Shown: positions 1 through 64,000 of the stretch, one piece after another
Layout: each line of letters opens with the position of its first letter
Position numbering within the stretch: position 1 is the stretch's first letter
Program-made: the position numbers and the translations under genes
The notes under the pieces: generated by a model
Told to the model about the DNA's origin: nothing
Databases searched by the model: none
Seen by the model: only the letters and a program-made list of their open reading frames with translations
From: Clostridiales bacterium Firm_14
GTDB lineage: Bacteria; Bacillota; Clostridia; Saccharofermentanales; Saccharofermentanaceae
Reading direction: 5' to 3'
NCBI GenBank assembly: GCA_001604135.1
Contig: LVAT01000005.1
Span: forward strand, 62,001 to 126,000
Length of the DNA stretch: 64,000 bases

Positions 1-1256
1 TATGGATGGACGCTCTTACGAACTATATCTCGCTCCTGGGCTTCATGAACGATACTTACAACGATTATGAGAAGTACTGGCCCGCTGATGCGCACGTAAT
101 GGCGAAGGAGATCGTAAGATTCCATTCGCTCATTTGGCCTGCATTCCTCATGGCATTGGGTGAGCCCCTTCCTAAGAAGGTTTACGGCCACGGCTGGATC
201 ACATTTGACGGCGGCAAGATGAGTAAGTCGAAGGGCAACGTTATCGATCCTTTCGTACTCTGCGAGAGATACGGAGTTGACGCTTTGAGATATCACCTCT
301 TAAGAGAGATGGTATTCGGTTCTGACTGTCCTTATTCGAATGAGCAGATGTTTGCAAGGATCAACTCTGACCTCGCAAACGACCTGGGCAACCTTGTTTC
401 GAGAACGGTTGCAATGGCTATCAAGTATTTCGACGGCACACTTCCTGCAAAAAAGGAATTCACGGATGCCGACAACGATCTGCTCGAGCAGTTGGATGCA
501 CTCCCGGATTTTGTATCCGATACATTTGAGACAATGCGTTTCTCCGAAGGCCTTGCAAAGATCTTCAGCGTAATCGCAAGAGCTAACAAGTATATCGACG
601 AGAATGAGCCCTGGAAGCTCGCAAAGGATGAGACAGCCAAGCCGAGACTTGCAGCAGTCCTTTACAACCTGCTCGACGCAATCAGACGTGTTGCTATCCT
701 CTTAGAGCCCGTAATGCCTCATACATCACCTAAGATCTTTGAGCAGATCGGTGCTGACGAGTCCAATACCACATGGGATTCCACCAAGGTAAGACATGCT
801 CTTGCTGCTGACGTAACAGTCAAGAAGGGAGAAGTCCTATTCCCGAGAATCGACATCGACAAGGAGATCGAGGAACTCAACAAGATGTTCCCGGCAGAAG
901 AGGAGAAGGGTAAGGACTTAGAGCCATTAAAGCCCCTTACGAAGTTCGACAACTTCGCTGCTTTGGATCTGAGAGCAGTTAAGGTCCTTGAGTGCGAGAA
1001 GGTGCCCAAGTCCGACAAGCTCTTGAAGTTCAAGGTCGATGACGGATTCGGCGAGAGACAGGTCCTCTCCGGAATTGCCAAGTACTATAAGCCGGAAGAT
1101 CTTATCGGCAAGACACTTGCGATGATCGTTAACTTGGAGCCCAGAAAGATGATGGGCTATGAGAGCAACGGCATGATCTTGTCCGTTAAGTACGGTGACG
1201 GTTACCGTGTAGTCGAGTTCGATGACACTGTACTGCCGGGTTCTGATATCTCGTAA
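1..1256 (+). CDS. metG: Methionyl-tRNA synthetase, C-terminal part (5' truncated by window)
   Basis: This cytoplasmic enzyme charges tRNA-Met with methionine. The reading frame is open from base 3 (Trp then Met-Asp-Ala-Leu-Thr-Asn-Tyr, the end of the catalytic core block), so the true start lies upstream of the window. The class I KMSKS loop is intact (GGKMSKSKGN, about residues 69-78 of the visible part). It is followed by the helical anticodon-binding domain and, from about residue 313, a C-terminal EMAP-II/tRNA-binding domain (LDLRAVKVLECEKVPKSDKL, then the IVNLEPRKMMGYESNGM block). The C-terminal dimerising domain is typical of Bacillota MetRS. tatD follows after 6 bases, the same order as metS-yabD in Bacillus subtilis, which supports both calls. 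Identification is very secure; only the N-terminal half is missing. Confidence 0.97.
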   Translation, partial: WMDALTNYISLLGFMNDTYNDYEKYWPADAHVMAKEIVRFHSLIWPAFLMALGEPLPKKVYGHGWITFDGGKMSKSKGNVIDPFVLCERYGVDALRYHLLREMVFGSDCPYSNEQMFARINSDLANDLGNLVSRTVAMAIKYFDGTLPAKKEFTDADNDLLEQLDALPDFVSDTFETMRFSEGLAKIFSVIARANKYIDENEPWKLAKDETAKPRLAAVLYNLLDAIRRVAILLEPVMPHTSPKIFEQIGADESNTTWDSTKVRHALAADVTVKKGEVLFPRIDIDKEIEELNKMFPAEEEKGKDLEPLKPLTKFDNFAALDLRAVKVLECEKVPKSDKLLKFKVDDGFGERQVLSGIAKYYKPEDLIGKTLAMIVNLEPRKMMGYESNGMILSVKYGDGYRVVEFDDTVLPGSDIS

Positions 1257-1262
1257 CAAGCC

Positions 1263-2108
1263 GTGAGAGATCCTGTTTACTACAGCGGCAGTGCCAAGTT
1301 CTTTGATACTCACGCGCATATCTACGACAGAAAATTTGACGCAAATAACGTGACAACGGAAGACATCCTGCAAAGGTGCAGGGCTTCCGGCGTTACGAGC
1401 GTGCTTATTCCTGCTGACTCGGAGGAGACCAGCCGTATCGCTCTTGATATGGCAAATAAGTATGACGGCTTTGCTGAAGTCAGTCTTTACGCCTCGGTGG
1501 GCGTTCATCCGCACGAGGCGAAAACTTACACAGAAGACACCGAGAAATACTTAAGAAGCGTTCTGGAGGCCCGCAGGACGCAAAAGGTAACGGCATTAGG
1601 CGAGATAGGCCTAGATTATTACTATGATCTGTCTGAGAGGAGCGTGCAGAGGGACGTTTTCGAGAAGCAGTTAGAGCTCGCATATGAGTATGACGTGCCG
1701 GTCATCCTTCATGAGAGGGATGCGACAGGTGACTGCCTGGACATCCTGAGGCGCTTTTACAAAGCTGGGAGGATGAGAAGCCTTCCAGGTGTGTGTCATT
1801 GCTGCTCGTGCTCGTTAGAAGCCTCTCAGGAGCTCGTTAAGATGGGCTTTTACATCGGTTTTGACGGTCCCGTTACTTTCAAGAACAATAAGAAAACGCC
1901 TGAAGTGGCTCTTAATACGCCCTGGGACAGGATCGTTATAGAGACGGACAGCCCTTATCTGACGCCTGAGCCCAACAGGGGACTTATTAATGAGCCGTGC
2001 CATGTGGCATATGTATGCGCGAAGATAGCAGAGATCAAGGGCGTTACTATTGATGAAGCTGCGCAAATAACCTATGATAACGGCAAGAAGCTATATGGAG
2101 TGGACTAA
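1263..2108 (+). CDS. tatD: TatD family metal-dependent DNase
   Basis: A 281-residue protein of the TatD family, which are TIM-barrel metal-dependent nucleases usually credited with 3'-5' DNase activity in DNA repair or turnover. Visible metal ligands are the N-terminal HxH in FDTHAHIYD, Glu in GEIGLDYYYD, His in VILHERDA, His in GVCHCC and Asp in ETDSPYLTPEP. The usual HCFSG block is changed to HCCSC. The start is GTG at 1263, only 6 bases after metG and without a strong Shine-Dalgarno, so translational coupling to metG is likely. The family motif usually lies within a few residues of the start; here about 13 residues precede it, so the start is slightly uncertain. The gene forms an operon with metG upstream and the small membrane protein at 2111 downstream. 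Confidence 0.93.
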   Translation: MRDPVYYSGSAKFFDTHAHIYDRKFDANNVTTEDILQRCRASGVTSVLIPADSEETSRIALDMANKYDGFAEVSLYASVGVHPHEAKTYTEDTEKYLRSVLEARRTQKVTALGEIGLDYYYDLSERSVQRDVFEKQLELAYEYDVPVILHERDATGDCLDILRRFYKAGRMRSLPGVCHCCSCSLEASQELVKMGFYIGFDGPVTFKNNKKTPEVALNTPWDRIVIETDSPYLTPEPNRGLINEPCHVAYVCAKIAEIKGVTIDEAAQITYDNGKKLYGVD

Positions 2109-2110
2109 TT

Positions 2111-2584
2111 ATGAAGGGTAAGAAAGACGTTATTCTGGTAGTTGTTACAGTCATTTTGGTGATCGTTCTGATCGTCGGATTCGTTTACGACAGGAACAGT
2201 GCCCTGCTCGAGAGAACCAATCTTTATGATTTCGCAGTGGACGATAACATTGAAGTCGTTAAGATGAATAAGGTCGGATTCTTATTCGCTCGCGCAGCTT
2301 ATGAAGCAAAGCTAAAGATAAAAGACGGAGATGCCGAAGGGTATATCATTACTCTGGCCACCGTGTACGGCGGAAAGGGTCAGATGTTCGATTACGAGCA
2401 GTATAAGCAGTATGAATCAGAAGTCCTGACAAACGTAAGCCTTAAGCCGAATCCAATGCAGGATTCGTTCATTTGGGCTCTCGGATCGCCTCTGAAGGCG
2501 GATTCTACGGAAAATATCGTGTATATCATCTCGCTCGAGAGTGAGAGCGAAGCGTATATATACCTCTATTATTCAAGAAAATAA
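2111..2584 (+). CDS. Small single-pass membrane protein of unknown function
   Basis: A 157-residue protein I do not recognise. Residues 1-5 are basic and residues 5-27 form one very hydrophobic helix (VILVVVTVILVIVLIVGFVY) that probably anchors the protein with the rest outside the cell. The remainder is a soluble domain of about 130 residues that looks like an alpha/beta fold, with no cysteine pair, lipobox or catalytic motif. It starts two bases after the tatD stop, so it is probably co-transcribed with metG-tatD. A short GC hairpin with a T-rich tail follows at 2619. The function is unknown; tatD linkage alone does not imply a role in DNA metabolism. Confidence 0.75.
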   Translation: MKGKKDVILVVVTVILVIVLIVGFVYDRNSALLERTNLYDFAVDDNIEVVKMNKVGFLFARAAYEAKLKIKDGDAEGYIITLATVYGGKGQMFDYEQYKQYESEVLTNVSLKPNPMQDSFIWALGSPLKADSTENIVYIISLESESEAYIYLYYSRK

Positions 2585-2618
2585 GAATGGGACAAATGAT
2601 GTCTCATTAGCCTGAACA

Positions 2619-2635
2619 GGGCGTTTGCCCGTTTT
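2619..2635 (+). terminator. Probable weak rho-independent terminator
   Basis: GGGC-GTTT-GCCC (2619-2630) is followed by GTTTTG. The AAC before and GTT after can extend the stem around mismatches. It lies 35 bases after the stop at 2584 and before the ribosome binding site of the next gene, so it probably ends the metG-tatD unit. The stem is short, so read-through is possible. Confidence 0.4.
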
Positions 2636-2698
2636 GTGTCCTGTTTCCCGGGCAAGTTTTGCCATAGACTCAGGCCATCACTCAAGGAGGCGTACGAA

Positions 2699-3214
2699 AT
2701 GGACCAGCAGAAGATCGGAGAATTCCTTAAGACACTTCGCAAGGAGAAAAATCTTACCCAGGAAGAACTGGCAGATAAGATGAATGTCTCCAGAAGAACT
2801 GTCTCAAGGTGGGAGACGGGAAGCAATCTTCCGGATCTCTCCATTCTTGTCGAGCTTGCTGACCTTTATGACGTCGATCTGAGAGAAATCTTCGATGGCG
2901 AAAGGAAAAGCGAGACTATGGATAAGGATCTTAAGGAAACCATGCTAAAGGCAGCAGATTATACTGACGATCACATGAATAAGGTTATGAAGAGGATGCA
3001 GATACTCTTCATCTGCGCGACAGTATGCGGCGCGCTTTATATTTTGGGAGTGTGCTTCGGACCGGAGACGGAATCAGTTCTTTATTCCTTTGCAGAGGGC
3101 ATTCTGCTCGGAGTAATGTTCGGTGCATTGATCTTAGGAATTATCATTACCGGAAGGAATTTCAAGAAGTTTGCAGAGTGGAAGCAGTCCAAACTCGGCA
3201 AGTCTGACGCCTGA
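2699..3214 (+). CDS. XRE-family HTH regulator with two C-terminal membrane helices
   Basis: A 171-residue membrane-tethered transcription regulator. Residues 1-65 are a clear Cro/CI-type helix-turn-helix (FLKTLRKEKNLTQEELADKM, then SRRTVSRWETGSNLPDLSIL), followed by an acidic linker and two membrane helices at about 101-120 and 131-152. This arrangement (HTH plus two helices) is common in Clostridia and is often linked to neighbouring membrane proteins. A perfect AAGGAGG at 2684-2690 lies 8 bases before ATG 2699, which decides the start; a 21-codon upstream extension in the same frame is rejected. The CPBP protease homologue follows after 17 bases, so the pair is probably one operon and the protein may sense a membrane signal handled by it. 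Target and signal are unknown. Confidence 0.88.
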   Translation: MDQQKIGEFLKTLRKEKNLTQEELADKMNVSRRTVSRWETGSNLPDLSILVELADLYDVDLREIFDGERKSETMDKDLKETMLKAADYTDDHMNKVMKRMQILFICATVCGALYILGVCFGPETESVLYSFAEGILLGVMFGALILGIIITGRNFKKFAEWKQSKLGKSDA

Positions 3215-3231
3215 TTCCAAAGGAGAACAAC

Positions 3232-4125
3232 ATGATAAACCCTAATGAGATAACCAACAAAAAGTTTGGTGTATTTATGGCGGCCGCATTTTTGGCGGCA
3301 TACATACCTTTAACGATCGCAGGTCTGGCATATAAGGGCGGAAATACTATCCTTTGCCTTTTGCTCTTCAGATTTATATCAATCTTCATCCCCTTGATCG
3401 CCGTTCTCATAGCAAGGCTGCCTTTCAAGGCGCTTGGCTGGAAGCCTAAGTTCTCTTTCAAGTACTTTTTAGGCGCTCTGATCGGCCCTCAGATCTTAAG
3501 CTGGATCGGAGCAGGGATATTCTTCATTTTCAACAAAGACGCGTTTGGAGTGTCTCTGGACGCTTATCTGGCGATGCTGCCCGCTGAGGCAAGAGATGCG
3601 TTCGCAAGTGCAGGAGCAGATCCCGTTCCTGTTCTGATAACTGTGACGGTAATGTCTCTGACTTTCCTTCCCATATCACAGATCCTGCCAAGCCTTGGCG
3701 AAGAGGCAGGGTGGAGAGGCGTCATGTATCCTTTCCTTAAAGAGAAGTTCGGCCCTGTAGGAGGAAAGCTTATCGGAGGCGTTCTCTGGGGCGTATGGCA
3801 CTGGCCTTTGGTAATACTCGGCAATTATTTCTATGAGGGAGAATATTTTGGAAAGCCGTTCCTGGGGCCTGTCATGATCTGCATAACGCTTTGCGCTTTC
3901 GGGATCCTCATCGATCATTTCTATGAGAAGACAGGCTGCATCTGGATCCCTTCGCTCATTCATGCGTCCATGAACGCATCTGCCGTTCCTCTGATGTTCA
4001 TGTTAAAGAACGGAAATCAGCATCTGTCGGTTTTGGGTCCTAACTGCTTCGGACTAATAGGATGCCTTCCGGTCATAGTTTTGGCGGTAATATTGCTGGT
4101 TACTGATGCCAAGAAGCGTGCATAA
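3232..4125 (+). CDS. CPBP family intramembrane metalloprotease
   Basis: A 297-residue polytopic membrane protein of the CPBP/Abi (Rce1-like) family. The three active-site motifs are present: EExxxR as EEAGWRG at 157-163, a histidine in WGVWHWP at about 190, and HxxxN in HASMN at 244-248. About eight hydrophobic segments are visible. Bacterial members are linked to bacteriocin self-immunity, peptide maturation or membrane stress, but the substrate cannot be read from sequence. GGAG lies shortly before ATG 3232. It follows the membrane-anchored XRE regulator by 17 bases, which suggests the regulator controls it, and a strong terminator follows. Confidence 0.88.
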   Translation: MINPNEITNKKFGVFMAAAFLAAYIPLTIAGLAYKGGNTILCLLLFRFISIFIPLIAVLIARLPFKALGWKPKFSFKYFLGALIGPQILSWIGAGIFFIFNKDAFGVSLDAYLAMLPAEARDAFASAGADPVPVLITVTVMSLTFLPISQILPSLGEEAGWRGVMYPFLKEKFGPVGGKLIGGVLWGVWHWPLVILGNYFYEGEYFGKPFLGPVMICITLCAFGILIDHFYEKTGCIWIPSLIHASMNASAVPLMFMLKNGNQHLSVLGPNCFGLIGCLPVIVLAVILLVTDAKKRA

Positions 4126-4133
4126 TCAGCCGT

Positions 4134-4167
4134 AAAGGCGTATCTTAAACAGGGATGCGCCTTTTTT
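4134..4167 (+). terminator. Rho-independent terminator
   Basis: An AGGCGTATC stem arm pairs with GATGCGCCT across an 8-9 base loop and is followed by TTTTTT. It lies directly after the CPBP gene stop at 4125 and separates it from the tRNA promoter. Confidence 0.85.
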
Positions 4168-4243
4168 ATATTCCGCAAATGCCCGTTTTATAAGGCTTTG
4201 AGCCTTTATTCTCAATAGTTTTGATATTTCCTGAAAATAGTTG

Positions 4244-4273
4244 TTGACATATCTTCGGTATTCGGTTTATAAT
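4244..4273 (+). promoter_or_regulatory. Strong sigma-70-type promoter of the tRNA cluster
   Basis: A perfect -35 TTGACA (4244-4249) and perfect -10 TATAAT (4268-4273) with an 18-base spacer. The predicted start is near 4280, about 25 bases before tRNA-Val. Such a consensus promoter fits a stable RNA operon. Confidence 0.85.
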
Positions 4274-4305
4274 TCATTCGCGCTTTGAATAAAGGTGTGG
4301 CTAAC

Positions 4306-4381
4306 GGAAGCTTAGCTCAGCTGGGAGAGCATCTGCCTTACAAGCAGAGGGTCACAGGTTCGAGCCCTGTAGTTTCCACCA
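4306..4381 (+). tRNA. tRNA-Val (anticodon TAC)
   Basis: A full cloverleaf with acceptor GGAAGCT pairing AGTTTCC (one G-U), anticodon stem TCTGC/GCAGA with loop CTTACAA giving TAC, a GGTTCGAGCC T-arm, discriminator A and an encoded CCA at 4379-4381. It is the first gene of the three-tRNA cluster. Confidence 0.96.
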
Positions 4382-4388
4382 ATGGTAC

Positions 4389-4466
4389 GGCGCAGTAGTT
4401 CAGCCTGGTTAGAATGCCAGCCTGTCACGCTGGAGGTCGAGGGTTCGAGCCCCTTCTGCGTCGCCA
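4389..4466 (+). tRNA. tRNA-Asp (anticodon GTC)
   Basis: Acceptor GGCGCAG pairs with CTGCGTC. The anticodon loop CTGTCAC gives GTC, the T-arm is GGGTTCGAGCCC, the discriminator is G and CCA is encoded at the 3' end. It starts only 7 bases after tRNA-Val, so both come from one transcript. Confidence 0.96.
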
Positions 4467-4472
4467 TTAACT

Positions 4473-4506
4473 TTAGGCCGAACACTTTATAGAGTGTTCG
4501 GCCTAA
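4473..4506 (+). repeat. Perfect 14-bp inverted repeat between tRNA-Asp and tRNA-Phe
   Basis: Arms TTAGGCCGAACACT and AGTGTTCGGCCTAA are perfectly complementary around a 6-base TTATAG loop. No T-run follows before tRNA-Phe begins 5 bases later. It could be a partial terminator, or a processing site that separates the tRNAs. The sequence alone does not decide. Confidence 0.8.
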
Positions 4507-4511
4507 CTCTT

Positions 4512-4587
4512 GCTCAGATAGCTCAGTCGGTAGAGCAGGGGACTGAAAATCCCCGTGTCGGCAGTTCGATTCTGTCTCTGAGCACCA
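4512..4587 (+). tRNA. tRNA-Phe (anticodon GAA)
   Basis: Acceptor GCTCAGA pairs with TCTGAGC. The anticodon stem GGGGA/TCCCC carries loop CTGAAAA, giving GAA; the T-arm loop is TTCGATT and CCA is encoded. It is the third tRNA of the cluster and is followed by a strong terminator. Confidence 0.96.
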
Positions 4588-4601
4588 AAAAGCGTTAGAA
4601 G

Positions 4602-4643
4602 CTCTTTCTTTTGCCAGATATCTTTGCAAAAGAAAGAGTTTTT
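4602..4643 (+). terminator. Rho-independent terminator of the tRNA cluster
   Basis: Stem arms CTCTTTCTTTTGC (4602-4614) and GCAAAAGAAAGAG (4626-4638) are perfectly complementary over 13 bp and are followed by TTTTT. It lies just after tRNA-Phe. Confidence 0.85.
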
Positions 4644-4661
4644 GCATATAGGGAGAATATT

Positions 4662-5336
4662 ATGACGATCAGGAAAAGACTGACCCCTGCATTATCCACA
4701 CTGCTATTCTTACTGGTAGCAGTTGCTTGTCAGGTCGTTGCGATTAAGATCTTTCCTTATGTGGTAGGAGCGCCTCTCGTAGAAGACAATGCTTATATCC
4801 TTACCAGAATGATGGAAGGATATCTTCTCCTGCTTACTTTCATATTTGCCGTCTTTACAAAGTTTAAGATCCATTTCGAGTGCTTAAATCCCGGTAAGGA
4901 GAGAGTCAAGAATGACCTTATAATAAGCGGCATCATCAGCGTGGTCCTCGTTATCGGCCTCATTGCAGTACGAATGGTCCAGAATGTCGTTGTTCCCGGT
5001 TATGCCGAAAAGCCCTGGTTCGGACTTTATCTCGGCACATACATGCGCTGGTTCTATCCCATCAGTGCCGTATTGCAGGAGATCTTCGTTAAGGGTGTCG
5101 TTGAGGACAACATTACCGCTTCCTGCAAAAAGTACAATAAGCATTTCACGGTCTGGATGACCGCTCTGTTCTTCTTCGTCATCCACATGGGATATGAGCT
5201 TCCCATGATGTTCGGTGCGGCGATCCTCTGTGCCCTGACAGGTTATCTTTATGAGAAAAACAAGTCTGTCTGGGGAAGCATCCTGATCCATTTTGTGATC
5301 GGATTCGTGCCGAAGATAGTCGGTGTCTCACGTTAA
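4662..5336 (+). CDS. CPBP-related membrane protein with altered active-site motif
   Basis: A 224-residue membrane protein with about six hydrophobic segments. The C-terminal half follows the CPBP layout: QEIFVKGVVED in place of EExxxRG, FFFVIHMGYELPMMFG as the second (His) motif and ILIHFVIGF as the third. The first Glu of the pair is Gln, the Arg is replaced by Lys and the usual Asn after the third His is absent, so protease activity is doubtful. GGGAG at about 4651 lies 6-7 bases before ATG 4662, which fixes the start and rejects a 17-codon extension running into the tRNA terminator. It stands alone between the tRNA cluster and the NAGPA operon. CPBP kinship is clear from motif order; the function is unknown. 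Confidence 0.8.
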   Translation: MTIRKRLTPALSTLLFLLVAVACQVVAIKIFPYVVGAPLVEDNAYILTRMMEGYLLLLTFIFAVFTKFKIHFECLNPGKERVKNDLIISGIISVVLVIGLIAVRMVQNVVVPGYAEKPWFGLYLGTYMRWFYPISAVLQEIFVKGVVEDNITASCKKYNKHFTVWMTALFFFVIHMGYELPMMFGAAILCALTGYLYEKNKSVWGSILIHFVIGFVPKIVGVSR

Positions 5337-5394
5337 CTCCAGATTTTGCATAACAATGTTACAAAGCTTGTAATATAAGGCATATTACAGTTTC

Positions 5395-5444
5395 TTGACA
5401 TTACGTTTTCGCGCGGCTTTTATAATAAAAGCTTATGCTATACT
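5395..5444 (+). promoter_or_regulatory. Putative promoter of the NAGPA-domain operon
   Basis: A perfect TTGACA (5395-5400) is followed 20 bases later by TATAAT (5421-5426), which is a long spacer. An extended -10, TGCTATACT (5436-5444), also lies here. Either box could be used. A small dyad, TTACAA-AGC-TTGTAA (5359-5373), precedes the promoter. Confidence 0.5.
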
Positions 5445-5496
5445 CCAAAATATCTAGTCAAAAAGAAATGCGATTTTGCATGAATTTGAGGTATTT

Positions 5497-7035
5497 ATGG
5501 AGACTGACAATCTTACTAAATTTCGCAAGATAGTAGCCGGTCTGGAGCCTTCGAAAAGAGAGGCTCTTATGGCCCGTATGAAGGGCATGTCCAGGGAAGA
5601 GGCCATGGGTCTGGTTGACCGCATGGTCGAGATATCCGAGCAGCGCAAGATCGAGATCACGGCAAGACCAAAGGTCCTGGCAGGAGGCGCAAGAGAAAGT
5701 GCTTTCTCCGGTACCGATTATGTTGAATCAAGACCCCGCACATATAGAGAAGTACCTGACGATTCGAAGATCGAGATCGTTAAGAACCCCGGCAGAAGAG
5801 TTTCTGCTCCGAGCAGCTTCAGACCTGAGCAGCGTCCCGTTAAGAGAGTTGAGCCTGCAATTGCAAGAGCAGGAAGAGAACAGGCCGCAAGAAAGATCGC
5901 CCAGAGAGAGCAGCTCGCTATTGAAGAGCAGCAGCGAAAAGCGAGAAACTCGGCTATCGCAAAGAAGGTCCTCAGGATTACGGGCAAGTATGCTGCAAGA
6001 GTGATGGGAACGGCAGTTCTTACGCTGGTCCTCGTACTGGCAGGCTTCTATACATTCCTCGGCATCATCATGAAGGGACCTTCCCCTCATTTGAGAAACC
6101 AGTTCGTTCCTTCCGTAATGGAATCTTCTGCAGGCGGCGTTCTTGCCAGAATGATCCTTACAGATGAAGAGATCGATGCTATCTTAAACAGCAACAAGAC
6201 TCAGGAATTTTCCGAGATCACCGATACGACTCTCGTAAATGCGATGGCAGCAGAGCAGAAGAAGTCTGAGGCTAATGCCGCAGCAGTTAACGAGCTCGAT
6301 CCTGACGGCGACGGAATCGAAGTCCACGATGTATCCGGTCCGATGTATCACGGTAAGATGCTCGTAATCTACGATCCTTCAAGGATCATGGTAGCCACTA
6401 TCGACAACTACAACCATAACGGTGCAGGCCTGACTCTTAAGCAGCTTATCGACAAGTACGGCGGTGTCGGCGGAATCAACGGCGGCCAGTACGAAGATAA
6501 GAACGGCATGGGAATCGGCGGCTGGCCTGAAGGCATCGTTATCTCTGAAGGCAAGCTCAGAATGGGCAGCAAGAACGGCACATATGACGTATACGGCCTT
6601 ACAAACGAGAATGTACTCGTCGTAGGCAGAATGACAGCCCAGAATGCACTTGATATCGGCGTAAGAGATGCGGTCTCATTCGGACCTGCACTTATCGTAA
6701 ACGGCGTAGCAGCCAAGTACAGCGGAGCAGGCGGCGGCCTTAACCCCAGAACTGCTATCGGTCAGAGAGAAGACGGTGCAATCCTCCTTCTCGTTATTGA
6801 AGGAAGAAAGACATCTTCAATGGGCGCTACAATGGCAGACCTCATAAAGGTCATGCAGGACTACGGCGCAGTTAACGCAGCAAACCTCGACGGCGGCATG
6901 TCCTCGGCAATGTGGCTTTACGATGATGAACTCGTTTCCAGCTCATCCATCAGAGTCTCACGCCAGATGCCTACTGCATTCATTATCCTCCCCCAGAAGG
7001 ACGGAAATGGCGCGGCACAGCCTGCGGAGGGTTAA
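5497..7035 (+). CDS. Membrane-anchored phosphodiester glycosidase (NAGPA/DUF2233) domain protein
   Basis: A 512-residue protein. Residues 1-165 are charged and basic (rich in Arg, Lys, Glu and Gln) and probably cytoplasmic. A single membrane helix follows at about 170-192 (GTAVLTLVLVLAGFYTFLGI), then a linker of about 95 residues and an extracellular NAGPA domain from about 285 to the end. The domain shows the family marks: GGINGGQY, FGPALIVNG, GGLNPRTAIGQ and NAANLDGGMSSAMW. Members cleave or bind GlcNAc-1-phosphodiester-type sugar linkages and are found in exopolysaccharide and spore-surface settings. ATG 5497 is preceded by GAGG; an in-frame TTG at 5476 has no ribosome binding site. The next gene starts on the base after the stop, so the pair is a tightly coupled operon. 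The substrate is unknown. Confidence 0.88.
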   Translation: METDNLTKFRKIVAGLEPSKREALMARMKGMSREEAMGLVDRMVEISEQRKIEITARPKVLAGGARESAFSGTDYVESRPRTYREVPDDSKIEIVKNPGRRVSAPSSFRPEQRPVKRVEPAIARAGREQAARKIAQREQLAIEEQQRKARNSAIAKKVLRITGKYAARVMGTAVLTLVLVLAGFYTFLGIIMKGPSPHLRNQFVPSVMESSAGGVLARMILTDEEIDAILNSNKTQEFSEITDTTLVNAMAAEQKKSEANAAAVNELDPDGDGIEVHDVSGPMYHGKMLVIYDPSRIMVATIDNYNHNGAGLTLKQLIDKYGGVGGINGGQYEDKNGMGIGGWPEGIVISEGKLRMGSKNGTYDVYGLTNENVLVVGRMTAQNALDIGVRDAVSFGPALIVNGVAAKYSGAGGGLNPRTAIGQREDGAILLLVIEGRKTSSMGATMADLIKVMQDYGAVNAANLDGGMSSAMWLYDDELVSSSSIRVSRQMPTAFIILPQKDGNGAAQPAEG

Positions 7036-8181
7036 ATGAAGTCCTCGGCAAACAGACAGGAAAGCAATAGCACAAAGGAAAATGGGAAGAGTAAGTTAAA
7101 CTACTTCCTCATTTTTCTTATTTGCTGGCTTGTTGTTGTAACAGGCTTTATTGCATGGTTCCTCATCAGATTCAATGACTTCGCGGCAAAGTACGAAGAA
7201 CAGTATCAGGCATCACTGCCTATCCATACTGCAGAAGCAGTAACAAAGCATTTCAACGATCACGATGTCGAGTACATCTGGAACAACATGGCAGAGAAGC
7301 CAGAAGTCACTGTTTTCGAAGACGAGACAACGGTCAAGAAATACGTAACGAATCTTATCGCCGACAAGTCATTTGTATGTGCTGAGGCTGAGAGCTCCAC
7401 TGACAGCGATCCCGAATTCTACGTAAAGACTTCTGACGGCCTAGTCGTCGCAAAGATATTGCTTGCGGAGGATAAGAGCAAGGAGCTTCCATACGGCTTT
7501 AAGGCATGGAAGGAAGGAAAGCTTGAGTTCTATACGGCTGCTACCGAAGTCGCTACCGTCAAGGCTCCTGCCACATATAAGGTCTTCGTCAACGGCAAGG
7601 AACTTAATGATTCACATCTGGCAGGCGACGTTGCCGAATCCGAGCTTAACCAGTATGTAACTCCTTATGCGGAGATCCCCGGCACTGCGACATATCAGGT
7701 AACAGGTCTTTATGACAAGCCCGTCGTAACAGCTAAGGACTACACTGGCCATGAATGCGAATGCGTTTACGATGAGAATACCGATACATATACCGTAGAA
7801 TTCATTAAGGATTTTGAAGGCAAGGATGAGCTTTCGGAGTTTGCGATCAAGTTCGCATCGACCTTTGCAAACTATATCTCCCAGGATGCCGGAGCTACCG
7901 CGCTTGATAAGTATTTCCCGAGCGGAAGCAAGCAGCTCAGCTACATTAAGAGAAACTCTTCAAGGCAGCTTTATACAAAGCACGGCAAGGTAGAGATCAA
8001 GAACGGCGAGATCAAGGATATTACGGTATTCTCTGACGATGTCGTTTACATGGAAGTCTATGTCGAGCAGCACATGCAGATGTATTTCGGATCCAAGGAA
8101 CCTGAAGTCATCAAGACGGATGCGCACGTATATTTCGTCAAGATAAAAGGCAAATGGTACGTCGGCGGTATCCAGTACTGA
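7036..8181 (+). CDS. Single-pass membrane protein, partner of the NAGPA protein
   Basis: A 381-residue protein I do not recognise. After about 20 polar residues comes one strong membrane helix (about 22-46, ending WFLIRF), then an extracellular region of about 335 residues with no cysteine cluster or enzyme motif. The region looks like two or three alpha/beta modules of a ligand-binding or scaffold type. The final part (KTDAHVYFVKIKGKWYVGGI) resembles the ending of NTF2-like or conjugative-type accessory domains, but this is only an impression. The start codon immediately follows the stop of the NAGPA gene, with GGAGGG in that gene's last codons as the ribosome binding site, so the two are translated together and probably act in one surface complex. 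Confidence 0.8.
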   Translation: MKSSANRQESNSTKENGKSKLNYFLIFLICWLVVVTGFIAWFLIRFNDFAAKYEEQYQASLPIHTAEAVTKHFNDHDVEYIWNNMAEKPEVTVFEDETTVKKYVTNLIADKSFVCAEAESSTDSDPEFYVKTSDGLVVAKILLAEDKSKELPYGFKAWKEGKLEFYTAATEVATVKAPATYKVFVNGKELNDSHLAGDVAESELNQYVTPYAEIPGTATYQVTGLYDKPVVTAKDYTGHECECVYDENTDTYTVEFIKDFEGKDELSEFAIKFASTFANYISQDAGATALDKYFPSGSKQLSYIKRNSSRQLYTKHGKVEIKNGEIKDITVFSDDVVYMEVYVEQHMQMYFGSKEPEVIKTDAHVYFVKIKGKWYVGGIQY

Positions 8182-8225
8182 TACGGATTTGTTGATCCGG
8201 AGTCAGGCTGTGCGCCTCATCCTCA

Positions 8226-8288
8226 GTTAAGGATTTGTTGCCTTCTAAGCGGACTCAAGAAGCAACATTTGAAGCAACAATTCTTAAC
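8226..8288 (+). repeat. Imperfect ~20-bp inverted repeat with an internal direct repeat
   Basis: The left arm starting GTTAAGGATTTGTTGCC (8226-8245) pairs with the right arm ending CAACAATTCTTAAC (8271-8288) with two single-base bulges and one mismatch. The word GAAGCAACA occurs twice (8259-8267 and 8271-8279), so two alternative pairings with the left arm are possible. No coding potential is seen. Confidence 0.6.
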
Positions 8289-8354
8289 AGGCTGAACCAT
8301 CGGGTACTAACAGGCCAAGGCCTCAAAAACCTTACTCCTTAAACTCTTAACCGA

Positions 8355-8384
8355 GCGCAGCCGTTAAAGCGGCAGCGCCTTTTT
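8355..8384 (+). terminator. Probable terminator before the GH2 gene
   Basis: GCGC-A-GCCG (8355-8363) pairs with CGGC-A-GCGC (8370-8378) around TTAAAG, with one central A-A mismatch, and is followed by CTTTTTG. It lies about 170 bases after the upstream stop. Confidence 0.55.
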
Positions 8385-8509
8385 GATTGCCGTAGTTTTA
8401 CCACAGAATTACTTCGTTTTTGTAACGCTCCTGAAACTTAGTCTTTTCTTTTAAATGATACAATCACAGTAGGCTATTATCGGACAATTATCGAAGGGGG
8501 TACTTTGTC

Positions 8510-11500
8510 TTGGAATTCACATATTCGAATGACGGCTTTTTGCCTTATTCATCTTTTGACTATATCTTTGGCGAGCGCGAAATGCCGGAGTTCGGCAAAG
8601 TCGTATCACCATACATGAAGCCTCTTAAGACATGGAAGTTCTATCTTGCGAACGGCCAGTCTGAGGTTCCTTTCGGCGTAATGAATACTTCTTTTGACGA
8701 TTCTGACTGGGCGCTTGTAAACTGCCCTTCAACATGGCAGACAGAAGGCTTCGGACTTCCTCAGAATCTCATCTACGATTATCCTGAGAGACTTGCGCAG
8801 GATGTTGCCAGAAAAGAAGAATCGATAAGCGATAAGTATATCCTGAAATCAACAGGTTATGACGATGACGAAGTCGGCATCTACAGAACCACCGTGGTAT
8901 TTAAGCCTGAGGACATTGACAGGGCGCTTTATCTCGAGACATCAGGTATCTGCGGAAGCTTCAAGGTGTTTGTAAACGATAAGCTCCTCTGCAATTCTCA
9001 TGCGGTCTTCACAAGAAAGAGACTTCTTATCTCAGGCCTTGTAAGAGCAGGCGTTAACCAGATCACGATCATAGTAAACCGCTATGACAGGGATGACGAA
9101 GGCCACATCATCCTCGACATGATGAACTTCGGATTCTCGGGATTATTCAGACCGATAATGATCGTTGAAGATTCATTGCTCGAATTATCGAATCTTCACA
9201 TCCAGCTCGAATACGTTCCTTCGGCTTATATCTCCGAAGTCGCGAAAATGGATGCCTTAGCTACGCGCTCATCCGTATCCCGCGTGCCTCACGGCGACTT
9301 CATGATCAAGGTCGATTTCGGAATGAGGAACCACACGAATTACATGATTCCTTATTCCGTCCGTATCTCGCTTCTTGAGGCCAGGGCCGAGTACGATCCT
9401 TATAAGCTCCCGTTCGTTAACATCAAGGGCCAGAGCGAGCCTGTAGTAGGCGTTGTCGACGCGCTGAAGGAGACAAGGGCAAGCACTGATTTCGTAGCGC
9501 TTGATGTTGCACAGTGGTCAGACTGCACTCCTGTCCAGTACGACATCGTTTTCGAGGTCATGGATTCGGAAGGAAAAGTCATCTGCGCGAAGAAAAAGAG
9601 ATTCGGCTTCAGGACCACTGAGATCGTTCAGGATAAGCTTAATATCAACGACAGAAGAGTTAACCTCAATCTCGTTAAGTACTATGAATTCGATCCGCAG
9701 AACGGTATTGCCGTATCTTTGGACCGCATGCGTCAGGACATCATCCTCATGAAGCGTGCCGGCATTAACGGCGTCATCGCAGACGGAATGCCTTTGTCTG
9801 ATGATTTCTTAAATCTCTGCGACCAGTACGGTATGTATGTCATTGCGACGTCTTCTGTCGCTTACATGAGAGATTATGTTGAAGCAGCGATGAATCACCC
9901 GTCAGTCGTAATGTGGGGATTCCAGAAATACAATTTCAATTATGAGCTTGCCAACAGGGTAAAGCATGAGTGCATAAGGATCGACGATACCAGAAGATGG
10001 TATTGCGAGGCAAAGATCGCAGAAGCTGCAAACAAGAAGGCCAAGCCGCTCGAGAGGATCTCCGACATGAAGCCGCTTCCGAGCGAAGCAGGCGCCGTAT
10101 TCGGACCCTGGGAGGATCTGTGCCTCGACAGAAAGAAGATCTTCGCCCTTAACAGGACAGGAAGAAATCTTTTCGAGACGATCCCCGGAAGAACCAGATT
10201 TACGGACGACGAGACACCTTATAAGTGGATCCATCACGCAGACCTTGTCGGCGGCAAGCAGAAAGAGAATTCCTGCATCGGTCAGGGTATCGTAGATGCA
10301 GAACGTAATCCGCACCCGATCTATCTTGATATCAAGAAGCAGTGCCAGTCGATCGTAATCTTCTCTGCTGCAGGCGACCCTGCAACGCTTACGATGCGCA
10401 ATTCCAACCAGTTCGGTTATACGTCCGAGTTAGACCTCGAGTGGAAGATACTTCTCGGCGGCAGAGCTATTATGTCCGGAAGAGGCGTTATCCCTGAGAT
10501 CGAACCATTCGGCTCAAGAACGCTGAAGTTCCCGTTTGCCACGGAGATCTTTACAACACCGGGCTGGGCACAAGGCAAGGCTGAGTTTATTGAGATGTAT
10601 ATGAATGCTCTCTCGAAAGAGCTCGTATTCGATATCACATTGAAGCTCCACAAGGATACTTACTATGCGAAGGCAGGCTATGAAGTTGCTTTCTATCAGG
10701 ATGTCCTTACGGATAACATCGCAAGCCCTGTAGGCGACGAGCCTTCTGATTCTGTGGGACTCGGAAGCGGCGAGAAGCCTCAAGCTGAAGCTCCCATGCA
10801 GCTCGGTTCCGGAATGAAGGATCCTGGAAATGCGATCATGGATACAGGCGTTGACAGCGACCAGGCGCTTCTTACCGAGAATGATGACGGCCGGGTAGAG
10901 CGCATGAGCGAGAGCAGCGGACTTGCCGGCTATAATGAAGGCTTTGATGACGGCTCCGCTCCTCTTGATGAGAGGATCACTGACGTTATAACGCATAACG
11001 CCGTCTTTACGGTTCCTCACGGCCTTTATGTCGGCAAGGGCGATCTGAAGATCGGTTTCGGAAGAAATCCGGGAAGCCTGGAGAGCCTTGAGATCGGCGG
11101 ATATAACTTCCTTAAGGGACCTCTCGTTCCGAGTTTCTACCGCTGTCCTTCCAATATCGACAGAACTGACAGGAGCTTTATCCTCGCGAGAACCGTTTTC
11201 TCCAAGGAAAGCGATTACGAGCATATCCAGGAATCGATCAAGTACATCGGTTCAGAATACGGCAGCAGAGACGGCGAATTCACGATGATCTCAAGATATA
11301 AGTCTTTTGCCATGCACGGCGAGGTCATCTTATTCTATGAAGTTCCCAGAGCCGACACCGTCAGGATCACGTTGGAATTCAAGCCTAAGTATGACATGGT
11401 CAGATACGGCATAAGATTCCCCATCGTAAAGGACGACTGCGTATGTTCCTGGTATGGAAGAGGCCCGGGTGAGTCTTATGTAGACCGTAAGAACGCTGCA

Positions 11501-11881
11501 AGACTCGGTGTATATTCCGCAGGTGCAGGAAAGATCTATCACCCTTATGCAAGACCAGCCGAGAACTCATCCCACACTGATACACAGGTCGTAAAGCTCA
11601 CGAACGGTGACGGCGATTCAATCGAGATCAGAAGGATCGGATATAACCCCAAATTCGACTTTACGGTGCTTCCTTATACGCCTGAGCAGATGAACGAGTT
11701 CCTGCACGAAGAGCAGCTCATGAATAACGATTTCTGTGAGTTCTTCTGCGATTTCGCATCCAAGGAGATCGAGCGTACAAGGGACAACATCACATCACAG
11801 CCCCTCAAGAAGGATGTCAAGTACAAAGAGACTTTCGAGATCCGCCTTGTACCGGGACAAAATTACGTAGGAGAAGCATGA
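8510..11881 (+). CDS. LacZ-type glycoside hydrolase family 2 protein lacking catalytic residues
   Basis: A 1123-residue protein with the full domain order of LacZ beta-galactosidase: sugar-binding domain (GIYRTTVVFKP, FGFSGLFRPIMIVED), Ig-like domain, TIM-barrel remnant (MRQDIILMKRAGINGV, CDQYGMYVIATSS, NHPSVVMWGFQKYN), second Ig-like domain after VDAERNPHPIYLDIKKQ, and a C-terminal small domain (WYGRGPGESYVDRKNAARLG). The catalytic features are gone: NRHEHHP is VKYYEFDP, CSHYP is IADGMP, the acid/base block WSLGNES is WGFQKYN, and the ICEYAHAMGN nucleophile block is missing, shortening the barrel. An acidic linker rich in Ser and Gly (about residues 742-825) is inserted before the small domain. 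The start is TTG 8510 after GAAGGGGG with a 9-base gap. The O-acetyltransferase follows after one base. It is probably a carbohydrate-binding or scaffold pseudoenzyme, not a galactosidase. Confidence 0.88.
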   Translation: MEFTYSNDGFLPYSSFDYIFGEREMPEFGKVVSPYMKPLKTWKFYLANGQSEVPFGVMNTSFDDSDWALVNCPSTWQTEGFGLPQNLIYDYPERLAQDVARKEESISDKYILKSTGYDDDEVGIYRTTVVFKPEDIDRALYLETSGICGSFKVFVNDKLLCNSHAVFTRKRLLISGLVRAGVNQITIIVNRYDRDDEGHIILDMMNFGFSGLFRPIMIVEDSLLELSNLHIQLEYVPSAYISEVAKMDALATRSSVSRVPHGDFMIKVDFGMRNHTNYMIPYSVRISLLEARAEYDPYKLPFVNIKGQSEPVVGVVDALKETRASTDFVALDVAQWSDCTPVQYDIVFEVMDSEGKVICAKKKRFGFRTTEIVQDKLNINDRRVNLNLVKYYEFDPQNGIAVSLDRMRQDIILMKRAGINGVIADGMPLSDDFLNLCDQYGMYVIATSSVAYMRDYVEAAMNHPSVVMWGFQKYNFNYELANRVKHECIRIDDTRRWYCEAKIAEAANKKAKPLERISDMKPLPSEAGAVFGPWEDLCLDRKKIFALNRTGRNLFETIPGRTRFTDDETPYKWIHHADLVGGKQKENSCIGQGIVDAERNPHPIYLDIKKQCQSIVIFSAAGDPATLTMRNSNQFGYTSELDLEWKILLGGRAIMSGRGVIPEIEPFGSRTLKFPFATEIFTTPGWAQGKAEFIEMYMNALSKELVFDITLKLHKDTYYAKAGYEVAFYQDVLTDNIASPVGDEPSDSVGLGSGEKPQAEAPMQLGSGMKDPGNAIMDTGVDSDQALLTENDDGRVERMSESSGLAGYNEGFDDGSAPLDERITDVITHNAVFTVPHGLYVGKGDLKIGFGRNPGSLESLEIGGYNFLKGPLVPSFYRCPSNIDRTDRSFILARTVFSKESDYEHIQESIKYIGSEYGSRDGEFTMISRYKSFAMHGEVILFYEVPRADTVRITLEFKPKYDMVRYGIRFPIVKDDCVCSWYGRGPGESYVDRKNAARLGVYSAGAGKIYHPYARPAENSSHTDTQVVKLTNGDGDSIEIRRIGYNPKFDFTVLPYTPEQMNEFLHEEQLMNNDFCEFFCDFASKEIERTRDNITSQPLKKDVKYKETFEIRLVPGQNYVGEA

Positions 11882-11882
11882 T

Positions 11883-12497
11883 ATGGATAACAAAGAAAGA
11901 ATGATCGCGAATCTTCCTTATAAGTCCTGGATGGACGGACTAAACGAAGAGCGCATGGAATGCAAGAAGAAGCTTTACGAATATAACAATATGCCGCCTG
12001 AAAAGCAGGCTGAAAGAGAAAAGCTCCTTCGTGAGATCTTGGGAAAGACAAAGGAAGGCTATCTCTGCATCGAATCGCCTTTCCACTGTGACTACGGCTA
12101 TAACATCGAAGTCGGAACGGACTTTTTCGCAAACTACAACTTCATAGTCTTAGACTGCGGCAAGGTCAGGATCGGCGACCACTTCATGTGCGGCCCCAAT
12201 GTCCAGATCTGCACCGCAGGACACCCGATCCATTGGGATTCCAGAAATTCCGGATACGAGTACGGAATCGACGTAACGATCGGCGAGAATGTCTGGATCG
12301 GCGGAAACGTTCTGGTATGCCCCGGCGTCACGATCGGCAACAATGTCGTCATTGGCGGCGGCAGCGTAGTTACCAAGGATATCCCTGAGAACATGATCGC
12401 GTACGGCAATCCCTGCCGTCCCGTAAGAGAGATCACCGAAGCAGACAGGGACTTCTACTTCAAGGACAGAAGATTCGACGTCGACGACTATAAGTAA
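11883..12497 (+). CDS. Maltose/galactoside O-acetyltransferase family protein
   Basis: A 204-residue acetyl-CoA-dependent sugar O-acetyltransferase of the LacA/Maa left-handed beta-helix family. The N-terminal Mac domain (DGLNEERMECKKKLYEYNN) is followed by hexapeptide repeats, the catalytic His in QICTAGHPIHWDSR, and the closing block GGGSVVTKDIPENMIAYGNP with CRPVREI. Length matches the family. Such enzymes acetylate maltose, glucose or galactosides, possibly to detoxify sugars that cannot be metabolised. It starts one base after the GH2 stop, recalling the lacZ-lacA association. Because the GH2 partner appears inactive, the pair may serve glycan modification rather than lactose use. The hairpin array begins 8 bases downstream. 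Confidence 0.92.
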   Translation: MDNKERMIANLPYKSWMDGLNEERMECKKKLYEYNNMPPEKQAEREKLLREILGKTKEGYLCIESPFHCDYGYNIEVGTDFFANYNFIVLDCGKVRIGDHFMCGPNVQICTAGHPIHWDSRNSGYEYGIDVTIGENVWIGGNVLVCPGVTIGNNVVIGGGSVVTKDIPENMIAYGNPCRPVREITEADRDFYFKDRRFDVDDYK

Positions 12498-12504
12498 TTT
12501 TGTG

Positions 12505-12549
12505 AATACCTACCTCGAGCGTGGAAATGACGACTGGGTAGGTATTTTT
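12505..12549 (+). terminator. First array hairpin, likely terminator of the GH2-acetyltransferase operon
   Basis: The 11-bp stem (one G-T pair) ends in GGTATTTTT and lies 8 bases after the acetyltransferase stop. Its 20-base loop is longer than in most terminators. Confidence 0.6.
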
Positions 12550-12906
12550 GAAGTCCAATTGTTCACCTAAGTGACTAAATACCTACCTGGAGCGTAAAAA
12601 CGGCGTCAAGGTAGGTATTATTTATGCTCGTTTGTTGAACTTGCTATTGCTGAACACCTATTTGGAGCCCGAAAACGTGTCCTAAGTAGGTGTTTTCGAG
12701 TTTTTCCTATTAATCAAGGAAAGCAAGATACCTACCTGACGTGCAAAAATGAAGTTCAAGTAGGTGTTTTGGCTTTCTATTGAGATTGCGAAATGCGAAA
12801 AGCTTACTAAAAGCCCTTAAAAGAGTCTTCAAGTGGGCTTTCTGCACCTGCGACACCAATAAAAAGCACACTTGGGTGCGTAAATAGCTGCTCTAAGTGG
12901 GCTTTT
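12505..12906 (+). repeat. Tandem array of six related hairpins (~74-bp period)
   Basis: Six stem-loops lie in a row. Units: 1, arms 12505-12515/12536-12546; 2, 12578-12588/12609-12619; 3, 12653-12663/12684-12694; 4, 12727-12737/12758-12768; 5, 12809-12816/12835-12841; 6, 12862-12873/12895-12906. Units 1-4 have the arm AATACCTACCT or variants with AGGTAGGTATT, an 11-bp stem and a loop of exactly 20 bases with a GAGCGT-like start and an AAAA centre. Arms covary: AATACC/GGTATT in units 1-2 becomes AACACC/GGTGTT in unit 3, and units 5-6 use GCCC or GCAC with AAGTGGGCTTT. Right arms are followed by T-rich sequence. Linkers of 31-33 bases are not conserved. This is a structured repeat, not a CRISPR array. 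Its role is unknown; terminator or small-RNA functions are possible. Confidence 0.85.
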
Positions 12907-13018
12907 GTTCCAATGGCATTTGATAAGGAAAAAGATATCTCATGAACAAATAAATTCCCTTATTGCTTTAGTCGATTAAATGGTACACTTAATTCATAAC
13001 GCCCAGGGAGGAAGATCT

Positions 13019-14215
13019 ATGAATAAATGGACCAGAGCGGCCATACCGGCTTTGTTGATTCACTGTTCTATCGGTACGGTCTATTGTTGGAGCACGTTCA
13101 AGCAATCTATCGCTGAAGCCATTGGCATGACTCCTTTTGCCGTAGGCTGGGCATTCAGCTTCGCGATCTTCTTCCTCGGTATGTCAGCAGCTTTTGCCGG
13201 AAAGATCGTTGAGCAGAACATCCACAGATCTTCATTGATCTCTGCCATCTGCTTTACGGCAGGCATGCTTGGCACAGGTGCTGCAATCAAGTTCTTCCAG
13301 GGAACTTTGGCGCTGATCCTTATCTACATCTTCTACGGATGCATAATGGGTATCGGTCTTGGCATCGGTTACTTAACGCCTGTTAAGACGCTGATGCTCT
13401 GGTTTAAGGATAATAAAGGCCTTGCTACGGGTATCTCGATCATGGGATTCGGCCTTGCAAAGGCCATTGCTACGCCGATAATGGAGTTCCTCCAGAATAA
13501 GTTCGGCATAGCTCCGATGTTCTTTATCCTGGGCTGTGTATATTTTGTAATGATGTTTGCAGGTCACCTTCTTCTTAAGAAACCTGAGGGCTGGGTCGAG
13601 GATAAGGCCGTCAACAACAGCTTTAAGGCTACATCGATGTTTAAGGACAAGACCTTTATCGGCATATGGCTCATTTTCTATATCAACATTCACTGCGGTC
13701 TCATGCTCATCACATATGAGAAGCAGCTTCTTAACGAGAAGTTCGCGGGCCTTGCGATCCTTGCAACCATCGTAGCCGTCGTTCCTTCGATCACTGCAGT
13801 TTGCAATGCTCTGGGACGTATCGGATATTCGACCGTCTCAGACAAGATGAAGGACAGGGCAACCGTTTACGGGATCATATTCCTCTCATGCGTACTGCTC
13901 TGTTGTCTTTCTGCTGTTATCGGCAACGGCTGGGTCATCATTATCCTTCTCATGGTAATCAACTTAGGCTACGGCGGCGGTTTCTCGACATTGCCCGCGC
14001 TCCTTGAATCCAGATTCGGAATGAAGAATATCTCGAAGATCCACGGCCTGTCTTTGTCAGCGTGGGCTGTTGCCGGAATCACGGGCAACAACCTCTCTGA
14101 GATCATCCTCTCCAATACGAACAACAACTATACGGTCATCATAATCACCGCCATGATCCTCTACGCTGTTGCAGGCGTTATCTACTTCACGATGGTAAAG
14201 GCGAAGAAGGCCTGA
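13019..14215 (+). CDS. MFS transporter of the oxalate/formate antiporter (OFA) type
   Basis: A 398-residue membrane transporter with twelve hydrophobic segments. The N-terminus (IHCSIGTVYCWSTFKQSI) and the loop GIGLGIGYLTPVKTLMLWF match the OFA subfamily, whose members exchange organic acids such as oxalate, formate or pyruvate across the plasma membrane. AGGGAGG at 13005-13011 lies 7 bases before ATG 13019, which decides the start over an upstream in-frame ATG at 12980. A TGGTACACT extended -10 (12981-12989) may be its promoter. The NAD(P)HX epimerase gene follows one base after the stop. The substrate cannot be assigned from sequence. Confidence 0.88.
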   Translation: MNKWTRAAIPALLIHCSIGTVYCWSTFKQSIAEAIGMTPFAVGWAFSFAIFFLGMSAAFAGKIVEQNIHRSSLISAICFTAGMLGTGAAIKFFQGTLALILIYIFYGCIMGIGLGIGYLTPVKTLMLWFKDNKGLATGISIMGFGLAKAIATPIMEFLQNKFGIAPMFFILGCVYFVMMFAGHLLLKKPEGWVEDKAVNNSFKATSMFKDKTFIGIWLIFYINIHCGLMLITYEKQLLNEKFAGLAILATIVAVVPSITAVCNALGRIGYSTVSDKMKDRATVYGIIFLSCVLLCCLSAVIGNGWVIIILLMVINLGYGGGFSTLPALLESRFGMKNISKIHGLSLSAWAVAGITGNNLSEIILSNTNNNYTVIIITAMILYAVAGVIYFTMVKAKKA

Positions 14216-14216
14216 T

Positions 14217-14840
14217 ATGCCGGTTTGCGTTTCGACAGAGGTAATGAGGGCGAGCGATAAGTGGACTATCGAGAACCTTGTCCCTTCAAAAGAGCTGATG
14301 GCAAGGGCCGGGAAGGCTATTTTCGAGCACGTCGAATGGAAGGCTCCGGTCGGCATTATCTGCGGTAAGGGAAATAATGCAGGTGACGGATTTGTCGTAG
14401 CGTCGTTTCTTAAAGACCACGGGATCGACTGCGAGATCGTCCTGCTTTACGAGGACGCCTTCTCTGAGGACGGCAGGTATTTCTATGACAAGTGTCTCGA
14501 AAAAGGTATCAGGACAGTTCCTGAGGGCAATTACGGCGCTTACAGGACCATTCTCGACTGTATCTTCGGTACAGGATTCAAGGGCGAAGTCAAAGAACCT
14601 GCTAAATCTGCCATTGAGAGTATCAATTCTTCAGGTGCTTACGTCGTTTCCGCCGATATCAACAGCGGCCTTAACGGAGATACGGGACTGGGTGATCTCT
14701 ATGTCAGATCCGACCTGACGGTATCGATAGGGACCTTCAAATACGGACATTTCCTGGGAAATGCGAAGGAAGCCATGAAGGATAAGATCAACTGCGATAT
14801 CGGGATAAAGATAATAGGGGAGACCAGAGAACTTTCATAA
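14217..14840 (+). CDS. nnrE: NAD(P)H-hydrate epimerase (YjeF N-terminal domain)
   Basis: A 207-residue single-domain YjeF_N protein that interconverts the R and S forms of hydrated NAD(P)H for repair by the partner dehydratase. Visible motifs are the start SKELMARAGKAI, the cofactor loop ICGKGNNAGDGFVVAS, the catalytic Asp region ILDCIFGTGFKGEVKEP and VVSADINSGLNGDTG. The length suits the epimerase alone; the dehydratase (NnrD), often fused, is absent here and must lie elsewhere. The start is ATG 14217, one base after the MFS stop, so the genes are co-transcribed. There is no clear functional link between the two. Confidence 0.92.
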   Translation: MPVCVSTEVMRASDKWTIENLVPSKELMARAGKAIFEHVEWKAPVGIICGKGNNAGDGFVVASFLKDHGIDCEIVLLYEDAFSEDGRYFYDKCLEKGIRTVPEGNYGAYRTILDCIFGTGFKGEVKEPAKSAIESINSSGAYVVSADINSGLNGDTGLGDLYVRSDLTVSIGTFKYGHFLGNAKEAMKDKINCDIGIKIIGETRELS

Positions 14841-14872
14841 GATGCTTTTATCAAGTCTTATTGGAGGGTAAT

Positions 14873-14881
14873 GGTATAATC
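14873..14881 (+). promoter_or_regulatory. Extended -10 promoter of the membrane protein at 14913
   Basis: TGGTATAAT is a perfect extended -10 (TGn plus TATAAT). No good -35 is visible, and the start would fall near 14888. Confidence 0.6.
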
Positions 14882-14912
14882 TTGTCATTAAGTTTTAAGT
14901 GGTGCCGGTAAG

Positions 14913-16637
14913 ATGAGTGAGCCTGATTTGATCAAGACAAGTAAGAATAAGTATCTGCCAATACTTATCATTAATGCTGTCCTTGTCCTGCTGGTTGTTT
15001 TCAGGGCTTTCCTTTGTATCAGCGTAATGGATGAGGTGTTCAACATCGGTCAGGCATTGAGAACGATACAGGGGAACACATTTCTAGTTGAGAACTGGGA
15101 CTATTTCCAGACCGGCGATTCGTTCCTTACACCTTTCCTTTTTGTGTTCCTTAAGATTACGGGTTCGACCGACGGAATAGTTCTTTTCTCGAGGATCGTT
15201 TTTATTGTTCTTCAGATCCTTCTTTCGACGTTGATGTATAAGATATTCTCGCGCTTTTTCGACCGCATGAGTTCTTTGTTTGCAGTGGTAATCTATTCGA
15301 CCGCCGTCTCATTCCTGCTCTTCTACATGTGGTACGACAACTGGGAGTTATTCTTCAGACTTACGGGATTAATCCTGATCTTCTATGTAATAGCTTCTTT
15401 CGATGGGAAATCACTTAAGAAGTCTTATCTTCTTGTGTTCCTGGCAGGCATTGCACATGCATGCATGGTTTTTGCGTATCCGACAATGCTAGCACTCTAT
15501 GTGTATGTGCTGGCTGTGCTCTTCTTCTACAGGAGAAAGCAGTCTTCAAGAGCGCACAATCTGATGGCATTGTTTTATGTCCTGGGAGCTGTCCTGATCT
15601 TTGCCGTTTTCTTGTTGTATGTGCTTAAGATAGGGGTCGGGAACCTCTTTATCTTCAACAGCACGATGTCTGAAGCAGGACTGTCTTCAACGGGGAGGGA
15701 AGGGTTCTTTGAGCTTGCAAGCACAATCGGCAAGTTGAAGGCACTCATCGTCGAGAACATTGTCCACTACATGTTCGCACTGATCTTATTCATTGCAGAT
15801 CTCCTGATCCTTTATGTTTTCCGTAAGAATAAGCATAAGATCCTAATGTTCTGCTCGATAATGCTCTTAGGATGCATCGTTCTTCTCCTGATGACCGTCT
15901 TCCGTACAGACAGCCTTAATACGCTCATGACTTATCTGTCGTTTTATACCATTCCTTTGTATCTGCTGGTCAGAAAGGAATCCGATAAGGCCGGCCGTTA
16001 CAAGGATCTCATCGTTATCTTGTGGATCGCTTCTTATATAGCCGGTGTCGTATATTCGATGACCGCGCTTGACGGTGCCATCAAGTTCTCGGCGGGATCC
16101 AGATCAGGTGCGATGGTAACTGTTCTGCTTCTCTTTGAAGTGATTAAGACGGCTGATATGAAGTTCGACCGTAAGACTGCTTTTGGCATACTTGCATCGG
16201 TCTTGGTGGTCATGAATGTGTTCGCGCTTTATTCGTTCTCTTTCGACGGACTAAAGCCTTATGATTGCTCTGCCATGATAAAGTCCGGAATATTCAAGGG
16301 CATCATCGATACGCCCGAGAATGCCAGCCGATATGAGACCGCAGGAAAGGACCTTGCAGAAGTTATAACAGACAGCGATAAGACGATTACCTGCGGGCCG
16401 TATGCTATGGAATTCTATCTCATGACGGATCTTAAGCCAAACGCTTCTAACCTCTGGGATCCCAATAATACAGATCTGTTATTCCAATACTACAGGTCTT
16501 ACTATGGAGAACCTGACATCATTGTCATGCACGATTCGGCAGACGACAGCACGAGTGATGCTTTCCTTGAATTCGTAGAAAACAATTACGAGCTCGCCAA
16601 GTATACCGACGGATACTTTATCTACCGCCATAAATAA
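14913..16637 (+). CDS. GT-C/PMT-like polytopic membrane protein (putative glycosyltransferase)
   Basis: A 574-residue protein with about eleven to twelve membrane helices and a C-terminal extracytoplasmic domain of about 120 residues. The first loop after helix 1 carries an acidic pair (ISVMDEVFNIGQALRTIQ) in the position of the catalytic acidic motif of GT-C enzymes such as PMT/ArnT, which transfer sugars from polyprenyl-phosphate donors outside the membrane. The overall layout fits, but I see no family-specific signature, so the call rests on topology and this motif. ATG 14913 has only a weak ribosome binding site (GGTAAG). It has its own promoter and is followed by a Cof-type phosphatase 33 bases later. 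A similar protein is encoded at 29149-31128. Confidence 0.65.
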   Translation: MSEPDLIKTSKNKYLPILIINAVLVLLVVFRAFLCISVMDEVFNIGQALRTIQGNTFLVENWDYFQTGDSFLTPFLFVFLKITGSTDGIVLFSRIVFIVLQILLSTLMYKIFSRFFDRMSSLFAVVIYSTAVSFLLFYMWYDNWELFFRLTGLILIFYVIASFDGKSLKKSYLLVFLAGIAHACMVFAYPTMLALYVYVLAVLFFYRRKQSSRAHNLMALFYVLGAVLIFAVFLLYVLKIGVGNLFIFNSTMSEAGLSSTGREGFFELASTIGKLKALIVENIVHYMFALILFIADLLILYVFRKNKHKILMFCSIMLLGCIVLLLMTVFRTDSLNTLMTYLSFYTIPLYLLVRKESDKAGRYKDLIVILWIASYIAGVVYSMTALDGAIKFSAGSRSGAMVTVLLLFEVIKTADMKFDRKTAFGILASVLVVMNVFALYSFSFDGLKPYDCSAMIKSGIFKGIIDTPENASRYETAGKDLAEVITDSDKTITCGPYAMEFYLMTDLKPNASNLWDPNNTDLLFQYYRSYYGEPDIIVMHDSADDSTSDAFLEFVENNYELAKYTDGYFIYRHK

Positions 16638-16670
16638 ACAGCTTCCAAGTTGAAACACCAAGGGGATTAA

Positions 16671-17510
16671 ATGGAAGAAAAAGTCTTGTATGTAACAGAT
16701 CTTGACGGAACGCTGATGCACAAAGATCTGAAGATATCGGATTTCTCGGTTAAGACGATAAATGCACTGGTCGAAAAGGGTGTTGCCTTTACCTATGCTA
16801 CGGCAAGGTCTATCACTAGTGCGGGAACGATCACAGCAGATCTCAGGTTAAGGCTTCCTGTGGTCACGAGAAATGGCGCAGTGCTCGCAGATAACAATAC
16901 GGGAAAGATAATCGAAAAGGCATTATTCACGGAAAGCGAAGTCGATCTTCTGAAGGAAATGCTTCCGGAACTTCCCAAGACAGGCTTCGTGTCATGCTAT
17001 TTCGGTGATGACATGAAAAAGGTCTTTGCAGACACGCAGCATACTCCGGAACTTCAGGGTTATCTGGATTACTACAAGGATGATCCGTCGTTGGTTTTCT
17101 CTTCTGATCTTACAGGAATGTTCAGGGGAAGTCCCGGCTATGTGACCATCATTGGAGATAAGAGTGAGACCGGGCCGCTCTATATCCGGGCAAAGGAATA
17201 TAACGGCTGGGAATGTCTGTTCCAGAAGGATGTTTACAGGGATGAATACTGGCTCGAGATAGCCCCTCAGAATTGCACAAAAGCAAAATCCATACTCAAA
17301 CTTAAAGAAGAGTATGGATTTGATAAGCTTGTTGTTTTCGGAGATTCCGTAAATGATATTCCGATGTTTAAGATCGCTGATGAGGCATATGCTGTTTCAA
17401 ACGCAATTGATGAACTTAAAGCTTATGCAACAGGCATCATCGGAAGCAATGAGGATGATGCAGTCGCAAAGATCCTTATAGATCATTTGGATTCGTCTAT
17501 AACGGTCTGA
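16671..17510 (+). CDS. Cof-type HAD-IIB sugar phosphatase
   Basis: A 279-residue cytosolic phosphatase of the HAD superfamily, subclass IIB (Cof/YidA-like). Motif I is VTDLDGTLMHK at residues 7-17, motif II lies in FTYATARS, and motif III/IV is VVFGDSVNDIPMF near residue 225. Such enzymes dephosphorylate sugar phosphates, flavin precursors or pyridoxal phosphate with low specificity. AAGGGG lies about 7 bases before ATG 16671. Its last 28 bases overlap, tail to tail, the end of the lipoprotein gene on the minus strand, so there is no room for a separate terminator between them. Confidence 0.9.
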   Translation: MEEKVLYVTDLDGTLMHKDLKISDFSVKTINALVEKGVAFTYATARSITSAGTITADLRLRLPVVTRNGAVLADNNTGKIIEKALFTESEVDLLKEMLPELPKTGFVSCYFGDDMKKVFADTQHTPELQGYLDYYKDDPSLVFSSDLTGMFRGSPGYVTIIGDKSETGPLYIRAKEYNGWECLFQKDVYRDEYWLEIAPQNCTKAKSILKLKEEYGFDKLVVFGDSVNDIPMFKIADEAYAVSNAIDELKAYATGIIGSNEDDAVAKILIDHLDSSITV

Positions 17511-19828
17511 AGACGCTTTTGCATTACCCTGATAACATCTTCCATGGATTTCTGTCCGTTAAAGTATGCGGAAGATTCTTCCATAAGTATGCTCTCAACT
17601 GCGCTTCCGGCACTCATTCCGCCATATGAGGAAGAGAGGATATCCACGTATTTATCAATTGTATCCGGGGACAGTTTTGCTTTCTTGACGGCTATATCGT
17701 ATTTGCTTTCTTCGTCGATTTCCGCGTTATAGACATCAAGCTTCTTTCCGGCTATATAACGGAGCGCTTCACGGTTGATCGGATTAGATTCCTTGTGGCA
17801 CTGGACATCGTAAGAGATCAACAGTTTTACGAAGTCTGCGCAGACATCAGGGAACTTTGTATCAGCTGAGATGCTTACGAATTCGCTCGATACGGTTAAA
17901 GGTCCTCTGCCGTCATAGGAAGGGAGACCGTATACACTGAGGCTGCTTCCGAATAACTTATATCTGTCTAAATAGTTCTCGAAAGAATAGAAGTTGCCGT
18001 AAACTGCTCCGATCTTTCCGTCGATCTTGGCGGACGTTCCGTCCATAACTCCATCTATTTCAGCTGCAACTTCGGTGACTGCGCGGTTGTGTTCGGTTAC
18101 ATACCCGAAACCGAGATCATAAGTTGAAGATGTAACATCACTGCCGTATTCATCAACGAAAAGCATGAGATTTCTGAAGTCTTCACCTTCGAGATCAACT
18201 TTTCCGTCCTTGATGAAAAGGTCACTCATGTTGAGGAAGAGCCTGGTGAAATATTCTTGTTTGCACATCTCAAAGCCCTTGGTCTTGCTGATCGGATCCA
18301 CGCCGTTGCATTTGTCGTTTAAGAACTTCTTGTATTCATCGAATGTAAATCCGAGTTTTCCGGAAGGAACATTGGAAGAATCGGTAATGATCCCTGATGC
18401 ACTTATGTCCAAAGGCATGCGGTATAAAGAATTGCCTGACTTGGATGCTTCTAAGGCGTTGAAAAAATACTCATTCTTATATGAGGCATCATTGAAATCG
18501 AAATAAGGTGCCAGGTCCAGATAACGGCTGCTGTCAGAAGTATCAGATACCGGATTATAAAGAAGAAGGATATCTGCATTAACATCTTTATATTCGCCTG
18601 ACTCGTCAAATGGCATAACGAACTTGATGAAGCAGGGATTATCCTGTCTGTTATAGATCTTTGCCGCATAGAGATCAGAATACTCGGGATATGAATCTTC
18701 GCCAAGCGACATGGTGATAACCGTCTTGCCGGCATTGGGATTGCGGTCGGCCTTGGTAAGATGCATTATCTTGTATGTATCACCGGAAAAATAGCTTGAG
18801 TTATCGAAAACATATCCGCCGAGAATGATCTCATTGCCGTCATCTGATACGTACAAAGTCTCAGTGTCAATGATGTCGTAATAAGACTCATCGACATTGC
18901 TGTAATCGAATATCCGTTTCAGAGTGCCTGATTCGGTATCAACAAAATTCAATCCGTAAAAATCACGAGAAATAGTTTTACCATTGCAGTATTCGAGCAT
19001 GTATGTCTCTTCGCTGCCGTAAAGACCTTTGAGTTCGGATACTTCTCCGGTCGCAAGATCCAGCTGGATCTGTGATACTTCGTTCTGCGCAATTATCGGG
19101 AAGATGACTTTGCCGTTTTCAGCCGGAATCATATCGCCAACATCAGAGTATCCGTATTGGAAAAGCTGATAAAAATCCGGTTCATACTGGGTCCCGTCAG
19201 GTCTTACTACGATCGTAGAGGTATCGTACCAAGTGGAATCATATAAAGAGAATACCATGTAGCCATCTGTCGTATACAGATCATTAAGGGAGTAAGAATC
19301 ATCATCACTGGCAAATCTTGGTTTCGGAAGTGTTAATTCCTCACCATTTAATAAATATCCTTTTTCCTTGTCCGTACTGCCGTTTCTCTCGATAACACGC
19401 TCCAAAAGGTTGAGCTTGCCGTCAGATATCCAAGCCTTCTGGACAGTCCTGAACTTACCGTTCTCGTAAGAGATAGCGTTGGTCTTCTCCAAAAGCTTTC
19501 CGTCATAGGAGTATCTGAGGATCGATTGATCATACAGTTTGAGAAGTTCTTCGTCAGTAAGTTTCTTATAGTCTCCATCGTAACGCTTCGATGCCTCGGC
19601 CATAAGGTATACCGATTCTTCGGTCGCACCTACTATTTCAAACCATGAGTATTCGTATTTATCTGAAGGATACAGATTATCGGTCTCAAATGAAGTTACT
19701 TCATACCAGGGATCGGTTTCCTTGATAACTTCATAAGTTTTCTTTTTCGATGAGCATGAAGATGAAGATAATGCGATGAGCATTACCAAAAGAGCAGAAA
19801 TGAGTTTTAGGTCTTTTCTAGTTTTCAT
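17483..19828 (-). CDS. Large lipoprotein with solute-binding-protein-like C-terminal half
   Basis: A 781-residue exported protein. The N-terminus has basic residues, a hydrophobic stretch and a cysteine at 25 (IALSSSSCSSKKK), a plausible though imperfect lipobox. Residues up to about 380 look like repeated beta strands, perhaps a propeller (blocks of YSYDGKLLEK and VDTESGTLKRIFDYS type). The C-terminal part (about 420-780) resembles ABC extracellular solute-binding proteins (LGFTFDEYKKFLNDKC, the final helices YVDILSSSYGG and VIRVMQKRLQTVIDESK). No transporter genes sit next to it on this strand. It diverges from the response regulator of the ABC operon, so it may be a sensor lipoprotein for that system. 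There is no Shine-Dalgarno; the -10 TAGAAT lies exactly six bases before the ATG. Confidence 0.75.
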   Translation of the reverse strand: MKTRKDLKLISALLVMLIALSSSSCSSKKKTYEVIKETDPWYEVTSFETDNLYPSDKYEYSWFEIVGATEESVYLMAEASKRYDGDYKKLTDEELLKLYDQSILRYSYDGKLLEKTNAISYENGKFRTVQKAWISDGKLNLLERVIERNGSTDKEKGYLLNGEELTLPKPRFASDDDSYSLNDLYTTDGYMVFSLYDSTWYDTSTIVVRPDGTQYEPDFYQLFQYGYSDVGDMIPAENGKVIFPIIAQNEVSQIQLDLATGEVSELKGLYGSEETYMLEYCNGKTISRDFYGLNFVDTESGTLKRIFDYSNVDESYYDIIDTETLYVSDDGNEIILGGYVFDNSSYFSGDTYKIMHLTKADRNPNAGKTVITMSLGEDSYPEYSDLYAAKIYNRQDNPCFIKFVMPFDESGEYKDVNADILLLYNPVSDTSDSSRYLDLAPYFDFNDASYKNEYFFNALEASKSGNSLYRMPLDISASGIITDSSNVPSGKLGFTFDEYKKFLNDKCNGVDPISKTKGFEMCKQEYFTRLFLNMSDLFIKDGKVDLEGEDFRNLMLFVDEYGSDVTSSTYDLGFGYVTEHNRAVTEVAAEIDGVMDGTSAKIDGKIGAVYGNFYSFENYLDRYKLFGSSLSVYGLPSYDGRGPLTVSSEFVSISADTKFPDVCADFVKLLISYDVQCHKESNPINREALRYIAGKKLDVYNAEIDEESKYDIAVKKAKLSPDTIDKYVDILSSSYGGMSAGSAVESILMEESSAYFNGQKSMEDVIRVMQKRLQTVIDESK

Positions 19829-19834
19829 GAGTTT

Positions 19835-19840
19835 ATTCTA
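19835..19840 (-). promoter_or_regulatory. Putative leaderless -10 box of the large lipoprotein gene
   Basis: On the minus strand TAGAAT is followed by six bases (AAACTC) and then ATG at 19828. No ribosome binding site lies between. Transcription would begin at or next to the start codon. No clear -35 is seen. Confidence 0.5.
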
Positions 19841-19894
19841 TACCAATCCGTGCGCGAAAAGAGTTAAGATTCAGGTAACATTTATGTCCTCAAA

Positions 19895-19923
19895 TTGATT
19901 TGGGAAAGGTTTAGGAATAAGAT
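19895..19923 (+). promoter_or_regulatory. Putative promoter of the response-regulator/ABC operon
   Basis: TTGATT (19895-19900), a 17-base spacer and TAAGAT (19918-19923), followed by six bases (TTTGAC) and ATG 19930. The spacing suggests a leaderless or nearly leaderless transcript, although AGGAAT 11 bases before the ATG could act as a weak ribosome binding site on a longer mRNA. Confidence 0.5.
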
Positions 19924-19929
19924 TTTGAC

Positions 19930-20598
19930 ATGAGCAGAATTTTGATCGTTGAAGATGATGAAGATATCGGTGCTGTCCTTCAAAAAGAACTGATGAAGGA
20001 CGGCTATGAAGTCCTGCGCGCGGTAACCGGAACAGAAGGCCGCATGATGCTCGGCACGAATCCTGACCTGATCCTTATGGATCTCATGCTGCCGGGCCTT
20101 ACGGGAGAAGAACTCCTTACACATATACCTAAGGAGACTCCTGTTATTGCCGTAAGCGCCAGATCTTCAGTCGATGACAAGGTATCCCTCTTATCCAGCG
20201 GATGCGTTGACTATATAACCAAACCCTTTGATATCAAGGAGCTCAAAGCAAGAGTCATAGCAGCGCTTCGTACAGTAGAGAATAAGAAGAATTCCAATGT
20301 CATCACATGCGGCGATATGATTATCGATACAGATAAGCACGAAGTAAAGATAGAAGGCAAGGAATTAAAACTTACGAGGACCGAATACGCGATCTTAAAG
20401 ATGCTGGCATCAGGTGACGGACGCGTTATTTCGAAGTCCGAACTGTTGGATCTGATAAAGAGCGAGACTCCTGATTGTACCGAGAGTTCGGTCAAGGTCC
20501 ATGTAAGCAACCTTCGTAAGAAGATAAAGGAAATAACAGATATTGAATATGTGGAAGCAGTATGGGGCATAGGCTTCAAGCTGAAAGGAGACACTTAA
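19930..20598 (+). CDS. OmpR/PhoB-family response regulator
   Basis: A 222-residue DNA-binding regulator. Receiver domain at 1-115: acidic pocket VEDDED, phospho-acceptor Asp51 in LILMDLMLPG, Ser76 in VIAVSARS and Lys98 in YITKPFD. A winged-helix domain follows at 125-220 (LTRTEYAILKML, SVKVHVSNLRKKI, VEAVWGIGFKLKG). It is the first gene of an operon that continues through an ABC transporter and ends with the histidine kinase at 28221, so the two-component pair is split by seven genes. Its stop overlaps the ATPase start in TAATG. Gene content resembles bacitracin/lantibiotic-type resistance systems, in which the regulator activates the exporter genes. Confidence 0.95.
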   Translation: MSRILIVEDDEDIGAVLQKELMKDGYEVLRAVTGTEGRMMLGTNPDLILMDLMLPGLTGEELLTHIPKETPVIAVSARSSVDDKVSLLSSGCVDYITKPFDIKELKARVIAALRTVENKKNSNVITCGDMIIDTDKHEVKIEGKELKLTRTEYAILKMLASGDGRVISKSELLDLIKSETPDCTESSVKVHVSNLRKKIKEITDIEYVEAVWGIGFKLKGDT

Positions 20599-21515
20599 TG
20601 GAAAACGTACTCTCTACAAAAGACCTGTGTAAGAATTACGGTAAGAACCGTATCCTTAAGAACGTTAATATGGATATCCCGAAGGGAGCGATCTTCGGCC
20701 TTGTCGGCAGAAACGGCGCAGGTAAGACTACGCTTATGAGAATCGTCACAGGTCTTGCAGCGCCTACGTCCGGCACATACAGCATCGGCGGTGTTAACAG
20801 CAATGACAAGAAGATCTTGGCTGTAAGAAGACGTATGGGTTCCATTATCGAGAGTCCTGCCATATACAAGAATCTTTCTGCTTATGACAACATTAAGCTC
20901 CAATATATCAATCTTGGAATGACCACATATGACACCATCCAGGATCTTTTGGAACTTGTAGAGCTTAATGATACGGGAAAGAAGAAGGCCGGAAAGTTCT
21001 CACTCGGTATGAGACAGAGATTAGGCATTGCAATAGCTCTGTGCGGTAATCCTGATATTCTCGTTCTTGACGAGCCCATCAACGGTTTGGATCCCCAGGG
21101 TATCATCCAGATGCGTGAGATCTTATTAAGGATCAATCATGAGAAGCATACGACGATCCTGATCTCGAGCCACATCCTTGAGGAATTATCCAAGCTCGCA
21201 ACCCACTATGCGTTCATCGAAAAGGGTGAGATCCTGCAGGTGTTGAGCAGCCACGAACTGATGAGCAAAGTGCGTAAGGCATCTAGGCTTAAGACTACAT
21301 CTACAGAGCTCTTGTGCCCCGTTTTCGACCGAGAGGGAATCGAATATAAAGTCGAGGACGAAGAGAATATCGATATCTATTCCGATATTACTGCAAGCAA
21401 AATATTCAATCTTGCTAATGAAGCAGGAGCTGAAGTCATCAGCATAAATGAGAATAATGAGAGTCTTGAAGGCTACTTCATGAATCTTGTTGCCAAGAAG
21501 GACGGAATCTCATGA
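20598..21515 (+). CDS. ABC transporter ATP-binding protein (BcrA-like)
   Basis: A 305-residue ATPase of a type common in peptide-antibiotic export and immunity systems. Visible are Walker A GLVGRNGAGKTT, signature LGMRQRLGIAIAL, Walker B ILVLDEPINGLDP and the switch His region TILISSHILEEL, followed by a C-terminal extension of about 80 residues. In the signature the usual LSGGM is FSLGM, a known BcrA-type form. ATG 20598 overlaps the regulator stop by one base and is preceded by AAAGGAG; an in-frame upstream ATG inside the regulator gene is rejected. It energises the permease at 21512 and presumably the five related membrane proteins that follow. Confidence 0.95.
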   Translation: MENVLSTKDLCKNYGKNRILKNVNMDIPKGAIFGLVGRNGAGKTTLMRIVTGLAAPTSGTYSIGGVNSNDKKILAVRRRMGSIIESPAIYKNLSAYDNIKLQYINLGMTTYDTIQDLLELVELNDTGKKKAGKFSLGMRQRLGIAIALCGNPDILVLDEPINGLDPQGIIQMREILLRINHEKHTTILISSHILEELSKLATHYAFIEKGEILQVLSSHELMSKVRKASRLKTTSTELLCPVFDREGIEYKVEDEENIDIYSDITASKIFNLANEAGAEVISINENNESLEGYFMNLVAKKDGIS

Positions 21516-22363
21516 TCCGCGCACTAAGATCATCTTTTTTCAGATTCTTCAGGACAGGACTCTTTTTCATGAGCCTGATCTTTACTTTTGTTCTTGCATT
21601 TTTTCTTATATTCAGGAGTTGCACTGAAGACTTAAATCTCCTGCCTTTCCAGCAGCCTAAATTCATAAACAATACATTCGTTATGACAACAATGCTGACT
21701 CTTGTTTATGTAGTTCCGTTTGGCATGGCGGTATTTTCGACGATCCTTACAGGATCAGACGTGTCATTCCGTTCGATAAACAATAAGATCGCAACAGGAA
21801 TCTCGAGAACACAGATCTTCCTGTCTGATCTTATAGTTACTGTTTTTGCAACCGAATGCTCTGTCATTCTTCAGGCCGTGGTAATCTGGCTGTTTGCGAG
21901 ATTTGCACCGGTAAAGCAAAATGTCGTTCTAAACAGCAGGATCATTAACCTTATGCTGTGCATCATGGTGATCTGCGCTGCTTTCTGCGCGTTTTTTGTC
22001 CTTATTCAGTATTTCAGCAGCAACAAGCTTTTGGCACTTATAATCTCGCTTCTGATCATACCGGCGCTTGTTGTTTCAACTCAATTGCTCGAGGCGAAAT
22101 TAGATGAGCCTTACAGATTGTATCAGTATGAATATGAAGAAGGTGAAGAGCCGAAAGTAACCGGCTGGGAAGTCAATCCTGAGTATGTCGGAGGGACATC
22201 ACGCGAAGTGCTGACATTTATATATAACACGACTCCTTATACTTACAAGTTTGCTAATGCGGATAAAGAGGCTCTCAAATCCGAAACTATGGCTTCAGGC
22301 ATGATCTTTTTGGCATCGACTGTTCTCGGCATAGTTAGTATCAACAAGAAGGAGTATTCGTAA
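21512..22363 (+). CDS. ABC-2 type permease subunit
   Basis: A 283-residue membrane protein with about six hydrophobic helices and an extracytoplasmic segment near residues 195-230 before the last helix. It starts within the ATPase stop (ATGA, 4-base overlap), the usual coupling of an exporter pair. The layout matches ABC-2 permeases of bacitracin/lantibiotic systems. It is shorter than, and only distantly similar to, the five following membrane proteins. It lacks their IKN-GYSK block but has an equivalent one, NNKIATGISRTQIFLSDL, in the same place, which suggests an ancestral relationship. Confidence 0.82.
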   Translation: MIRALRSSFFRFFRTGLFFMSLIFTFVLAFFLIFRSCTEDLNLLPFQQPKFINNTFVMTTMLTLVYVVPFGMAVFSTILTGSDVSFRSINNKIATGISRTQIFLSDLIVTVFATECSVILQAVVIWLFARFAPVKQNVVLNSRIINLMLCIMVICAAFCAFFVLIQYFSSNKLLALIISLLIIPALVVSTQLLEAKLDEPYRLYQYEYEEGEEPKVTGWEVNPEYVGGTSREVLTFIYNTTPYTYKFANADKEALKSETMASGMIFLASTVLGIVSINKKEYS

Positions 22364-22366
22364 TCT

Positions 22367-23503
22367 ATGAAAAAGATACTTTCAGGTATGCTTTTCAGGC
22401 TCGTCAGAGGTTATGAGATATGGGCTCTCCTGGCTTTATTTATCCTGATATCCGGTTATTTTACATTTGTGGAAATAGCAACCTTAGATTATGTAGCTGT
22501 TAAAACCGGTTATACAAACACCTTTTACTTAGACCTCGATGATTCTGTAATAACAAAGGATAATGCCGAACAATTCTGTTATAAGAAGTCGGGCGTCAGC
22601 GCTTATAACCTTTACAGATACAGAATTGAGAAGATTCCTCAGGATGACTTTGATAAGATCTACACTGATATGAAATCTGAACCGGTATATGAAGTAAGAA
22701 CGATATTCAGATTGGTGTTCAGATCTTACCTTGTTGCTTCTGTTCTTATGGTCATTTTTATTCCTATATTCTTCGGAAGACTGTTCAGTGACGGAACGAT
22801 CAAGAACCTGGTGTCCGGCGGGTATAGCAAAAGACTTATCTATCTGTCGTCACTCTTACTGGCGTTTGCCATAGATCTGGTCCTGAACGTGGCAAGCTTA
22901 GTGATAATTGCAGTATTGTGCCTGATCTTACAATGGCTGCCGCCGATATATCTTCCTGTATTGCTGCCGGCATTTTTACTTTCTGTTTTGCTCTCATTTA
23001 CCATAACTTCTGTCAGCATCGGTTCTTTGTTTGCCGGCGGGAAAAAGACATTAACTTTTATCCTTGGATTTATTATGATAGCCACTCGCTTTTTCTCCGG
23101 TTCTTTTTTAGCGACGGGACTGCTTTGGTCCGGACAGGCATTGAATTATTCTGAAGTGAACGAAGAGACTTTGGAGAAGATCAAAGCCGGAGGTCCTAAC
23201 AACTTGGAGATGAAAATCGATCTGTCTCAGTTTATCGAAAAATACTATCTCAACGGGGAAAGAATAATATATACATTTGCTGATGAGAGTTCTTATCCAA
23301 AGTCTGTTGTAAATCTTCTTCTGGCAGTCATTTATACTGATCCTTATTTGATCGATTCAACTATTGAGTACATTGGTTACGATCCTTATTTGATGGCACG
23401 TGACGGCATTATGGCGATCAATTTTGCAGCCAATGCTTTCTGGACTGTGCTGTTCAATGGTGCCGCTATATTTATATTAAACAAACGCGAACTTCATTGC
23501 TGA
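22367..23503 (+). CDS. Tandem ABC-2-like membrane protein, copy 1 of 5
   Basis: A 378-residue protein. Common plan of the family: N-terminal amphipathic start (MKKILSGMLFRLVRGYEIW) and helix 1; an extracytoplasmic domain of about 90 residues with the block KSGVSAYNLYRYRIEKIP; helix 2; then PIFFGRLFSDGTIKNL and SGGYSKRLIYLSS, the coupling-loop-like signature; a helix pair with WLPPIYLPV; further helices; a second external domain; and a last helix ending in LNKRELHC. This copy begins three bases after the permease stop. The signature is the same in kind as the cytoplasmic loop of ABC-2 permeases, so I infer a permease role; no ATPase is fused to it. Local codon use is AT-richer than in the flanking operons. 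Confidence 0.75.
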   Translation: MKKILSGMLFRLVRGYEIWALLALFILISGYFTFVEIATLDYVAVKTGYTNTFYLDLDDSVITKDNAEQFCYKKSGVSAYNLYRYRIEKIPQDDFDKIYTDMKSEPVYEVRTIFRLVFRSYLVASVLMVIFIPIFFGRLFSDGTIKNLVSGGYSKRLIYLSSLLLAFAIDLVLNVASLVIIAVLCLILQWLPPIYLPVLLPAFLLSVLLSFTITSVSIGSLFAGGKKTLTFILGFIMIATRFFSGSFLATGLLWSGQALNYSEVNEETLEKIKAGGPNNLEMKIDLSQFIEKYYLNGERIIYTFADESSYPKSVVNLLLAVIYTDPYLIDSTIEYIGYDPYLMARDGIMAINFAANAFWTVLFNGAAIFILNKRELHC

Positions 23504-23524
23504 TTATAAGGACAGCCGGATCTG

Positions 23525-24667
23525 ATGAAGAAGATTATCACAGGGATGATATATAACCTGTTCAGGAGCTATGAGATATGGGCTCTGCTGATCCTTGCCG
23601 TGCTGACTTCAGCACTATTCGATTTCAGCAATCTGAGGGATCTGGACATAGTCAATGTCGGTGTTTTCGGTGAGACCATAACTTATAACGAAGATGATCC
23701 TGAATTTGATACAGTAACGATCACTCCGGATAATGTCTCCCGGTATACTTTCAAAGACAGCGGCATAAGCGCTTTTGACGTTTACAGGTTGAGAGTAGAG
23801 CCGATCTCAAAGGATACATACAAAAAGATCTTAGAGGATATGTTTAGTTTGCCTCACGACGAGATGTGGACGATTTATAAGGCAATGATCCAGCTGGATA
23901 TCTTGCCCGCTATACTGATCGCCATTTTTATCCCTGTATTTTTCGGAAGACTGTTCAGCGATGGTACGATCAAGAATTATCTGGCCTGCGGCTTCAGCAA
24001 AGCGGAGATCTTCCTGTCGGCTTTTGTACTGACACTCATTATTGATGCTGCAGTATTTCTCATAAGATTGCTTATGTTCGCTTTGATGTGCTGTATCCTG
24101 CGCTGGCAACCGCCTATATATCTGCCGGTCCTGATCCCATCTGCAGTTTTGTCATTGCTTATTCTGTTTGCGGTAACTTCGGTCTGCCTGGCAGCTCTGT
24201 TTGTCAGCACCAGGAAGACAATAGCTTTTATAATAGGGTTCCTCATGGCATTTTCTTTTTATATTTCTGTCTCGAAAGTTGCCATGGCGCTCTTTTGGAA
24301 TTACGGGTATATCGATAATGAAGCTGCTGAGTTTGAAGATTATCAAAATGTCATAAAAGAGCAGGGCAGAAACGCATTATCCGAGAAGTTTAATTATGAA
24401 GTGTTCTCGAGCGACTTTTATTATGACGGGAAAAAAGTCATCAGTTTTGGTATTGAGGATGGTTTTCCTGCACCTGTTAAAAACGCTTTGCTGACAGTTA
24501 TCTATGCCGATCCTGTTATGGTCCAGAGTATGAATTATTCATTTACCCCATATCTTCTGGCCAGGGACGGAGTTATGTATCTTTCAATGGGAGTTAATGT
24601 CTTTTGGATAATTCTTGCTACGGGAATAGGGGTATTTGTATTCAGGAAACGTGAGATTCATTGCTGA
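23525..24667 (+). CDS. Tandem ABC-2-like membrane protein, copy 2 of 5
   Basis: A 380-residue paralogue of copy 1 with the same start (MKKIITGMIYNLFRSYEIW), external block DSGISAFDVYRLRVEPIS, signature PVFFGRLFSDGTIKNY then ACGFSKAEIFLSA, RWQPPIYLPV, and the ending FRKREIHC. It lies 21 bases after copy 1 and has a weak ribosome binding site. Relative to copy 1 it is well conserved in the loop and ends but diverged in the external domains, so the ligand-facing surface varies while the membrane core is kept. Confidence 0.75.
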   Translation: MKKIITGMIYNLFRSYEIWALLILAVLTSALFDFSNLRDLDIVNVGVFGETITYNEDDPEFDTVTITPDNVSRYTFKDSGISAFDVYRLRVEPISKDTYKKILEDMFSLPHDEMWTIYKAMIQLDILPAILIAIFIPVFFGRLFSDGTIKNYLACGFSKAEIFLSAFVLTLIIDAAVFLIRLLMFALMCCILRWQPPIYLPVLIPSAVLSLLILFAVTSVCLAALFVSTRKTIAFIIGFLMAFSFYISVSKVAMALFWNYGYIDNEAAEFEDYQNVIKEQGRNALSEKFNYEVFSSDFYYDGKKVISFGIEDGFPAPVKNALLTVIYADPVMVQSMNYSFTPYLLARDGVMYLSMGVNVFWIILATGIGVFVFRKREIHC

Positions 24668-24700
24668 TTATAGGAAAGGCCGCATTATTGGGGAAAAGGT

Positions 24701-25900
24701 ATGAGGAAGATCTTAGCGGGATTATGGTTCAGGCTCTTAAAAGGCTATGAGATATGGGCGCTTATAGCCTTGCTGTTGTTTGCGGGCCTGTATATCGATC
24801 ATAGCTTTTTAAATACCTGGTCGTTTTTAAAACTGGTACGGGTTAAGGACGTAGTATTTACAGACGGTGATATAAGCGTGGTTACAGACAGTAATGAATG
24901 GGGTGTCATGACTTATGATCTCTATACTCACAATATTAAAGATTACCGCTTTGAGTCACAGGGAATAAGCGCTCTTGATCTGTACAGATATAAGACAGAA
25001 GCTCTATCTGAAGAAACATCAGATGTGATCACAAGATACAGTACCGCATATAACGAGCTTACGGTGTTTTCTTTTATGATCGTGTCATCGGTCTCGATAC
25101 CTATGGTTCTGATGATGATCTTTATACCTGTTTTCTTTGGACGGATGTTTTCTGACGGGACTATAAAGAATTATCTTGCATGTGGTTACGATAACAGGAA
25201 ACTGTATCTTTCCTCTCTGCTATTCACGTTTTGCATTGATCTGTTCCTCGTATTTGTTAACCTGCTGATCTTGGGATTCTGGTGTATCTACTATGAATGG
25301 AAACCGCCATTCTATTTGCCGGTCCTGTCTGCTCTGCTGATTTCTTCAATATCCTTACTCTTTACTGTTACTGCATTATGTCTTGCAATACTCTTTATAA
25401 GCAGAAAGCAAACGATAGTATTAATAGCAGGTCTGCTGGTTGCTGCTTTTAGCCTGGCTACTATACCGATAGAGGCTCCATTTGATATGATCTTTGAATC
25501 TCAGAACTTAAATGATCCGGGATCCAAAGAATATGTCGATATAATTCTAAGTAAGCGGAGTTATGCTTGTTTTGACCAGCAGTTTGATTATTCCGAGTTT
25601 AATGTAAGGACTTATTATGAAGGCCGTGATCTGAATGTATTGGGGAAGAGCAACTTGAATCCTGTTTTGAAGAATGCCCTTCTTGTTACAATCTATACTC
25701 AGCCTCTATTAATCTATGATCTAACAGAACTTGAGTTAATGACCGATGCTGTTGTCGGATCGACTAATATAGATATCACGCCGTACATGATGTACCGAGA
25801 CGGCCTTATCGCGATCAACATCGCAAGCAACATCTTCTGGATATCACTAATGTCCGGTGTAGTTATCCTGTCCAACAGAAAGAGGGAAGTAAAAGGATGA
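24701..25900 (+). CDS. Tandem ABC-2-like membrane protein, copy 3 of 5
   Basis: At 399 residues this is the longest paralogue, with extra residues in both external domains. Start MRKILAGLWFRLLKGYEIW, external block SQGISALDLYRYKTEALS, signature PVFFGRMFSDGTIKNY then ACGYDNRKLYLSS, EWKPPFYLPV and ending SNRKREVKG. The gap from copy 2 is 33 bases and GGGG lies about 7 bases before the ATG; copy 4 overlaps its end by four bases (ATGA). Confidence 0.75.
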   Translation: MRKILAGLWFRLLKGYEIWALIALLLFAGLYIDHSFLNTWSFLKLVRVKDVVFTDGDISVVTDSNEWGVMTYDLYTHNIKDYRFESQGISALDLYRYKTEALSEETSDVITRYSTAYNELTVFSFMIVSSVSIPMVLMMIFIPVFFGRMFSDGTIKNYLACGYDNRKLYLSSLLFTFCIDLFLVFVNLLILGFWCIYYEWKPPFYLPVLSALLISSISLLFTVTALCLAILFISRKQTIVLIAGLLVAAFSLATIPIEAPFDMIFESQNLNDPGSKEYVDIILSKRSYACFDQQFDYSEFNVRTYYEGRDLNVLGKSNLNPVLKNALLVTIYTQPLLIYDLTELELMTDAVVGSTNIDITPYMMYRDGLIAINIASNIFWISLMSGVVILSNRKREVKG

Positions 25901-27045
25901 GAAAGCTTCTGGCAGGATATTTATTCAGGTTCCTTAAAAGCTATGAGATATGGGTTCTTATAGTTTTGTATGCTGTTGCTTCAGCGTATTTGATCTTCGA
26001 ATTTGCACGTGAAGAGAATTTCATAACAATAACGCGCGGTGACTTCACTATACATATGGCTGACAATAACGAGATAACCATTACTAAAGACAATGTCAGA
26101 GATTATAAATATGAAAGCCTCGATGTCAGTGAAGCAAATCTGTACGGGTTTTATAGTGAAACTATGCCCCGGAATGAATATGTTGCTATTTTGGATAGTT
26201 TTGCTAATTCTGAGAAGAATATACTATTGGGATTAATAGAGTACCTGCATGTTGTTCCTGCAGTTATCGTTCTGATCCTGATTCCTGATTTTTTCGGAAC
26301 CATGTTTAAGAACAGAACAATAAAGAATCTCATTGCCTGCGGTCACAGTAAAGCTAAGATATATCTGTCCTCTCTGGTTTTTTCGTTTCTTTTGAATCTT
26401 GCGATGATATTTGCGACGGTTACTATTTTTGTGCTTTTGTGTCTGTTCTATATGTGGAAACCTCCGGTATATCTTCCGGTTGTGCTCGTAATGTTCATCG
26501 CAGAGATATTTATAACATTTGCGCTTTCTTCAATATGCCTTGCTGTGGTATTTATCAGTGGGAGAAGAACCGTGGCATTTATCGCGTCATTTCTGATGAT
26601 ATGGGCAGTGATAGGTGTGTATTTGGGCAAATATGGTGGCAGTGGATCAGACACAATATCCAGGCTCTATTACCGGATAAATGACTACGAAAACACTGAT
26701 AGAGCAGCCTGGGAGGAATACATGTATATTTTGGAGCATGAAGGCCCTAATGTGTTAGAAGACAGGTTTGATGTTTTTACATTCCGTGAAAAAACATATT
26801 ACGAGGGAAGAGAACTGAAGCTGACTGATGAGGGCTATATGCCTCCGGTGCAAAAGTTTGCATGGATGGCAATAATATATATGGATCCGTTAATGGTTGA
26901 GAGGTTTGAGAGTTTTGGTTTTGAACCATACATGAGCTACCGTGAAGGGCTTATGGCAATAGAATTGGCAAATAATGTGTTCTGGATACTTATAAGTTCT
27001 TGGATCGGTCTCGTTGTTTTCAAGAAGAGGGAAGTAAAAGGATGA
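25897..27045 (+). CDS. Tandem ABC-2-like membrane protein, copy 4 of 5 (degenerate loop)
   Basis: A 382-residue paralogue that starts inside the stop of copy 3. Start MRKLLAGYLFRFLKSYEIW, external block SLDVSEANLYGFYSETMP, ending FKKREVKG. The otherwise invariant FGRLFSDGTIKN is here FGTMFKNRTIKN, and the Ile-Pro-Val before it is Ile-Pro-Asp. If that segment contacts the ATPase, as in ABC-2 permeases, this copy may have lost or changed coupling. It is also the most AT-rich copy by eye. Overlap of four bases with copy 5. Confidence 0.72.
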   Translation: MRKLLAGYLFRFLKSYEIWVLIVLYAVASAYLIFEFAREENFITITRGDFTIHMADNNEITITKDNVRDYKYESLDVSEANLYGFYSETMPRNEYVAILDSFANSEKNILLGLIEYLHVVPAVIVLILIPDFFGTMFKNRTIKNLIACGHSKAKIYLSSLVFSFLLNLAMIFATVTIFVLLCLFYMWKPPVYLPVVLVMFIAEIFITFALSSICLAVVFISGRRTVAFIASFLMIWAVIGVYLGKYGGSGSDTISRLYYRINDYENTDRAAWEEYMYILEHEGPNVLEDRFDVFTFREKTYYEGRELKLTDEGYMPPVQKFAWMAIIYMDPLMVERFESFGFEPYMSYREGLMAIELANNVFWILISSWIGLVVFKKREVKG

Positions 27046-28166
27046 GGAAGCTTTTGTCAGGTTACCTGTTCAGAATGATCAAGGATCCCGTGATCTGGAT
27101 CCTGTTGGTCTTGAGCGTAATTGCTTCAGTCTATATAACATCTATCAGCTTTGAGGAACTTAGCCCTGTAACGGTCCTTCATACGGATAAACATTTATAT
27201 TTAGGAAATTACAATCAAGTGTATGTAGATGCAGGGAATGCTAAAGAGTATAGATTCGAGAGTATGGGAGTAAGCGCTTTGGATATTGCACAATGCGGTG
27301 TTGTACCGATCGATCAGGATGATTTTGATCTGATAACTTATGGAGTTCAAACAGGCAGTTATGAATCATGGATGTTTAATGGTTTCCTTGTTTCTTTGCA
27401 TTATGCATCAGCAGTATTGATAGCGTTGGTAATTCCTGTCTTTTTCGGAAGGCTGTTTAGCGACGGTACTATAAAGAATCTTGTGGCATGCGGTTATAGT
27501 AAGCGGAAGATATATCTTTCTGCGTTGATCTGTTCATTCCTTATGGATATGTTAATGATCCTCTTAAACATATTTGTTTTTATCTGCTTTTGCATATATT
27601 ACGAGTGGAAACCTCCGATATATTTGCCGTCGTCCTTTACGGCTCTTCTTGTCGAAGTTTTAATAGTATTTAACGTCTCGGCTTTTGTAGTTTCTGCTTT
27701 GTTTGCAAGTTTTAGAAAAACAGCAACGTTTGTTGCCGGTTTCCTGATGCTGGCATTTGTTTTTTGGGGATCTAATCCTTTGGTTGAGTTTTATCAAGAG
27801 CACACTGTTGATTTAAACACTCAGACCGAATATGCAGAATATTCCAGAATCGCTAAGGAGTATGGGTATAATTCATTTGAAAGCAAGATGGATCTTTCAA
27901 CGCTCTCCAGTGAGGTTTATTTTGGTGACAGGAAGATTATGTCCGCTAATGAAAGCACTCTGCCAGCAGCTTTGCGGAATACGATCGTGACTTTGATCTA
28001 CCTAGATCCCGCATTAACTGTAAGAGGTGAGCTCGGTTATGGCTTCAATAACTATATCTTCTATAGAAATGGCGTTTCGTTTATAGAATTAGCTGCTAAT
28101 GTGCTCTGGATCGCAGCCAGCACCGGGGTAGGGATAACTCTCTTTAGGAAACGCGAATTGCACTGA
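27042..28166 (+). CDS. Tandem ABC-2-like membrane protein, copy 5 of 5
   Basis: A 374-residue paralogue. Start MRKLLSGYLFRMIKDPVIW (lacking the usual Gly/Ser-Tyr-Glu), external block SMGVSALDIAQCGVVPID, signature PVFFGRLFSDGTIKNL then ACGYSKRKIYLSA, EWKPPIYLPS, ending FRKRELH. ATG 27042 overlaps the stop of copy 4; an in-frame upstream ATG at 27000 inside copy 4 is rejected. The histidine kinase follows after 54 bases. Confidence 0.75.
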   Translation: MRKLLSGYLFRMIKDPVIWILLVLSVIASVYITSISFEELSPVTVLHTDKHLYLGNYNQVYVDAGNAKEYRFESMGVSALDIAQCGVVPIDQDDFDLITYGVQTGSYESWMFNGFLVSLHYASAVLIALVIPVFFGRLFSDGTIKNLVACGYSKRKIYLSALICSFLMDMLMILLNIFVFICFCIYYEWKPPIYLPSSFTALLVEVLIVFNVSAFVVSALFASFRKTATFVAGFLMLAFVFWGSNPLVEFYQEHTVDLNTQTEYAEYSRIAKEYGYNSFESKMDLSTLSSEVYFGDRKIMSANESTLPAALRNTIVTLIYLDPALTVRGELGYGFNNYIFYRNGVSFIELAANVLWIAASTGVGITLFRKRELH

Positions 28167-28179
28167 CATCTGCCCGTTG

Positions 28180-28188
28180 TGGTATCAT
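28180..28188 (+). promoter_or_regulatory. Possible internal promoter for the histidine kinase
   Basis: TGGTATCAT is an extended -10 in the 54-base gap. Upstream lie TTGCAC (19-base spacer) or CTGACA (14-base spacer), neither ideal. It would allow kinase expression apart from the long operon. Confidence 0.35.
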
Positions 28189-28220
28189 TGTTCTTATCTT
28201 GAATTAAGGAAAACCTGAAC

Positions 28221-29147
28221 TTGCCTGTACTTATCATTATCTGCATTCTGCTTGCCATAGCGCTTGTTCTTGCGGTCATTAAGATCGTTCTCTTAAGGCG
28301 CGGTTTTGATGAGCTTACGGATAATATTGAAGACCAGGTGAGCGGTAAGACTCAGATTCCCGTAACGCTGTCTACTTCTGACCCTCATGCCAGGAAAGCT
28401 GCAGAGACTATCAACCGCGAGCTTAAGAACCTTGACAGGGAGCGCAATGCGTACCTTGACGGCAACCGCAAGGTCGCAGAAGCGGTTACCGGGATATCCC
28501 ATGATATAAGAACACCTCTTACAGCGATCAATTCTTATTTGGACCTGATGGCTGACGAGAAGGATGAGAAATTAAAAGCCCAGTATCTAGAGCGCATCAA
28601 GAGCCGCACGCTTTCTTTGAGCGATCTTGCAGACGAACTTTTCAAATACAGTACTTCCACAGATCCCGAGAGATATCCTGTACAGACAGAGAGTGTCTCT
28701 TCCGAGCCGATTGATATCTGCAGAGTCTTGGAAGAATGCATGCTGTCTTTCTATGCCGGTTTTAAGAAGAAAGGGATCGAACCTGATATCGAGATACCTG
28801 ATGAGCCTGTATTTGTATTATGCGATAAGAAGAGCGCGAACCGTATTTTCGAGAACATAATCGGCAATGCGATTAAATATGCCAACAACGATCTGAGAGT
28901 AAAACTCGATCCGAAAGGGCAGGTAATATTCAGCAATCCTGCACCGGACCTGACTCCTGTGTCGGCCGCAAAGCTTTTCGACCGCTACTTTACGGTCAAT
29001 GAAGGCCATGCTTCAACAGGTCTTGGCTTTTCGATCGCAAAAGAACTAATAACAAGGAATAACGGAACGATCGAAGCCGACCTTAAGGACGGCATTCTTA
29101 TGATCACCGTCAGCTTTAATTTGAAGGAAGCTGAAGAGCAGGACTGA
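28221..29147 (+). CDS. Sensor histidine kinase with a single N-terminal membrane helix
   Basis: A 308-residue kinase, likely partner of the regulator at 19930. Residues 2-24 form one membrane helix with almost nothing outside; there is no external sensor domain. The HisKA domain contains His94 in GISHDIRTPLTAINSYLDLM; the HATPase domain shows the N box RIFENIIGNAIKYANNDL and G box GLGFSIAKELITRNNG. The start is TTG 28221 with TAAGGA about 10 bases upstream. The lack of a sensor domain fits kinases that read the state of a partner ABC transporter through the membrane. The lipoprotein at 17483 and the tandem membrane proteins are candidate sensors. One base separates it from the convergent gene's end. 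Confidence 0.92.
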   Translation: MPVLIIICILLAIALVLAVIKIVLLRRGFDELTDNIEDQVSGKTQIPVTLSTSDPHARKAAETINRELKNLDRERNAYLDGNRKVAEAVTGISHDIRTPLTAINSYLDLMADEKDEKLKAQYLERIKSRTLSLSDLADELFKYSTSTDPERYPVQTESVSSEPIDICRVLEECMLSFYAGFKKKGIEPDIEIPDEPVFVLCDKKSANRIFENIIGNAIKYANNDLRVKLDPKGQVIFSNPAPDLTPVSAAKLFDRYFTVNEGHASTGLGFSIAKELITRNNGTIEADLKDGILMITVSFNLKEAEEQD

Positions 29148-29148
29148 T

Positions 29149-31128
29149 CTAGCCGATCTTCTCGAAATGCCAGACCTTGCTGTCATCGAGATTGGAGACC
29201 ATGAGCGTTCCGTAAAGGACATAATCTGTACGCGGCTCACCATCTGAATACCACAAAATGTAGTCATCATTAAATCCAATGACGAGCTCGTCTTTGTCTG
29301 TATAGAATTTATAGGCCTGTGAAAGGCTGCCGTCAGTATCTTTGATGAAAGTCTTGTCGCCCATATTGATGAGCTCACATTCGATCTTTGTATCACCGTT
29401 AGTGAGAATATATCTGCCGTCTGACAGCGGATTCCAGGATTCCGTAAATCTCTGACGCACGTAATCTTTATATAAAGCACGGTCTTGAGGGAACTGGGTC
29501 CTCAAAGTTGCAAGTCCCAACACTTCGCAGAAAACGAGAACTGTAGCCGCTGCTGCGAGCGTGAAAGAGAAATTCCAGTTAAGTCTCGTGTTGTTGAGCC
29601 TGTCGATCTTCTCGCTTATGGGAGTCTTATCTCTTGATACAAACCATTCCTTGAATAATCTGAGTCCCAAAAGACTTATGGGGAACAGAATAACAAAGTA
29701 GGAAAAGACATATTGTGATTTAGCTTCCCAGAGTGTGTGGAAGATAAAGCCTCCGACAAATATCATCGGCATGATGAGCGCTTCTTCGAGATGTTTATGC
29801 CTCTTATAGAACCAGAGCGCCAGAACAACGCCTGTCCAGATGATTATCTGGAAAAATGAAAGGATTATGATCACGGGATATGCATGATCAGGCCTTATGA
29901 ACTCATAGAACCATTGAGCAGTGTCGTGCTCGGGGCAGGTCTGGATGCACATATATGCCTTATAAGCGGGATCTGCCCACTGGTGGAGCTGTTTTCTCGT
30001 AAAGAAGTTGAAGAAGTAACCGGGGTCAGAGAACATCTCTTCCAAAGTCTCGAAATAAACAGATGCCGAATAAGCAGACTGCATTACCTGGTCACCGCCG
30101 AACTCCACGTAAGTATCCGCATTAAAGCCGTTATAGCCGCCCGGATAGTTCTGGTCGTTCTCCTGAACGCCCATGGCAATGTAAGATATATAACTAACAC
30201 CGCCATCAAGAGGGAGGTCTGTCAGTTTCCTCATTACCTGTTTCGGGATGAATGAAGACAGCCAGACGCATATAAGCAAAGCCGGAACTAATATAAGCTT
30301 CTTGTATTTTTTTGCTGAAACTGCTTTGAAAAGGCAGTATATGAGGATCCCTACCGCAAAGATCATCTGGTTGCTCTTAATAACACAGGAGAAGAATATT
30401 GCGATCAAGGATAAGATCCCGTACAAGGCGTTATCCTTCTCGAATGACTGGACAATAAGTCTTACAGCCAATACAGATAAAGCCAGTGCTGAGATGTTGC
30501 CATAGATGTAGAGCGCATAGAGCGTGGAAGGCATAAAGAAGACGCCGATTAGAAGGATAAGAAGCTGCGATGTTTTGCCCAGACCGATCTGCCTGCCAAT
30601 CAATGACAGTTCGTTATAGAGCAGCACCAGGCATATGACATTTACGATTCTGAAGAAAGTGTAATTATATGTTCCGACAACGAAACTTGCGAGATAAGAC
30701 AAAAGAGCCAGTCCGTATTGGTTAGGATAGATATCCATATATTGGCCCCGGCGGAATGAATCAACGACGCCGTTCCTTAATTCCGCCACGCTGTTCTGGA
30801 CATTGAGCTGGTCAGCTGTAGTTCCAAGACCGCAGGCGAGGGAGAAGACTACTCCTATGACCGCAATAAGCGCCAGGAGTATTATCTTCAGCAGAGTGAA
30901 GTGCTTATTTGCAAATTCCCTTATCTTTATCTTGTCGCAGAAGACCACTCCCAATAATGCAGCAGCTATGGCCAGCAGGTTAAAAGGGATGATATCGCCT
31001 GAAAAGTAATTCATCTGGAATCTGTCGCCTGTCGTAAAACAGGTGCAGAACAGATTCAATATCAATATGTAAACCGATATTGCAAATGAAAAGGCTGAAA
31101 TTATGTCACGATAGGTCTTCATGTTCAT
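29149..31128 (-). CDS. GT-C-like polytopic membrane protein (putative glycosyltransferase)
   Basis: About 659 residues with eleven to thirteen membrane helices and a C-terminal external domain of about 120 residues. After helices 1-3 an external loop carries an acidic residue and the block YMDIYPNQYGLALLSYL, seen in PMT/GT-39-like hypothetical glycosyltransferases of Gram-positive bacteria, which use polyprenyl-linked sugars. I infer this role from topology and that block only. Start: a longer frame reaches 31326, but its extra 66 residues are basic and run through a terminator, so ATG 31128 (or 31122) is chosen. There is no Shine-Dalgarno; TATAAT ends exactly six bases before ATG 31128. Its 3' end meets the histidine kinase end with one base between. 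Confidence 0.68.
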   Translation of the reverse strand: MNMKTYRDIISAFSFAISVYILILNLFCTCFTTGDRFQMNYFSGDIIPFNLLAIAAALLGVVFCDKIKIREFANKHFTLLKIILLALIAVIGVVFSLACGLGTTADQLNVQNSVAELRNGVVDSFRRGQYMDIYPNQYGLALLSYLASFVVGTYNYTFFRIVNVICLVLLYNELSLIGRQIGLGKTSQLLILLIGVFFMPSTLYALYIYGNISALALSVLAVRLIVQSFEKDNALYGILSLIAIFFSCVIKSNQMIFAVGILIYCLFKAVSAKKYKKLILVPALLICVWLSSFIPKQVMRKLTDLPLDGGVSYISYIAMGVQENDQNYPGGYNGFNADTYVEFGGDQVMQSAYSASVYFETLEEMFSDPGYFFNFFTRKQLHQWADPAYKAYMCIQTCPEHDTAQWFYEFIRPDHAYPVIIILSFFQIIIWTGVVLALWFYKRHKHLEEALIMPMIFVGGFIFHTLWEAKSQYVFSYFVILFPISLLGLRLFKEWFVSRDKTPISEKIDRLNNTRLNWNFSFTLAAAATVLVFCEVLGLATLRTQFPQDRALYKDYVRQRFTESWNPLSDGRYILTNGDTKIECELINMGDKTFIKDTDGSLSQAYKFYTDKDELVIGFNDDYILWYSDGEPRTDYVLYGTLMVSNLDDSKVWHFEKIG

Positions 31129-31134
31129 AAAAAG

Positions 31135-31140
31135 ATTATA
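31135..31140 (-). promoter_or_regulatory. Perfect -10 box six bases before ATG (putative leaderless)
   Basis: On the minus strand TATAAT (31140-31135) is followed by CTTTTT and ATG at 31128. No Shine-Dalgarno can fit. The expected transcription start coincides with the start codon. No good -35 is visible. Confidence 0.55.
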
Positions 31141-31178
31141 CGCTAAAACATGTTTGAAATGTTTGTGTATAAATGAAT

Positions 31179-31206
31179 AAGCACGCAACCTTTTGGCTGC
31201 GTGCTT
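31179..31206 (-). terminator. Terminator after the sodium:amino acid symporter gene
   Basis: AAGCACGCA and TGCGTGCTT pair over 9 bp, with CC/GG pairing further in around TTTT. On the minus strand it is followed by a T-rich stretch (TTATTCATTT). It lies about 30 bases after the symporter stop. Confidence 0.65.
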
Positions 31207-31237
31207 AATGATGAGATCTAGATTAACCGGTACAGTA

Positions 31238-32812
31238 TCAGTCTTCCTGAGTCTCTTTGATGACCTTTGCGTTTTCTTCCTGGATCTTCTTATCGAAGGA
31301 GAGCATCGGTTCAATATCTTTGCCATGGAGTCTTCTGTCGACGTAGTTCCTGGTGAGCTTCATTACAACAGGGCTCATTGCGAGAACACCTATGAGGTTG
31401 GGGATCATCATGAGACCGTTGAATGTATCAGAGATATCCCATGCGATAGAAGAAGTCATGAGGGCGCCTGACAGGATCATGATAACGAATAATACCTTAT
31501 AGATCTTTGTGACAACGGGCGCATGCTTTCCTGCCAGGTATTCGACTGCCTTTGAGCCGTAATGAGACCAGCCGAGGATAGTCGTAAATGCGAATGCGAG
31601 AATTGCAAGGGCAATGAATATCCTGCCGAATTCGAAGTTACCGAACTTGAAGATAGTATTGAAAGCCTCAGCTACAAGTGTAGCATCAGAAGCTGTGTCT
31701 GCAGCACCTGTTGTAAGGTCGATAACTCCTGATGTAAGGATCGTAAGAGCTGTCATCGAGCAGACGATGATCGTATCGGCAAAAACTTCAAAGATGCCCC
31801 AGAGGCCCTGCTTAACAGGTTCTCTGACGTTGGAGTTGCTGTGAACCATAACTGATGAGCCGAGGCCTGCTTCGTTGGAGAAGACGCCTCTCTTGCAGCC
31901 CTGGGTGATTATCGTCTTGAAGGCAACGCCTGTAGCGCCGCCCCAGGCAGCCTGCTTTGTGAATGCCATGGAAAAGATTGCCTTGAAAGCAGGGAGGATG
32001 CCCCTGAAGTTTGCGATGATGATTATAATGCTTCCCAGAACGAAAAGTACTACCATTACAGGAACTACTGTTTCAGCTACGGTTGCGATCCTCTTAAGAC
32101 CGCCTAAAACAACGAATCCTACGAGTACCATCAGAATGATTCCGACGATGAGCATGTAGAGAGTGACATCAGTGTCGCCTGAAGAATAGAGGACCTTGGA
32201 AGACAGCGGCTTGATGTCAAATGCCGATGTGAAGTTGATTACGATCTTGTTGACCTGGCCCATGTTTCCGATACCGAATGCTGCAAGCGCTGCGCATACT
32301 GCGAAAATGATAGCAAGGATCCTTCCTATGATCTTCATGTGCGGATAACCGCCCAAGCCGTCCTGGAGATAGTACATGGCACCGCCTGACCATTCTCCTT
32401 CATGGTTCTTTCTTCTGTAGTAGATACCGAGGATGTTCTCGGAGTAGTTTGTCATCATGCCGAAGAATGCTGCGGCCCACATCCAGAAAACAGCGCCTGG
32501 GCCGCCTGTCATAATGGCTGCGGATACGCCTGCAATGTTGCCGACACCTACAGTAGCTGCAAGAGCAGTGCAGAGTGCCTGGAACTGTGAAATGGATGCT
32601 TTTTCTTTTGTGTGGGAGATGACCTTTTTATCGAACAGGCTTCCGATGGTCTTTTTCCACCAGTGTCCGAAATGAGTGATCTGGAAAAATCCTGTTAAGA
32701 TCGTCATTAGGATTCCGGTGCCGATGAGAAGGATGATACCGATCTTTACCCAGACGAATTCGTTGATTACGTCATTAATGCCTGCCAAAGTGTCCCAAAA
32801 TGAATTGTCCAT
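31238..32812 (-). CDS. Sodium:alanine/glycine symporter (AGCS family)
   Basis: A 524-residue transporter of the AGCS family, which imports alanine or glycine with sodium. Family marks include FQALCTALAATVGVGNIAGV, GGPGAVFWMWAAAFFGM, the YSENILGIYYR and GAMYYLQDGLGG segments, GCKRGVFSNEAGLGSS and WSHYGSKAVEYL. Ten to eleven membrane helices are visible; length is slightly above usual because of a charged C-terminal tail (DKKIQEENAKVIKETQED). AGGAGA abuts an in-frame ATG at 32818 but lies six bases before ATG 32812, so the second is taken. It is a single-gene unit with its own terminator. Confidence 0.94.
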   Translation of the reverse strand: MDNSFWDTLAGINDVINEFVWVKIGIILLIGTGILMTILTGFFQITHFGHWWKKTIGSLFDKKVISHTKEKASISQFQALCTALAATVGVGNIAGVSAAIMTGGPGAVFWMWAAAFFGMMTNYSENILGIYYRRKNHEGEWSGGAMYYLQDGLGGYPHMKIIGRILAIIFAVCAALAAFGIGNMGQVNKIVINFTSAFDIKPLSSKVLYSSGDTDVTLYMLIVGIILMVLVGFVVLGGLKRIATVAETVVPVMVVLFVLGSIIIIIANFRGILPAFKAIFSMAFTKQAAWGGATGVAFKTIITQGCKRGVFSNEAGLGSSVMVHSNSNVREPVKQGLWGIFEVFADTIIVCSMTALTILTSGVIDLTTGAADTASDATLVAEAFNTIFKFGNFEFGRIFIALAILAFAFTTILGWSHYGSKAVEYLAGKHAPVVTKIYKVLFVIMILSGALMTSSIAWDISDTFNGLMMIPNLIGVLAMSPVVMKLTRNYVDRRLHGKDIEPMLSFDKKIQEENAKVIKETQED

Positions 32813-32883
32813 AAACATTCTCCTGATTACGAATGGCTTATTTTATACTGACAGATATATTTATGGCAACAAGCTGTTTTTGC

Positions 32884-32915
32884 ATTTCACCTTCGAAAAT
32901 CCGCCACTTACCGCT
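32884..32915 (+). promoter_or_regulatory. Possible LytTR binding site (imperfect direct repeat, 21-base offset)
   Basis: ATTTCACCTTC (32884-32894) and CACTTACCGCT (32905-32915) align with a 21-base offset, two helical turns, sharing the ACC core. LytTR regulators typically bind imperfect direct repeats about 21-22 bases apart. It lies upstream of the 12-codon ORF and the LytTR gene. The match is loose, so this is a suggestion. Confidence 0.35.
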
Positions 32916-32984
32916 TTTCGCGATACAGGGAAAAAAGCCTTTGATAGTATTTGGCTACAAACAAGGAAACAGGAGGTGACAGAT

Positions 32985-33023
32985 ATGATCAAGGCATTTA
33001 TGACAGTCTATGAGTTCTGGTAA
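32985..33023 (+). CDS. 12-codon ORF (possible leader peptide) upstream of lytTR gene
   Basis: ATG-to-TAA ORF encoding MIKAFMTVYEFW, preceded by a perfect AGGAGGTGA-type ribosome binding site (32971-32979) 5 bases before the ATG. This is the best Shine-Dalgarno in the neighbourhood, better than that of the LytTR gene 66 bases downstream. It may be a regulatory leader peptide or a genuine micropeptide; the residues are hydrophobic and aromatic with no amino acid run typical of attenuators. Confidence 0.5.
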   Translation: MIKAFMTVYEFW

Positions 33024-33089
33024 TTCGCATCGTTCAGGAAGAAAAATGAGGTAACATAAGAGAATCTTTCCAATGGAGGCTTACTCAAA

Positions 33090-33527
33090 GTGAAGGTTAA
33101 TATAGATATTTCAGCTGAATATAAAGAGCCGTTTGCCGTGATCCATACGGACAAGGTCACTGCCGAGATACAGAGAGCAGTGGATATGCTGGGCACGAAC
33201 GAGACACCGGTAACGGCTTTCAGGAATGAAGAGGATATCGTGGTCTTAAAGCCCGACGAGATCTACATGGTCAGGGTAGAAGACGGTGATACGATAATAT
33301 ACGGCGCGAAAAGCCAATACCGTTCCAGAAGAAGGCTCTACGAGCTTTCGGAGCAGTTGGGAAGCAAGTTCATGCAGATATCCAAGACCACACTGGTAAA
33401 CCTCTCATATATGGACAGCATAGAACCCGGATTCTCGGGCACGCTCTTATTGAAATTAAAGAACGGAAGTAAGGACTATGTTTCAAGAAAATATCTTCCG
33501 GAGTTTAAGAAATACCTGGGGTTATAA
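33090..33527 (+). CDS. LytTR-domain DNA-binding regulator
   Basis: A 145-residue stand-alone LytTR protein. The N-terminal 45 residues form a short unassigned region; the LytTR domain spans about 45-145 (VLKPDEIYMVRVEDGD, RRRLYELSEQLGSKFMQISK, TLVNLSYMDSIEP, DYVSRKYLPEFKKYLGL). Such proteins bind direct repeats upstream of their own operon and are held in check by a membrane partner. The partner is the DUF3021 protein encoded 13 bases downstream, the common LytTR/DUF3021 two-gene module of Bacillota. The start is GTG 33090 with GGAGG about 10 bases upstream. Confidence 0.93.
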   Translation: MKVNIDISAEYKEPFAVIHTDKVTAEIQRAVDMLGTNETPVTAFRNEEDIVVLKPDEIYMVRVEDGDTIIYGAKSQYRSRRRLYELSEQLGSKFMQISKTTLVNLSYMDSIEPGFSGTLLLKLKNGSKDYVSRKYLPEFKKYLGL

Positions 33528-33540
33528 GGAGGTAATAGCA

Positions 33541-33978
33541 ATGAAAAATGTAGTTAAAGATCTTTTGAAGAGTACGGTAATAAGTATCGGCATGGCACTG
33601 ACGATATTCTGCCTTATCGGCGTTGCTTTCGATATCATCTATGGCGGTAATTTCAGCCTCGATAATTATGGCTACACCAAGATGGCTTTAGGCAGCATCG
33701 TCGTAGGCCTGGGATTCGGAATCCCGACGGTCGTATATAACAAGGAGAGCCTGCCGACACCGGTAAAAGTAATTATCCATATGGGAATAGGATGCGCGAT
33801 CTATACGGCAGTAGCATTCGCAGTAGGCTGGTTCGGAGGTTCAACCACACCGGTACAGGGCATCATCATAGCAGTCATCCAGCTTGCCGTAGCATTTATC
33901 ATCTGGTTCTGCTTCATGCGCTACTACAGGAAAGAAGCAAAGAAAATGAATGAGAAGATCCAGTCCATGAAGAAATAA
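33541..33978 (+). CDS. DUF3021 membrane protein (LytTR partner)
   Basis: A 145-residue protein with four membrane helices (about 14-34, 45-65, 74-96 and 104-126) and a basic C-terminal tail (RYYRKEAKKMNEKIQSMKK), the DUF3021 plan. ATG 33541 is preceded by AAGGAGG; an in-frame upstream ATG inside the LytTR gene is rejected. In known LytTR regulatory systems the membrane partner antagonises the regulator; that role is inferred here from the pairing alone. Confidence 0.9.
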   Translation: MKNVVKDLLKSTVISIGMALTIFCLIGVAFDIIYGGNFSLDNYGYTKMALGSIVVGLGFGIPTVVYNKESLPTPVKVIIHMGIGCAIYTAVAFAVGWFGGSTTPVQGIIIAVIQLAVAFIIWFCFMRYYRKEAKKMNEKIQSMKK

Positions 33979-34022
33979 AGGAAAATACCTGATTTTTGCC
34001 GAAATTTAGATGCTTTTAGTTT

Positions 34023-34058
34023 AATTCCCCTTCTGTATAATCGCACGGAAGGGGAATT
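34023..34058 (+). promoter_or_regulatory. Promoter -10 enclosed by a perfect 11-bp inverted repeat
   Basis: Arms AATTCCCCTTC (34023-34033) and GAAGGGGAATT (34048-34058) are perfectly complementary around a 14-base spacer that contains the -10 TATAAT (34036-34041). The right arm includes the ribosome binding site of the lipoprotein gene (GAAGGGG, ATG at 34062). Transcription should start near the right arm, so the mRNA would lack the left arm; the dyad then reads best as an operator on DNA. Confidence 0.7.
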
Positions 34059-34061
34059 GCT

Positions 34062-35135
34062 ATGAAAAGAGAGAAAGTTTTAAGTTTTGTACTGGCCTTT
34101 GCTTTTTTGGTTTCAGGGTGTAACAGGGGCAAGGCTGAAACAACAGAACAGACGGTTTTAAGCGGTGTTGTCGGCCAGACGGCGACATCTGACGTAACAG
34201 AAACCTCTGTAACGGAAACTGCGGCTTCCGAGCCCTTTGAATTCAATCCGCATGTATATTCAGGAAAAATCGCAGAAAGGGTCCCTCAGGATTACTGGGA
34301 TTCATTCTATAATCTTTGCGATGCCTTGAGAAAAGGCGAGGATACATTCCAATGTTCAAGTCAGGAAGCCTATAACTGGGCTACTGACGTGGGTGTATTA
34401 TGTGATCTTTTCCCGCCGGCAGGTGCGAAGATAGAAGGAAAGAGCACCGACGGTTCTCCTGCTTTCGAGAACGGAACAGGAAAGATCCTTTATAAAATGC
34501 CTGTTGAAGATTTTCTCAAGAGAGAATCTGATTTTGAAGTCCTGATAACGGATATCCTCAACAGCACGATAGAGAAAGACGACTCGGAATATGAGAGAGC
34601 CCTTAAGCTGTATCTTTACGTGGCGAAGAACTATGTTTACGATACCTCGCTCATAGATAAAATGAGTGATGATGAAAACTTCGTATATGCGTGTTTCATG
34701 GAAAAGAGGGGACAGTGCGTTAATTTCGCTTCTGTCTATGCCTATCTTCTCCTTCAGGCTGATATCGATGCAGTAAGTTACCGCATCTATGAGGACCTTT
34801 GTCATGCCTGGACATATGCCGTGATAGACGGCAAGGGATATCATATCGATACCACATGGGCTCTTCAGGCTGACGGAGTTGACGGTATTTATCTGGATTA
34901 TTTCATGATGAGTGACAAAGAAAGGATCATTGACGGATGCACGTTAACTGATCCTGATGTAACGCTGCTGCCCGAGTGCAGTGTGAATAAGACTGATGTT
35001 AAGTTCGAAGCGGCTGACGGCCGGTACTGTATCAGGGATTACTGCAGATTCGTATCTCTTGATGAAGAGAAGAAGACCGTTCATTATGTTGATCTGTATA
35101 ATGAACCAAAAGAGTTTTACTATGGAAATATCTGA
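34062..35135 (+). CDS. Transglutaminase-like lipoprotein, copy A
   Basis: A 357-residue lipoprotein: signal peptide with perfect lipobox LVSGC (Cys20), then a Thr/Ser/Glu-rich linker (about 25-58) and a globular domain. The C-terminal half is a transglutaminase/protease-like (papain fold) domain with a complete triad: Cys219 in RGQCVNFASVYAYLL, His248 in DLCHAWTYAV and Asp263 in YHIDTTWAL. Bacterial surface members act as proteases or transpeptidase-like enzymes, or bind peptidoglycan-linked partners; the substrate is unknown. It is followed after 18 bases by a close paralogue, forming a two-gene operon driven by the dyad-enclosed promoter. Confidence 0.87.
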   Translation: MKREKVLSFVLAFAFLVSGCNRGKAETTEQTVLSGVVGQTATSDVTETSVTETAASEPFEFNPHVYSGKIAERVPQDYWDSFYNLCDALRKGEDTFQCSSQEAYNWATDVGVLCDLFPPAGAKIEGKSTDGSPAFENGTGKILYKMPVEDFLKRESDFEVLITDILNSTIEKDDSEYERALKLYLYVAKNYVYDTSLIDKMSDDENFVYACFMEKRGQCVNFASVYAYLLLQADIDAVSYRIYEDLCHAWTYAVIDGKGYHIDTTWALQADGVDGIYLDYFMMSDKERIIDGCTLTDPDVTLLPECSVNKTDVKFEAADGRYCIRDYCRFVSLDEEKKTVHYVDLYNEPKEFYYGNI

Positions 35136-35153
35136 GAGCTTTGGGGAGATAGA

Positions 35154-36227
35154 ATGAAGACCAGGAATTTTATTTGTGTATTGCTTGCTTCTGCAGTCCT
35201 TTTGTCCGGCTGCAATACTGCTAAGCCTGTTCAGACTGAATCAAGTTCAGAGGAAACGTCACAGACGATAGAGAAGATCATATTTACCGAAGATGAATCC
35301 GTGACGGAAGCATCTTCTGAACAGACTCAGGAAAAATACGAATTTAATCCGCATGTATATTCGGCTCAGCTTGCAAAGACTGTGCCCCAGGAATACTGGG
35401 ATGCTCTGTACAGCCTCTGCGACGCATTAAGAGCAGGCGAGACCACGTTCAAGTGCGCTGATGAAAAAGCGTATAAGTGGGTTACGGATATCACCATTAT
35501 GTGCTGTCTTTTCCCCGCGGCAGGACTTCAGTTTAATGCAGAAAGTTCCGACGGATCTCCTGCTTTCGAGAACGGCATTGGCAAGATCACGTACAAAACG
35601 GATATCGATGAGTGGAAAAAGAGAGAAGCCGACTTTGAAGCCATGATCGTTGACATCATCAACAGCACTGTTGAGAAAGACGATACGGATTTCGAGAAAG
35701 CCCTCAAGCTCTACTTATATGTCGCTAAGAACTACACTTATGAGCATGACGTTGTTCAATGGGACAACTATGTATACAAGACTTTTGTCAAGAAGACCGG
35801 ACAATGCATCAATTTCGCGTCCGTGTATGCTTATCTGCTCATGCAGGTAGGCGTTGATGCGCTGCCGTGCGGTACATACGACGGTCTGTGCCACGCGTGG
35901 ACGTATGTGACGATAAACGGAAAAGGCTACCATATCGATACGACATGGGCATTGCTGGATAATTATGCCGGTATGGAGCAAGTCTATCTCGATTACTTCA
36001 TGATGAGCGATGCCGAAAGAAATAGCGATAACTGCCTTGTAGCGGATCTTACAGTAGATGTCCTTCCGGGAATATGGGTAAAATACACGGATGTATCTTA
36101 TGCCGCAACCGATAACAGTTACAACATAAGATCATTCAGTACATTTGTCTCGCTGGATGAAGAGAACAAGATACTTCATTACAGGACAATGGATGGAGCA
36201 GATAAAGAACTCCGCTACGATATCTGA
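35154..36227 (+). CDS. Transglutaminase-like lipoprotein, copy B
   Basis: A 357-residue tandem paralogue of copy A with lipobox LLSGC (Cys20), a similar Ser/Glu-rich linker and the triad Cys218 (TGQCINFASVYAYLL), His247 (GLCHAWTYVT) and Asp262 (YHIDTTWAL). Both copies share FNPHVYS and SSDGSPAFENG or its near match, and have equal length. The region after the motif LKLYLYVAKNY differs most, including a short deletion relative to copy A. GGGGAGA lies just before ATG 35154. It ends 9 bases from the convergent yhaM stop. Confidence 0.87.
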   Translation: MKTRNFICVLLASAVLLSGCNTAKPVQTESSSEETSQTIEKIIFTEDESVTEASSEQTQEKYEFNPHVYSAQLAKTVPQEYWDALYSLCDALRAGETTFKCADEKAYKWVTDITIMCCLFPAAGLQFNAESSDGSPAFENGIGKITYKTDIDEWKKREADFEAMIVDIINSTVEKDDTDFEKALKLYLYVAKNYTYEHDVVQWDNYVYKTFVKKTGQCINFASVYAYLLMQVGVDALPCGTYDGLCHAWTYVTINGKGYHIDTTWALLDNYAGMEQVYLDYFMMSDAERNSDNCLVADLTVDVLPGIWVKYTDVSYAATDNSYNIRSFSTFVSLDEENKILHYRTMDGADKELRYDI

Positions 36228-36236
36228 TAAGAGCCT

Positions 36237-37268
36237 TTATTCGTAATCGCTGAATGAATTCTTGTAGATAACGGTCTTGCCGTCGCCTGCGATGCCGAAT
36301 ACGGGTTCACTCGAGCTTCCCGAAGACATATCCTTGAAGTTCTCTTCGTACATGTACATGCGCGAATCTATCATGTCGAGCTCGTGAAGGATCATTGCTT
36401 CAGGTGTGGAAGGCATCCTGATGGCGCCCCATTCCGGCTGGCCGTGGTGGGATGCGATCATGTGCTTGAGCATAGCGACCTGCTCTGAATTATAGGATTT
36501 GCCGCCTATTGCCTGATTCTTATTCCAGACTTCGTGATCGATCATCTCGATGCCCAAGAGGGGATGGCCGAAAAGATTGCCCATATCGGTATATTTGGCG
36601 ATGCCGGTATCTGATGTCTTCATCTCGATGAGCTTGCCGATGTCATGAAGAGCTGTGCCGCAGACCAAAAGCTCCCTGTTAAGAAGCGTGTAGATCTCAC
36701 ATACCTTATAAGCTGATCTGACCATTCTGTATGTGTGGTAAGCAAGGCCGCCGTAGATGTTGTGGTGCATTGCCTTCGCTGCGGAAGACTTCGTGAATGC
36801 GGCCAGATTGGACTTGATGATCCTGACAGCGAGGGCTGTGAGTGAGAAATCATCGTCAGGTACGTCAATCGTATTCATGTCATAAGCTCTGTCTGAGGAC
36901 TGCTTAATGAGCATGATGATGTCATTTGTAAGCTTGGCAGGGTCTTCCGGAGGAAGCTTGATAAGCTGCTTAAGCTCATCTTCGGGGAGCTTTACCGGAT
37001 TGATGTTTACGATCTTATAGCTCTTGCTGCCCTTGTAATCGGTGATCTCGAGCCTGATGAGTGCTGTAATGCCTTCTTCAATACCGGCATATGCAAGATC
37101 TGCCTTCGTAGTATCGAACTGGATAGCTGTAATGGTGTCTTCGCCGTCACTTATCGTGATCTTTACCATTGGTTTGTTATTTGCCGTGTTGGTCTGGGTG
37201 ATCGCGGAGATTACGACGCTGGTGTCATAAATGCCGAGATCCATAGTGTTGAACTTGATTATTGCCAT
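36237..37268 (-). CDS. yhaM: YhaM-like 3'-5' exoribonuclease (OB fold plus HD domain)
   Basis: A 343-residue protein with an N-terminal OB-fold nucleic-acid-binding region (TNTANNKPMVKITISDGED, about 20-90) and an HD metal-binding domain (YGGLAYHTYRMVRSA, LVCGTALHDIGKLIEM, MIASHHGQPEWGA, HELDMIDSRM). This is the arrangement of YhaM/CBF1, a 3'-5' exonuclease acting on RNA (and DNA) in Bacillota. Length is close to the family (about 314 in Bacillus), with a slightly extended tail. AGAGGTG precedes ATG 37268. It is a single gene, convergent with the lipoprotein pair. Confidence 0.88.
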   Translation of the reverse strand: MAIIKFNTMDLGIYDTSVVISAITQTNTANNKPMVKITISDGEDTITAIQFDTTKADLAYAGIEEGITALIRLEITDYKGSKSYKIVNINPVKLPEDELKQLIKLPPEDPAKLTNDIIMLIKQSSDRAYDMNTIDVPDDDFSLTALAVRIIKSNLAAFTKSSAAKAMHHNIYGGLAYHTYRMVRSAYKVCEIYTLLNRELLVCGTALHDIGKLIEMKTSDTGIAKYTDMGNLFGHPLLGIEMIDHEVWNKNQAIGGKSYNSEQVAMLKHMIASHHGQPEWGAIRMPSTPEAMILHELDMIDSRMYMYEENFKDMSSGSSSEPVFGIAGDGKTVIYKNSFSDYE

Positions 37269-37337
37269 GATGCACCTCTGAAAATTTCTTTTGTGTAAAT
37301 GTTAGCATATATGTCATTTAATGCTATAACCTTGATA

Positions 37338-37365
37338 TTGAATGAACGGTCATTCGTGCTATAAT
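37338..37365 (+). promoter_or_regulatory. Promoter with palindrome in the spacer (possible operator)
   Basis: -35 TTGAAT (37338-37343), a 16-base spacer and an extended -10 TGCTATAAT (37357-37365). Between them lies the dyad GAATGA-ACGG-TCATTC (37340-37355), which would block RNA polymerase if bound. The dyad shape is common for TetR-type operators, but no such regulator gene lies nearby. Confidence 0.55.
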
Positions 37366-37414
37366 CTGCGCGACTTGTCCTAAAGTCAGAATTTATTCTT
37401 ATACGGGCAGTGAT

Positions 37415-38071
37415 ATGATATACAAATTGGCATGCTTTGATCTTGACGGTACTCTTCTGGATACGATAGGAGGGCTTACTTCAAGTCTCAATGCGGCAAG
37501 AAGGATGAATAACCTTAAGCCCCAGACTGAAGATCAGGTAAAGACCTTCATCAATAACGGCGTTGTCAGATTCATCGAAAGAAGCCTGACGGCTGATCCC
37601 GGAGAATATAGCGAAGAGTTAAAGCAAAAGCTCCTGAAGGATAATGTCTTATATTACGATTCCCATTGTCTTGATAATACTAAGCCTTATAACGGCATCT
37701 CGGAAGTGCTGACAAGGCTTAAGTCTGACGGTCTGATGCTTGCCTGCATCACCAATAAGAACGACGAACCGGCTAAGATCCTCATAGAGCACTTCTTCCC
37801 GGGCCTTTTCGATTACGTAAGAGGTTCGATGGAAGGCGTCGAGAGGAAGCCTTCGGCTGAGCCTGTTGATAAATGCCTTGAAGCTCTTGGCGTCAAGAAC
37901 AGCGAAGCCGTATATATCGGAGATTCCGATACCGACATTAAGACCGCGGAAAACAGCGGCCTTGATATAATAAGCTGTACATGGGGCTACAGGACCCGTG
38001 AGTTCCTTATGGAGAACGGAGCCGTTAATATCTGCTCTGATCCTATAGATCTCAGGCGTTTTATGAGGTAA
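37415..38071 (+). CDS. HAD-superfamily phosphatase (phosphoglycolate phosphatase-like)
   Basis: A 218-residue cytosolic HAD hydrolase of subfamily IA. Motif I is FDLDGTLLDTIGGL at residues 8-21, motif II is ACITNKND, the conserved Lys is in VERKPSAEP and motif IV is YIGDSDTDIKTAENSG. The four-helix cap between motif I and II fits Gph/PpaX proteins. The actual substrate (phosphoglycolate, pyrophosphate or a vitamin precursor phosphate) cannot be told. The ECF S component gene follows after four bases, so the two are co-transcribed, which may hint at dephosphorylation of an imported or salvaged cofactor. Confidence 0.9.
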   Translation: MIYKLACFDLDGTLLDTIGGLTSSLNAARRMNNLKPQTEDQVKTFINNGVVRFIERSLTADPGEYSEELKQKLLKDNVLYYDSHCLDNTKPYNGISEVLTRLKSDGLMLACITNKNDEPAKILIEHFFPGLFDYVRGSMEGVERKPSAEPVDKCLEALGVKNSEAVYIGDSDTDIKTAENSGLDIISCTWGYRTREFLMENGAVNICSDPIDLRRFMR

Positions 38072-38075
38072 GGCT

Positions 38076-38591
38076 ATGTCTGATAATGCGAAAACAAAAG
38101 CAAGGTCTAAACTCAGAATAACCGCTTTGTGCGGTGTTTTCGCAGCGCTCGTGTTCGTCGGAACACAGATAAGGCTCCCTACGGCAATCGGATATATCAA
38201 CTTAGGCGACGGAGTCATACTCATCGCATCGTATTTTATCGGACCTGCGGCATTTTTCCCCGGAGCAATCGGCTCTGCGCTAAGCGATCTCATCGCAGGT
38301 TATCCGATGTATATCGCACCGACATTTCTTATCAAAGGCCTGATGGGGCTTATTGCTGCTCTCATAATGGCAAATGCTGACGGAAAGAAAGCGATGGGTT
38401 TTGTTATCAGGCTCATTGCATCTGTTGCAGCCGAGCTGATCATGGTAGCGGGATATTTTGTTTTCGAATCCCTGTATTATGACGTTGCTGCGGCAGTGGG
38501 TTCTGTTGTGTTTAACCTTGTTCAGGCCGGTGCGGCCATTGTCATTGCAATTCCTCTTACTTACGCGATAAGGATCAAGAAAACAAGATAA
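38076..38591 (+). CDS. ECF transporter S component (substrate-binding membrane subunit)
   Basis: A 171-residue protein with five to six membrane helices: ITALCGVFAALVFVGTQIRL in helix 1, then INLGDGVILIASYFIGPAAF, the GSALSDLIAGYPMYIAPTFL segment and KGLMGLIAALIM. These are typical of S components of energy-coupling factor vitamin transporters, with small residues in helix 1 for contact with EcfT. No EcfA or EcfT genes are in the window, as expected for a group II system. The vitamin cannot be assigned. It is co-transcribed with the HAD phosphatase. Confidence 0.85.
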   Translation: MSDNAKTKARSKLRITALCGVFAALVFVGTQIRLPTAIGYINLGDGVILIASYFIGPAAFFPGAIGSALSDLIAGYPMYIAPTFLIKGLMGLIAALIMANADGKKAMGFVIRLIASVAAELIMVAGYFVFESLYYDVAAAVGSVVFNLVQAGAAIVIAIPLTYAIRIKKTR

Positions 38592-38732
38592 AAAGTGACA
38601 CTTAAGAGAGATGTCATCAGTTTTTTGCTGCAATATGGAAGGCAGCAGAATTAAATTGCGGTAATCTGTAAGAAAATGACAATCTGAATCGTTTATATAG
38701 TGAGATCTCAAATGCAGGGGAGGTTCTTAGGA

Positions 38733-39203
38733 TTGAAAAATGAAGACGTTGTAAGGCTGTTCGATCTTTATTCGAACGATCTTTACAAGTTTGCCGTCTC
38801 ATATCTGGGTTCGAAGCATGATGCTGAAGATGTCGTTCAGGAAGTGTTTTCGAAGCTTCTGGATAAGCGTATGTCTTTCGAGAACAAAAACGAGAAGGCA
38901 TATCTTATGACCATGACTGCAAACAGATGCAAGGATCACCTTAAGTCTTCTGCCAGATCAGACGTCGATCTGGAATCCGAAGAATGGCACCTGCGGTACT
39001 ATGACGGTTTTACCGAGAGAAACAAAGCTGTCTTCGATGAACTGATGCGCCTGGAAGAACAGTTCAGAGTGCCGATATATCTGCATTATTATGCCGGCTA
39101 CTCGTATAAGGAGATCAGCAGGATTTTAAAGCTTTCTGAGTCTGCAGTCGCGGTGCGGATAAACAGGGGCAAGGAGCGATTGCGGATCAGGTTGGAGGAA
39201 TAG
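38733..39203 (+). CDS. ECF-type RNA polymerase sigma factor
   Basis: A 156-residue sigma-70 family protein with region 2 (LYSNDLYKFAVSYLGSKHDA, AEDVVQEVFSKLLDK, TANRCKDHLKS) and region 4 (FRVPIYLHYYAGYSYKEISR, LSESAVAVRINRGKERLR). GGGGAGG (38717-38723) stands 9 bases before TTG 38733, so TTG is preferred; an in-frame GTG at 38700 would give 11 more residues and lacks a ribosome binding site. The next gene, 4 bases later, encodes a membrane protein that is the likely anti-sigma factor. Confidence 0.93.
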   Translation: MKNEDVVRLFDLYSNDLYKFAVSYLGSKHDAEDVVQEVFSKLLDKRMSFENKNEKAYLMTMTANRCKDHLKSSARSDVDLESEEWHLRYYDGFTERNKAVFDELMRLEEQFRVPIYLHYYAGYSYKEISRILKLSESAVAVRINRGKERLRIRLEE

Positions 39204-39207
39204 AAAA

Positions 39208-39891
39208 ATGAAAGATACATTCGACAAAGTAGTAATGAATGAAGAGCGGCAGCAAGAGATCCGTGCCGGACTTATGGGGAAGAAGAGAGCTAAGAAGACT
39301 TGGATTGCTCCGGTTGTTGCAGTAGCTGCAGCTATAGCGGTCATAATGATTGTGCCTTATACAAGGGAGATCGTAGTTAACGCCGCGGAAACGTTATATG
39401 CGGCCTTCACAGCGAGTTTTAATAATCTGACCGTTTCAGTGGAGGAAACATCTTTTTCGGGAGAGGGCGGAGCTCAGATATACAGGATATCTACCCAGTA
39501 TGATTTCAGTAATTATGAACCCTGGGCTCAGGTCAAAGACGGCCGCCTTTTCTTTGTCCTTGACGGCAAATGGACAGATATTACGGATAAGTGCAGTGCC
39601 ACGGAGGCCTTCCTCTATGAGCAGGACGGCGAAAACGGTTATAAAACTATCCTGTTCGTCGGCGGAACACCGGATGATTACGGCTGGGGACAGATAATCC
39701 GTAATCCGAATGGCGAAATGGTGGAAGGCATGGCGTTTGTTGACGACGAGAACACGGAGCCTGAATGGCTTAAGCGCTTAAAAGAAAAGGAAGTTCATTC
39801 CGATTTCCTGATGACGTTGTTCTCGAAGGACGAAATATCGGTGCTTGCAGGAAAAAGTGTAGCTGTTGCAGAAAAACCGACTGAAAACTGA
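39208..39891 (+). CDS. Putative anti-sigma factor, single-pass membrane protein
   Basis: A 227-residue protein: a short cytoplasmic N-terminus of about 30 residues (VVMNEERQQEIRAGLMGKK), one membrane helix at about 31-52 (WIAPVVAVAAAIAVIMIV), and an external domain of about 170 residues with no Cys. The topology and immediate position after the ECF sigma gene fit an anti-sigma factor, but the N-terminal region is short and lacks the HxxxCxxC zinc motif of ZAS domains. In many Clostridia such sigma/DUF4179-like pairs exist. Partner role is inferred from context. Confidence 0.72.
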   Translation: MKDTFDKVVMNEERQQEIRAGLMGKKRAKKTWIAPVVAVAAAIAVIMIVPYTREIVVNAAETLYAAFTASFNNLTVSVEETSFSGEGGAQIYRISTQYDFSNYEPWAQVKDGRLFFVLDGKWTDITDKCSATEAFLYEQDGENGYKTILFVGGTPDDYGWGQIIRNPNGEMVEGMAFVDDENTEPEWLKRLKEKEVHSDFLMTLFSKDEISVLAGKSVAVAEKPTEN

Positions 39892-39916
39892 CAGTTTTTA
39901 TTCTCTTTGTTGACAG

Positions 39917-39946
39917 GGCTGCCTCGCATAGAGGCGGCCTTTTTTT
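39917..39946 (+). terminator. Rho-independent terminator (GGCTGCCTC family)
   Basis: GGCTGCCTC (39917-39925) pairs with GAGGCGGCC (39931-39939) around GCATA and is followed by TTTTTTT. The same stem family recurs at 41505 and 62770. Confidence 0.9.
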
Positions 39947-39986
39947 CGCCGGAAGACGCCTTTTTTCTGTGACAGCTGGACTGAAA

Positions 39987-40026
39987 TTTTACACCACAAT
40001 GCCTGTATATTAATTTTGGTGTAAAA
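39987..40026 (+). repeat. Perfect 10-bp inverted repeat upstream of the FAD gene
   Basis: TTTTACACCA (39987-39996) and TGGTGTAAAA (40017-40026) are exact complements separated by 20 AT-rich bases. It lies 20 bases upstream of the -35 box of the next gene and could be an operator bound by a dimer on two faces, or a hairpin. Confidence 0.7.
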
Positions 40027-40045
40027 AATGGCGGCTCACGTGTAT

Positions 40046-40079
40046 TTGAAAGAGTTCTAACTTAATTCTATAATTAAGT
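40046..40079 (+). promoter_or_regulatory. Promoter with a 20-bp palindrome over the -10
   Basis: -35 TTGAAA (40046-40051), a 17-base spacer and -10 TATAAT (40069-40074). The -10 is the centre of a perfect palindrome, ACTTAATT (40060-40067), CTAT, AATTAAGT (40072-40079), a likely repressor site. Confidence 0.7.
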
Positions 40080-40108
40080 GTAATCCTTGCATGCAAAGGA
40101 GCTTTTTT

Positions 40109-41482
40109 ATGAATAATTATGATGTGATCATTATCGGCGCCGGTCCGGGCGGAATATTCTCTGCCTATGAACTCGTTAATCTGAGACCTGATCTTAAAGT
40201 CGCTGTTTTCGAAGCGGGAAAGCCTCTCGAACAACGTAAATGTCCCATCGACGGAGATAAAGTTAAGAGCTGCATCAATTGCCCTTCGTGCGCAATCATG
40301 CGCGGATTCGGCGGAGCAGGCGCTTTCTCGGACGGCAAATATAACATCACAAATGATTTCGGCGGAACCTTGTACGAGCATATCGGCAAGGAGAAAGCAT
40401 TGGAACTCATGAAGTATGTTGACGGAATAAACCTCGCTAACGGCGGTGAGGGAACGAAGCTCTATTCGACAGCAGGTTCTTCATTTAAGAAGATCTGCCT
40501 TGAGAATAAGCTCCATCTGCTTGATGCTTCCGTAAGACATCTCGGTACTGACAAGAACTATCAGGTTCTCGGAAACATCTTTAACGTTCTTAAGGACAAG
40601 GTGGATTTCTTCTTCAATTCACCCGTAGGCGATCTTAAGGTGCTGGATGACGGCACTTATGAAGTCGAATGCGGCGGTGAGTCTTACACATGTAAGAAGT
40701 GCATCGTTTCAGTCGGACGTTCAGGAAGCAAGTGGATCGAGAAGGTATGCAGCGAGCTTGATATCGAGACATATTCCAATAGAGTGGATATCGGTGTCAG
40801 AGTAGAGCTTCCGGCCGTAGTATTTTCCGATCTCACGTCTGAACTCTATGAGAGTAAGATCGTATACCGCACGGAGAAGTTCGAAGACAAGGTAAGAACA
40901 TTCTGCATGAATCCTTACGGCTATGTCGTTACAGAGAATACTAACGGTATCGTAACGGTAAACGGCCACAGCTTCGATAATCCGGATCTCCAGTCTGAGA
41001 ATACAAACTTCGCTTTGCTCGTATCAAAGCACTTCTCTGAACCTTTCAAGGATTCAAACGGCTACGGCGAATCCATAGCAAGGCTTTCCAACATGCTTGG
41101 CGGCGGCGTTATCGTACAGCGTTTCGGTGATCTTACGAGAGGTAGAAGATCCAACACCTCAAGGATCGAAGAGTCGACGGTAAGGCCTACTCTGAAAGCA
41201 ACACCGGGTGATCTGTCACTCGTTCTTCCGAAGAGAATATTAGACGGCATCATCGAGATGATCTATGCGCTCGACAAGATCGCTCCCGGTACTGCAAATG
41301 ACGATACACTGCTCTATGGTGTTGAAGTTAAGTTCTACAACATGGAAGTAGCGATAAATGACAGACTTGAGACGCGCTATCCCGGCCTGTTCGTAATAGG
41401 TGACGGCTCAGGCGTAACGCATTCGCTGTCGCACGCATCTGCGTCCGGCGTATTTGTCGCAAGAGAGATCGCAGAAGAGTAA
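40109..41482 (+). CDS. FAD-dependent dehydrogenase (COG2509-like)
   Basis: A 457-residue NAD(P)/FAD-type flavoprotein. The N-terminal dinucleotide-binding motif is VIIIGAGPGGIFSAYEL at residues 5-21, followed by a Cys-rich block (KSCINCPSCAIMRG) and FGGAGAFSDGKYN, both typical of the uncharacterised FAD dehydrogenases of COG2509. The C-terminal FAD segment is GLFVIGDGSGVTHSLSHASASG. The reaction is unknown; family members are often near sulfur or redox genes, not here. AAAGGA lies 8 bases before ATG 40109; an in-frame ATG at 40091 is rejected because it overlaps that site. It has its own promoter with dyads and its own terminator, so it is a separately regulated single gene. Confidence 0.87.
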   Translation: MNNYDVIIIGAGPGGIFSAYELVNLRPDLKVAVFEAGKPLEQRKCPIDGDKVKSCINCPSCAIMRGFGGAGAFSDGKYNITNDFGGTLYEHIGKEKALELMKYVDGINLANGGEGTKLYSTAGSSFKKICLENKLHLLDASVRHLGTDKNYQVLGNIFNVLKDKVDFFFNSPVGDLKVLDDGTYEVECGGESYTCKKCIVSVGRSGSKWIEKVCSELDIETYSNRVDIGVRVELPAVVFSDLTSELYESKIVYRTEKFEDKVRTFCMNPYGYVVTENTNGIVTVNGHSFDNPDLQSENTNFALLVSKHFSEPFKDSNGYGESIARLSNMLGGGVIVQRFGDLTRGRRSNTSRIEESTVRPTLKATPGDLSLVLPKRILDGIIEMIYALDKIAPGTANDDTLLYGVEVKFYNMEVAINDRLETRYPGLFVIGDGSGVTHSLSHASASGVFVAREIAEE

Positions 41483-41504
41483 AGACACTGAACTTAAAAA
41501 GTAA

Positions 41505-41534
41505 GGGGCTGCCTCATAGTGAGACAGCCCCTTT
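41505..41534 (+). terminator. Rho-independent terminator (GGGCTGCCTC family)
   Basis: GGGGCTGCCTC (41505-41515) pairs with GAGACAGCCCC (41521-41531) with one mismatch around ATAGT and is followed by TTT. It lies after the FAD gene and may also serve the DUF1508 gene that converges from the other side. Confidence 0.8.
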
Positions 41535-41554
41535 AGTTGGAAACTAAGATTTAA

Positions 41555-41923
41555 TTACTTCTTTTCTTCGATCTTTGATGCAGCGTTCTTCTTAACGGAT
41601 TCGACACCCTTAAGGCAGCTGTCGACCTTTGAATAACCTTCGCTTGTAGCAATGATCTGTCCGTTCTTAGCCTTTAAGCGGAAGCGGAATTCACCCTTCT
41701 TGTCCTTATAAACTTCGAACTTAGGATTTAACTCTGTCTTGAAGTCCTTTACTGTCTGGTTCTCGATGTTAGCAACAGGTGCATTTGCAGTAACAGATGC
41801 GATGCCGTTCTTAGCTGTTGCGATCGATTTGTAAAGCTGGCTGGAGGCGATAACTTCGCCGTTGCTGGCAACAAGATTGAACTTAAAACCATTCTTTGCT
41901 TCTGATAATACGTACTTTGCCAT
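41555..41923 (-). CDS. DUF1508 (YegP-like) double-repeat protein
   Basis: A 122-residue protein made of two copies of the DUF1508 unit: residues 2-50 (GFKFNLVASNGEVIASSQLY) and 64-115 (EFRFRLKAKNGQIIATSEGY), each of about 50 residues with the FxxKAxNGQ/EIIAxSxxY pattern. The family is widespread, small and cytosolic with unknown function. The last residues are Lys/Ala/Glu rich (VKKNAASKIEEKK). AGGAGG lies 6 bases before ATG 41923 and a good promoter lies upstream, so strong expression is plausible. Confidence 0.9.
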   Translation of the reverse strand: MAKYVLSEAKNGFKFNLVASNGEVIASSQLYKSIATAKNGIASVTANAPVANIENQTVKDFKTELNPKFEVYKDKKGEFRFRLKAKNGQIIATSEGYSKVDSCLKGVESVKKNAASKIEEKK

Positions 41924-41969
41924 AATTAACCTCCTGACATAAAGACTGTATAGTTATTAAAGTAATTTT

Positions 41970-41998
41970 ATAATAGCAAAACAATCTGTTCAGGACAA
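41970..41998 (-). promoter_or_regulatory. Promoter of the DUF1508 gene
   Basis: On the minus strand, -35 TTGTCC (41998-41993), a 17-base spacer and -10 TATTAT (41975-41970). It lies in the short gap after the ABC/CPBP fusion gene. Confidence 0.6.
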
Positions 41999-42011
41999 CA
42001 CCGAAAAGTAG

Positions 42012-44354
42012 TTATTTACGGGCTTTTCGGGATTTTGATATAAGCAATATGATTATGATGACAAGGCAGACTGAGGTAACTGCCGTTGTTGCAAGACCGC
42101 CCTCAGGTCCGAATGCACCGCCGGTAATGAGAGAAGTGGCATCCTTGCTGTAAAGGATCTTAAATACCGTGTTCGAAGCTTCATTACCTGATACCTGGAG
42201 TCCGTAGATGTTGCCCTGTGTAAGGTTCCACGCTGTATGCATAGCCGAAGTCATCCAGATATCACCCGTATAGAGATAGATCAATGCGAAAAGAACTGCT
42301 ATCAGTACGAGGTTAATTGAAGCAAGCGGAGTAAATCCGGGGTTCAGCGAGTGGAATGCAGAGAACAGGATCGAGGATATGATGACGCCTACGGCAACCT
42401 TATATCTCTTGTTGAAGGCGGGGATCATGTAACCTCTGAACATCAATTCCTCAGATGCGCCCTGAGGGAACCACATGAAGAGATTGAAGATGAATGCTCC
42501 GATGCCTGAAGCGCTGAGATTAAATCCCGAGAAGGATATCTGGCCTGTAAGTACCATTACTGATATTGTTGCGGTCATCATTAAGAAACCGAACAGGAAG
42601 CCGAGACCGTAGTGTACCGCGATGTGCTTTCCGTTCGTGAGAGGATAGCCGCATGCACCGATCTTATTCCTGATGCCCTTGATCTTCCAGACTCTTCCGG
42701 CGTGGATGAAGTATGTGATGATGATAAGGATATATCCTATTGTCATCATGACAAGGAAGAGCGGATCCTTGAAGAAAATGCCGAAGATCTCAAATGTCTT
42801 GTTGAAGATGTCTTCCACTGTTCCTACATTAGCGAGATCCTGAATGAATGAAGAGTATTCGGGTTTTCTCATATAGGAGACAACAACAGGGATCATTGCA
42901 AGGAATTGATAGAACGACAATACAACGAGAGGGTAGAAGAGTTCTGTAATGAAGTAACTGAAATCGTCGGATGCCTTATTGAATCGCTGCATCAGAGATG
43001 ATTTGCCGCCTTCGCGGTAGCGCTTGACTTCTTTCGCATCAACAGTATCGATCGAGACGGTATAGCGTTCGCTGTGAAGGAGCTTCTCGGTAACGAACAG
43101 GATTATTGCCGTAAGGATAAGTGTAGCAGCCGAGCTTACAAGAAGGCCCGGAACATGGACGTTGCCTGTAAGGATCTCGCCGATTCCGTAGAACTGTCCG
43201 TGAACGGGCAGGAACAGATAGAAATCCTCTCTTTCTGATACTGACTGAATGCAGGTGACGCAGACAGCTACAAGGATCAGGAAGATAGGAAGGAATGCGG
43301 TCTGAGCCGATACAACCGTATCGTTGATCACGGATATCATGATTGTTACTGATGCGATGAATATTGCAAGAACGATCAGATACAGATACATAGCGAGTAT
43401 GGCACCGACGTTAAACTGACCGACTAATAGGGAAGAGACCGTCGCCACTATTAATGCGGGTATCAGCGTCTTGATAACGACTCCGCCGAGATATCCTAAG
43501 ACGATCGCGTATCTGGGAAGCGGAGTAAGAAGGATTCCCGTAAATGTTCCGCGTTCTTTCTGTCCGGCGATGACATTGGTACCGATGCTCATTGAAGAAT
43601 AGAGCAGGATTATGAACAGCAGGATGGGAACGAACGTCCTGCTCATAGTATTAATAAATGCCTTGATCCCGTATTCGCTCTCTTCGGTCGTGATAGGGTC
43701 ATTGATGATCTGAGAGTCTGTTACTGATGTTATCTTAAGACCGTAATCTGCGCGGAGCTTGCCCTGATAAGCTTCCATGTATTCTTCAATGAAGCCGTTC
43801 TTCATCTCGGAATATTCCATGGAATTAGTTCTGTAGTAAGTAAGGATCTGAGGCTTGATATCAGTGCTGCCGTCCTGTCTTTCCCTTATCTGTTCATCGA
43901 AATCTTTAGGGAAGACGATAGTAAGATAGGCATCGTTATCTCTCATCCATTTGCCGAAAGTAACGAAGTCGTAAAGGGCATCCGTATCTTTATATATGAA
44001 TTCAGTCCAGCCGTAACCATCGTAGCGGTATTCGAAGAACATCATGTTGCGCCAGTTTTCTAAGAAATTATAACGGTCACCGTATGTTTTGGACCTTTCA
44101 TCACGTTGTTTCTGGGTCTGTTCATTATATTCAACGAATGAATCAGGCGCATTTACGACAACAACGTTATAGACTTCATCGCTGAAGAGATGATAAGGGA
44201 ACCACCAGAAGATAAATGAAGTGGCACTGCATGCAACGGCAACGACGAATAAAACAGAGATCAGGAAAGCAGCAGATGAGGCTTCTGCGCCCATCTGTCC
44301 TCTCTTGCGGAAGAAACTTCCTATTATTGTTCTGATTCCCCGTCCTGCGTTCAT
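42012..44354 (-). CDS. ABC-2 permease fused to a CPBP intramembrane protease domain
   Basis: A 780-residue membrane protein. The N-terminal part (1-430) is a NatB/ABC-2 exporter subunit: helix 1, a large external domain of about 180 residues, then five helices starting with FVPILLFIILLYSSMSIGTN and QKERGTFTGILLTPL, the typical ABC-2 block. After a linker and three or four helices the C-terminal part (about 590-780) is a CPBP domain with EE at about 635-636 (ASEELMFRGYM), His in FSAFHSLNPG and the third motif TAMHTAWNL. The family motifs are intact, so proteolytic activity is possible. It is the last gene of the three-gene ABC operon (13 bases after the ATPase). Such natB-CPBP fusions occur in other Bacillota; the exported substrate is unknown. 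Confidence 0.85.
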   Translation of the reverse strand: MNAGRGIRTIIGSFFRKRGQMGAEASSAAFLISVLFVVAVACSATSFIFWWFPYHLFSDEVYNVVVVNAPDSFVEYNEQTQKQRDERSKTYGDRYNFLENWRNMMFFEYRYDGYGWTEFIYKDTDALYDFVTFGKWMRDNDAYLTIVFPKDFDEQIRERQDGSTDIKPQILTYYRTNSMEYSEMKNGFIEEYMEAYQGKLRADYGLKITSVTDSQIINDPITTEESEYGIKAFINTMSRTFVPILLFIILLYSSMSIGTNVIAGQKERGTFTGILLTPLPRYAIVLGYLGGVVIKTLIPALIVATVSSLLVGQFNVGAILAMYLYLIVLAIFIASVTIMISVINDTVVSAQTAFLPIFLILVAVCVTCIQSVSEREDFYLFLPVHGQFYGIGEILTGNVHVPGLLVSSAATLILTAIILFVTEKLLHSERYTVSIDTVDAKEVKRYREGGKSSLMQRFNKASDDFSYFITELFYPLVVLSFYQFLAMIPVVVSYMRKPEYSSFIQDLANVGTVEDIFNKTFEIFGIFFKDPLFLVMMTIGYILIIITYFIHAGRVWKIKGIRNKIGACGYPLTNGKHIAVHYGLGFLFGFLMMTATISVMVLTGQISFSGFNLSASGIGAFIFNLFMWFPQGASEELMFRGYMIPAFNKRYKVAVGVIISSILFSAFHSLNPGFTPLASINLVLIAVLFALIYLYTGDIWMTSAMHTAWNLTQGNIYGLQVSGNEASNTVFKILYSKDATSLITGGAFGPEGGLATTAVTSVCLVIIIILLISKSRKARK

Positions 44355-44366
44355 AAATACCTTTTC

Positions 44367-45098
44367 TTATTCAACGTGATTTTCTACGTAGATCTTGAAG
44401 AATGCATTCTCAAAAGTCTCTACATCAGCCTGCTTTATGAGCTCATCAACTGTTCCCTGTGCAGCGATCCTGCCGTCTACCAATATCGCGATCTCATCGC
44501 AGAGCTCTTCTGCTACTGAGAAGATGTGGGTCGAGAGGATGATCGCATGTCCTTTTGCCTTAAGCTCTTTGAGATAATCCGTAACCTGCTTTGATGTCAG
44601 GATATCGAGTCCGTTCGTAGGCTCATCGAAAATGATGACCGGCGGGTTATGGATAAGGCTTATCGCGATCGAGATCTTCTGCTTCATGCCTGTTGATAAT
44701 TCGTTGATCCTCTTGTCAGCGAAGGGAAGGATGCCGAATCTGGCAAAGCTCTCGTCCTTTCTGTCTTTGAGATCCTTTTCCGGGATATCGTAAAGCTTAG
44801 CGAAGAAATCAAATAAGTTGTTAGGCGTAGACAAAGGATCGAGTTTTATCTCGTTTGTGAGAAATCCTATCTTTCGATGTATCTCCAGAAGATCCTTATC
44901 TGCTGAAAGACCGTCAATGAGGATCTGCCCTGATGTAGGCTTCATAAGAGTTGCGATCATCTGCATCAGTGTCGTCTTGCCGGCGCCGTTAGGTCCTAAG
45001 AGACCAAATATCTGACCCTCGTGCACTTCAAAGCTGACGCCTTTGATCGTCTCGTGTTCTTTGGTGTAACTCTTGTGAACATCAACTAACTGGATCAT
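44367..45098 (-). CDS. ABC transporter ATP-binding protein (NatA-like)
   Basis: A 243-residue ATPase with Walker A GLLGPNGAGKTT, the Q-loop region KIGFLTNEIKLDPLSTP, signature LSTGMKQKISIAISL, Walker B VIIFDEPTNGLDI and the His switch AIILSTHIF. The LSTGM signature and short length fit NatA-type sodium or drug exporters. It sits between two permeases: it starts inside the last codons of the upstream permease (4-base overlap) and is followed by the permease-CPBP fusion. The complex is probably an asymmetric exporter of two different membrane subunits. Confidence 0.95.
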   Translation of the reverse strand: MIQLVDVHKSYTKEHETIKGVSFEVHEGQIFGLLGPNGAGKTTLMQMIATLMKPTSGQILIDGLSADKDLLEIHRKIGFLTNEIKLDPLSTPNNLFDFFAKLYDIPEKDLKDRKDESFARFGILPFADKRINELSTGMKQKISIAISLIHNPPVIIFDEPTNGLDILTSKQVTDYLKELKAKGHAIILSTHIFSVAEELCDEIAILVDGRIAAQGTVDELIKQADVETFENAFFKIYVENHVE

Positions 45099-46354
45099 AT
45101 ATTTTCCTCTTTCTTAAACGTAGCTCTTAAAACCCAAAGCGCGATACCGAGATTTAACAGATAGATCAGTAATACGTGCCATGTCTTGTTCTGTGCATTG
45201 AATGTCTCCGCGATCAAGGCCATCGTATTATGGAGCGGTATGAAGTATTCCAAAGTTACCGGCCTTGTTCCTCTGAACATCTGAATGAAGAAATCACCGA
45301 GGAAATAAATAAGCGGCAGCTGTAGGTTCACCGTGATGTCCTGCATTCTCCTCAATTGGAATGTAGTGCTTATGCAGACCGCAGTCATGAGAAGGACTGT
45401 TATCGGAATGCTTCCCAATACGATGAAGAGTTCTGCCGGAGTAAGAAGCATGCCGAAGGGGAGAAGCGACATCGCGTCATTGCTCCTGTTGATCCATGAA
45501 GAGAAGAACAGAAGGAGCATCGTTATTACTGTGGAACATGAGACGATGACATTTATCGCAAGTATCTTTCCCCAGTAGATCTTTCTTCTTGATACAGGCG
45601 TCATTATGAGCTTTGCCATAAAGCCTCTGTCACGCTCTGATGCGAACATGTCGCTTACAAGTGAATATACACAGTAATACATCATTATCATGAGTACTCC
45701 CGGTACGACTCTTGATGCGGCGGTGTTTGCAGTGGTCCTGTAATCTTGAAAATCGGTTACAGGATTAAAACTGTCTGTCTCGAAAAGAGAACTTCCCACA
45801 ACAGAATAATCTCCGCCGAGTTTGTCTATAAGGCTCGCCTGGTAATCATTGAGCACGCCTTCTTTCAGCTGTTCGGCGCGTGCTTCCATTGTAAGCGAGT
45901 TTGCATCATAAGCGACATAGACAACAGCTCTGCTTTCAGCCTTAGTGTTGTCAGCGGAGATCTCTTTATAATAATTTCTTACCTCATCATCAAAATCTAC
46001 AAGCGGATCACCCGAATAGAAATAGCAGATGAGCATGCCCTTGCGGAGCTGCCTGTTATAGGAATCCCTGTCGCGCATGATGTCGGCGAATTCCTGATAT
46101 GTTTTGTAATCATATGTATATACTCTGGCGTCTACTGTCTCATCTACATAAGTCCTGAATGATTCGGGCGCGCCGACAACCGTGACAGGCTTTTTGTTCA
46201 ACGATCCTGTTGACATGTAGTTTACGAGAAGGGGGAAAACATTAAGCGCAACCATCAACAGTAAAGCCGGAAGAAGAAACAATGCAACGGTTCTTCTCCA
46301 GCTCGAAAAGAGTTTTTTAATTTCCCAAATAAAAACTGTGATGATCTTGTTCAT
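45095..46354 (-). CDS. ABC-2 type permease (NatB-like)
   Basis: A 419-residue ABC-2 permease with helix 1 at about 20-42, a large external domain (about 45-190), then five helices. Marks include RVVPGVLMIMMYYCVYSLVS and FASERDRGFMAKLIMTPVSR, the conserved coupling-loop block. It is the first gene of the natB-natA-natB/CPBP operon. Start: ATG 46354 is preferred to GTG 46360, because TACAAT ends exactly six bases before the ATG and no ribosome binding site exists for either; the transcript is probably leaderless. Confidence 0.88.
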   Translation of the reverse strand: MNKIITVFIWEIKKLFSSWRRTVALFLLPALLLMVALNVFPLLVNYMSTGSLNKKPVTVVGAPESFRTYVDETVDARVYTYDYKTYQEFADIMRDRDSYNRQLRKGMLICYFYSGDPLVDFDDEVRNYYKEISADNTKAESRAVVYVAYDANSLTMEARAEQLKEGVLNDYQASLIDKLGGDYSVVGSSLFETDSFNPVTDFQDYRTTANTAASRVVPGVLMIMMYYCVYSLVSDMFASERDRGFMAKLIMTPVSRRKIYWGKILAINVIVSCSTVITMLLLFFSSWINRSNDAMSLLPFGMLLTPAELFIVLGSIPITVLLMTAVCISTTFQLRRMQDITVNLQLPLIYFLGDFFIQMFRGTRPVTLEYFIPLHNTMALIAETFNAQNKTWHVLLIYLLNLGIALWVLRATFKKEENI

Positions 46355-46360
46355 ATGCAC

Positions 46361-46389
46361 ATTGTATTTTAACTCAAAAATTTTTTCTA
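46361..46389 (-). promoter_or_regulatory. Promoter with -10 six bases before ATG (putative leaderless)
   Basis: On the minus strand, -35 TAGAAA (46389-46384), a 17-base spacer and -10 TACAAT (46366-46361), then GTGCAT and ATG at 46354. Transcription should begin at the ATG. Confidence 0.5.
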
Positions 46390-46522
46390 TTAGATAAAAT
46401 GAATTTTTGTATAAGAAATGGTTAAGGCGAAAAACCGCAAACGTAATGTTTTATGTGTATAAACTGAACAAATGGAAAAACGGAATTCTGTTTATTCTTG
46501 CAAAAATTATAAAAAATGTTTG

Positions 46523-46551
46523 TTGACACAAAATATAAAGAAATGTAGATT
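46523..46551 (+). promoter_or_regulatory. Promoter of the histone-like gene
   Basis: Perfect -35 TTGACA (46523-46528), a 17-base spacer and -10 TAGATT (46546-46551). The region is very AT-rich. The predicted start is near 46558, which puts the tandem repeat in the 5' leader. Confidence 0.6.
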
Positions 46552-46553
46552 TA

Positions 46554-46594
46554 TTATATCCAAACAAGGAAAAGTTATATCCAAACAAGGAAAA
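46554..46594 (+). repeat. 20-bp tandem direct repeat in the histone-like gene leader
   Basis: Two exact copies of a 20-base unit with core ATCCAAACAAGG lie at 46554-46573 and 46575-46594, one base apart (21-base period, two helical turns). Each ends in AAGGAAAA. They lie between the -10 and the ribosome binding site (GGAGG at 46600-46604). Confidence 0.9.
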
Positions 46595-46613
46595 ATACGG
46601 AGGTTCTTTTAGT

Positions 46614-47120
46614 ATGGATACAGAAAAGAAAGATGTTAAGGTTGAAGCTGCTGTAGCTGCTCCTGCTGCTGCACCTGTTAAGGCAGAAGCTAAGAAGCCC
46701 GCTGCAAAGAAGGCTGCTGCTAAGAAGCCCGCTGCAAAGAAGGCTGCTGCTAAGAAGCCTGCTGCAAAGAAGGCTGCTCCTAAGGCTGACGCTAAGAAGG
46801 CTGAGGCTAAGAAGGCTGCTCCTGCAAAGAAGGCTGCTGCTAAGAAGCCCGCTGCAAAGAAGGCCGCTGCTCCCGCAAAGAAGGCTGCTGCTAAGAAGGC
46901 TGCTCCTGCAAAGAAGGCTGCTGCTAAGAAGCCCGTTGCAAAGAAGGCTGCAAAGAAGGCTGCTGCTCCTAAGAAGGTTGACATCATCTTCCAGATCGAT
47001 GGTCAGGAAATCTCTGCTGCTGCTATCGCAAAGAAGCTTCCTAAGGCAGGCAAGATCTATGTTGTTGCTGCTGAGAAGAAGGCTTACGATGTTGACGGTA
47101 AGGGTGTAGACCTCTTCTAA
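46614..47120 (+). CDS. Histone H1-like Ala/Lys-rich protein with DUF6465-like C-terminus
   Basis: A 168-residue basic protein. Residues 1-25 are mixed (MDTEKKDVKVEAAVAAPAAA). Residues about 26-120 are a low-complexity run of AAKKPAAKKA and APAKKAAAKK units, like the tail of eukaryotic H1 or the bacterial Hc1/AlgP type, expected to bind and condense DNA or bind RNA and polyphosphate. The last 48 residues form a small compact domain (VDIIFQIDGQEISAAAIAKK, then GKIYVVAAEKKAYDVDGKGV) resembling DUF6465 proteins of Clostridia. GGAGG lies 9 bases before ATG 46614, and a good promoter and strong terminator frame a single-gene unit likely to be highly expressed. The same basic tail type occurs on PPK at 53692. 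Confidence 0.88.
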   Translation: MDTEKKDVKVEAAVAAPAAAPVKAEAKKPAAKKAAAKKPAAKKAAAKKPAAKKAAPKADAKKAEAKKAAPAKKAAAKKPAAKKAAAPAKKAAAKKAAPAKKAAAKKPVAKKAAKKAAAPKKVDIIFQIDGQEISAAAIAKKLPKAGKIYVVAAEKKAYDVDGKGVDLF

Positions 47121-47146
47121 TTTCGAATAGCAATTAGAATGAATCA

Positions 47147-47178
47147 GGGTTGTCTCTTTTTGGGACAACCCTTTTTTT
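47147..47178 (+). terminator. Rho-independent terminator of the histone-like gene
   Basis: GGGTTGTC (47147-47154) pairs with GACAACCC (47164-47171) and is followed by TTTTTTT. Confidence 0.92.
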
Positions 47179-47226
47179 ATGACTGTGATAAAATGATTGC
47201 CGAATTAACACACTTGAGGATATAAA

Positions 47227-49131
47227 ATGCCGCTTCTGACACTTAGTAACATCACGATGAATTATGGCCCCAGACGCATACTTGACGGGGTCTCTTTCCG
47301 CGTTAATAAGGGTGACCGCATAGCTTTTATCGGTGATAACGGAGCAGGCAAATCGACGCTCTTTAAGATTATCAAAGGAACACTTACTCCGGATGACGGA
47401 GAAGTCATTCTGCACGGAAATACGATCGCTGGTTATCTGTCCCAGAACATGGATGAACAGGACCTCTCCGGAGCATCGTTAAAGCCGTCGAATCTTATCG
47501 ATCTCGAATTGAAAATGGAGACTTTATCTTCCAGGATCACGCACGCTTCCGAGAAAGGCGAAGATGCAACTGAACTTGTTGAAGAATTGTCAAAGACACA
47601 GGGCCTTTATGAATCTGCAGGCGGCTACGATTACGAATACAGACTTAAGGATGCGCTTGCAGGATTAGGTTTAAAAGACATTCATTCCAGAGAAGATTTC
47701 ACTGATCTCTCAGGAGGCGAGAAGATGAGAGTCTGCTTAGCACGTCTTATCGTCGACAGGCCTGATATCCTTTTGCTTGACGAGCCTACTAACCATCTCG
47801 ACATGGAAGCAGTTGAGTGGCTTGAGAATTTCCTCTCATCTTATGGCGGAGCAGTTTTCGTCATCACGCACGACAGACACTTCATAGATCAGGTCGCTAA
47901 CAGAGTGATCGAATTAGACGGCGGCCACATAACAGAATATAAAGGCGGATACACGGATTATAAGGAACAGAAAGAGCACTTCATCAAGTCTCAGAGCCTT
48001 GTAACCAAAGCGTTGGAAGAAGAGCTCGCTCATCAGCTCGACGTTAAGCAGACAATGCTCTCTCACAGAAATATCAGCGGTTACCATCAGAGAGAGAAGA
48101 TGGTCGCAAAGCTTGAAGAGAAGCTTGAAGAAGCCAGATCAAAGCTCCCTGCAGGTTATGCAAAGATGAGCTTTACCGCCCAGCCTCTGGAAAGAACGGG
48201 AAGATCCGACAGGATAATTCTTCAGGCCAAAGATCTCGAGATGAGATTCGAAGACAGCGACGTGAATCTTTTCGATGCGTTGTCATTTGAAGTAACGGCA
48301 GATGAGAAGCTGTTCCTGGCAGGCCCGAACGGATGCGGAAAGACTACGCTCTTAAAGCTCCTGTCAGGTCATGCAGGCGAGAAGCTCAAAGGCTCTTCCG
48401 GTACTGTTCTGATCGGTTCGGCACAGTCGATGGGTTATATGGAACAGTTCGTTCCTTTCGATGATGAAGAGATGAACTGCTTTGATGAACTGGTATCAAG
48501 AAGTGACATCGGAACCACAGAAGCAAGGACTCTTCTCGCGAGATTCGGATTCAAGGGCGACGATGCATTTAAGAAGATATCGATGCTCTCAGGCGGCGAG
48601 AGATCAAGGCTTTATCTCTGCTGTCTCTTAAGAGAGAATCCTGACATTCTCTTCCTTGACGAGCCTACGAATCACCTTGATATCAATTCCAGAGAGATTC
48701 TGGAGGATGCCATCAAGGAATACAGCGGTGCCGTCATCTGCGTAAGCCACGACAGATTCTTCATCGACAAGTGCGCAGATAAAGTTCTTGGTTTTAAGGA
48801 CAGAAAAGCTGAGCTCTACGATTCATATTATTTCTACCGCAAGGCCGTGCAGGCAGCATCTGCCGAGCCTGCTGCCTCTGAAGAACCCAAACAGGAAAAT
48901 GAGAATACGGTAAGAAATGCTAACCGCGCTCTTGGCAGAAAAGAATCTGCGAAGCGCCGTCAGCGCATATCCGATATCGAGAAGGAGACTTCAAAACTCG
49001 AAGCTGAACAAAAGGAACTGGAAGCTAAGTTCGGCGGTTCATGCAGCAGTGAAGACCTTAAGCGTTACGAAGATAATGCCAATAAACTTGCTGCTTTATA
49101 CGATGAATATTTCGAGTTGAGCGACGAATAA
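47227..49131 (+). CDS. ABC-F family ATPase
   Basis: A 634-residue soluble protein with two ABC domains. Domain 1: Walker A IGDNGAGKSTLFK, signature LSGGEKMRVCLA, Walker B ILLLDEPTNHLD. A helical linker carrying the P-site tRNA interaction motif lies at about 240-310. Domain 2: GPNGCGKTT, LSGGERSRLYL, ILFLDEPTNHLD, followed by a C-terminal coiled-coil (about 550-634; KRRQRISDIEKETSKLEAEQ). ABC-F proteins act on the ribosome in translation quality control or antibiotic protection. The C-terminal coiled-coil resembles YdiF/Uup-type members, so a housekeeping role is more likely than resistance, but this is not decidable here. Start ATG 47227 is preceded by GAGG. Confidence 0.94.
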   Translation: MPLLTLSNITMNYGPRRILDGVSFRVNKGDRIAFIGDNGAGKSTLFKIIKGTLTPDDGEVILHGNTIAGYLSQNMDEQDLSGASLKPSNLIDLELKMETLSSRITHASEKGEDATELVEELSKTQGLYESAGGYDYEYRLKDALAGLGLKDIHSREDFTDLSGGEKMRVCLARLIVDRPDILLLDEPTNHLDMEAVEWLENFLSSYGGAVFVITHDRHFIDQVANRVIELDGGHITEYKGGYTDYKEQKEHFIKSQSLVTKALEEELAHQLDVKQTMLSHRNISGYHQREKMVAKLEEKLEEARSKLPAGYAKMSFTAQPLERTGRSDRIILQAKDLEMRFEDSDVNLFDALSFEVTADEKLFLAGPNGCGKTTLLKLLSGHAGEKLKGSSGTVLIGSAQSMGYMEQFVPFDDEEMNCFDELVSRSDIGTTEARTLLARFGFKGDDAFKKISMLSGGERSRLYLCCLLRENPDILFLDEPTNHLDINSREILEDAIKEYSGAVICVSHDRFFIDKCADKVLGFKDRKAELYDSYYFYRKAVQAASAEPAASEEPKQENENTVRNANRALGRKESAKRRQRISDIEKETSKLEAEQKELEAKFGGSCSSEDLKRYEDNANKLAALYDEYFELSDE

Positions 49132-49216
49132 TTACCTCATCATTCTTACGCGCGTTATTTTAATAAATCAAATAATGTTGTAAAATAGACATTATTGTTC
49201 CGGAGGTAATGCACGT

Positions 49217-50497
49217 ATGCCAATGACCATGACGCAGAAGATCCTGGCTGATCATGCAGGACTGGACAGCGTCGCCCCCGGTGACCTGATTGAAGCTAAG
49301 CTTGATTATGTTCTGGGCAATGACGTAACCACTCCGCCGGCCATCAAAGTTTTCGAGAAACTCGGCGTAAAAGAAGTCTTCGACAAAGACAGAGTCCTCC
49401 TGATCGGCGATCACTTCACTCCGAATAAAGATATCAAATCCGCAGAACTGAATAAGACCATGCGCTGCTTTGCACGTGAGCAGGAGATCACTCACTACTA
49501 CGAGCTTGGGCGTAAAGAGATGGGCATAGAGCACGTTATCATTCCTGATAACGGAATCGTGCTGCCCGGCGATCTTGTGATCGGCGCGGATTCGCATACA
49601 TGCACTTATGGCGCTTTGGGCTCATTTGCAACTGGTGTCGGTTCGACAGATCTCGCCTGTGCAATGGCAAGAGGCGTTACCTGGTTTAAGGTTCCTGAAG
49701 CGATCAGGGTAAACCTCAACGGATCATTTAAGAAGTTCGTAACGGGCAAAGATCTTATCTTAAACATTATCGGTAAGATCGGCGTCGACGGTGCGCTCTA
49801 TAAGTCTCTGGAGTTCGGAGGCGAGGACATCAGTGCGCTCTCCATGGATCAGAGACTTACAGTATGCAACATGGCAATAGAGTGCGGCGCGAAGAACGGT
49901 ATCTTCCCGGTCGACAACTGTACGTTAGAGTATATTTCCAAAACTAATCCCGGCAGATTCAACAAGAACGGTTATAAGGTCTATACGGCTGATGAAGATG
50001 CCGTATACAGTGATGTATTGAATATCAATCTTGATGATATCGACCTCACTGTCGCATTGCCGCATCTGCCTTCGAATACGAAGAAAGCATCTGAGTGCAG
50101 TGACTTGAAGATCGATCAGGTCGTAATCGGTTCCTGCACTAACGGCAGGCTCGAAGACATCGGAACCGCAGCCGCGATCTTCAAGGGACTTAAGGTTCAT
50201 AAAGACGTAAGGTGCATCGTGATTCCCGGTTCCCAGAGAGTATACAGACAGGCGCTGGACAACGGCTGGCTTCAGATATTGGATGATGCAGGATGCGTTA
50301 TTTCCACACCTACATGCGGTCCTTGTCTGGGCGGCCACATGGGCGTTCTCGCGAAGGGCGAGAGATGCGTTTCCACAACTAACAGAAACTTTGTAGGACG
50401 CATGGGCGATGTCGATTCCGAAGTCATCTTAAGCGGTGTTCCCGTAGCAGCTGCTTCGGCTGTGCTGGGCCGTGTCGGAACACCGGACGAACTGTAA
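49217..50497 (+). CDS. leuC: 3-isopropylmalate dehydratase large subunit
   Basis: A 426-residue iron-sulfur hydro-lyase subunit that, with LeuD, isomerises 2- to 3-isopropylmalate in leucine synthesis. Signatures: [41 protein letters not shown], the cluster cysteines in [12 protein letters not shown] and [10 protein letters not shown]. Length matches the short bacterial/archaeal-type LeuC (about 420). CGGAGGTAA lies about 9 bases before ATG 49217. It begins a leuC-leuD-leuB cluster; leuA is not in the window. No T-box or leader peptide is seen in the short upstream gap. Confidence 0.97.
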
Positions 50498-50512
50498 AGC
50501 GGGGAGGTTAGC

Positions 50513-51007
50513 ATGAAGGTCAGCGGTAAAGTTTTCAAATACGGCGACAACATCGATACTGATGTCATCATCCCTGCAAGACACCTCACATCTGCAGATC
50601 CCGAGCACCTTAAGGAACACTGCATGGAGGATATCGACAAGTCTTTTAAGGACAGGGTCAAGCCCGGTGACATCATGGTTGCAGGAAAGAATTTCGGATG
50701 CGGTTCATCGAGAGAGCATGCGCCTGTCGCGATCAAGGCAAGCGGCATATCTCTTGTCATCGCAAATGATTTCGCGAGGATTTTTTACAGGAATTCGATA
50801 AATGTCGGCCTTCCGATCCTGGAATGCCCTGAAGCGGCAGCAGGCATCAAGGAAGGCGATGAGGTAGAAGCAGACTTCGATACCGGAGTCATTACCGATA
50901 AGACTACAGGAGAGAGCTTCCAGGCGAAGGCTTTCCCTGAGTTTATAAAGAACATAATGGCCAGCGGAGGACTCGTAGGATATACGGAGTCCGAGTTAAG
51001 AGTATAA
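50513..51007 (+). CDS. leuD: 3-isopropylmalate dehydratase small subunit
   Basis: A 164-residue swivelling-domain subunit of isopropylmalate isomerase. Marks: [38 protein letters not shown] and [19 protein letters not shown]. Length suits the short LeuD that pairs with the short LeuC type. It follows leuC by 15 bases with GGGGAGG before ATG 50513. Confidence 0.97.
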
Positions 51008-51018
51008 GGGGAAATACT

Positions 51019-52125
51019 ATGGCAAAGAAGTACAACATCGCGGTCATTCCGGGCGACGGAATCGGCCCTGAGATTACACAATCAGCAATCGACGTTCTCG
51101 AAGCCGCTACTTCAAAAAGGGATATTGAGATTTTTACAAAGGAACTCAAAGCGGGCGGCGCAGCCGTCGATCTTTATGGAATACCGCTTCCGCAGGAGAC
51201 GATAGCTTCCGCAAAGGACAGCGATGCAGTGCTCCTGGGCGCTGTCGGCGGACCTAAGTGGGATAACGTAGATCCGGATCTGAGACCTGAGAAGGCGCTT
51301 TTGGGCTTAAGGTTCGGACTGGGCCTTTATGCGAATATCAGGCCTGTTACGATCTACGATGAACTGAAGGACGCTTCACCGCTTAAGAATACGGGAAACA
51401 TTGATTTCGTTATCGTAAGAGAACTTACCGGAGGAATCTATTTCGGCAAGACCGGTTCTTACCAGAGCGGCGACCGCCTTCCCGACGGAACCGTAAAGGG
51501 CAAGATCGCGTACGATACAGAGAGCTATTCTGAAGGCGAGATCACGAGGATATTGAAGATCGCTTTCGAGCTCGCGATGAAGAGAAGAAAGAAACTCACA
51601 CTTGTCGATAAGGCAAATGTTCTTCTTACCAGCAGAATGTGGAGACGTCTTGCAAGCCAGATGAGCTTCGATTATCCGGAAGTCGAACTCGAATGCCTCT
51701 ATGTCGATAATGCCGCAATGCAGCTTATCAGCAGGCCTTCGAGCTTTGACGTCATAGTAACGAGCAATCTCTTCGGCGACATCTTATCCGATGAAGCAGG
51801 ACAGATCGCAGGATCCATCGGAATGCTTCCGTCAGCATCTCTGGGCGCTGCAGGAACGCCGGGTCTTTTCGAACCCATCCACGGTTCAGCACCTGACCTT
51901 GCAGGCCAGAACAAGGCAAATCCTCTGGCATGCATCCTGTCTGCAGCTATGATGATGCGTATGGCATTCGGTGAAGAAGAGATCGCTTCAGATATTGAAA
52001 ACGCAGTTAAGAAGACTCTCGAAAAGGGCCTTCGCACTAGTGACATAACCTTCGTAGGTGAAGGTAATAATACTAAACTTGTCGGAACAAAGGAGATAAC
52101 GGCTGAAGTTATCGCCAACCTCTGA
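51019..52125 (+). CDS. leuB: 3-isopropylmalate dehydrogenase
   Basis: A 368-residue NAD-dependent enzyme that oxidises 3-isopropylmalate, the third step specific to leucine. Marks: IAVIPGDGIGPEITQSAIDV, RELTGGIYFG, LVDKANVLLTSRMWR, NLFGDILSDEAGQIAGSIGM and PIHGSAPDLAGQNKANP. Length and motifs are standard. It follows leuD by 11 bases with AAGGGGAAA before the ATG. The ppx gene begins 28 bases later, with no terminator between. Confidence 0.97.
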   Translation: MAKKYNIAVIPGDGIGPEITQSAIDVLEAATSKRDIEIFTKELKAGGAAVDLYGIPLPQETIASAKDSDAVLLGAVGGPKWDNVDPDLRPEKALLGLRFGLGLYANIRPVTIYDELKDASPLKNTGNIDFVIVRELTGGIYFGKTGSYQSGDRLPDGTVKGKIAYDTESYSEGEITRILKIAFELAMKRRKKLTLVDKANVLLTSRMWRRLASQMSFDYPEVELECLYVDNAAMQLISRPSSFDVIVTSNLFGDILSDEAGQIAGSIGMLPSASLGAAGTPGLFEPIHGSAPDLAGQNKANPLACILSAAMMMRMAFGEEEIASDIENAVKKTLEKGLRTSDITFVGEGNNTKLVGTKEITAEVIANL

Positions 52126-52153
52126 TAAGGATACGAAAAGAGGAATCGAAAAA

Positions 52154-53692
52154 ATGGCAAAAAAGCTTGTCGCGGTGATCGATATCGGATCGCTCACGGC
52201 CAGACTTAAGGTCTTTGAGATAGGTTCAAAGGGCAAACCCAAAGAGATAGAGGCAGTCCGTAAGTTTACGGGCCTCGGCACAAAATCTTACAGCTCCGGC
52301 GTCATTGCCGCATCGCAGGTTGAAGAGCTTTGCAAGTGTCTTAAGATGTTCGACGAGAAGTGCAGGGAATACGGCGTTGCGCGTGTCTTCTGCGTTGCCA
52401 CATCCGCATTCAGAGATGCTTCCAATGCCGAAGTCGTAATCGAGAAGGTCAGGACCAGAACGGGATTTAAGATCAAGGTACTGGACAACTCGATGGAGCG
52501 TTATTATCAGACCTTGGCCGTTCAGGCTATCTATCCTGATTTTGCGAAGATCATATCAAACGGAACCATGATCCTGGATATCGGTTCAGGATCCATCCAG
52601 GCTTCTGTTTACGATAAATCGGAATTCGTCTTCTCACAAAACCTCTTGCTTGGTTCATTAAGGATCTCGGGAATGCTCCAGGATCTTCAGAGCAAGACGA
52701 TACACTATGATGAAGTCGCTGAAGAATTCATTGCTCAGGACCTTGAAGACTACCACGCCGTAGAGCCCAAGGGCATTATCTACAAGAGCCTTATAGCTTT
52801 CTCGGGCGAGATGGGCTATATCAAGCAGCTTGCAGGATACGGAGCAATGTCTTCCTGCATCCTCACAAAGGAAGAATTCCTTAAGGTCTATGATTACCTG
52901 TTCAAGACGAGAGCGACCGATCTTACATTGAAGGACAACATACCTTCCATGATCGCTCCGTTGCTCCTTCCTACGGCTCTTATCGTTAAGAATATGCTTG
53001 AATATACGGGCGTAGACATGATCTACATGCCGCATGCATCCTTGTCAGACGGTATCATCTACTACTATTGCGTTAACTCGCAGGGACTTAAGACTGAGAT
53101 ATCTCCTGACAGCTATCTCATCTCCGCCTCAAGACATATTGCCAAGCGTTACCGTTCCAATAAGAAGCATATCGAATATGTCGAGAAGACCGCGCTGCAG
53201 TTTTTCGATGAGACAAAGAAGATAAGCGGCTTGGGAAGCCGTGACAGACTGCTTTTGCAGGTTTCCGTTATTCTTCACGAGATAGGTAAGTTCGTTCACT
53301 CGAGAAACCACAGTGATGCTGCTTATTCGATCATCAAGAATACAAATCTTATGGGCCTTGATCACGATGAGATCAACATGGTTGCCATGATCGTAAGACT
53401 CTATCCGAGAAATAAGCCTTACGACAGTTACTACTATTCGATCCTGCCGCCTGATCAGAAGGTCATAGTATCCAAGCTCGCTTCGATCCTTAAGATCGCT
53501 GATGCGGTCGATGCTTCGCATAAGGAAAAGGGCAAGAAGATATCCTGTAAGATCAAAGACAATGAATTTGTCATTACTTGTGACGCTTCGGAAGATATGT
53601 CTTTCGAGAAATGGGCATTCGAGAACAGAAGCGTAATGTTTGAAGACGTAATGGGAATCAAGCCGGTTCTCAAGACCAGGAGGGAAGGTTAA
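52154..53692 (+). CDS. ppx: Exopolyphosphatase / guanosine pentaphosphatase (Ppx/GppA family)
   Basis: A 512-residue two-part enzyme. The N-terminal ASKHA-type phosphatase (1-300) has the phosphate loops VIDIGSLTARLKVF and MILDIGSGSIQASVYD. The C-terminal HD domain (about 320-500) has LHEIGKFVHSRNHSDAAYSI and the LASILKIADAVDASH segment. It degrades inorganic polyphosphate, or converts pppGpp to ppGpp. The ppk gene follows with a one-base overlap (TAATG), so synthesis and degradation of polyphosphate are made from one mRNA. AGAGGA lies before the ATG. Confidence 0.93.
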   Translation: MAKKLVAVIDIGSLTARLKVFEIGSKGKPKEIEAVRKFTGLGTKSYSSGVIAASQVEELCKCLKMFDEKCREYGVARVFCVATSAFRDASNAEVVIEKVRTRTGFKIKVLDNSMERYYQTLAVQAIYPDFAKIISNGTMILDIGSGSIQASVYDKSEFVFSQNLLLGSLRISGMLQDLQSKTIHYDEVAEEFIAQDLEDYHAVEPKGIIYKSLIAFSGEMGYIKQLAGYGAMSSCILTKEEFLKVYDYLFKTRATDLTLKDNIPSMIAPLLLPTALIVKNMLEYTGVDMIYMPHASLSDGIIYYYCVNSQGLKTEISPDSYLISASRHIAKRYRSNKKHIEYVEKTALQFFDETKKISGLGSRDRLLLQVSVILHEIGKFVHSRNHSDAAYSIIKNTNLMGLDHDEINMVAMIVRLYPRNKPYDSYYYSILPPDQKVIVSKLASILKIADAVDASHKEKGKKISCKIKDNEFVITCDASEDMSFEKWAFENRSVMFEDVMGIKPVLKTRREG

Positions 53693-56133
53693 TGGCTGTT
53701 AAGAAAAACGCCTCTGCGCGTAAGACAGATACATCAGCAGGAAAGAAAGCCGCAGTTAAGAAAGCACCCGCTAAGAAGGCTTCTTCTAAGAACCCTGCAG
53801 TTAAGAAAGCGCCTGCCAAGAAGGCTGCTGCAAATAAGCCCGCAGCAAAGAAAGCTCCCAAGAAAGCTGCTCCCAAAAAGGCTGCATCGTTCGTATCTAC
53901 ACCTGAGGTATTTGATGCGGGATACAGTGAATCAAGCGCGTCTTTCTTGAGCGGAAACGCATGCTTTTATAACCGTGAGCTGTCCTGGCTCGAGTTCGAC
54001 GACCGTATTCTCCACGAAGCAAGAGATACCAAGAATCCTTTGCTCGAGAGGCTCAATTTCTTATCGATCACTGCATCGAATCTCGATGAATTCTATATCG
54101 TCCGTGTAGCTTCATTAAGGGACATGCAGAGCATCGATTTTGCAGAGCGCGATATCGCAGGTTTCTCTATTGACGAACAGCTCGAAAGGATAGACCAGAA
54201 GACAAGAAGGACCATGTCTCTTATGTATTCGACATACACGAGATCACTTGTTCCTTCGCTTGCATCAGAGAAGATCTTCCTGAAGAATTACGACGAACTG
54301 AGCGATCAGCTTAAAGCCATTGCTGATTCATATTTCAAGGCTGTACTTTATCCTATCTTAACACCTATGGCCGTTGACTCTTCAAGGCCTTTCCCGCTCA
54401 TTTACAACCGCATGCTCAACATGTGCGTAAGACTTCTTAATGAGCCCAAAAAGGTAAAACTCCAGGAGAGAGCAACATTCGGTCTTCAAAGCGACAGCAA
54501 GAAAAAATCCGTAAATGAAGATAAGTACATGTATGCGACTGTTCAGATCCCTACGGTCGTTAAGAGACTTTATCAGATTCCTACTGAAGACGGCGATGTT
54601 TTCGTTCCGGTAGAGCAGATAATAAGAGCCAATGTCGACATGCTCTTTGACGGCCAGACCGTTGTGGCTACTGCATTTTACCGTGTTATGCGTAATGCCG
54701 ACCTCGATATTGACGAAGACGAGGCTGAAGACCTTTTAAAGGAGATCGAAGCCCAGGTAAGACGAAGGAGATTCGGCGAGATCATCAGGCTCGAAGTTCA
54801 GGATGACATCGATTCCGACCTTCTGCATTACATTGTTGATGAGCTCGAAGTCGATGAAGCTGATATCTTCAGCGTAAACGGACCTATCGACCTTACGTTC
54901 CTCTCAAAGCTCACATCCGCATGCAAGGCAAAGCATCCGGAACTCTGCTATAAACCTCATGAACCTGCCGAGGCAGCTTCATTTGACGGACCTGTATCAG
55001 AACTCGATATTTTCGAGCAGATCAGGGAAAAGGACAGGATCGTCCATCACCCGTATGAGACGTTCGAACCGGTATTGGAGTTCGTTAAACAGGCGGCAAG
55101 AGATCCTAATGTTCTTGCGATAAAGCAGACTCTTTACCGTGTATCCGACAGGTCGCCGATCATCGCATCGCTCCTTGAAGCTGCACAGAACGGCAAGCAG
55201 GTAATGGTGCTCGTTGAACTTAAAGCGAGATTTGATGAAGAGAACAACATCAACTGGGCCAAGAAGCTTGAGAATGCCGGATGCCACGTAATCTACGGTC
55301 TTGTAGGACTTAAGACCCACAGTAAGATCACGCTCGTGGTACGTAAGGAAGAGGACGGAATCAGAAGATATCTGCACCTGGCGACCGGCAACTATAACGA
55401 CGTAACAGCAAAGATCTATACAGACTTAGGACTGTTCACCGCCAAGGAATCCTTCGGTGAGGATGCTTCCGAGTTCTTTAACATGCTCTCCGGCTTTTCA
55501 ATCCCTCAGTCCTGGCGAAGACTTATTCCCGCACCTTTGTGGATGAAGGATTACTTCATCGCAAGGATCAGGCGAGAGGCAGACAATGCAAGGGCAGGAA
55601 AGCCTGCACGCATTATCGCGAAGATCAATTCACTGGTTGACGAGCCTGTTATAAAGGCGCTTTATACAGCATCTAATGCAGGCGTTAAGATCGACCTTAT
55701 CGTCAGAGGCATCTGCTGCTTAAGAGCAGGAATCCCCGGCATGAGCGAGAACATCACGGTCCGTTCCATTACGGGACGCTTCCTTGAGCACTCCAGAATA
55801 TTCTACTTCTACAATGAAGGCCACGAGGATATCTATCTTGCATCGGCTGACTGGATGCCGAGAAACCTGAACCGCCGTGTAGAGCTCTTATTCCCGATCG
55901 AAGATCCTGACTGCAGGGCGCGCGTAAAGGAAGTCCTTGATGTCGAACTGGCTGATACTGTAAGGGCTTCGTTCCTTTCTGCTGACGGCACGTATCACAA
56001 GCTTGACCTCAGAGGAAAAGAGAAGATCGATTCACAGCAAAGACTCATCGAACTTGCAGATGCCGCTGTTGCCGAGCGTCACAAGAGTATTGATAAACAT
56101 GAGTTTATTCCTGAGGAAAGCCCCAGGGAATAA
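53692..56133 (+). CDS. ppk: Polyphosphate kinase 1 with a histone-like Lys/Ala-rich N-terminal extension
   Basis: An 813-residue PPK1, which builds polyphosphate from ATP. The core begins near residue 92 (FYNRELSWLEFDDRILHEA) and has all four PPK domains. The autophosphorylated His is in LKTHSKITLVVRK, followed by YLHLATGNYNDVT; the second phospholipase-D-like motif has GRFLEHSRIFYF and LASADWMPRNLNRRVELLFP. Residues 1-66 are an added tail with about 21 lysines among Ala and Pro (units such as KKAPAKKA), very like the protein at 46614 and unlike normal PPK1, which starts close to the core. The tail may hold the enzyme on the nucleoid or bind its anionic product. ATG 53692 overlaps the ppx stop; GGAGGGAAGG lies upstream and supports this start. 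Confidence 0.95.
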   Translation: MAVKKNASARKTDTSAGKKAAVKKAPAKKASSKNPAVKKAPAKKAAANKPAAKKAPKKAAPKKAASFVSTPEVFDAGYSESSASFLSGNACFYNRELSWLEFDDRILHEARDTKNPLLERLNFLSITASNLDEFYIVRVASLRDMQSIDFAERDIAGFSIDEQLERIDQKTRRTMSLMYSTYTRSLVPSLASEKIFLKNYDELSDQLKAIADSYFKAVLYPILTPMAVDSSRPFPLIYNRMLNMCVRLLNEPKKVKLQERATFGLQSDSKKKSVNEDKYMYATVQIPTVVKRLYQIPTEDGDVFVPVEQIIRANVDMLFDGQTVVATAFYRVMRNADLDIDEDEAEDLLKEIEAQVRRRRFGEIIRLEVQDDIDSDLLHYIVDELEVDEADIFSVNGPIDLTFLSKLTSACKAKHPELCYKPHEPAEAASFDGPVSELDIFEQIREKDRIVHHPYETFEPVLEFVKQAARDPNVLAIKQTLYRVSDRSPIIASLLEAAQNGKQVMVLVELKARFDEENNINWAKKLENAGCHVIYGLVGLKTHSKITLVVRKEEDGIRRYLHLATGNYNDVTAKIYTDLGLFTAKESFGEDASEFFNMLSGFSIPQSWRRLIPAPLWMKDYFIARIRREADNARAGKPARIIAKINSLVDEPVIKALYTASNAGVKIDLIVRGICCLRAGIPGMSENITVRSITGRFLEHSRIFYFYNEGHEDIYLASADWMPRNLNRRVELLFPIEDPDCRARVKEVLDVELADTVRASFLSADGTYHKLDLRGKEKIDSQQRLIELADAAVAERHKSIDKHEFIPEESPRE

Positions 56134-56150
56134 TTACAATCAGCTATAAG

Positions 56151-56180
56151 AGGGTGCCGAGAAAAGGCACCCTATATTTT
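56151..56180 (+). terminator. Rho-independent terminator after ppk
   Basis: AGGGTGCC (56151-56158) pairs with GGCACCCT (56166-56173) and is followed by ATATTTTT. It ends the leuCDB-ppx-ppk region. Confidence 0.85.
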
Positions 56181-56314
56181 TGCCTGTGCGATAGATGGAA
56201 AGTTCATGGCCTCATTTTTTGTGGCACTGATGTAAGAGTTTTATTGCAAAGCTTGAAGTTATATTAACGTTAATGGCAAATTAAGATGCCGTTAAGAATC
56301 GGCGAAGGGAATAA

Positions 56315-56323
56315 TGGTAGAAT
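56315..56323 (+). promoter_or_regulatory. Extended -10 promoter of the ABC exporter operon
   Basis: TGGTAGAAT (extended -10) lies 22 bases before the ABC ATPase ATG at 56346. No clear -35 is visible. GGGGGAG downstream serves as ribosome binding site. Confidence 0.5.
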
Positions 56324-56345
56324 ATCGCGGTAGGGGGAGTAACAT

Positions 56346-57062
56346 ATGGAATTTGTTATAAGTCATTTAGTTAAGAACTACGGCTCAAAGCAGGTATTAA
56401 AAGACGTTGATTTTGTTTTCGAAGAGGGTAAGATATACGGCCTCCTGGGACGCAACGGCTCAGGTAAGACTACCTTTTTTAACTGTGTAAACGGTGATAT
56501 CGATTATAATTCAGGCGCTTTTTATTTTCGCGAAAATAAGGATTCGGAAGAAAAAGTCATTCTCCAGCCTGAAGATATCGGATATATGGTATCAACGCCG
56601 ACGGTTCCCGAATTCATGACGGGAAGAGAATTTTTGAAGTTCTTCCTTGAGGTGCATGAAGATATCAAACCTGATAAGACTATAGATGAATATTTCGATT
56701 ATATGGTCGTTCCTGAAGATGACAGGGACAGGCTTCTTAAGGATTATTCGCACGGTACCAAGAATAAGATGCAGATGCTCTTAAATATCATTGCATCTCC
56801 TAAGCTAATGCTTCTTGATGAGCCGCTGACGTCTTTGGATGTTATCATCGCTGAAGAGATGAAGAATGTTATAAGAAGCCAGAAGCAGGGGAAGATCACG
56901 ATCTTCTCGACACACCTTCTGGATGTTGCTGTTGACCTTTGCGATGAGATCGTACTGCTTCATAACGGCAGGCTTGAACCCATTGACAAGAACGATCTCG
57001 GCGATGCCGCTTTCAAGGACAAGATCATTAATGCGTTAAGGGATGCTGACAATGATCAATGA
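56346..57062 (+). CDS. ABC transporter ATP-binding protein
   Basis: A 238-residue ATPase with Walker A GLLGRNGSGKTTFFN, a Q-loop region MVSTPTVPEFMTG, a degenerate signature (DYSHGTKNKMQMLLNI in place of LSGGQ), Walker B LMLLDEPLTSLDV and His switch ITIFSTHLL. The SHGTKNK type signature is common in small ABC-2 systems of Bacillota. GGGGGAG precedes ATG 56346. The permease gene overlaps its end. Confidence 0.92.
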   Translation: MEFVISHLVKNYGSKQVLKDVDFVFEEGKIYGLLGRNGSGKTTFFNCVNGDIDYNSGAFYFRENKDSEEKVILQPEDIGYMVSTPTVPEFMTGREFLKFFLEVHEDIKPDKTIDEYFDYMVVPEDDRDRLLKDYSHGTKNKMQMLLNIIASPKLMLLDEPLTSLDVIIAEEMKNVIRSQKQGKITIFSTHLLDVAVDLCDEIVLLHNGRLEPIDKNDLGDAAFKDKIINALRDADNDQ

Positions 57063-58791
57063 GTATAAGGACATTCTTTTTAAAGTAATTCACTTAAGGA
57101 GCATCATCGGTTACAACAGCCTTGTTTTCGCGCTTAAGAAGACTCCGGTAATCGGAAACCTTATCCCGGACAAGCTTTATTCGACCACATTCCTTAAGGT
57201 CATCTACTGGATATTCCATGTGATCGTGGAGGTCTTTAAGCTCTTTATCGGAAAGATCTTCGGTCTTGGAATGATCTACCTTGCAGCATTCCTTTTGTCC
57301 GACCAGTATATTGAGCATGAGATGGTTCAGGGTGTAAGCCGCAGTGCGATGTACGGCAATCTCGGCCTGTTTATCTTCCTTTTGTATGCTTTTTGCGGAA
57401 TCCTCATCAGGGTACCGTATTTTAACTGCACCACGGAGAAGGAATACCTTGTCTTTATGCTCCGTATGGATGCTAAAAAGCTGAATGAGACACTTATCTG
57501 GTACGATCTTGCAAAACTTTTTATCGGCTATATAATGGCCGGCATTTTTGCTGTTATTACAGGCGCTCCGTTCTGGCTCTGGCTCGGGATCCCTGTTCTC
57601 GCGCTGGCTGTCAAGTTCCTTGGCATAGGACTTCAGATCCTCAGCTTCAGATTCAAGTCCAGGCTTCACAAGTCACTTAAGATAAGCGCTGTAGCTTATC
57701 TCATCAGACTTGCACTTGTTTTGCTCGCCGGACCTTTCTTTATTGTTTTTGTCGCGAACGGATATTTCATTCCGATGCCTCAGATGGTAATCATTACCGT
57801 TCTTACAGTCATTGCAGGAATATGGGGCCTTACTATGTTTTTGAAGACTGATTCCAACCTTCACAGAAGGGCTCTGCACGATAATATAAGCAAGACCGAA
57901 GTGAAGGCAACAAGCCAGTACGATAACACCAAGAGCTTCAAGAAGATCAAAGCAAAAGGCACCGTAAAGGGCGATAAGAAGGGCTTTGAGTATCTGAATG
58001 CTTTATTTGTAAAAAGACACTGGACGATGCTCTGCATGAAGCCGGTCATCTTCACGATCATTGTAGCCGCAGTCATGATCCTTCTTTCAGGGGAATTTAT
58101 CTACGGATATTATTCCCGCTACGGCGCTGACAACTGCTGGAACATGGTTATTACAAACATCATTAATTTCTTCACTTTCAGAGGTTTTAGTGATCCGCTT
58201 CTGCCGGTCGGAAATGATCCTGCTTTTGAGTTCTTCAGATATGTTGCCCAGTCACATCTGCTTGCCCTGATGATCCCGCTGTCGATTTCCGATAATTCCT
58301 TTAAGAATACTCAGGCTATGTTTATTAATTGCGATAACAGCCTTATGACATTCAGTTTTTTTAAACAGCGCGAAAAGATAATCAAACTCTTTGATATCAG
58401 GCTTAAGCAATTGATAAAGATAAATATCGGACCGGTCGTTTCTTTAGGACTTTTTGCCGATCTGATCCTCTTTGTCACTGGTGGCCAGAGTTATCCGGGT
58501 GAATATCTTGTGACGATACTCGTCGGCTTCATGCTGAGCATATTGACTTCCGTTACATGGCTTGCTCTTTATTATCTTTTCCAGCCGTTTACTACTTCGG
58601 TTGTTGCCAAGAGCGGCGCGTACAGGATCACCAGCATAATCATCTACTCAGTAGCATCGATCCTCGTGTGGGTTCCTCTGGTATCTTATATCCTCGCACC
58701 TGTGCTTCTGGTATTCACAGCAGGATATGTGTTCTTCCTGAGAAACCGTGTCTATAAGCTGGCTCCGAAAACCTGGAAGATCAAGTCGTAA
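57052..58791 (+). CDS. Large ABC-2-like membrane subunit
   Basis: A 579-residue membrane protein with about eleven to twelve hydrophobic segments and a charged cytoplasmic middle region (about 275-320, KTEVKATSQYDNTKSFKKIK). I do not recognise a specific family, but the gene overlaps the preceding ATPase, so it is most likely the cognate permease; doubled helix content suggests a fused or extended ABC-2 type. ATG 57052 is chosen because AAGGGA lies 8 bases before it; another in-frame ATG at 57043 is too close to that site. The transported compound is unknown. Confidence 0.8.
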   Translation: MINEYKDILFKVIHLRSIIGYNSLVFALKKTPVIGNLIPDKLYSTTFLKVIYWIFHVIVEVFKLFIGKIFGLGMIYLAAFLLSDQYIEHEMVQGVSRSAMYGNLGLFIFLLYAFCGILIRVPYFNCTTEKEYLVFMLRMDAKKLNETLIWYDLAKLFIGYIMAGIFAVITGAPFWLWLGIPVLALAVKFLGIGLQILSFRFKSRLHKSLKISAVAYLIRLALVLLAGPFFIVFVANGYFIPMPQMVIITVLTVIAGIWGLTMFLKTDSNLHRRALHDNISKTEVKATSQYDNTKSFKKIKAKGTVKGDKKGFEYLNALFVKRHWTMLCMKPVIFTIIVAAVMILLSGEFIYGYYSRYGADNCWNMVITNIINFFTFRGFSDPLLPVGNDPAFEFFRYVAQSHLLALMIPLSISDNSFKNTQAMFINCDNSLMTFSFFKQREKIIKLFDIRLKQLIKINIGPVVSLGLFADLILFVTGGQSYPGEYLVTILVGFMLSILTSVTWLALYYLFQPFTTSVVAKSGAYRITSIIIYSVASILVWVPLVSYILAPVLLVFTAGYVFFLRNRVYKLAPKTWKIKS

Positions 58792-58837
58792 TTCCTTAAA
58801 TATAATTAATTTCTATAAACAAATTGTATTAAACCTG

Positions 58838-58846
58838 TGATAGAAT
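58838..58846 (+). promoter_or_regulatory. Extended -10 promoter of the GGDEF gene
   Basis: TGATAGAAT lies 35 bases before ATG 58882. No good -35 is visible. Confidence 0.45.
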
Positions 58847-58881
58847 CCTCTTAAGATATTTTGATATTTTGGAGGGACAGA

Positions 58882-60288
58882 ATGGACTTCAAGAGTTTTG
58901 TCGACATGATCGATGTCATGACCTGTGTTATGTCGGTCGAGACAAAAGAAGACGGCTCTTACGGGGAAATAAGGATCGTCACCGGCAATCAGGCATATGT
59001 TAATTCAATTGAACATGCCAATCCGGATGTCCCGCAGCTGCTTACTTCGAAGTTTGTTCCGAACAGCCTTTATCAGAATTATTTCCCCACGGATCTGAAT
59101 TTTGAGGACTTCTGTTTCAGATGTGCCGTATTAAAGCAGCCGATGCATACCTATGTGCATCCTGACAGATTCGACTTCTGGTTCAATCTTTTCATGATGC
59201 CGTTGGGATCTGAAGGAAATCTCCATTACTGCACATATTCCCAGGTCGTATCCAGAAATGCAGATACTGAGGAGATGAGCAATACTTCTGCTTCGATCGC
59301 ATCGAAAGTCCTTAATACCTGCATCAAGCTCAGAGGAACGACCAACTTCCAGCACACTATGGATGAGGTTATTTCTGATATCAGAAAGCTTTGTGATGCG
59401 CAGTCCTGCGTTATCCTCCTTACGGACGACGAGAACAGAACATGTACCGCACTTTGCGAATCAAGAAATGAGTATTCAATGCTTCCGAGCATGACAGGCG
59501 TCTTGAGGGAAGGCTTCTACGATCTTGTTGTTTCCTGGAAGGATACGATCGGAGGCAGCAACTGCCTGATCGCCAAGAACAGGAATGACTGGGAATATAT
59601 CAAGCAGAAGAATCCTGACTGGTATGAATCTCTCATGAAGAACCATGTTGAGAGCATCGTTTTATTCCCTCTAAAATCCACGGATGAGACTCTTGGGTAC
59701 ATCTGGGCATGTAATTTTGATATCGAGAATACCGTTAAGATCAAGGAGGCTCTCGAACTTACTACTTTCTTCGTAGGTTCCGAGATCGCAAACCAAAGAC
59801 TTGTTAAGAAACTCAGGATATTAAGTTCCATCGATATGCTTACCGGTGTTCTGAACAGGAACGAGATGAACAACAGGATCGACGGATTAAGGAAGAGCGG
59901 CAGCGAGGAGCTTAAAGGATTGGGCATTGTTTTCGCTGACTTAAACGGTCTTAAGAGAGTAAACGATAATGAAGGACACGCAGCCGGAGACCTGCTCCTC
60001 AAGAATGGCGCGATCCTTCTCCAGAACGTCTTTGTCGGCGATGAGATCTACAGAGCCGGCGGCGATGAGTTCATGATCCTGCTGTCCTTTACGACTGAAG
60101 AGAAGCTTGTTGAGAAGATCGAGAGGACAAAGAAGCTTTCCAGACATTACGGAAACGTATCTTTCGCCATGGGATATTGCTATCAGAACATGCTTGGCGA
60201 TATTACCGAAGTCCTTAAGACTGCTGACGAGAGAATGTACGAAGACAAGGACAAGTATTATAAGGAACACCCGGAACTGAAGAGATAA
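58882..60288 (+). CDS. GAF-GGDEF diguanylate cyclase
   Basis: A 468-residue soluble signalling protein that should make cyclic di-GMP. The N-terminal 130 residues resemble a PAS-like sensor fold, residues about 145-300 a GAF domain (ISDIRKLCDAQSCVILLTDD), and about 305-465 the GGDEF domain: MLTGVLNRNEMNNRI, VFADLNGLKRVNDNEGHAAG and the intact active site YRAGGDEFMIL. There are no membrane helices. The RxxD inhibitory site is not evident before GGDEF. GGAGGG lies 5-6 bases before ATG 58882; an in-frame upstream TTG at 58861 is rejected. The ligand of the sensor part is unknown. Confidence 0.92.
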   Translation: MDFKSFVDMIDVMTCVMSVETKEDGSYGEIRIVTGNQAYVNSIEHANPDVPQLLTSKFVPNSLYQNYFPTDLNFEDFCFRCAVLKQPMHTYVHPDRFDFWFNLFMMPLGSEGNLHYCTYSQVVSRNADTEEMSNTSASIASKVLNTCIKLRGTTNFQHTMDEVISDIRKLCDAQSCVILLTDDENRTCTALCESRNEYSMLPSMTGVLREGFYDLVVSWKDTIGGSNCLIAKNRNDWEYIKQKNPDWYESLMKNHVESIVLFPLKSTDETLGYIWACNFDIENTVKIKEALELTTFFVGSEIANQRLVKKLRILSSIDMLTGVLNRNEMNNRIDGLRKSGSEELKGLGIVFADLNGLKRVNDNEGHAAGDLLLKNGAILLQNVFVGDEIYRAGGDEFMILLSFTTEEKLVEKIERTKKLSRHYGNVSFAMGYCYQNMLGDITEVLKTADERMYEDKDKYYKEHPELKR

Positions 60289-60296
60289 GAAAAATA

Positions 60297-60349
60297 AACC
60301 TCTGTACGAGTTATTTGCGACAGCAAATATTGTCTGAAGTACAGAGGTT
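60297..60349 (-). terminator. Nested hairpin, terminator of tRNA-Ala
   Basis: AACCTCTGTAC (60297-60307) and GTACAGAGGTT (60339-60349) pair perfectly over 11 bp; inside the loop ATTTGC and GCAAAT (60313-60328) form a second hairpin. On the minus strand the stem is followed by TTTATTTTTC, so it terminates the tRNA-Ala transcript. It could also slow transcription from the GGDEF gene. Confidence 0.65.
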
Positions 60350-60364
60350 ATTCATTTTCGACCT

Positions 60365-60439
60365 TGGTGGAGCATACGGGACTTGAACCCGTGACCCCCA
60401 CACTGCCAGTGTGATGCGCTCCCACTGCGCTAATGCCCC
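60365..60439 (-). tRNA. tRNA-Ala (anticodon GGC)
   Basis: On the minus strand the acceptor GGGGCAT pairs with ATGCTCC, including the G3-U70 pair that marks tRNA-Ala. The anticodon stem CACAC/GTGTG with loop TGGCA gives GGC, the T-arm is GGGTTCAAGTCCC, discriminator A and CCA are encoded. It stands alone. Confidence 0.95.
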
Positions 60440-60475
60440 GTCTGATTAACGATTATACGTGGCTTTGAATATTTA

Positions 60476-60484
60476 TGCTATACT
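60476..60484 (+). promoter_or_regulatory. Extended -10 promoter of galM
   Basis: TGCTATACT lies 37 bases before ATG 60522. No convincing -35. Confidence 0.45.
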
Positions 60485-60521
60485 TCTTTTTATCTAATCT
60501 TTTTACGGAGGTTTTTGGGGA

Positions 60522-61631
60522 ATGAGTATTACAACAGGCGAATTGGTTTCAGTAAAAGATTCCTCTCTTAAGGCTAAGAAGTTCACGATCACAATAGACG
60601 GCGGCTATGAGGCTTCTGTCATTACATATGGTGCAGTCATTACTGATCTTATCGTTCCCGATAAGGATGGCAAGCCCACGGACATCATGCTCGGCTGCAA
60701 GGGCCTTGATGAGTATATGGGCAACGGCGCTAATCACGGTGCAGTCGTAGGGCGTTCAGCTAACAGGATCAAGGACGCTTCCTTTGTTATCAACGGCGTT
60801 AAGTACCAGATCCCCAAGAATGAAGGCGAGAATAACCTCCACTCCGGCAATCCCGGTTACCATAATGTATTCTGGGACGGCAAGATCCTTTCTGAGGAAG
60901 AGGCTGATGCGATCATATTAGATTCCAAGATCGCAGGCATCCCCGGCTGCGACGGCGGAGCAGTCCTTTTAAGCTATACGAGCCCTGACGGAGCTACGGG
61001 TTTCCCCGGAAACCTTGATACAAAGGTCCTTTATTGCTGGCTCGAGGATAAGACGTTCCTGATCCTTTATTGCGGAAAGACAGACAAGGATACGATTTTC
61101 GCGCCCACAAACCACGCATATTTCAACCTCAGAGGCGAGGCTGCAGAGGGCACGGTCAATAACGACCTCATCATGATCAACTCTGACAAGATCACGATCA
61201 AGGACGACATGAACGTTCCTACAGGCGAGCTTCTGGATGTTGATGGCACGGTTTTCGACTGCAGGGAATACCGCTTCATCGGCGAGCTCAACGACAGTGA
61301 TGACCATCAGATGGTCATCTCCAAGGGTATCGACCAGAACTTCTGCCTTAATACTACAGCAGGCACATTCTCATTTGCAGCTGCAGTTACGGCTCCTGAG
61401 TCCGGAATCACCATGGAGTGCTTAACAGACCTTCCCGGCATCCAGATCTATGCAGGAAACAATCTGGGCAGCCCGCTCGACATCAAGACAACAAAGGCTT
61501 ACGGCCAGTATGATGCTATCTGCCTTGAGGCTCAGATGGTACCAAATGCCGTTAACCTTGAAGGATTTGCTTCTCCTGTCATCAAGGCAGGGAAGAAGGT
61601 TTACCACGCCTGCGGATACAGATTTGTTTAA
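60522..61631 (+). CDS. galM: Aldose 1-epimerase (galactose mutarotase)
   Basis: A 369-residue enzyme that interconverts alpha and beta forms of galactose and related sugars. Marks: GRSANRIKDASF, the substrate-binding His in NNLHSGNPGYHNVFWD, the catalytic His in APTNHAYFNLRG and the catalytic Glu in ICLEAQMVPNAVN. Length is normal. ACGGAGG lies well before ATG 60522, with a GGGGA closer by. No other galactose-pathway genes are adjacent, though a GH2 relative is encoded at 8510. Confidence 0.95.
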   Translation: MSITTGELVSVKDSSLKAKKFTITIDGGYEASVITYGAVITDLIVPDKDGKPTDIMLGCKGLDEYMGNGANHGAVVGRSANRIKDASFVINGVKYQIPKNEGENNLHSGNPGYHNVFWDGKILSEEEADAIILDSKIAGIPGCDGGAVLLSYTSPDGATGFPGNLDTKVLYCWLEDKTFLILYCGKTDKDTIFAPTNHAYFNLRGEAAEGTVNNDLIMINSDKITIKDDMNVPTGELLDVDGTVFDCREYRFIGELNDSDDHQMVISKGIDQNFCLNTTAGTFSFAAAVTAPESGITMECLTDLPGIQIYAGNNLGSPLDIKTTKAYGQYDAICLEAQMVPNAVNLEGFASPVIKAGKKVYHACGYRFV

Positions 61632-61658
61632 ATCATTGATGATTTTGGCGTTTTTGAG

Positions 61659-61667
61659 TGGTACAAT
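61659..61667 (+). promoter_or_regulatory. Extended -10 promoter of ilvE
   Basis: TGGTACAAT lies 44 bases before ATG 61712. No convincing -35 is seen. A small AAATCA/TGATTT hairpin just upstream (61630-61645) may end the galM transcript weakly. Confidence 0.5.
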
Positions 61668-61711
61668 GCTTAACTAATTAAAAACAATCTTTAAGAAAGA
61701 AGGAATGTTTT

Positions 61712-62746
61712 ATGGAAAAGAAGAATCTCGATTGGTCAAATTTGACCTTCTCTTATCAGAAGACAGATAAGAGATTCGTAGCTAACTACACGAACGGCGC
61801 ATGGGACGAAGGTGCGCTCATCGATGACGACATGATCGTCATGAGCGAAGACGCTGGCGTTCTCCAGTATGCTCAGACAGTTTTCGAAGGCCTTAAGGCT
61901 TATGAGACAGTAGACGGCAGGATCGTTACTTTCCGTCCTGACCTCAACGCTGAAAGACTTCATGACTCTGCAGTCCGCCTCGAGATTCCCCCGATTTCCA
62001 AGGAATTATTCCTCAGATCAGTCCAGGAGACAGTTGCAGGCAACGCAGCTTGGGTTCCTCCGTATGGTTCCGGCGCATCACTCTACCTGAGACCTTATAT
62101 CTTCGGTATTAACCCCGTTATCGGTGTTAAGCCTGCTGATGACTATCAGTACAGAATCTTCGCTACACCTGTAGGCCCTTACTTCAAGGGCGGCGCTAAG
62201 CCGATCGCAGTTAAGATCTCTGACTTTGACCGTGCTGCTCCGAGAGGAACAGGCAACATCAAGGCAGGTCTCAACTATGCTATGTCTCTCCACGCAATCG
62301 TTACAGCACACAAGGAAGGATTTGCTGAGAACATCTATCTCGATCCTGCTACACGTACAAAGATCGAGGAGACAGGCGGAGCTAACATCATCCTCACAGA
62401 CGGTCAGGGCACACTCGTTGTACCTAAGTCCGATTCCATCCTGCCTTCAATCACAAGAAGATCGCTTGTTTACGTTGCTGAGCATTACTGCGGCATGAAG
62501 ATCGAGGAGAGGGAAGTATACCTCGACGAGATCATGAGCGGTAAGTTCACAGAGGGCGGTCTCTGCGGTACAGCTGCAGTTATCTCACCTCTCGGCTCCA
62601 TCAATGATCACGGCAAGGAGTTCAAGTTCGCTTCCGGCATGGAGGAGATGGGTCCTGTCATGACAAAGCTCAGAGAAACACTCACAGGCATCCAGATGGG
62701 TACTGTTGAAGCACCTGAGGGCTGGATCATGGAGATCAAAGTCTGA
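61712..62746 (+). CDS. ilvE: Branched-chain amino acid aminotransferase
   Basis: A 344-residue PLP enzyme for the last step of leucine, isoleucine and valine synthesis. Marks: VFEGLKAYETVDGRIVTFRP, LYLRPYIFGINPVIGV, the PLP lysine in GNIKAGLNYAMSLHA, IEETGGANIILTDG and GLCGTAAVISPLGSI. Length and motifs match class IV aminotransferases of the IlvE/BCAT2 type (about 340). AAAGGA lies about 8 bases before the ATG. It works in the same pathway as leuCDB 11 kb upstream. Codon use is notably uniform, suggesting high expression. Confidence 0.96.
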   Translation: MEKKNLDWSNLTFSYQKTDKRFVANYTNGAWDEGALIDDDMIVMSEDAGVLQYAQTVFEGLKAYETVDGRIVTFRPDLNAERLHDSAVRLEIPPISKELFLRSVQETVAGNAAWVPPYGSGASLYLRPYIFGINPVIGVKPADDYQYRIFATPVGPYFKGGAKPIAVKISDFDRAAPRGTGNIKAGLNYAMSLHAIVTAHKEGFAENIYLDPATRTKIEETGGANIILTDGQGTLVVPKSDSILPSITRRSLVYVAEHYCGMKIEEREVYLDEIMSGKFTEGGLCGTAAVISPLGSINDHGKEFKFASGMEEMGPVMTKLRETLTGIQMGTVEAPEGWIMEIKV

Positions 62747-62769
62747 TCCTTAGCTAATTGATTTTTAGA

Positions 62770-62797
62770 AGGGCTGTCTCGCATGAGGCAGCTCTTT
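62770..62797 (+). terminator. Rho-independent terminator (GGGCTGYCTC family)
   Basis: AGGGCTGTCTC pairs with GAGGCAGCTCT around GCAT and is followed by TTTTG. It is the third member of the stem family seen at 39917 and 41505. Confidence 0.85.
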
Positions 62798-62886
62798 TGT
62801 TTGCTCCCGGGCTGTTTGGACGGTAATTTGGGCGGCTATAGCCGTTCATTTAGCCGTCATTTTCGATATTCCGGAAAAAGGAATAA

Positions 62887-63651
62887 CTATTTAACCGCTG
62901 CCTTTAAAACCGCATAGCTGTATAACCCTACACCTTCTGAAGCATTCGGGTGGAAGTCGTTATACATGTATTTGTCATAGCCTTCCGCGTAGATTACTGA
63001 AGTAATGACCGGGTCGGGGTTTATGTATTGGTAGCCGGAGCCGGCACACATATCCTTAAGCGCATCGCGGAAGCTGTTGCCCAGATCGTTTATGTCTTCA
63101 CTCTGACCGATAAAGGTCCAGGGCGCAATAAAATAAAGCTTCGCATCGGGTGAGATGCCCTTTATGGTATCTGCCAGCAGGGAGCATCTCTGTGCAAATT
63201 CTTCTGGTGTCTGAGCGGATTTGACGGCATTCCTGAAGATTACGTCATTGATTCCTATGGCGATAACGTAAATGTCAGCGTTGGGAATTGCAGTCGCCTG
63301 TTCTATGAGGTATTGGACCATCCAGCCACCTGTCGAAAGGTTAGAGATGCTGCCTTTTATATATGGGGTCAGCGGGTCATACCAATGGATCCCGTTTATC
63401 TCCGTTCCGGCTGTGATGCTGTCTCCCAGAAAGCAAACGGAACGCCCGCTTTGGAGATCTTCAAAAAGCTCACTGTTCTTGAGTTCATCGGTCATGCCGC
63501 CGTAGATCTCATATTTAGTCTGAACTTGAGGAGCATCAGGTGAATTAGGATATAGGAAAACGAACACAAAAAAGCCGAGAACGAGCAGCAAAAAGACTAT
63601 CGACAAGACGATAGCAGGAGTTTTAACAGTTGCAGAGCCTTCTTTTTCCAT
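62887..63651 (-). CDS. Membrane-anchored SGNH/GDSL-type hydrolase
   Basis: A 254-residue esterase-like protein. One membrane helix (about 11-33) is followed by an external SGNH fold: block I VCFLGDSITAGTEI (Ser76 or so), Gly in STGGWMVQYL, block III AIGINDVIFRN and block V YMYNDFHPNASEG with the catalytic Asp and His. Members remove acetyl or acyl groups from polysaccharides, peptidoglycan or lipids; the surface location suggests glycan deacetylation. ATG 63651 has no Shine-Dalgarno but has TGCTAAAAT ending six bases upstream, suggesting a leaderless transcript. Confidence 0.86.
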   Translation of the reverse strand: MEKEGSATVKTPAIVLSIVFLLLVLGFFVFVFLYPNSPDAPQVQTKYEIYGGMTDELKNSELFEDLQSGRSVCFLGDSITAGTEINGIHWYDPLTPYIKGSISNLSTGGWMVQYLIEQATAIPNADIYVIAIGINDVIFRNAVKSAQTPEEFAQRCSLLADTIKGISPDAKLYFIAPWTFIGQSEDINDLGNSFRDALKDMCAGSGYQYINPDPVITSVIYAEGYDKYMYNDFHPNASEGVGLYSYAVLKAAVK

Positions 63652-63657
63652 AAATTG

Positions 63658-63663
63658 ATTTTA
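63658..63663 (-). promoter_or_regulatory. Extended -10 box six bases before ATG (putative leaderless)
   Basis: On the minus strand TGC-TAAAAT (hexamer 63663-63658) is followed by CAATTT and ATG at 63651, with no room for a ribosome binding site. A terminator for the upstream ddh gene lies directly behind it. Confidence 0.5.
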
Positions 63664-63677
63664 GCAAATCAGCAAAT

Positions 63678-63709
63678 AAAAAACCTGCACACCTTAAAAA
63701 GTGTGCAGG
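63678..63709 (-). terminator. Rho-independent terminator of ddh
   Basis: CCTGCACAC and GTGTGCAGG pair over 9 bp around CTTAAAAA; on the minus strand the stem is followed by TTTTTT (63683-63678). It lies 24 bases after the ddh stop. Confidence 0.9.
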
Positions 63710-63732
63710 CAATGATCGAAGTTTAAATGATA

Positions 63733-64000
63733 TCAGAGAAGGTGAGCTCTTAAATCCTCGCCGGAAAGAGGTGAGAGGAGAGCAGGTGCGATATCGAAGA
63801 CTGTCTTGCAGCCGAAATCGCCCTTCTGCGAAAGACGGTAGATGGCTCTTGCGTATGCTGTGAGGACAGAGCCCGTGAACTCAGGGTTGGAGTCGAGCTT
63901 TAATGAATACTCGATAACGTGCTTGTTCTCGCCGTTTACACCTGTCTTGCCTGTGCGGAATACGAAGCCGCCGTGGTTGATCCTGGAGTGGTCTCTTACG
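63733..64000 (-). CDS. ddh: meso-Diaminopimelate dehydrogenase, C-terminal 89 residues (partial)
   Basis: The minus-strand frame is open from the window edge to TGA at 63733-63735. The 89 visible residues include HGGFVFRTGKTGVNGENKHV, IEYSLKLDSNPEFTGSVLTA, AYARAIYRLSQKGDFGCKTV and FDIAPALLSPLSGEDLRAHL, which match the C-terminus of Ddh, the NADPH-dependent enzyme that makes meso-diaminopimelate in one step for lysine and peptidoglycan synthesis. The N-terminal two thirds, including the NADPH-binding domain, lie outside the window. No start is visible here, and the gene has its own terminator. Identification is firm despite truncation. Confidence 0.92.
   Translation of the reverse strand, partial: VRDHSRINHGGFVFRTGKTGVNGENKHVIEYSLKLDSNPEFTGSVLTAYARAIYRLSQKGDFGCKTVFDIAPALLSPLSGEDLRAHLL

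Follow-up and report, generated by a model that had tools for sequence, protein, structure and literature searches.

The palindrome array in the window

The window analysed here, a stretch of 64,000 nucleotides, corresponds to positions 62001–126000 of contig C5 in the 3.12-Mb, 45-contig genome of Clostridiales bacterium Firm_14 (G000 in the following). Between the genes for a hexapeptide sugar O-acetyltransferase and an MFS transporter it harbors a tandem array of six palindromic units (Table 1), which an earlier note on this DNA had described from the letters alone, naming the latter gene an OFA transporter; its product matches MFS_1. The array is real: its six dyads of 42–43 nt occupy positions 12505–12905, and the first begins 7 nt after the O-acetyltransferase stop codon. 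Units 1–4 had been correctly read as hairpins with an 11-bp stem and a 20-nt loop, 42 nt each, separated by linkers with little likeness to one another; units 1 and 2, taken with their linker, are 73% identical over 64 nt, chiefly within the arms. The proposed period of about 74 bp holds for the first four dyad spacings (73, 75, 74 and 72.5 bp), whereas the last one is 64 bp. Units 5 and 6, whose arms had been described as GCCC or GCAC paired with GGGC, need correction: they belong to the same family as units 1–4, are 43 nt long and carry the GCCCAC arm type. As for the loops, their GAGCGT-like start is only local, but the A-rich centre is a central A-tract that is conserved more widely.

Table 1. 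Units of the window array and their flanking genes (window positions), and sites of the linked gene (genome:contig). Scores are those of covariance model R1 or of the Pfam match.
Feature	Position	Strand	Description	Score
Unit 1	12505..12546	+	ACCTAC arm type; A-rich centre on + strand	41.3 bits (R1)
Unit 2	12578..12619	+	ACCTAC arm type	51.3 bits (R1)
Unit 3	12653..12694	+	ACCTAT/GTAGGT arms	48.6 bits (R1)
Unit 4	12727..12768	+	ACCTAC arm type	42.6 bits (R1)
Unit 5	12799..12841	+	degenerate GCCCAC arm type (GCTTAC/GTGGGC); poor fold alone	28.4 bits (R1)
Unit 6	12863..12905	+	GCCCAC arm type (GCACAC/GTGGGC)	42.9 bits (R1)
Hexapeptide sugar O-acetyltransferase gene	11883..12497	+	upstream neighbour, outside the system	
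MFS transporter gene	13019..14215	+	downstream neighbour, outside the system	MFS_1, E 4.8e-23
Linked gene, Clostridia	G000:C7, G042:C27, G042:C31, G046:C65, G080:C11, G086:C17, G093:C1, G099:C13			
Linked gene, Treponema	G188:C86, G194:C12, G283:C13			

Distribution and unit anatomy

Short DNA palindromes related to the window hairpins occur as a family in gut Clostridia and some Treponema. While an initial pattern search performed no better than the reversed control, two covariance models, R1 built from 14 units of three loci and R2 from 51 units, revealed the homologous arrays in related genomes that the earlier note had proposed to look for. In G000, R1 detects 36 distinct units at E<=1, to which R2 adds two on C9 and one at C10:70271, giving at least 39; 34 of these 39 are organized in eight arrays of 2–7 units, four form two pairs with a distance of 180–182 bp, and one lies at a contig end. 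Within the genus, 48 of 85 genomes yield R2 matches at E<=0.01, with up to 73 per genome; with both strands counted, G086 has 119 matches and G042 has 111. At the order level, 38 of 188 genomes match at E<=1e-4, and the same family accounts for 37 of these, in five genera; at the class level, it is 7 of 391 at E<=1e-5, three from the same genus and four with single places. A draw from the Treponema genus (that of a MAG titled uncultured Treponema) yielded matches in 11 of 118 genomes at E<=1e-4, one of them on a 3.43-Mb contig and therefore not stray Clostridia DNA. The named matches are rumen ‘Ruminococcaceae’, ‘Clostridia’ and Treponema MAGs.

Many arrays are found at contig ends (G000:C12; G009:C18 and C25; G086:C9 and C22; G042:C13, C22 and C28; G100:C21; G082:C91); assemblies therefore probably break there, and copy numbers are underestimated. 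Pattern matching further returned 21 stretches, eight of them from a single Acidobacteria MAG, RA.bin134 (L051, L053, L054, L056, L057, L062, L068 and L069). Among the 14 stretches that were inspected, three from this MAG contain an interspersed nested palindrome starting with GGGTCAAACCTAC, probably an unrelated REP-type repeat, and were set aside together with two Bacteroidetes matches. In viral sequences, a strict pattern gave no match and two looser patterns gave one and three single matches, with no array.

Over the whole family, a unit spans about 36 bp and has dyad symmetry. On its A-rich strand, the consensus consists of ACCTACTAAAA, free bases, five A residues at the dyad, free bases and TTTTAGTAGGT; G046 and G142 have only a weak A-tract at the centre. 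The arms come in several types (ACCTAC, GCCCAC, ACCCAC, ACGTAC, ACTTAC, ACATAC and ACCTAT), which are grouped in blocks within an array, and the two arms of a unit match in 119 of 139 model-chosen units, compared with 31 expected. Some arrays are adjoined by other palindromes: a second family, ATACCGTATCAA...TTGGTACGGTAT, in G046 (L148:1966, L152:1689–1792 and L149 after 2190), and a further tandem palindrome, TTACCACACAGA...TCGTGTGGTAA, in G142 (L140:1863–2092).

Helical phasing of the dyads

In both phyla, the dyads are set at whole helical turns. Stronger matches listed from 14 Clostridia genomes provided 199 neighbour distances of 40–400 bp, among which the main classes are 53, 64, 74, 148 and 180 bp and the rarer ones 84, 105, 117, 128, 138 and 222 bp. 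For the spacings of 45–300 bp, at least 198 in number, the best period is 10.56 bp with a phase near 0 (R 0.84), corresponding to the DNA helical repeat. Collapsing pairs by the likeness of their linkers, with a cut-off that also merges unrelated linkers, reduced 140 pairs to 45 and gave a best period of 10.50 bp (R 0.78); without the 71–77 bp class, the remaining 31 spacings have an R of 0.69, against a 99.9% null of 0.575. Likewise, 11 genomes of the Treponema genus provided 32 spacings with a best period of 10.56 bp (R 0.89, null 0.587), and R is 0.82 versus a null of 0.73 for the 19 spacings outside the 71–77 bp class; two of these genomes, G206 and G267, have one orthologous array in common.

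Off-phase spacings exist as well, namely 70 and 187 bp and abutting pairs at 39 bp, two of which fell below the 40-bp floor of the spacing set. Sorted by core length, the commonest spacing is 74 bp for cores of 34 bp (6/6, gap 40), 73 bp for 35 bp (21/25, gap 38), 74 bp for 36 bp (33/70, with 64 bp in 23; gap 38) and 74 bp for 37 bp (2/2, gap 37); the length that is kept constant may be either the dyad distance or the gap. Neighbouring units have the same orientation in 82 cases and the opposite one in 27.

Genomic placement and turnover

Placed by simple ORF calls, one of 40 arrays overlaps an ORF. Of the 34 that could be classed, 20 lie between co-directional, 12 between convergent and 2 between divergent genes (p 0.013 for convergent versus divergent). 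The neighbours are ordinary and varied, apart from 9 of 30 scanned proteins that have no Pfam family. Some arrays are recent duplications; near-identical linkers occur in L111, L148 and L149, and comparison of orthologous arrays between G086 and G042 shows that 70 bp were cleanly gained or lost, the break points being in the arms.

A recurrent arrangement is the 180-bp pair, seen 14 times and measured in 11 cases, some of them orthologous, with dyads 179–182 bp apart. All 11 measured pairs have a CsoR-like dyad 50–51 bp outside the first palindrome, as well as a TATACCCC motif 29.5–32 bp before the second, and one pair precedes genes for CsoR and a copper ATPase (csoR-copA). A composite of about 250 bp (L097–L101, L105–L109 and L058) consists of the CsoR-like dyad and a palindrome, followed by about 138 bp with little conservation, a TATACCCCC motif and the second palindrome; the arms of its two palindromes tend to vary jointly within a locus. 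The gap before a TetR-like gene (L098, L099, L108, L115 and L044), judged orthologous from the flanking ORFs, is occupied differently from genome to genome: G000, G042 and G083 have a 180-bp pair there, G082 an array of four units with 74-bp spacing, and G007 a single unit.

Folding and paired changes

None of 100 shuffles folds as well as the array stretch of the window (z −6.66), and five of the six units also fold well singly (z −2.83 to −5.01; unit 5, −0.13). The earlier claim that stem bases change in pairs, preserving symmetry while the sequence drifts, is supported by 28 double-change cells in 14 units (12.7 ± 3.3 in shuffles) and 105 in 51 units (41.4 ± 4.6); none of 500 shuffles, which ignore the relatedness of the units, reached either count.

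The same note had left the choice between a structured RNA and a protein-binding hairpin. An RNA hairpin under selection is expected to carry more G-T than A-C mismatches on the RNA strand. In 166 units, recorded with a detector symmetric for both kinds, we found 82 G-T and 76 A-C mismatches, and therefore no RNA-strand signature; in a plain record-strand frame, the same detector gave 89 versus 69 (p 0.13). At positions 4–9, model-chosen units have 11 G-T and one A-C, with a pairing model that favours G-T, and the symmetric detector counts 16 versus 13. As controls, 14 T-tailed hairpins in array loci have 11 G-T versus 2 A-C (p 0.02) and 37 E. coli hairpins 18 versus 10 (p 0.18), both small samples, while control hairpins without T tails have equal numbers. 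Furthermore, RNA function does not require dyads to lie whole DNA turns apart, which leaves the RNA reading unsupported. The note was right to name binding by a protein as one option, whereas the small-RNA or sponge locus that it considered possible is not supported and was rejected, given the mismatch counts against those of the T-tailed hairpins and the whole-turn phasing.

In an Rfam scan of the window, tRNAs alone pass; over the array, the sole match is mir-556 (E 0.64), in agreement with the note's statement that no named family has this form. Plain terminators were rejected as well. No whole unit passes an intrinsic terminator scan of the window; another scan gives two sites in total (1.1 in shuffles), including a 5-pair minus-strand site inside unit 6. 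A hairpin that passes the former scan is contained in 4 of 29 arrays, and 10 of the 29 have a separate canonical terminator nearby.

A gene family directly downstream of arrays

When 46 array-neighbour proteins were compared with each other, four unnamed ones, including one from Treponema, proved to form a single family with 35–56% identity. A profile of six members (A5), searched over 245 sequences, found this family at 11 distinct sites in 10 genomes of two phyla (Table 1). The loci had been chosen for holding arrays, and the linkage count refers to such array loci. At all 11 sites, the array lies directly upstream of the gene, with 8–109 nt between its near edge and the first Met, an interval that often includes a ribosome site. 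The copy in the genome of the window is located outside the window; there, the array edge is 76 nt away by the strict palindrome scan alone, and the model match ends at 8 nt. The linked sites make up 11 of the 72 array loci taken in 13 genomes, and no copy is found beside the arrays taken from G206, G267, G210, G098, G100 and G082. A relative without an array or palindromes is encoded on a 4.2-kb phage-labelled scaffold (MT839528.1, L184). No viral relative was confirmed, and, with no array in the viral pattern searches, we rejected phage-borne arrays. A weak profile match (22 bits) at L091:690–1628 in G079 lies beside a single palindrome.

The linked protein is a stand-alone protein of 264–288 aa with a PD-(D/E)XK-like C-terminus. 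Ten aligned array-linked proteins keep E165, PD195–196 and E211–H212 (L030 numbering), and together with the MT839528.1 relative they keep VRSKSE, PDF and EH blocks. The protein is a candidate member of the PD-(D/E)XK nuclease superfamily, for which a conserved E, PD and (D/E)xK are typical: an E, a PD and a later E are present in 11 of 11 aligned sequences, and EHxG stands at the position of ExK, with the K replaced. The only strong match to a known protein is that of the C-terminus to PADLOC PDC-S68, seen in four of four proteins (E 7.5e-24 to 8.2e-25). Two of the four also match PADLOC HEAT_CxxC_PDDEXK (E 0.0023 and 4.3e-4), and there is no Pfam, NCBIfam or PDB match of note. Matches on plasmids fall in large helicases or ATPases, of which they cover the C-terminal part.

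Comparing the arm type before the gene with that of the other arrays taken from the same genome hints that each protein may have its own arm type, which would also explain why the two arms of a unit match. In G046, G080, G093 and G188, the linked arm type is the commonest among the other arrays, and in G042, where two paralogues stand behind ACCTACTA and ACTTACTG arrays, both types are frequent elsewhere. By contrast, the linked type is a minority in G086 and differs from the other arrays in G194 and G283. For G099 there is no further array to set against the linked one, and the linked GCCCAC array of G000 was missed by the arm-type detector. Duplication within a genome could mimic such a match between arm type and gene.

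Comparison with known systems

In outline, the system resembles the REP/BIME elements with their RAYT enzymes: in both, small extragenic palindromes occur in clusters and in many copies (G000 has at least 39 units), and repeats adjoin a single enzyme gene. One end of a REP is described as bearing a GTAG or CGTC tag that stays unpaired (PMC3733652), whereas the array units have no such tag; their GTAG forms part of the paired arm, and other arm types do not retain it. BIMEs are described as regularly spaced with alternating orientation (PMC2817692); the array units are regular too, but prevail in the same orientation. Nor is the linked enzyme a Y1 transposase, as RAYTs are. A search for RAYT (Y1_Tnp) found none in seven of nine array-bearing genomes, including G000, one in G046 and two short partial matches in G086, and one each in two of seven array-poor genomes; RAYT-driven REPs were rejected on these grounds. 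Finally, 33 REPs from six 50-kb stretches of E. coli (300 kb) gave 15 spacings, 14 between opposite orientations, which unlike the arrays are not helically phased (R 0.17 at 10.5 bp; at the best other period, 8.06 bp, R is 0.74, slightly above the 95% null of 0.71). As three tested REP features fail, we do not file the system under REP.

Other likenesses are more limited. The candidate defence protein PDC-S68 matches the C-terminal 100–130 residues of the linked protein with its own C-terminal end, but its models exceed 1200 residues, and the linked protein has no helicase part. In size, with repeats of about 42 nt and spacers of about 32 nt, the arrays resemble CRISPR, yet their repeats are degenerate, and CRISPR was rejected, with Cas1 found in none of 10 genomes. 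Long-spacer dimer operators such as the BirA and PurR boxes have two arms about three turns apart. The array units share this geometry and differ in sequence and in being set in long arrays. Literature searches returned no description of such phased palindrome arrays or of PDC-S68.

Discussion

The position of some arrays directly before a gene for a nuclease-like protein suggests a two-part DNA repeat system that had gone unrecognized. We consider it rather probable that the window array is a member of such a system, in which a protein would bind the palindrome as a dimer and form phased assemblies. One part would be the palindromes, in dispersed intergenic arrays with dyads whole helical turns apart, and the other the 264–288 aa protein encoded directly downstream of one array. 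This protein would bind the palindrome, most likely as a dimer, with its own upstream array as one target, and neighbouring complexes five, six, seven or more turns apart would align on one face of the helix and could interact. By analogy with REP/RAYT, it may also have spread or amplified the arrays. The sequences directly show the repeat family, its phasing in two phyla, the missing RNA-strand bias and the linkage of gene and array at 11 sites. Besides binding, dimerization and cooperation, we infer a putative nuclease activity and a possible role in spread, defence or chromosome structure. More tentatively, this might be a new class of self-linked repeat systems, in which every paralogue of the PD-(D/E)XK-like protein has a palindrome type of its own and polymerizes on phased arrays dispersed over the genome. 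Such proteins would have been transferred between Clostridia and Treponema and could constitute a chromatin-like organizer, a defence system or a domesticated mobile element.

Alternatively, the arrays could be docking platforms for another nucleoid or topology protein, with the linked gene standing behind some of them by chance. The helical phasing would agree with this, as would the unrelated neighbours of most arrays and the avoidance of divergent promoters (2 of 34 classed arrays). That one gene family should directly follow arrays at 11 sites in two phyla is, however, hard to ascribe to chance, and we regard the docking-platform explanation as unlikely. We give somewhat less credence still to the view that the repeats are purely selfish or neutral, that the linked enzyme or another recombinase has spread them, and that their phasing stems from the mode of insertion or duplication, with no role for the host. 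A patchy presence (48 of 85 genomes of the genus), the occurrence in two phyla, tandem duplicates and the 70-bp unit gain or loss between orthologous arrays would all be typical of such repeats, but phase is held between units with unrelated linkers, and neither pattern nor protein searches of viral sequences revealed a viral carrier.

It is very improbable that the units act as RNA hairpins, be it as mRNA stabilizers, terminators or small RNAs: the strong folds, the paired changes and the location of arrays shortly after stop codons (7 nt in the window) are countered by the 10.56-bp phasing, the lack of a clear G-T excess and the terminators found separately from the arrays. Just as improbable are operators of a gene regulator, perhaps together with CsoR, since most arrays lie between unrelated, often convergent genes, even though the CsoR-like dyad of the 180-bp pairs, the pair before csoR-copA and a possible autoregulation of the linked gene by the arrays before it would point that way.

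Intergenic palindromic repeats are mostly without a known partner or function. For the proposed two-part system, arrays and a candidate partner are both identified: in two phyla the helical repeat can be read off the array spacing, and the linked protein family is undescribed in the curated libraries searched. With both identified, experiments can directly address binding, arm-type specificity and any part played in chromosome structure, defence or mobility.
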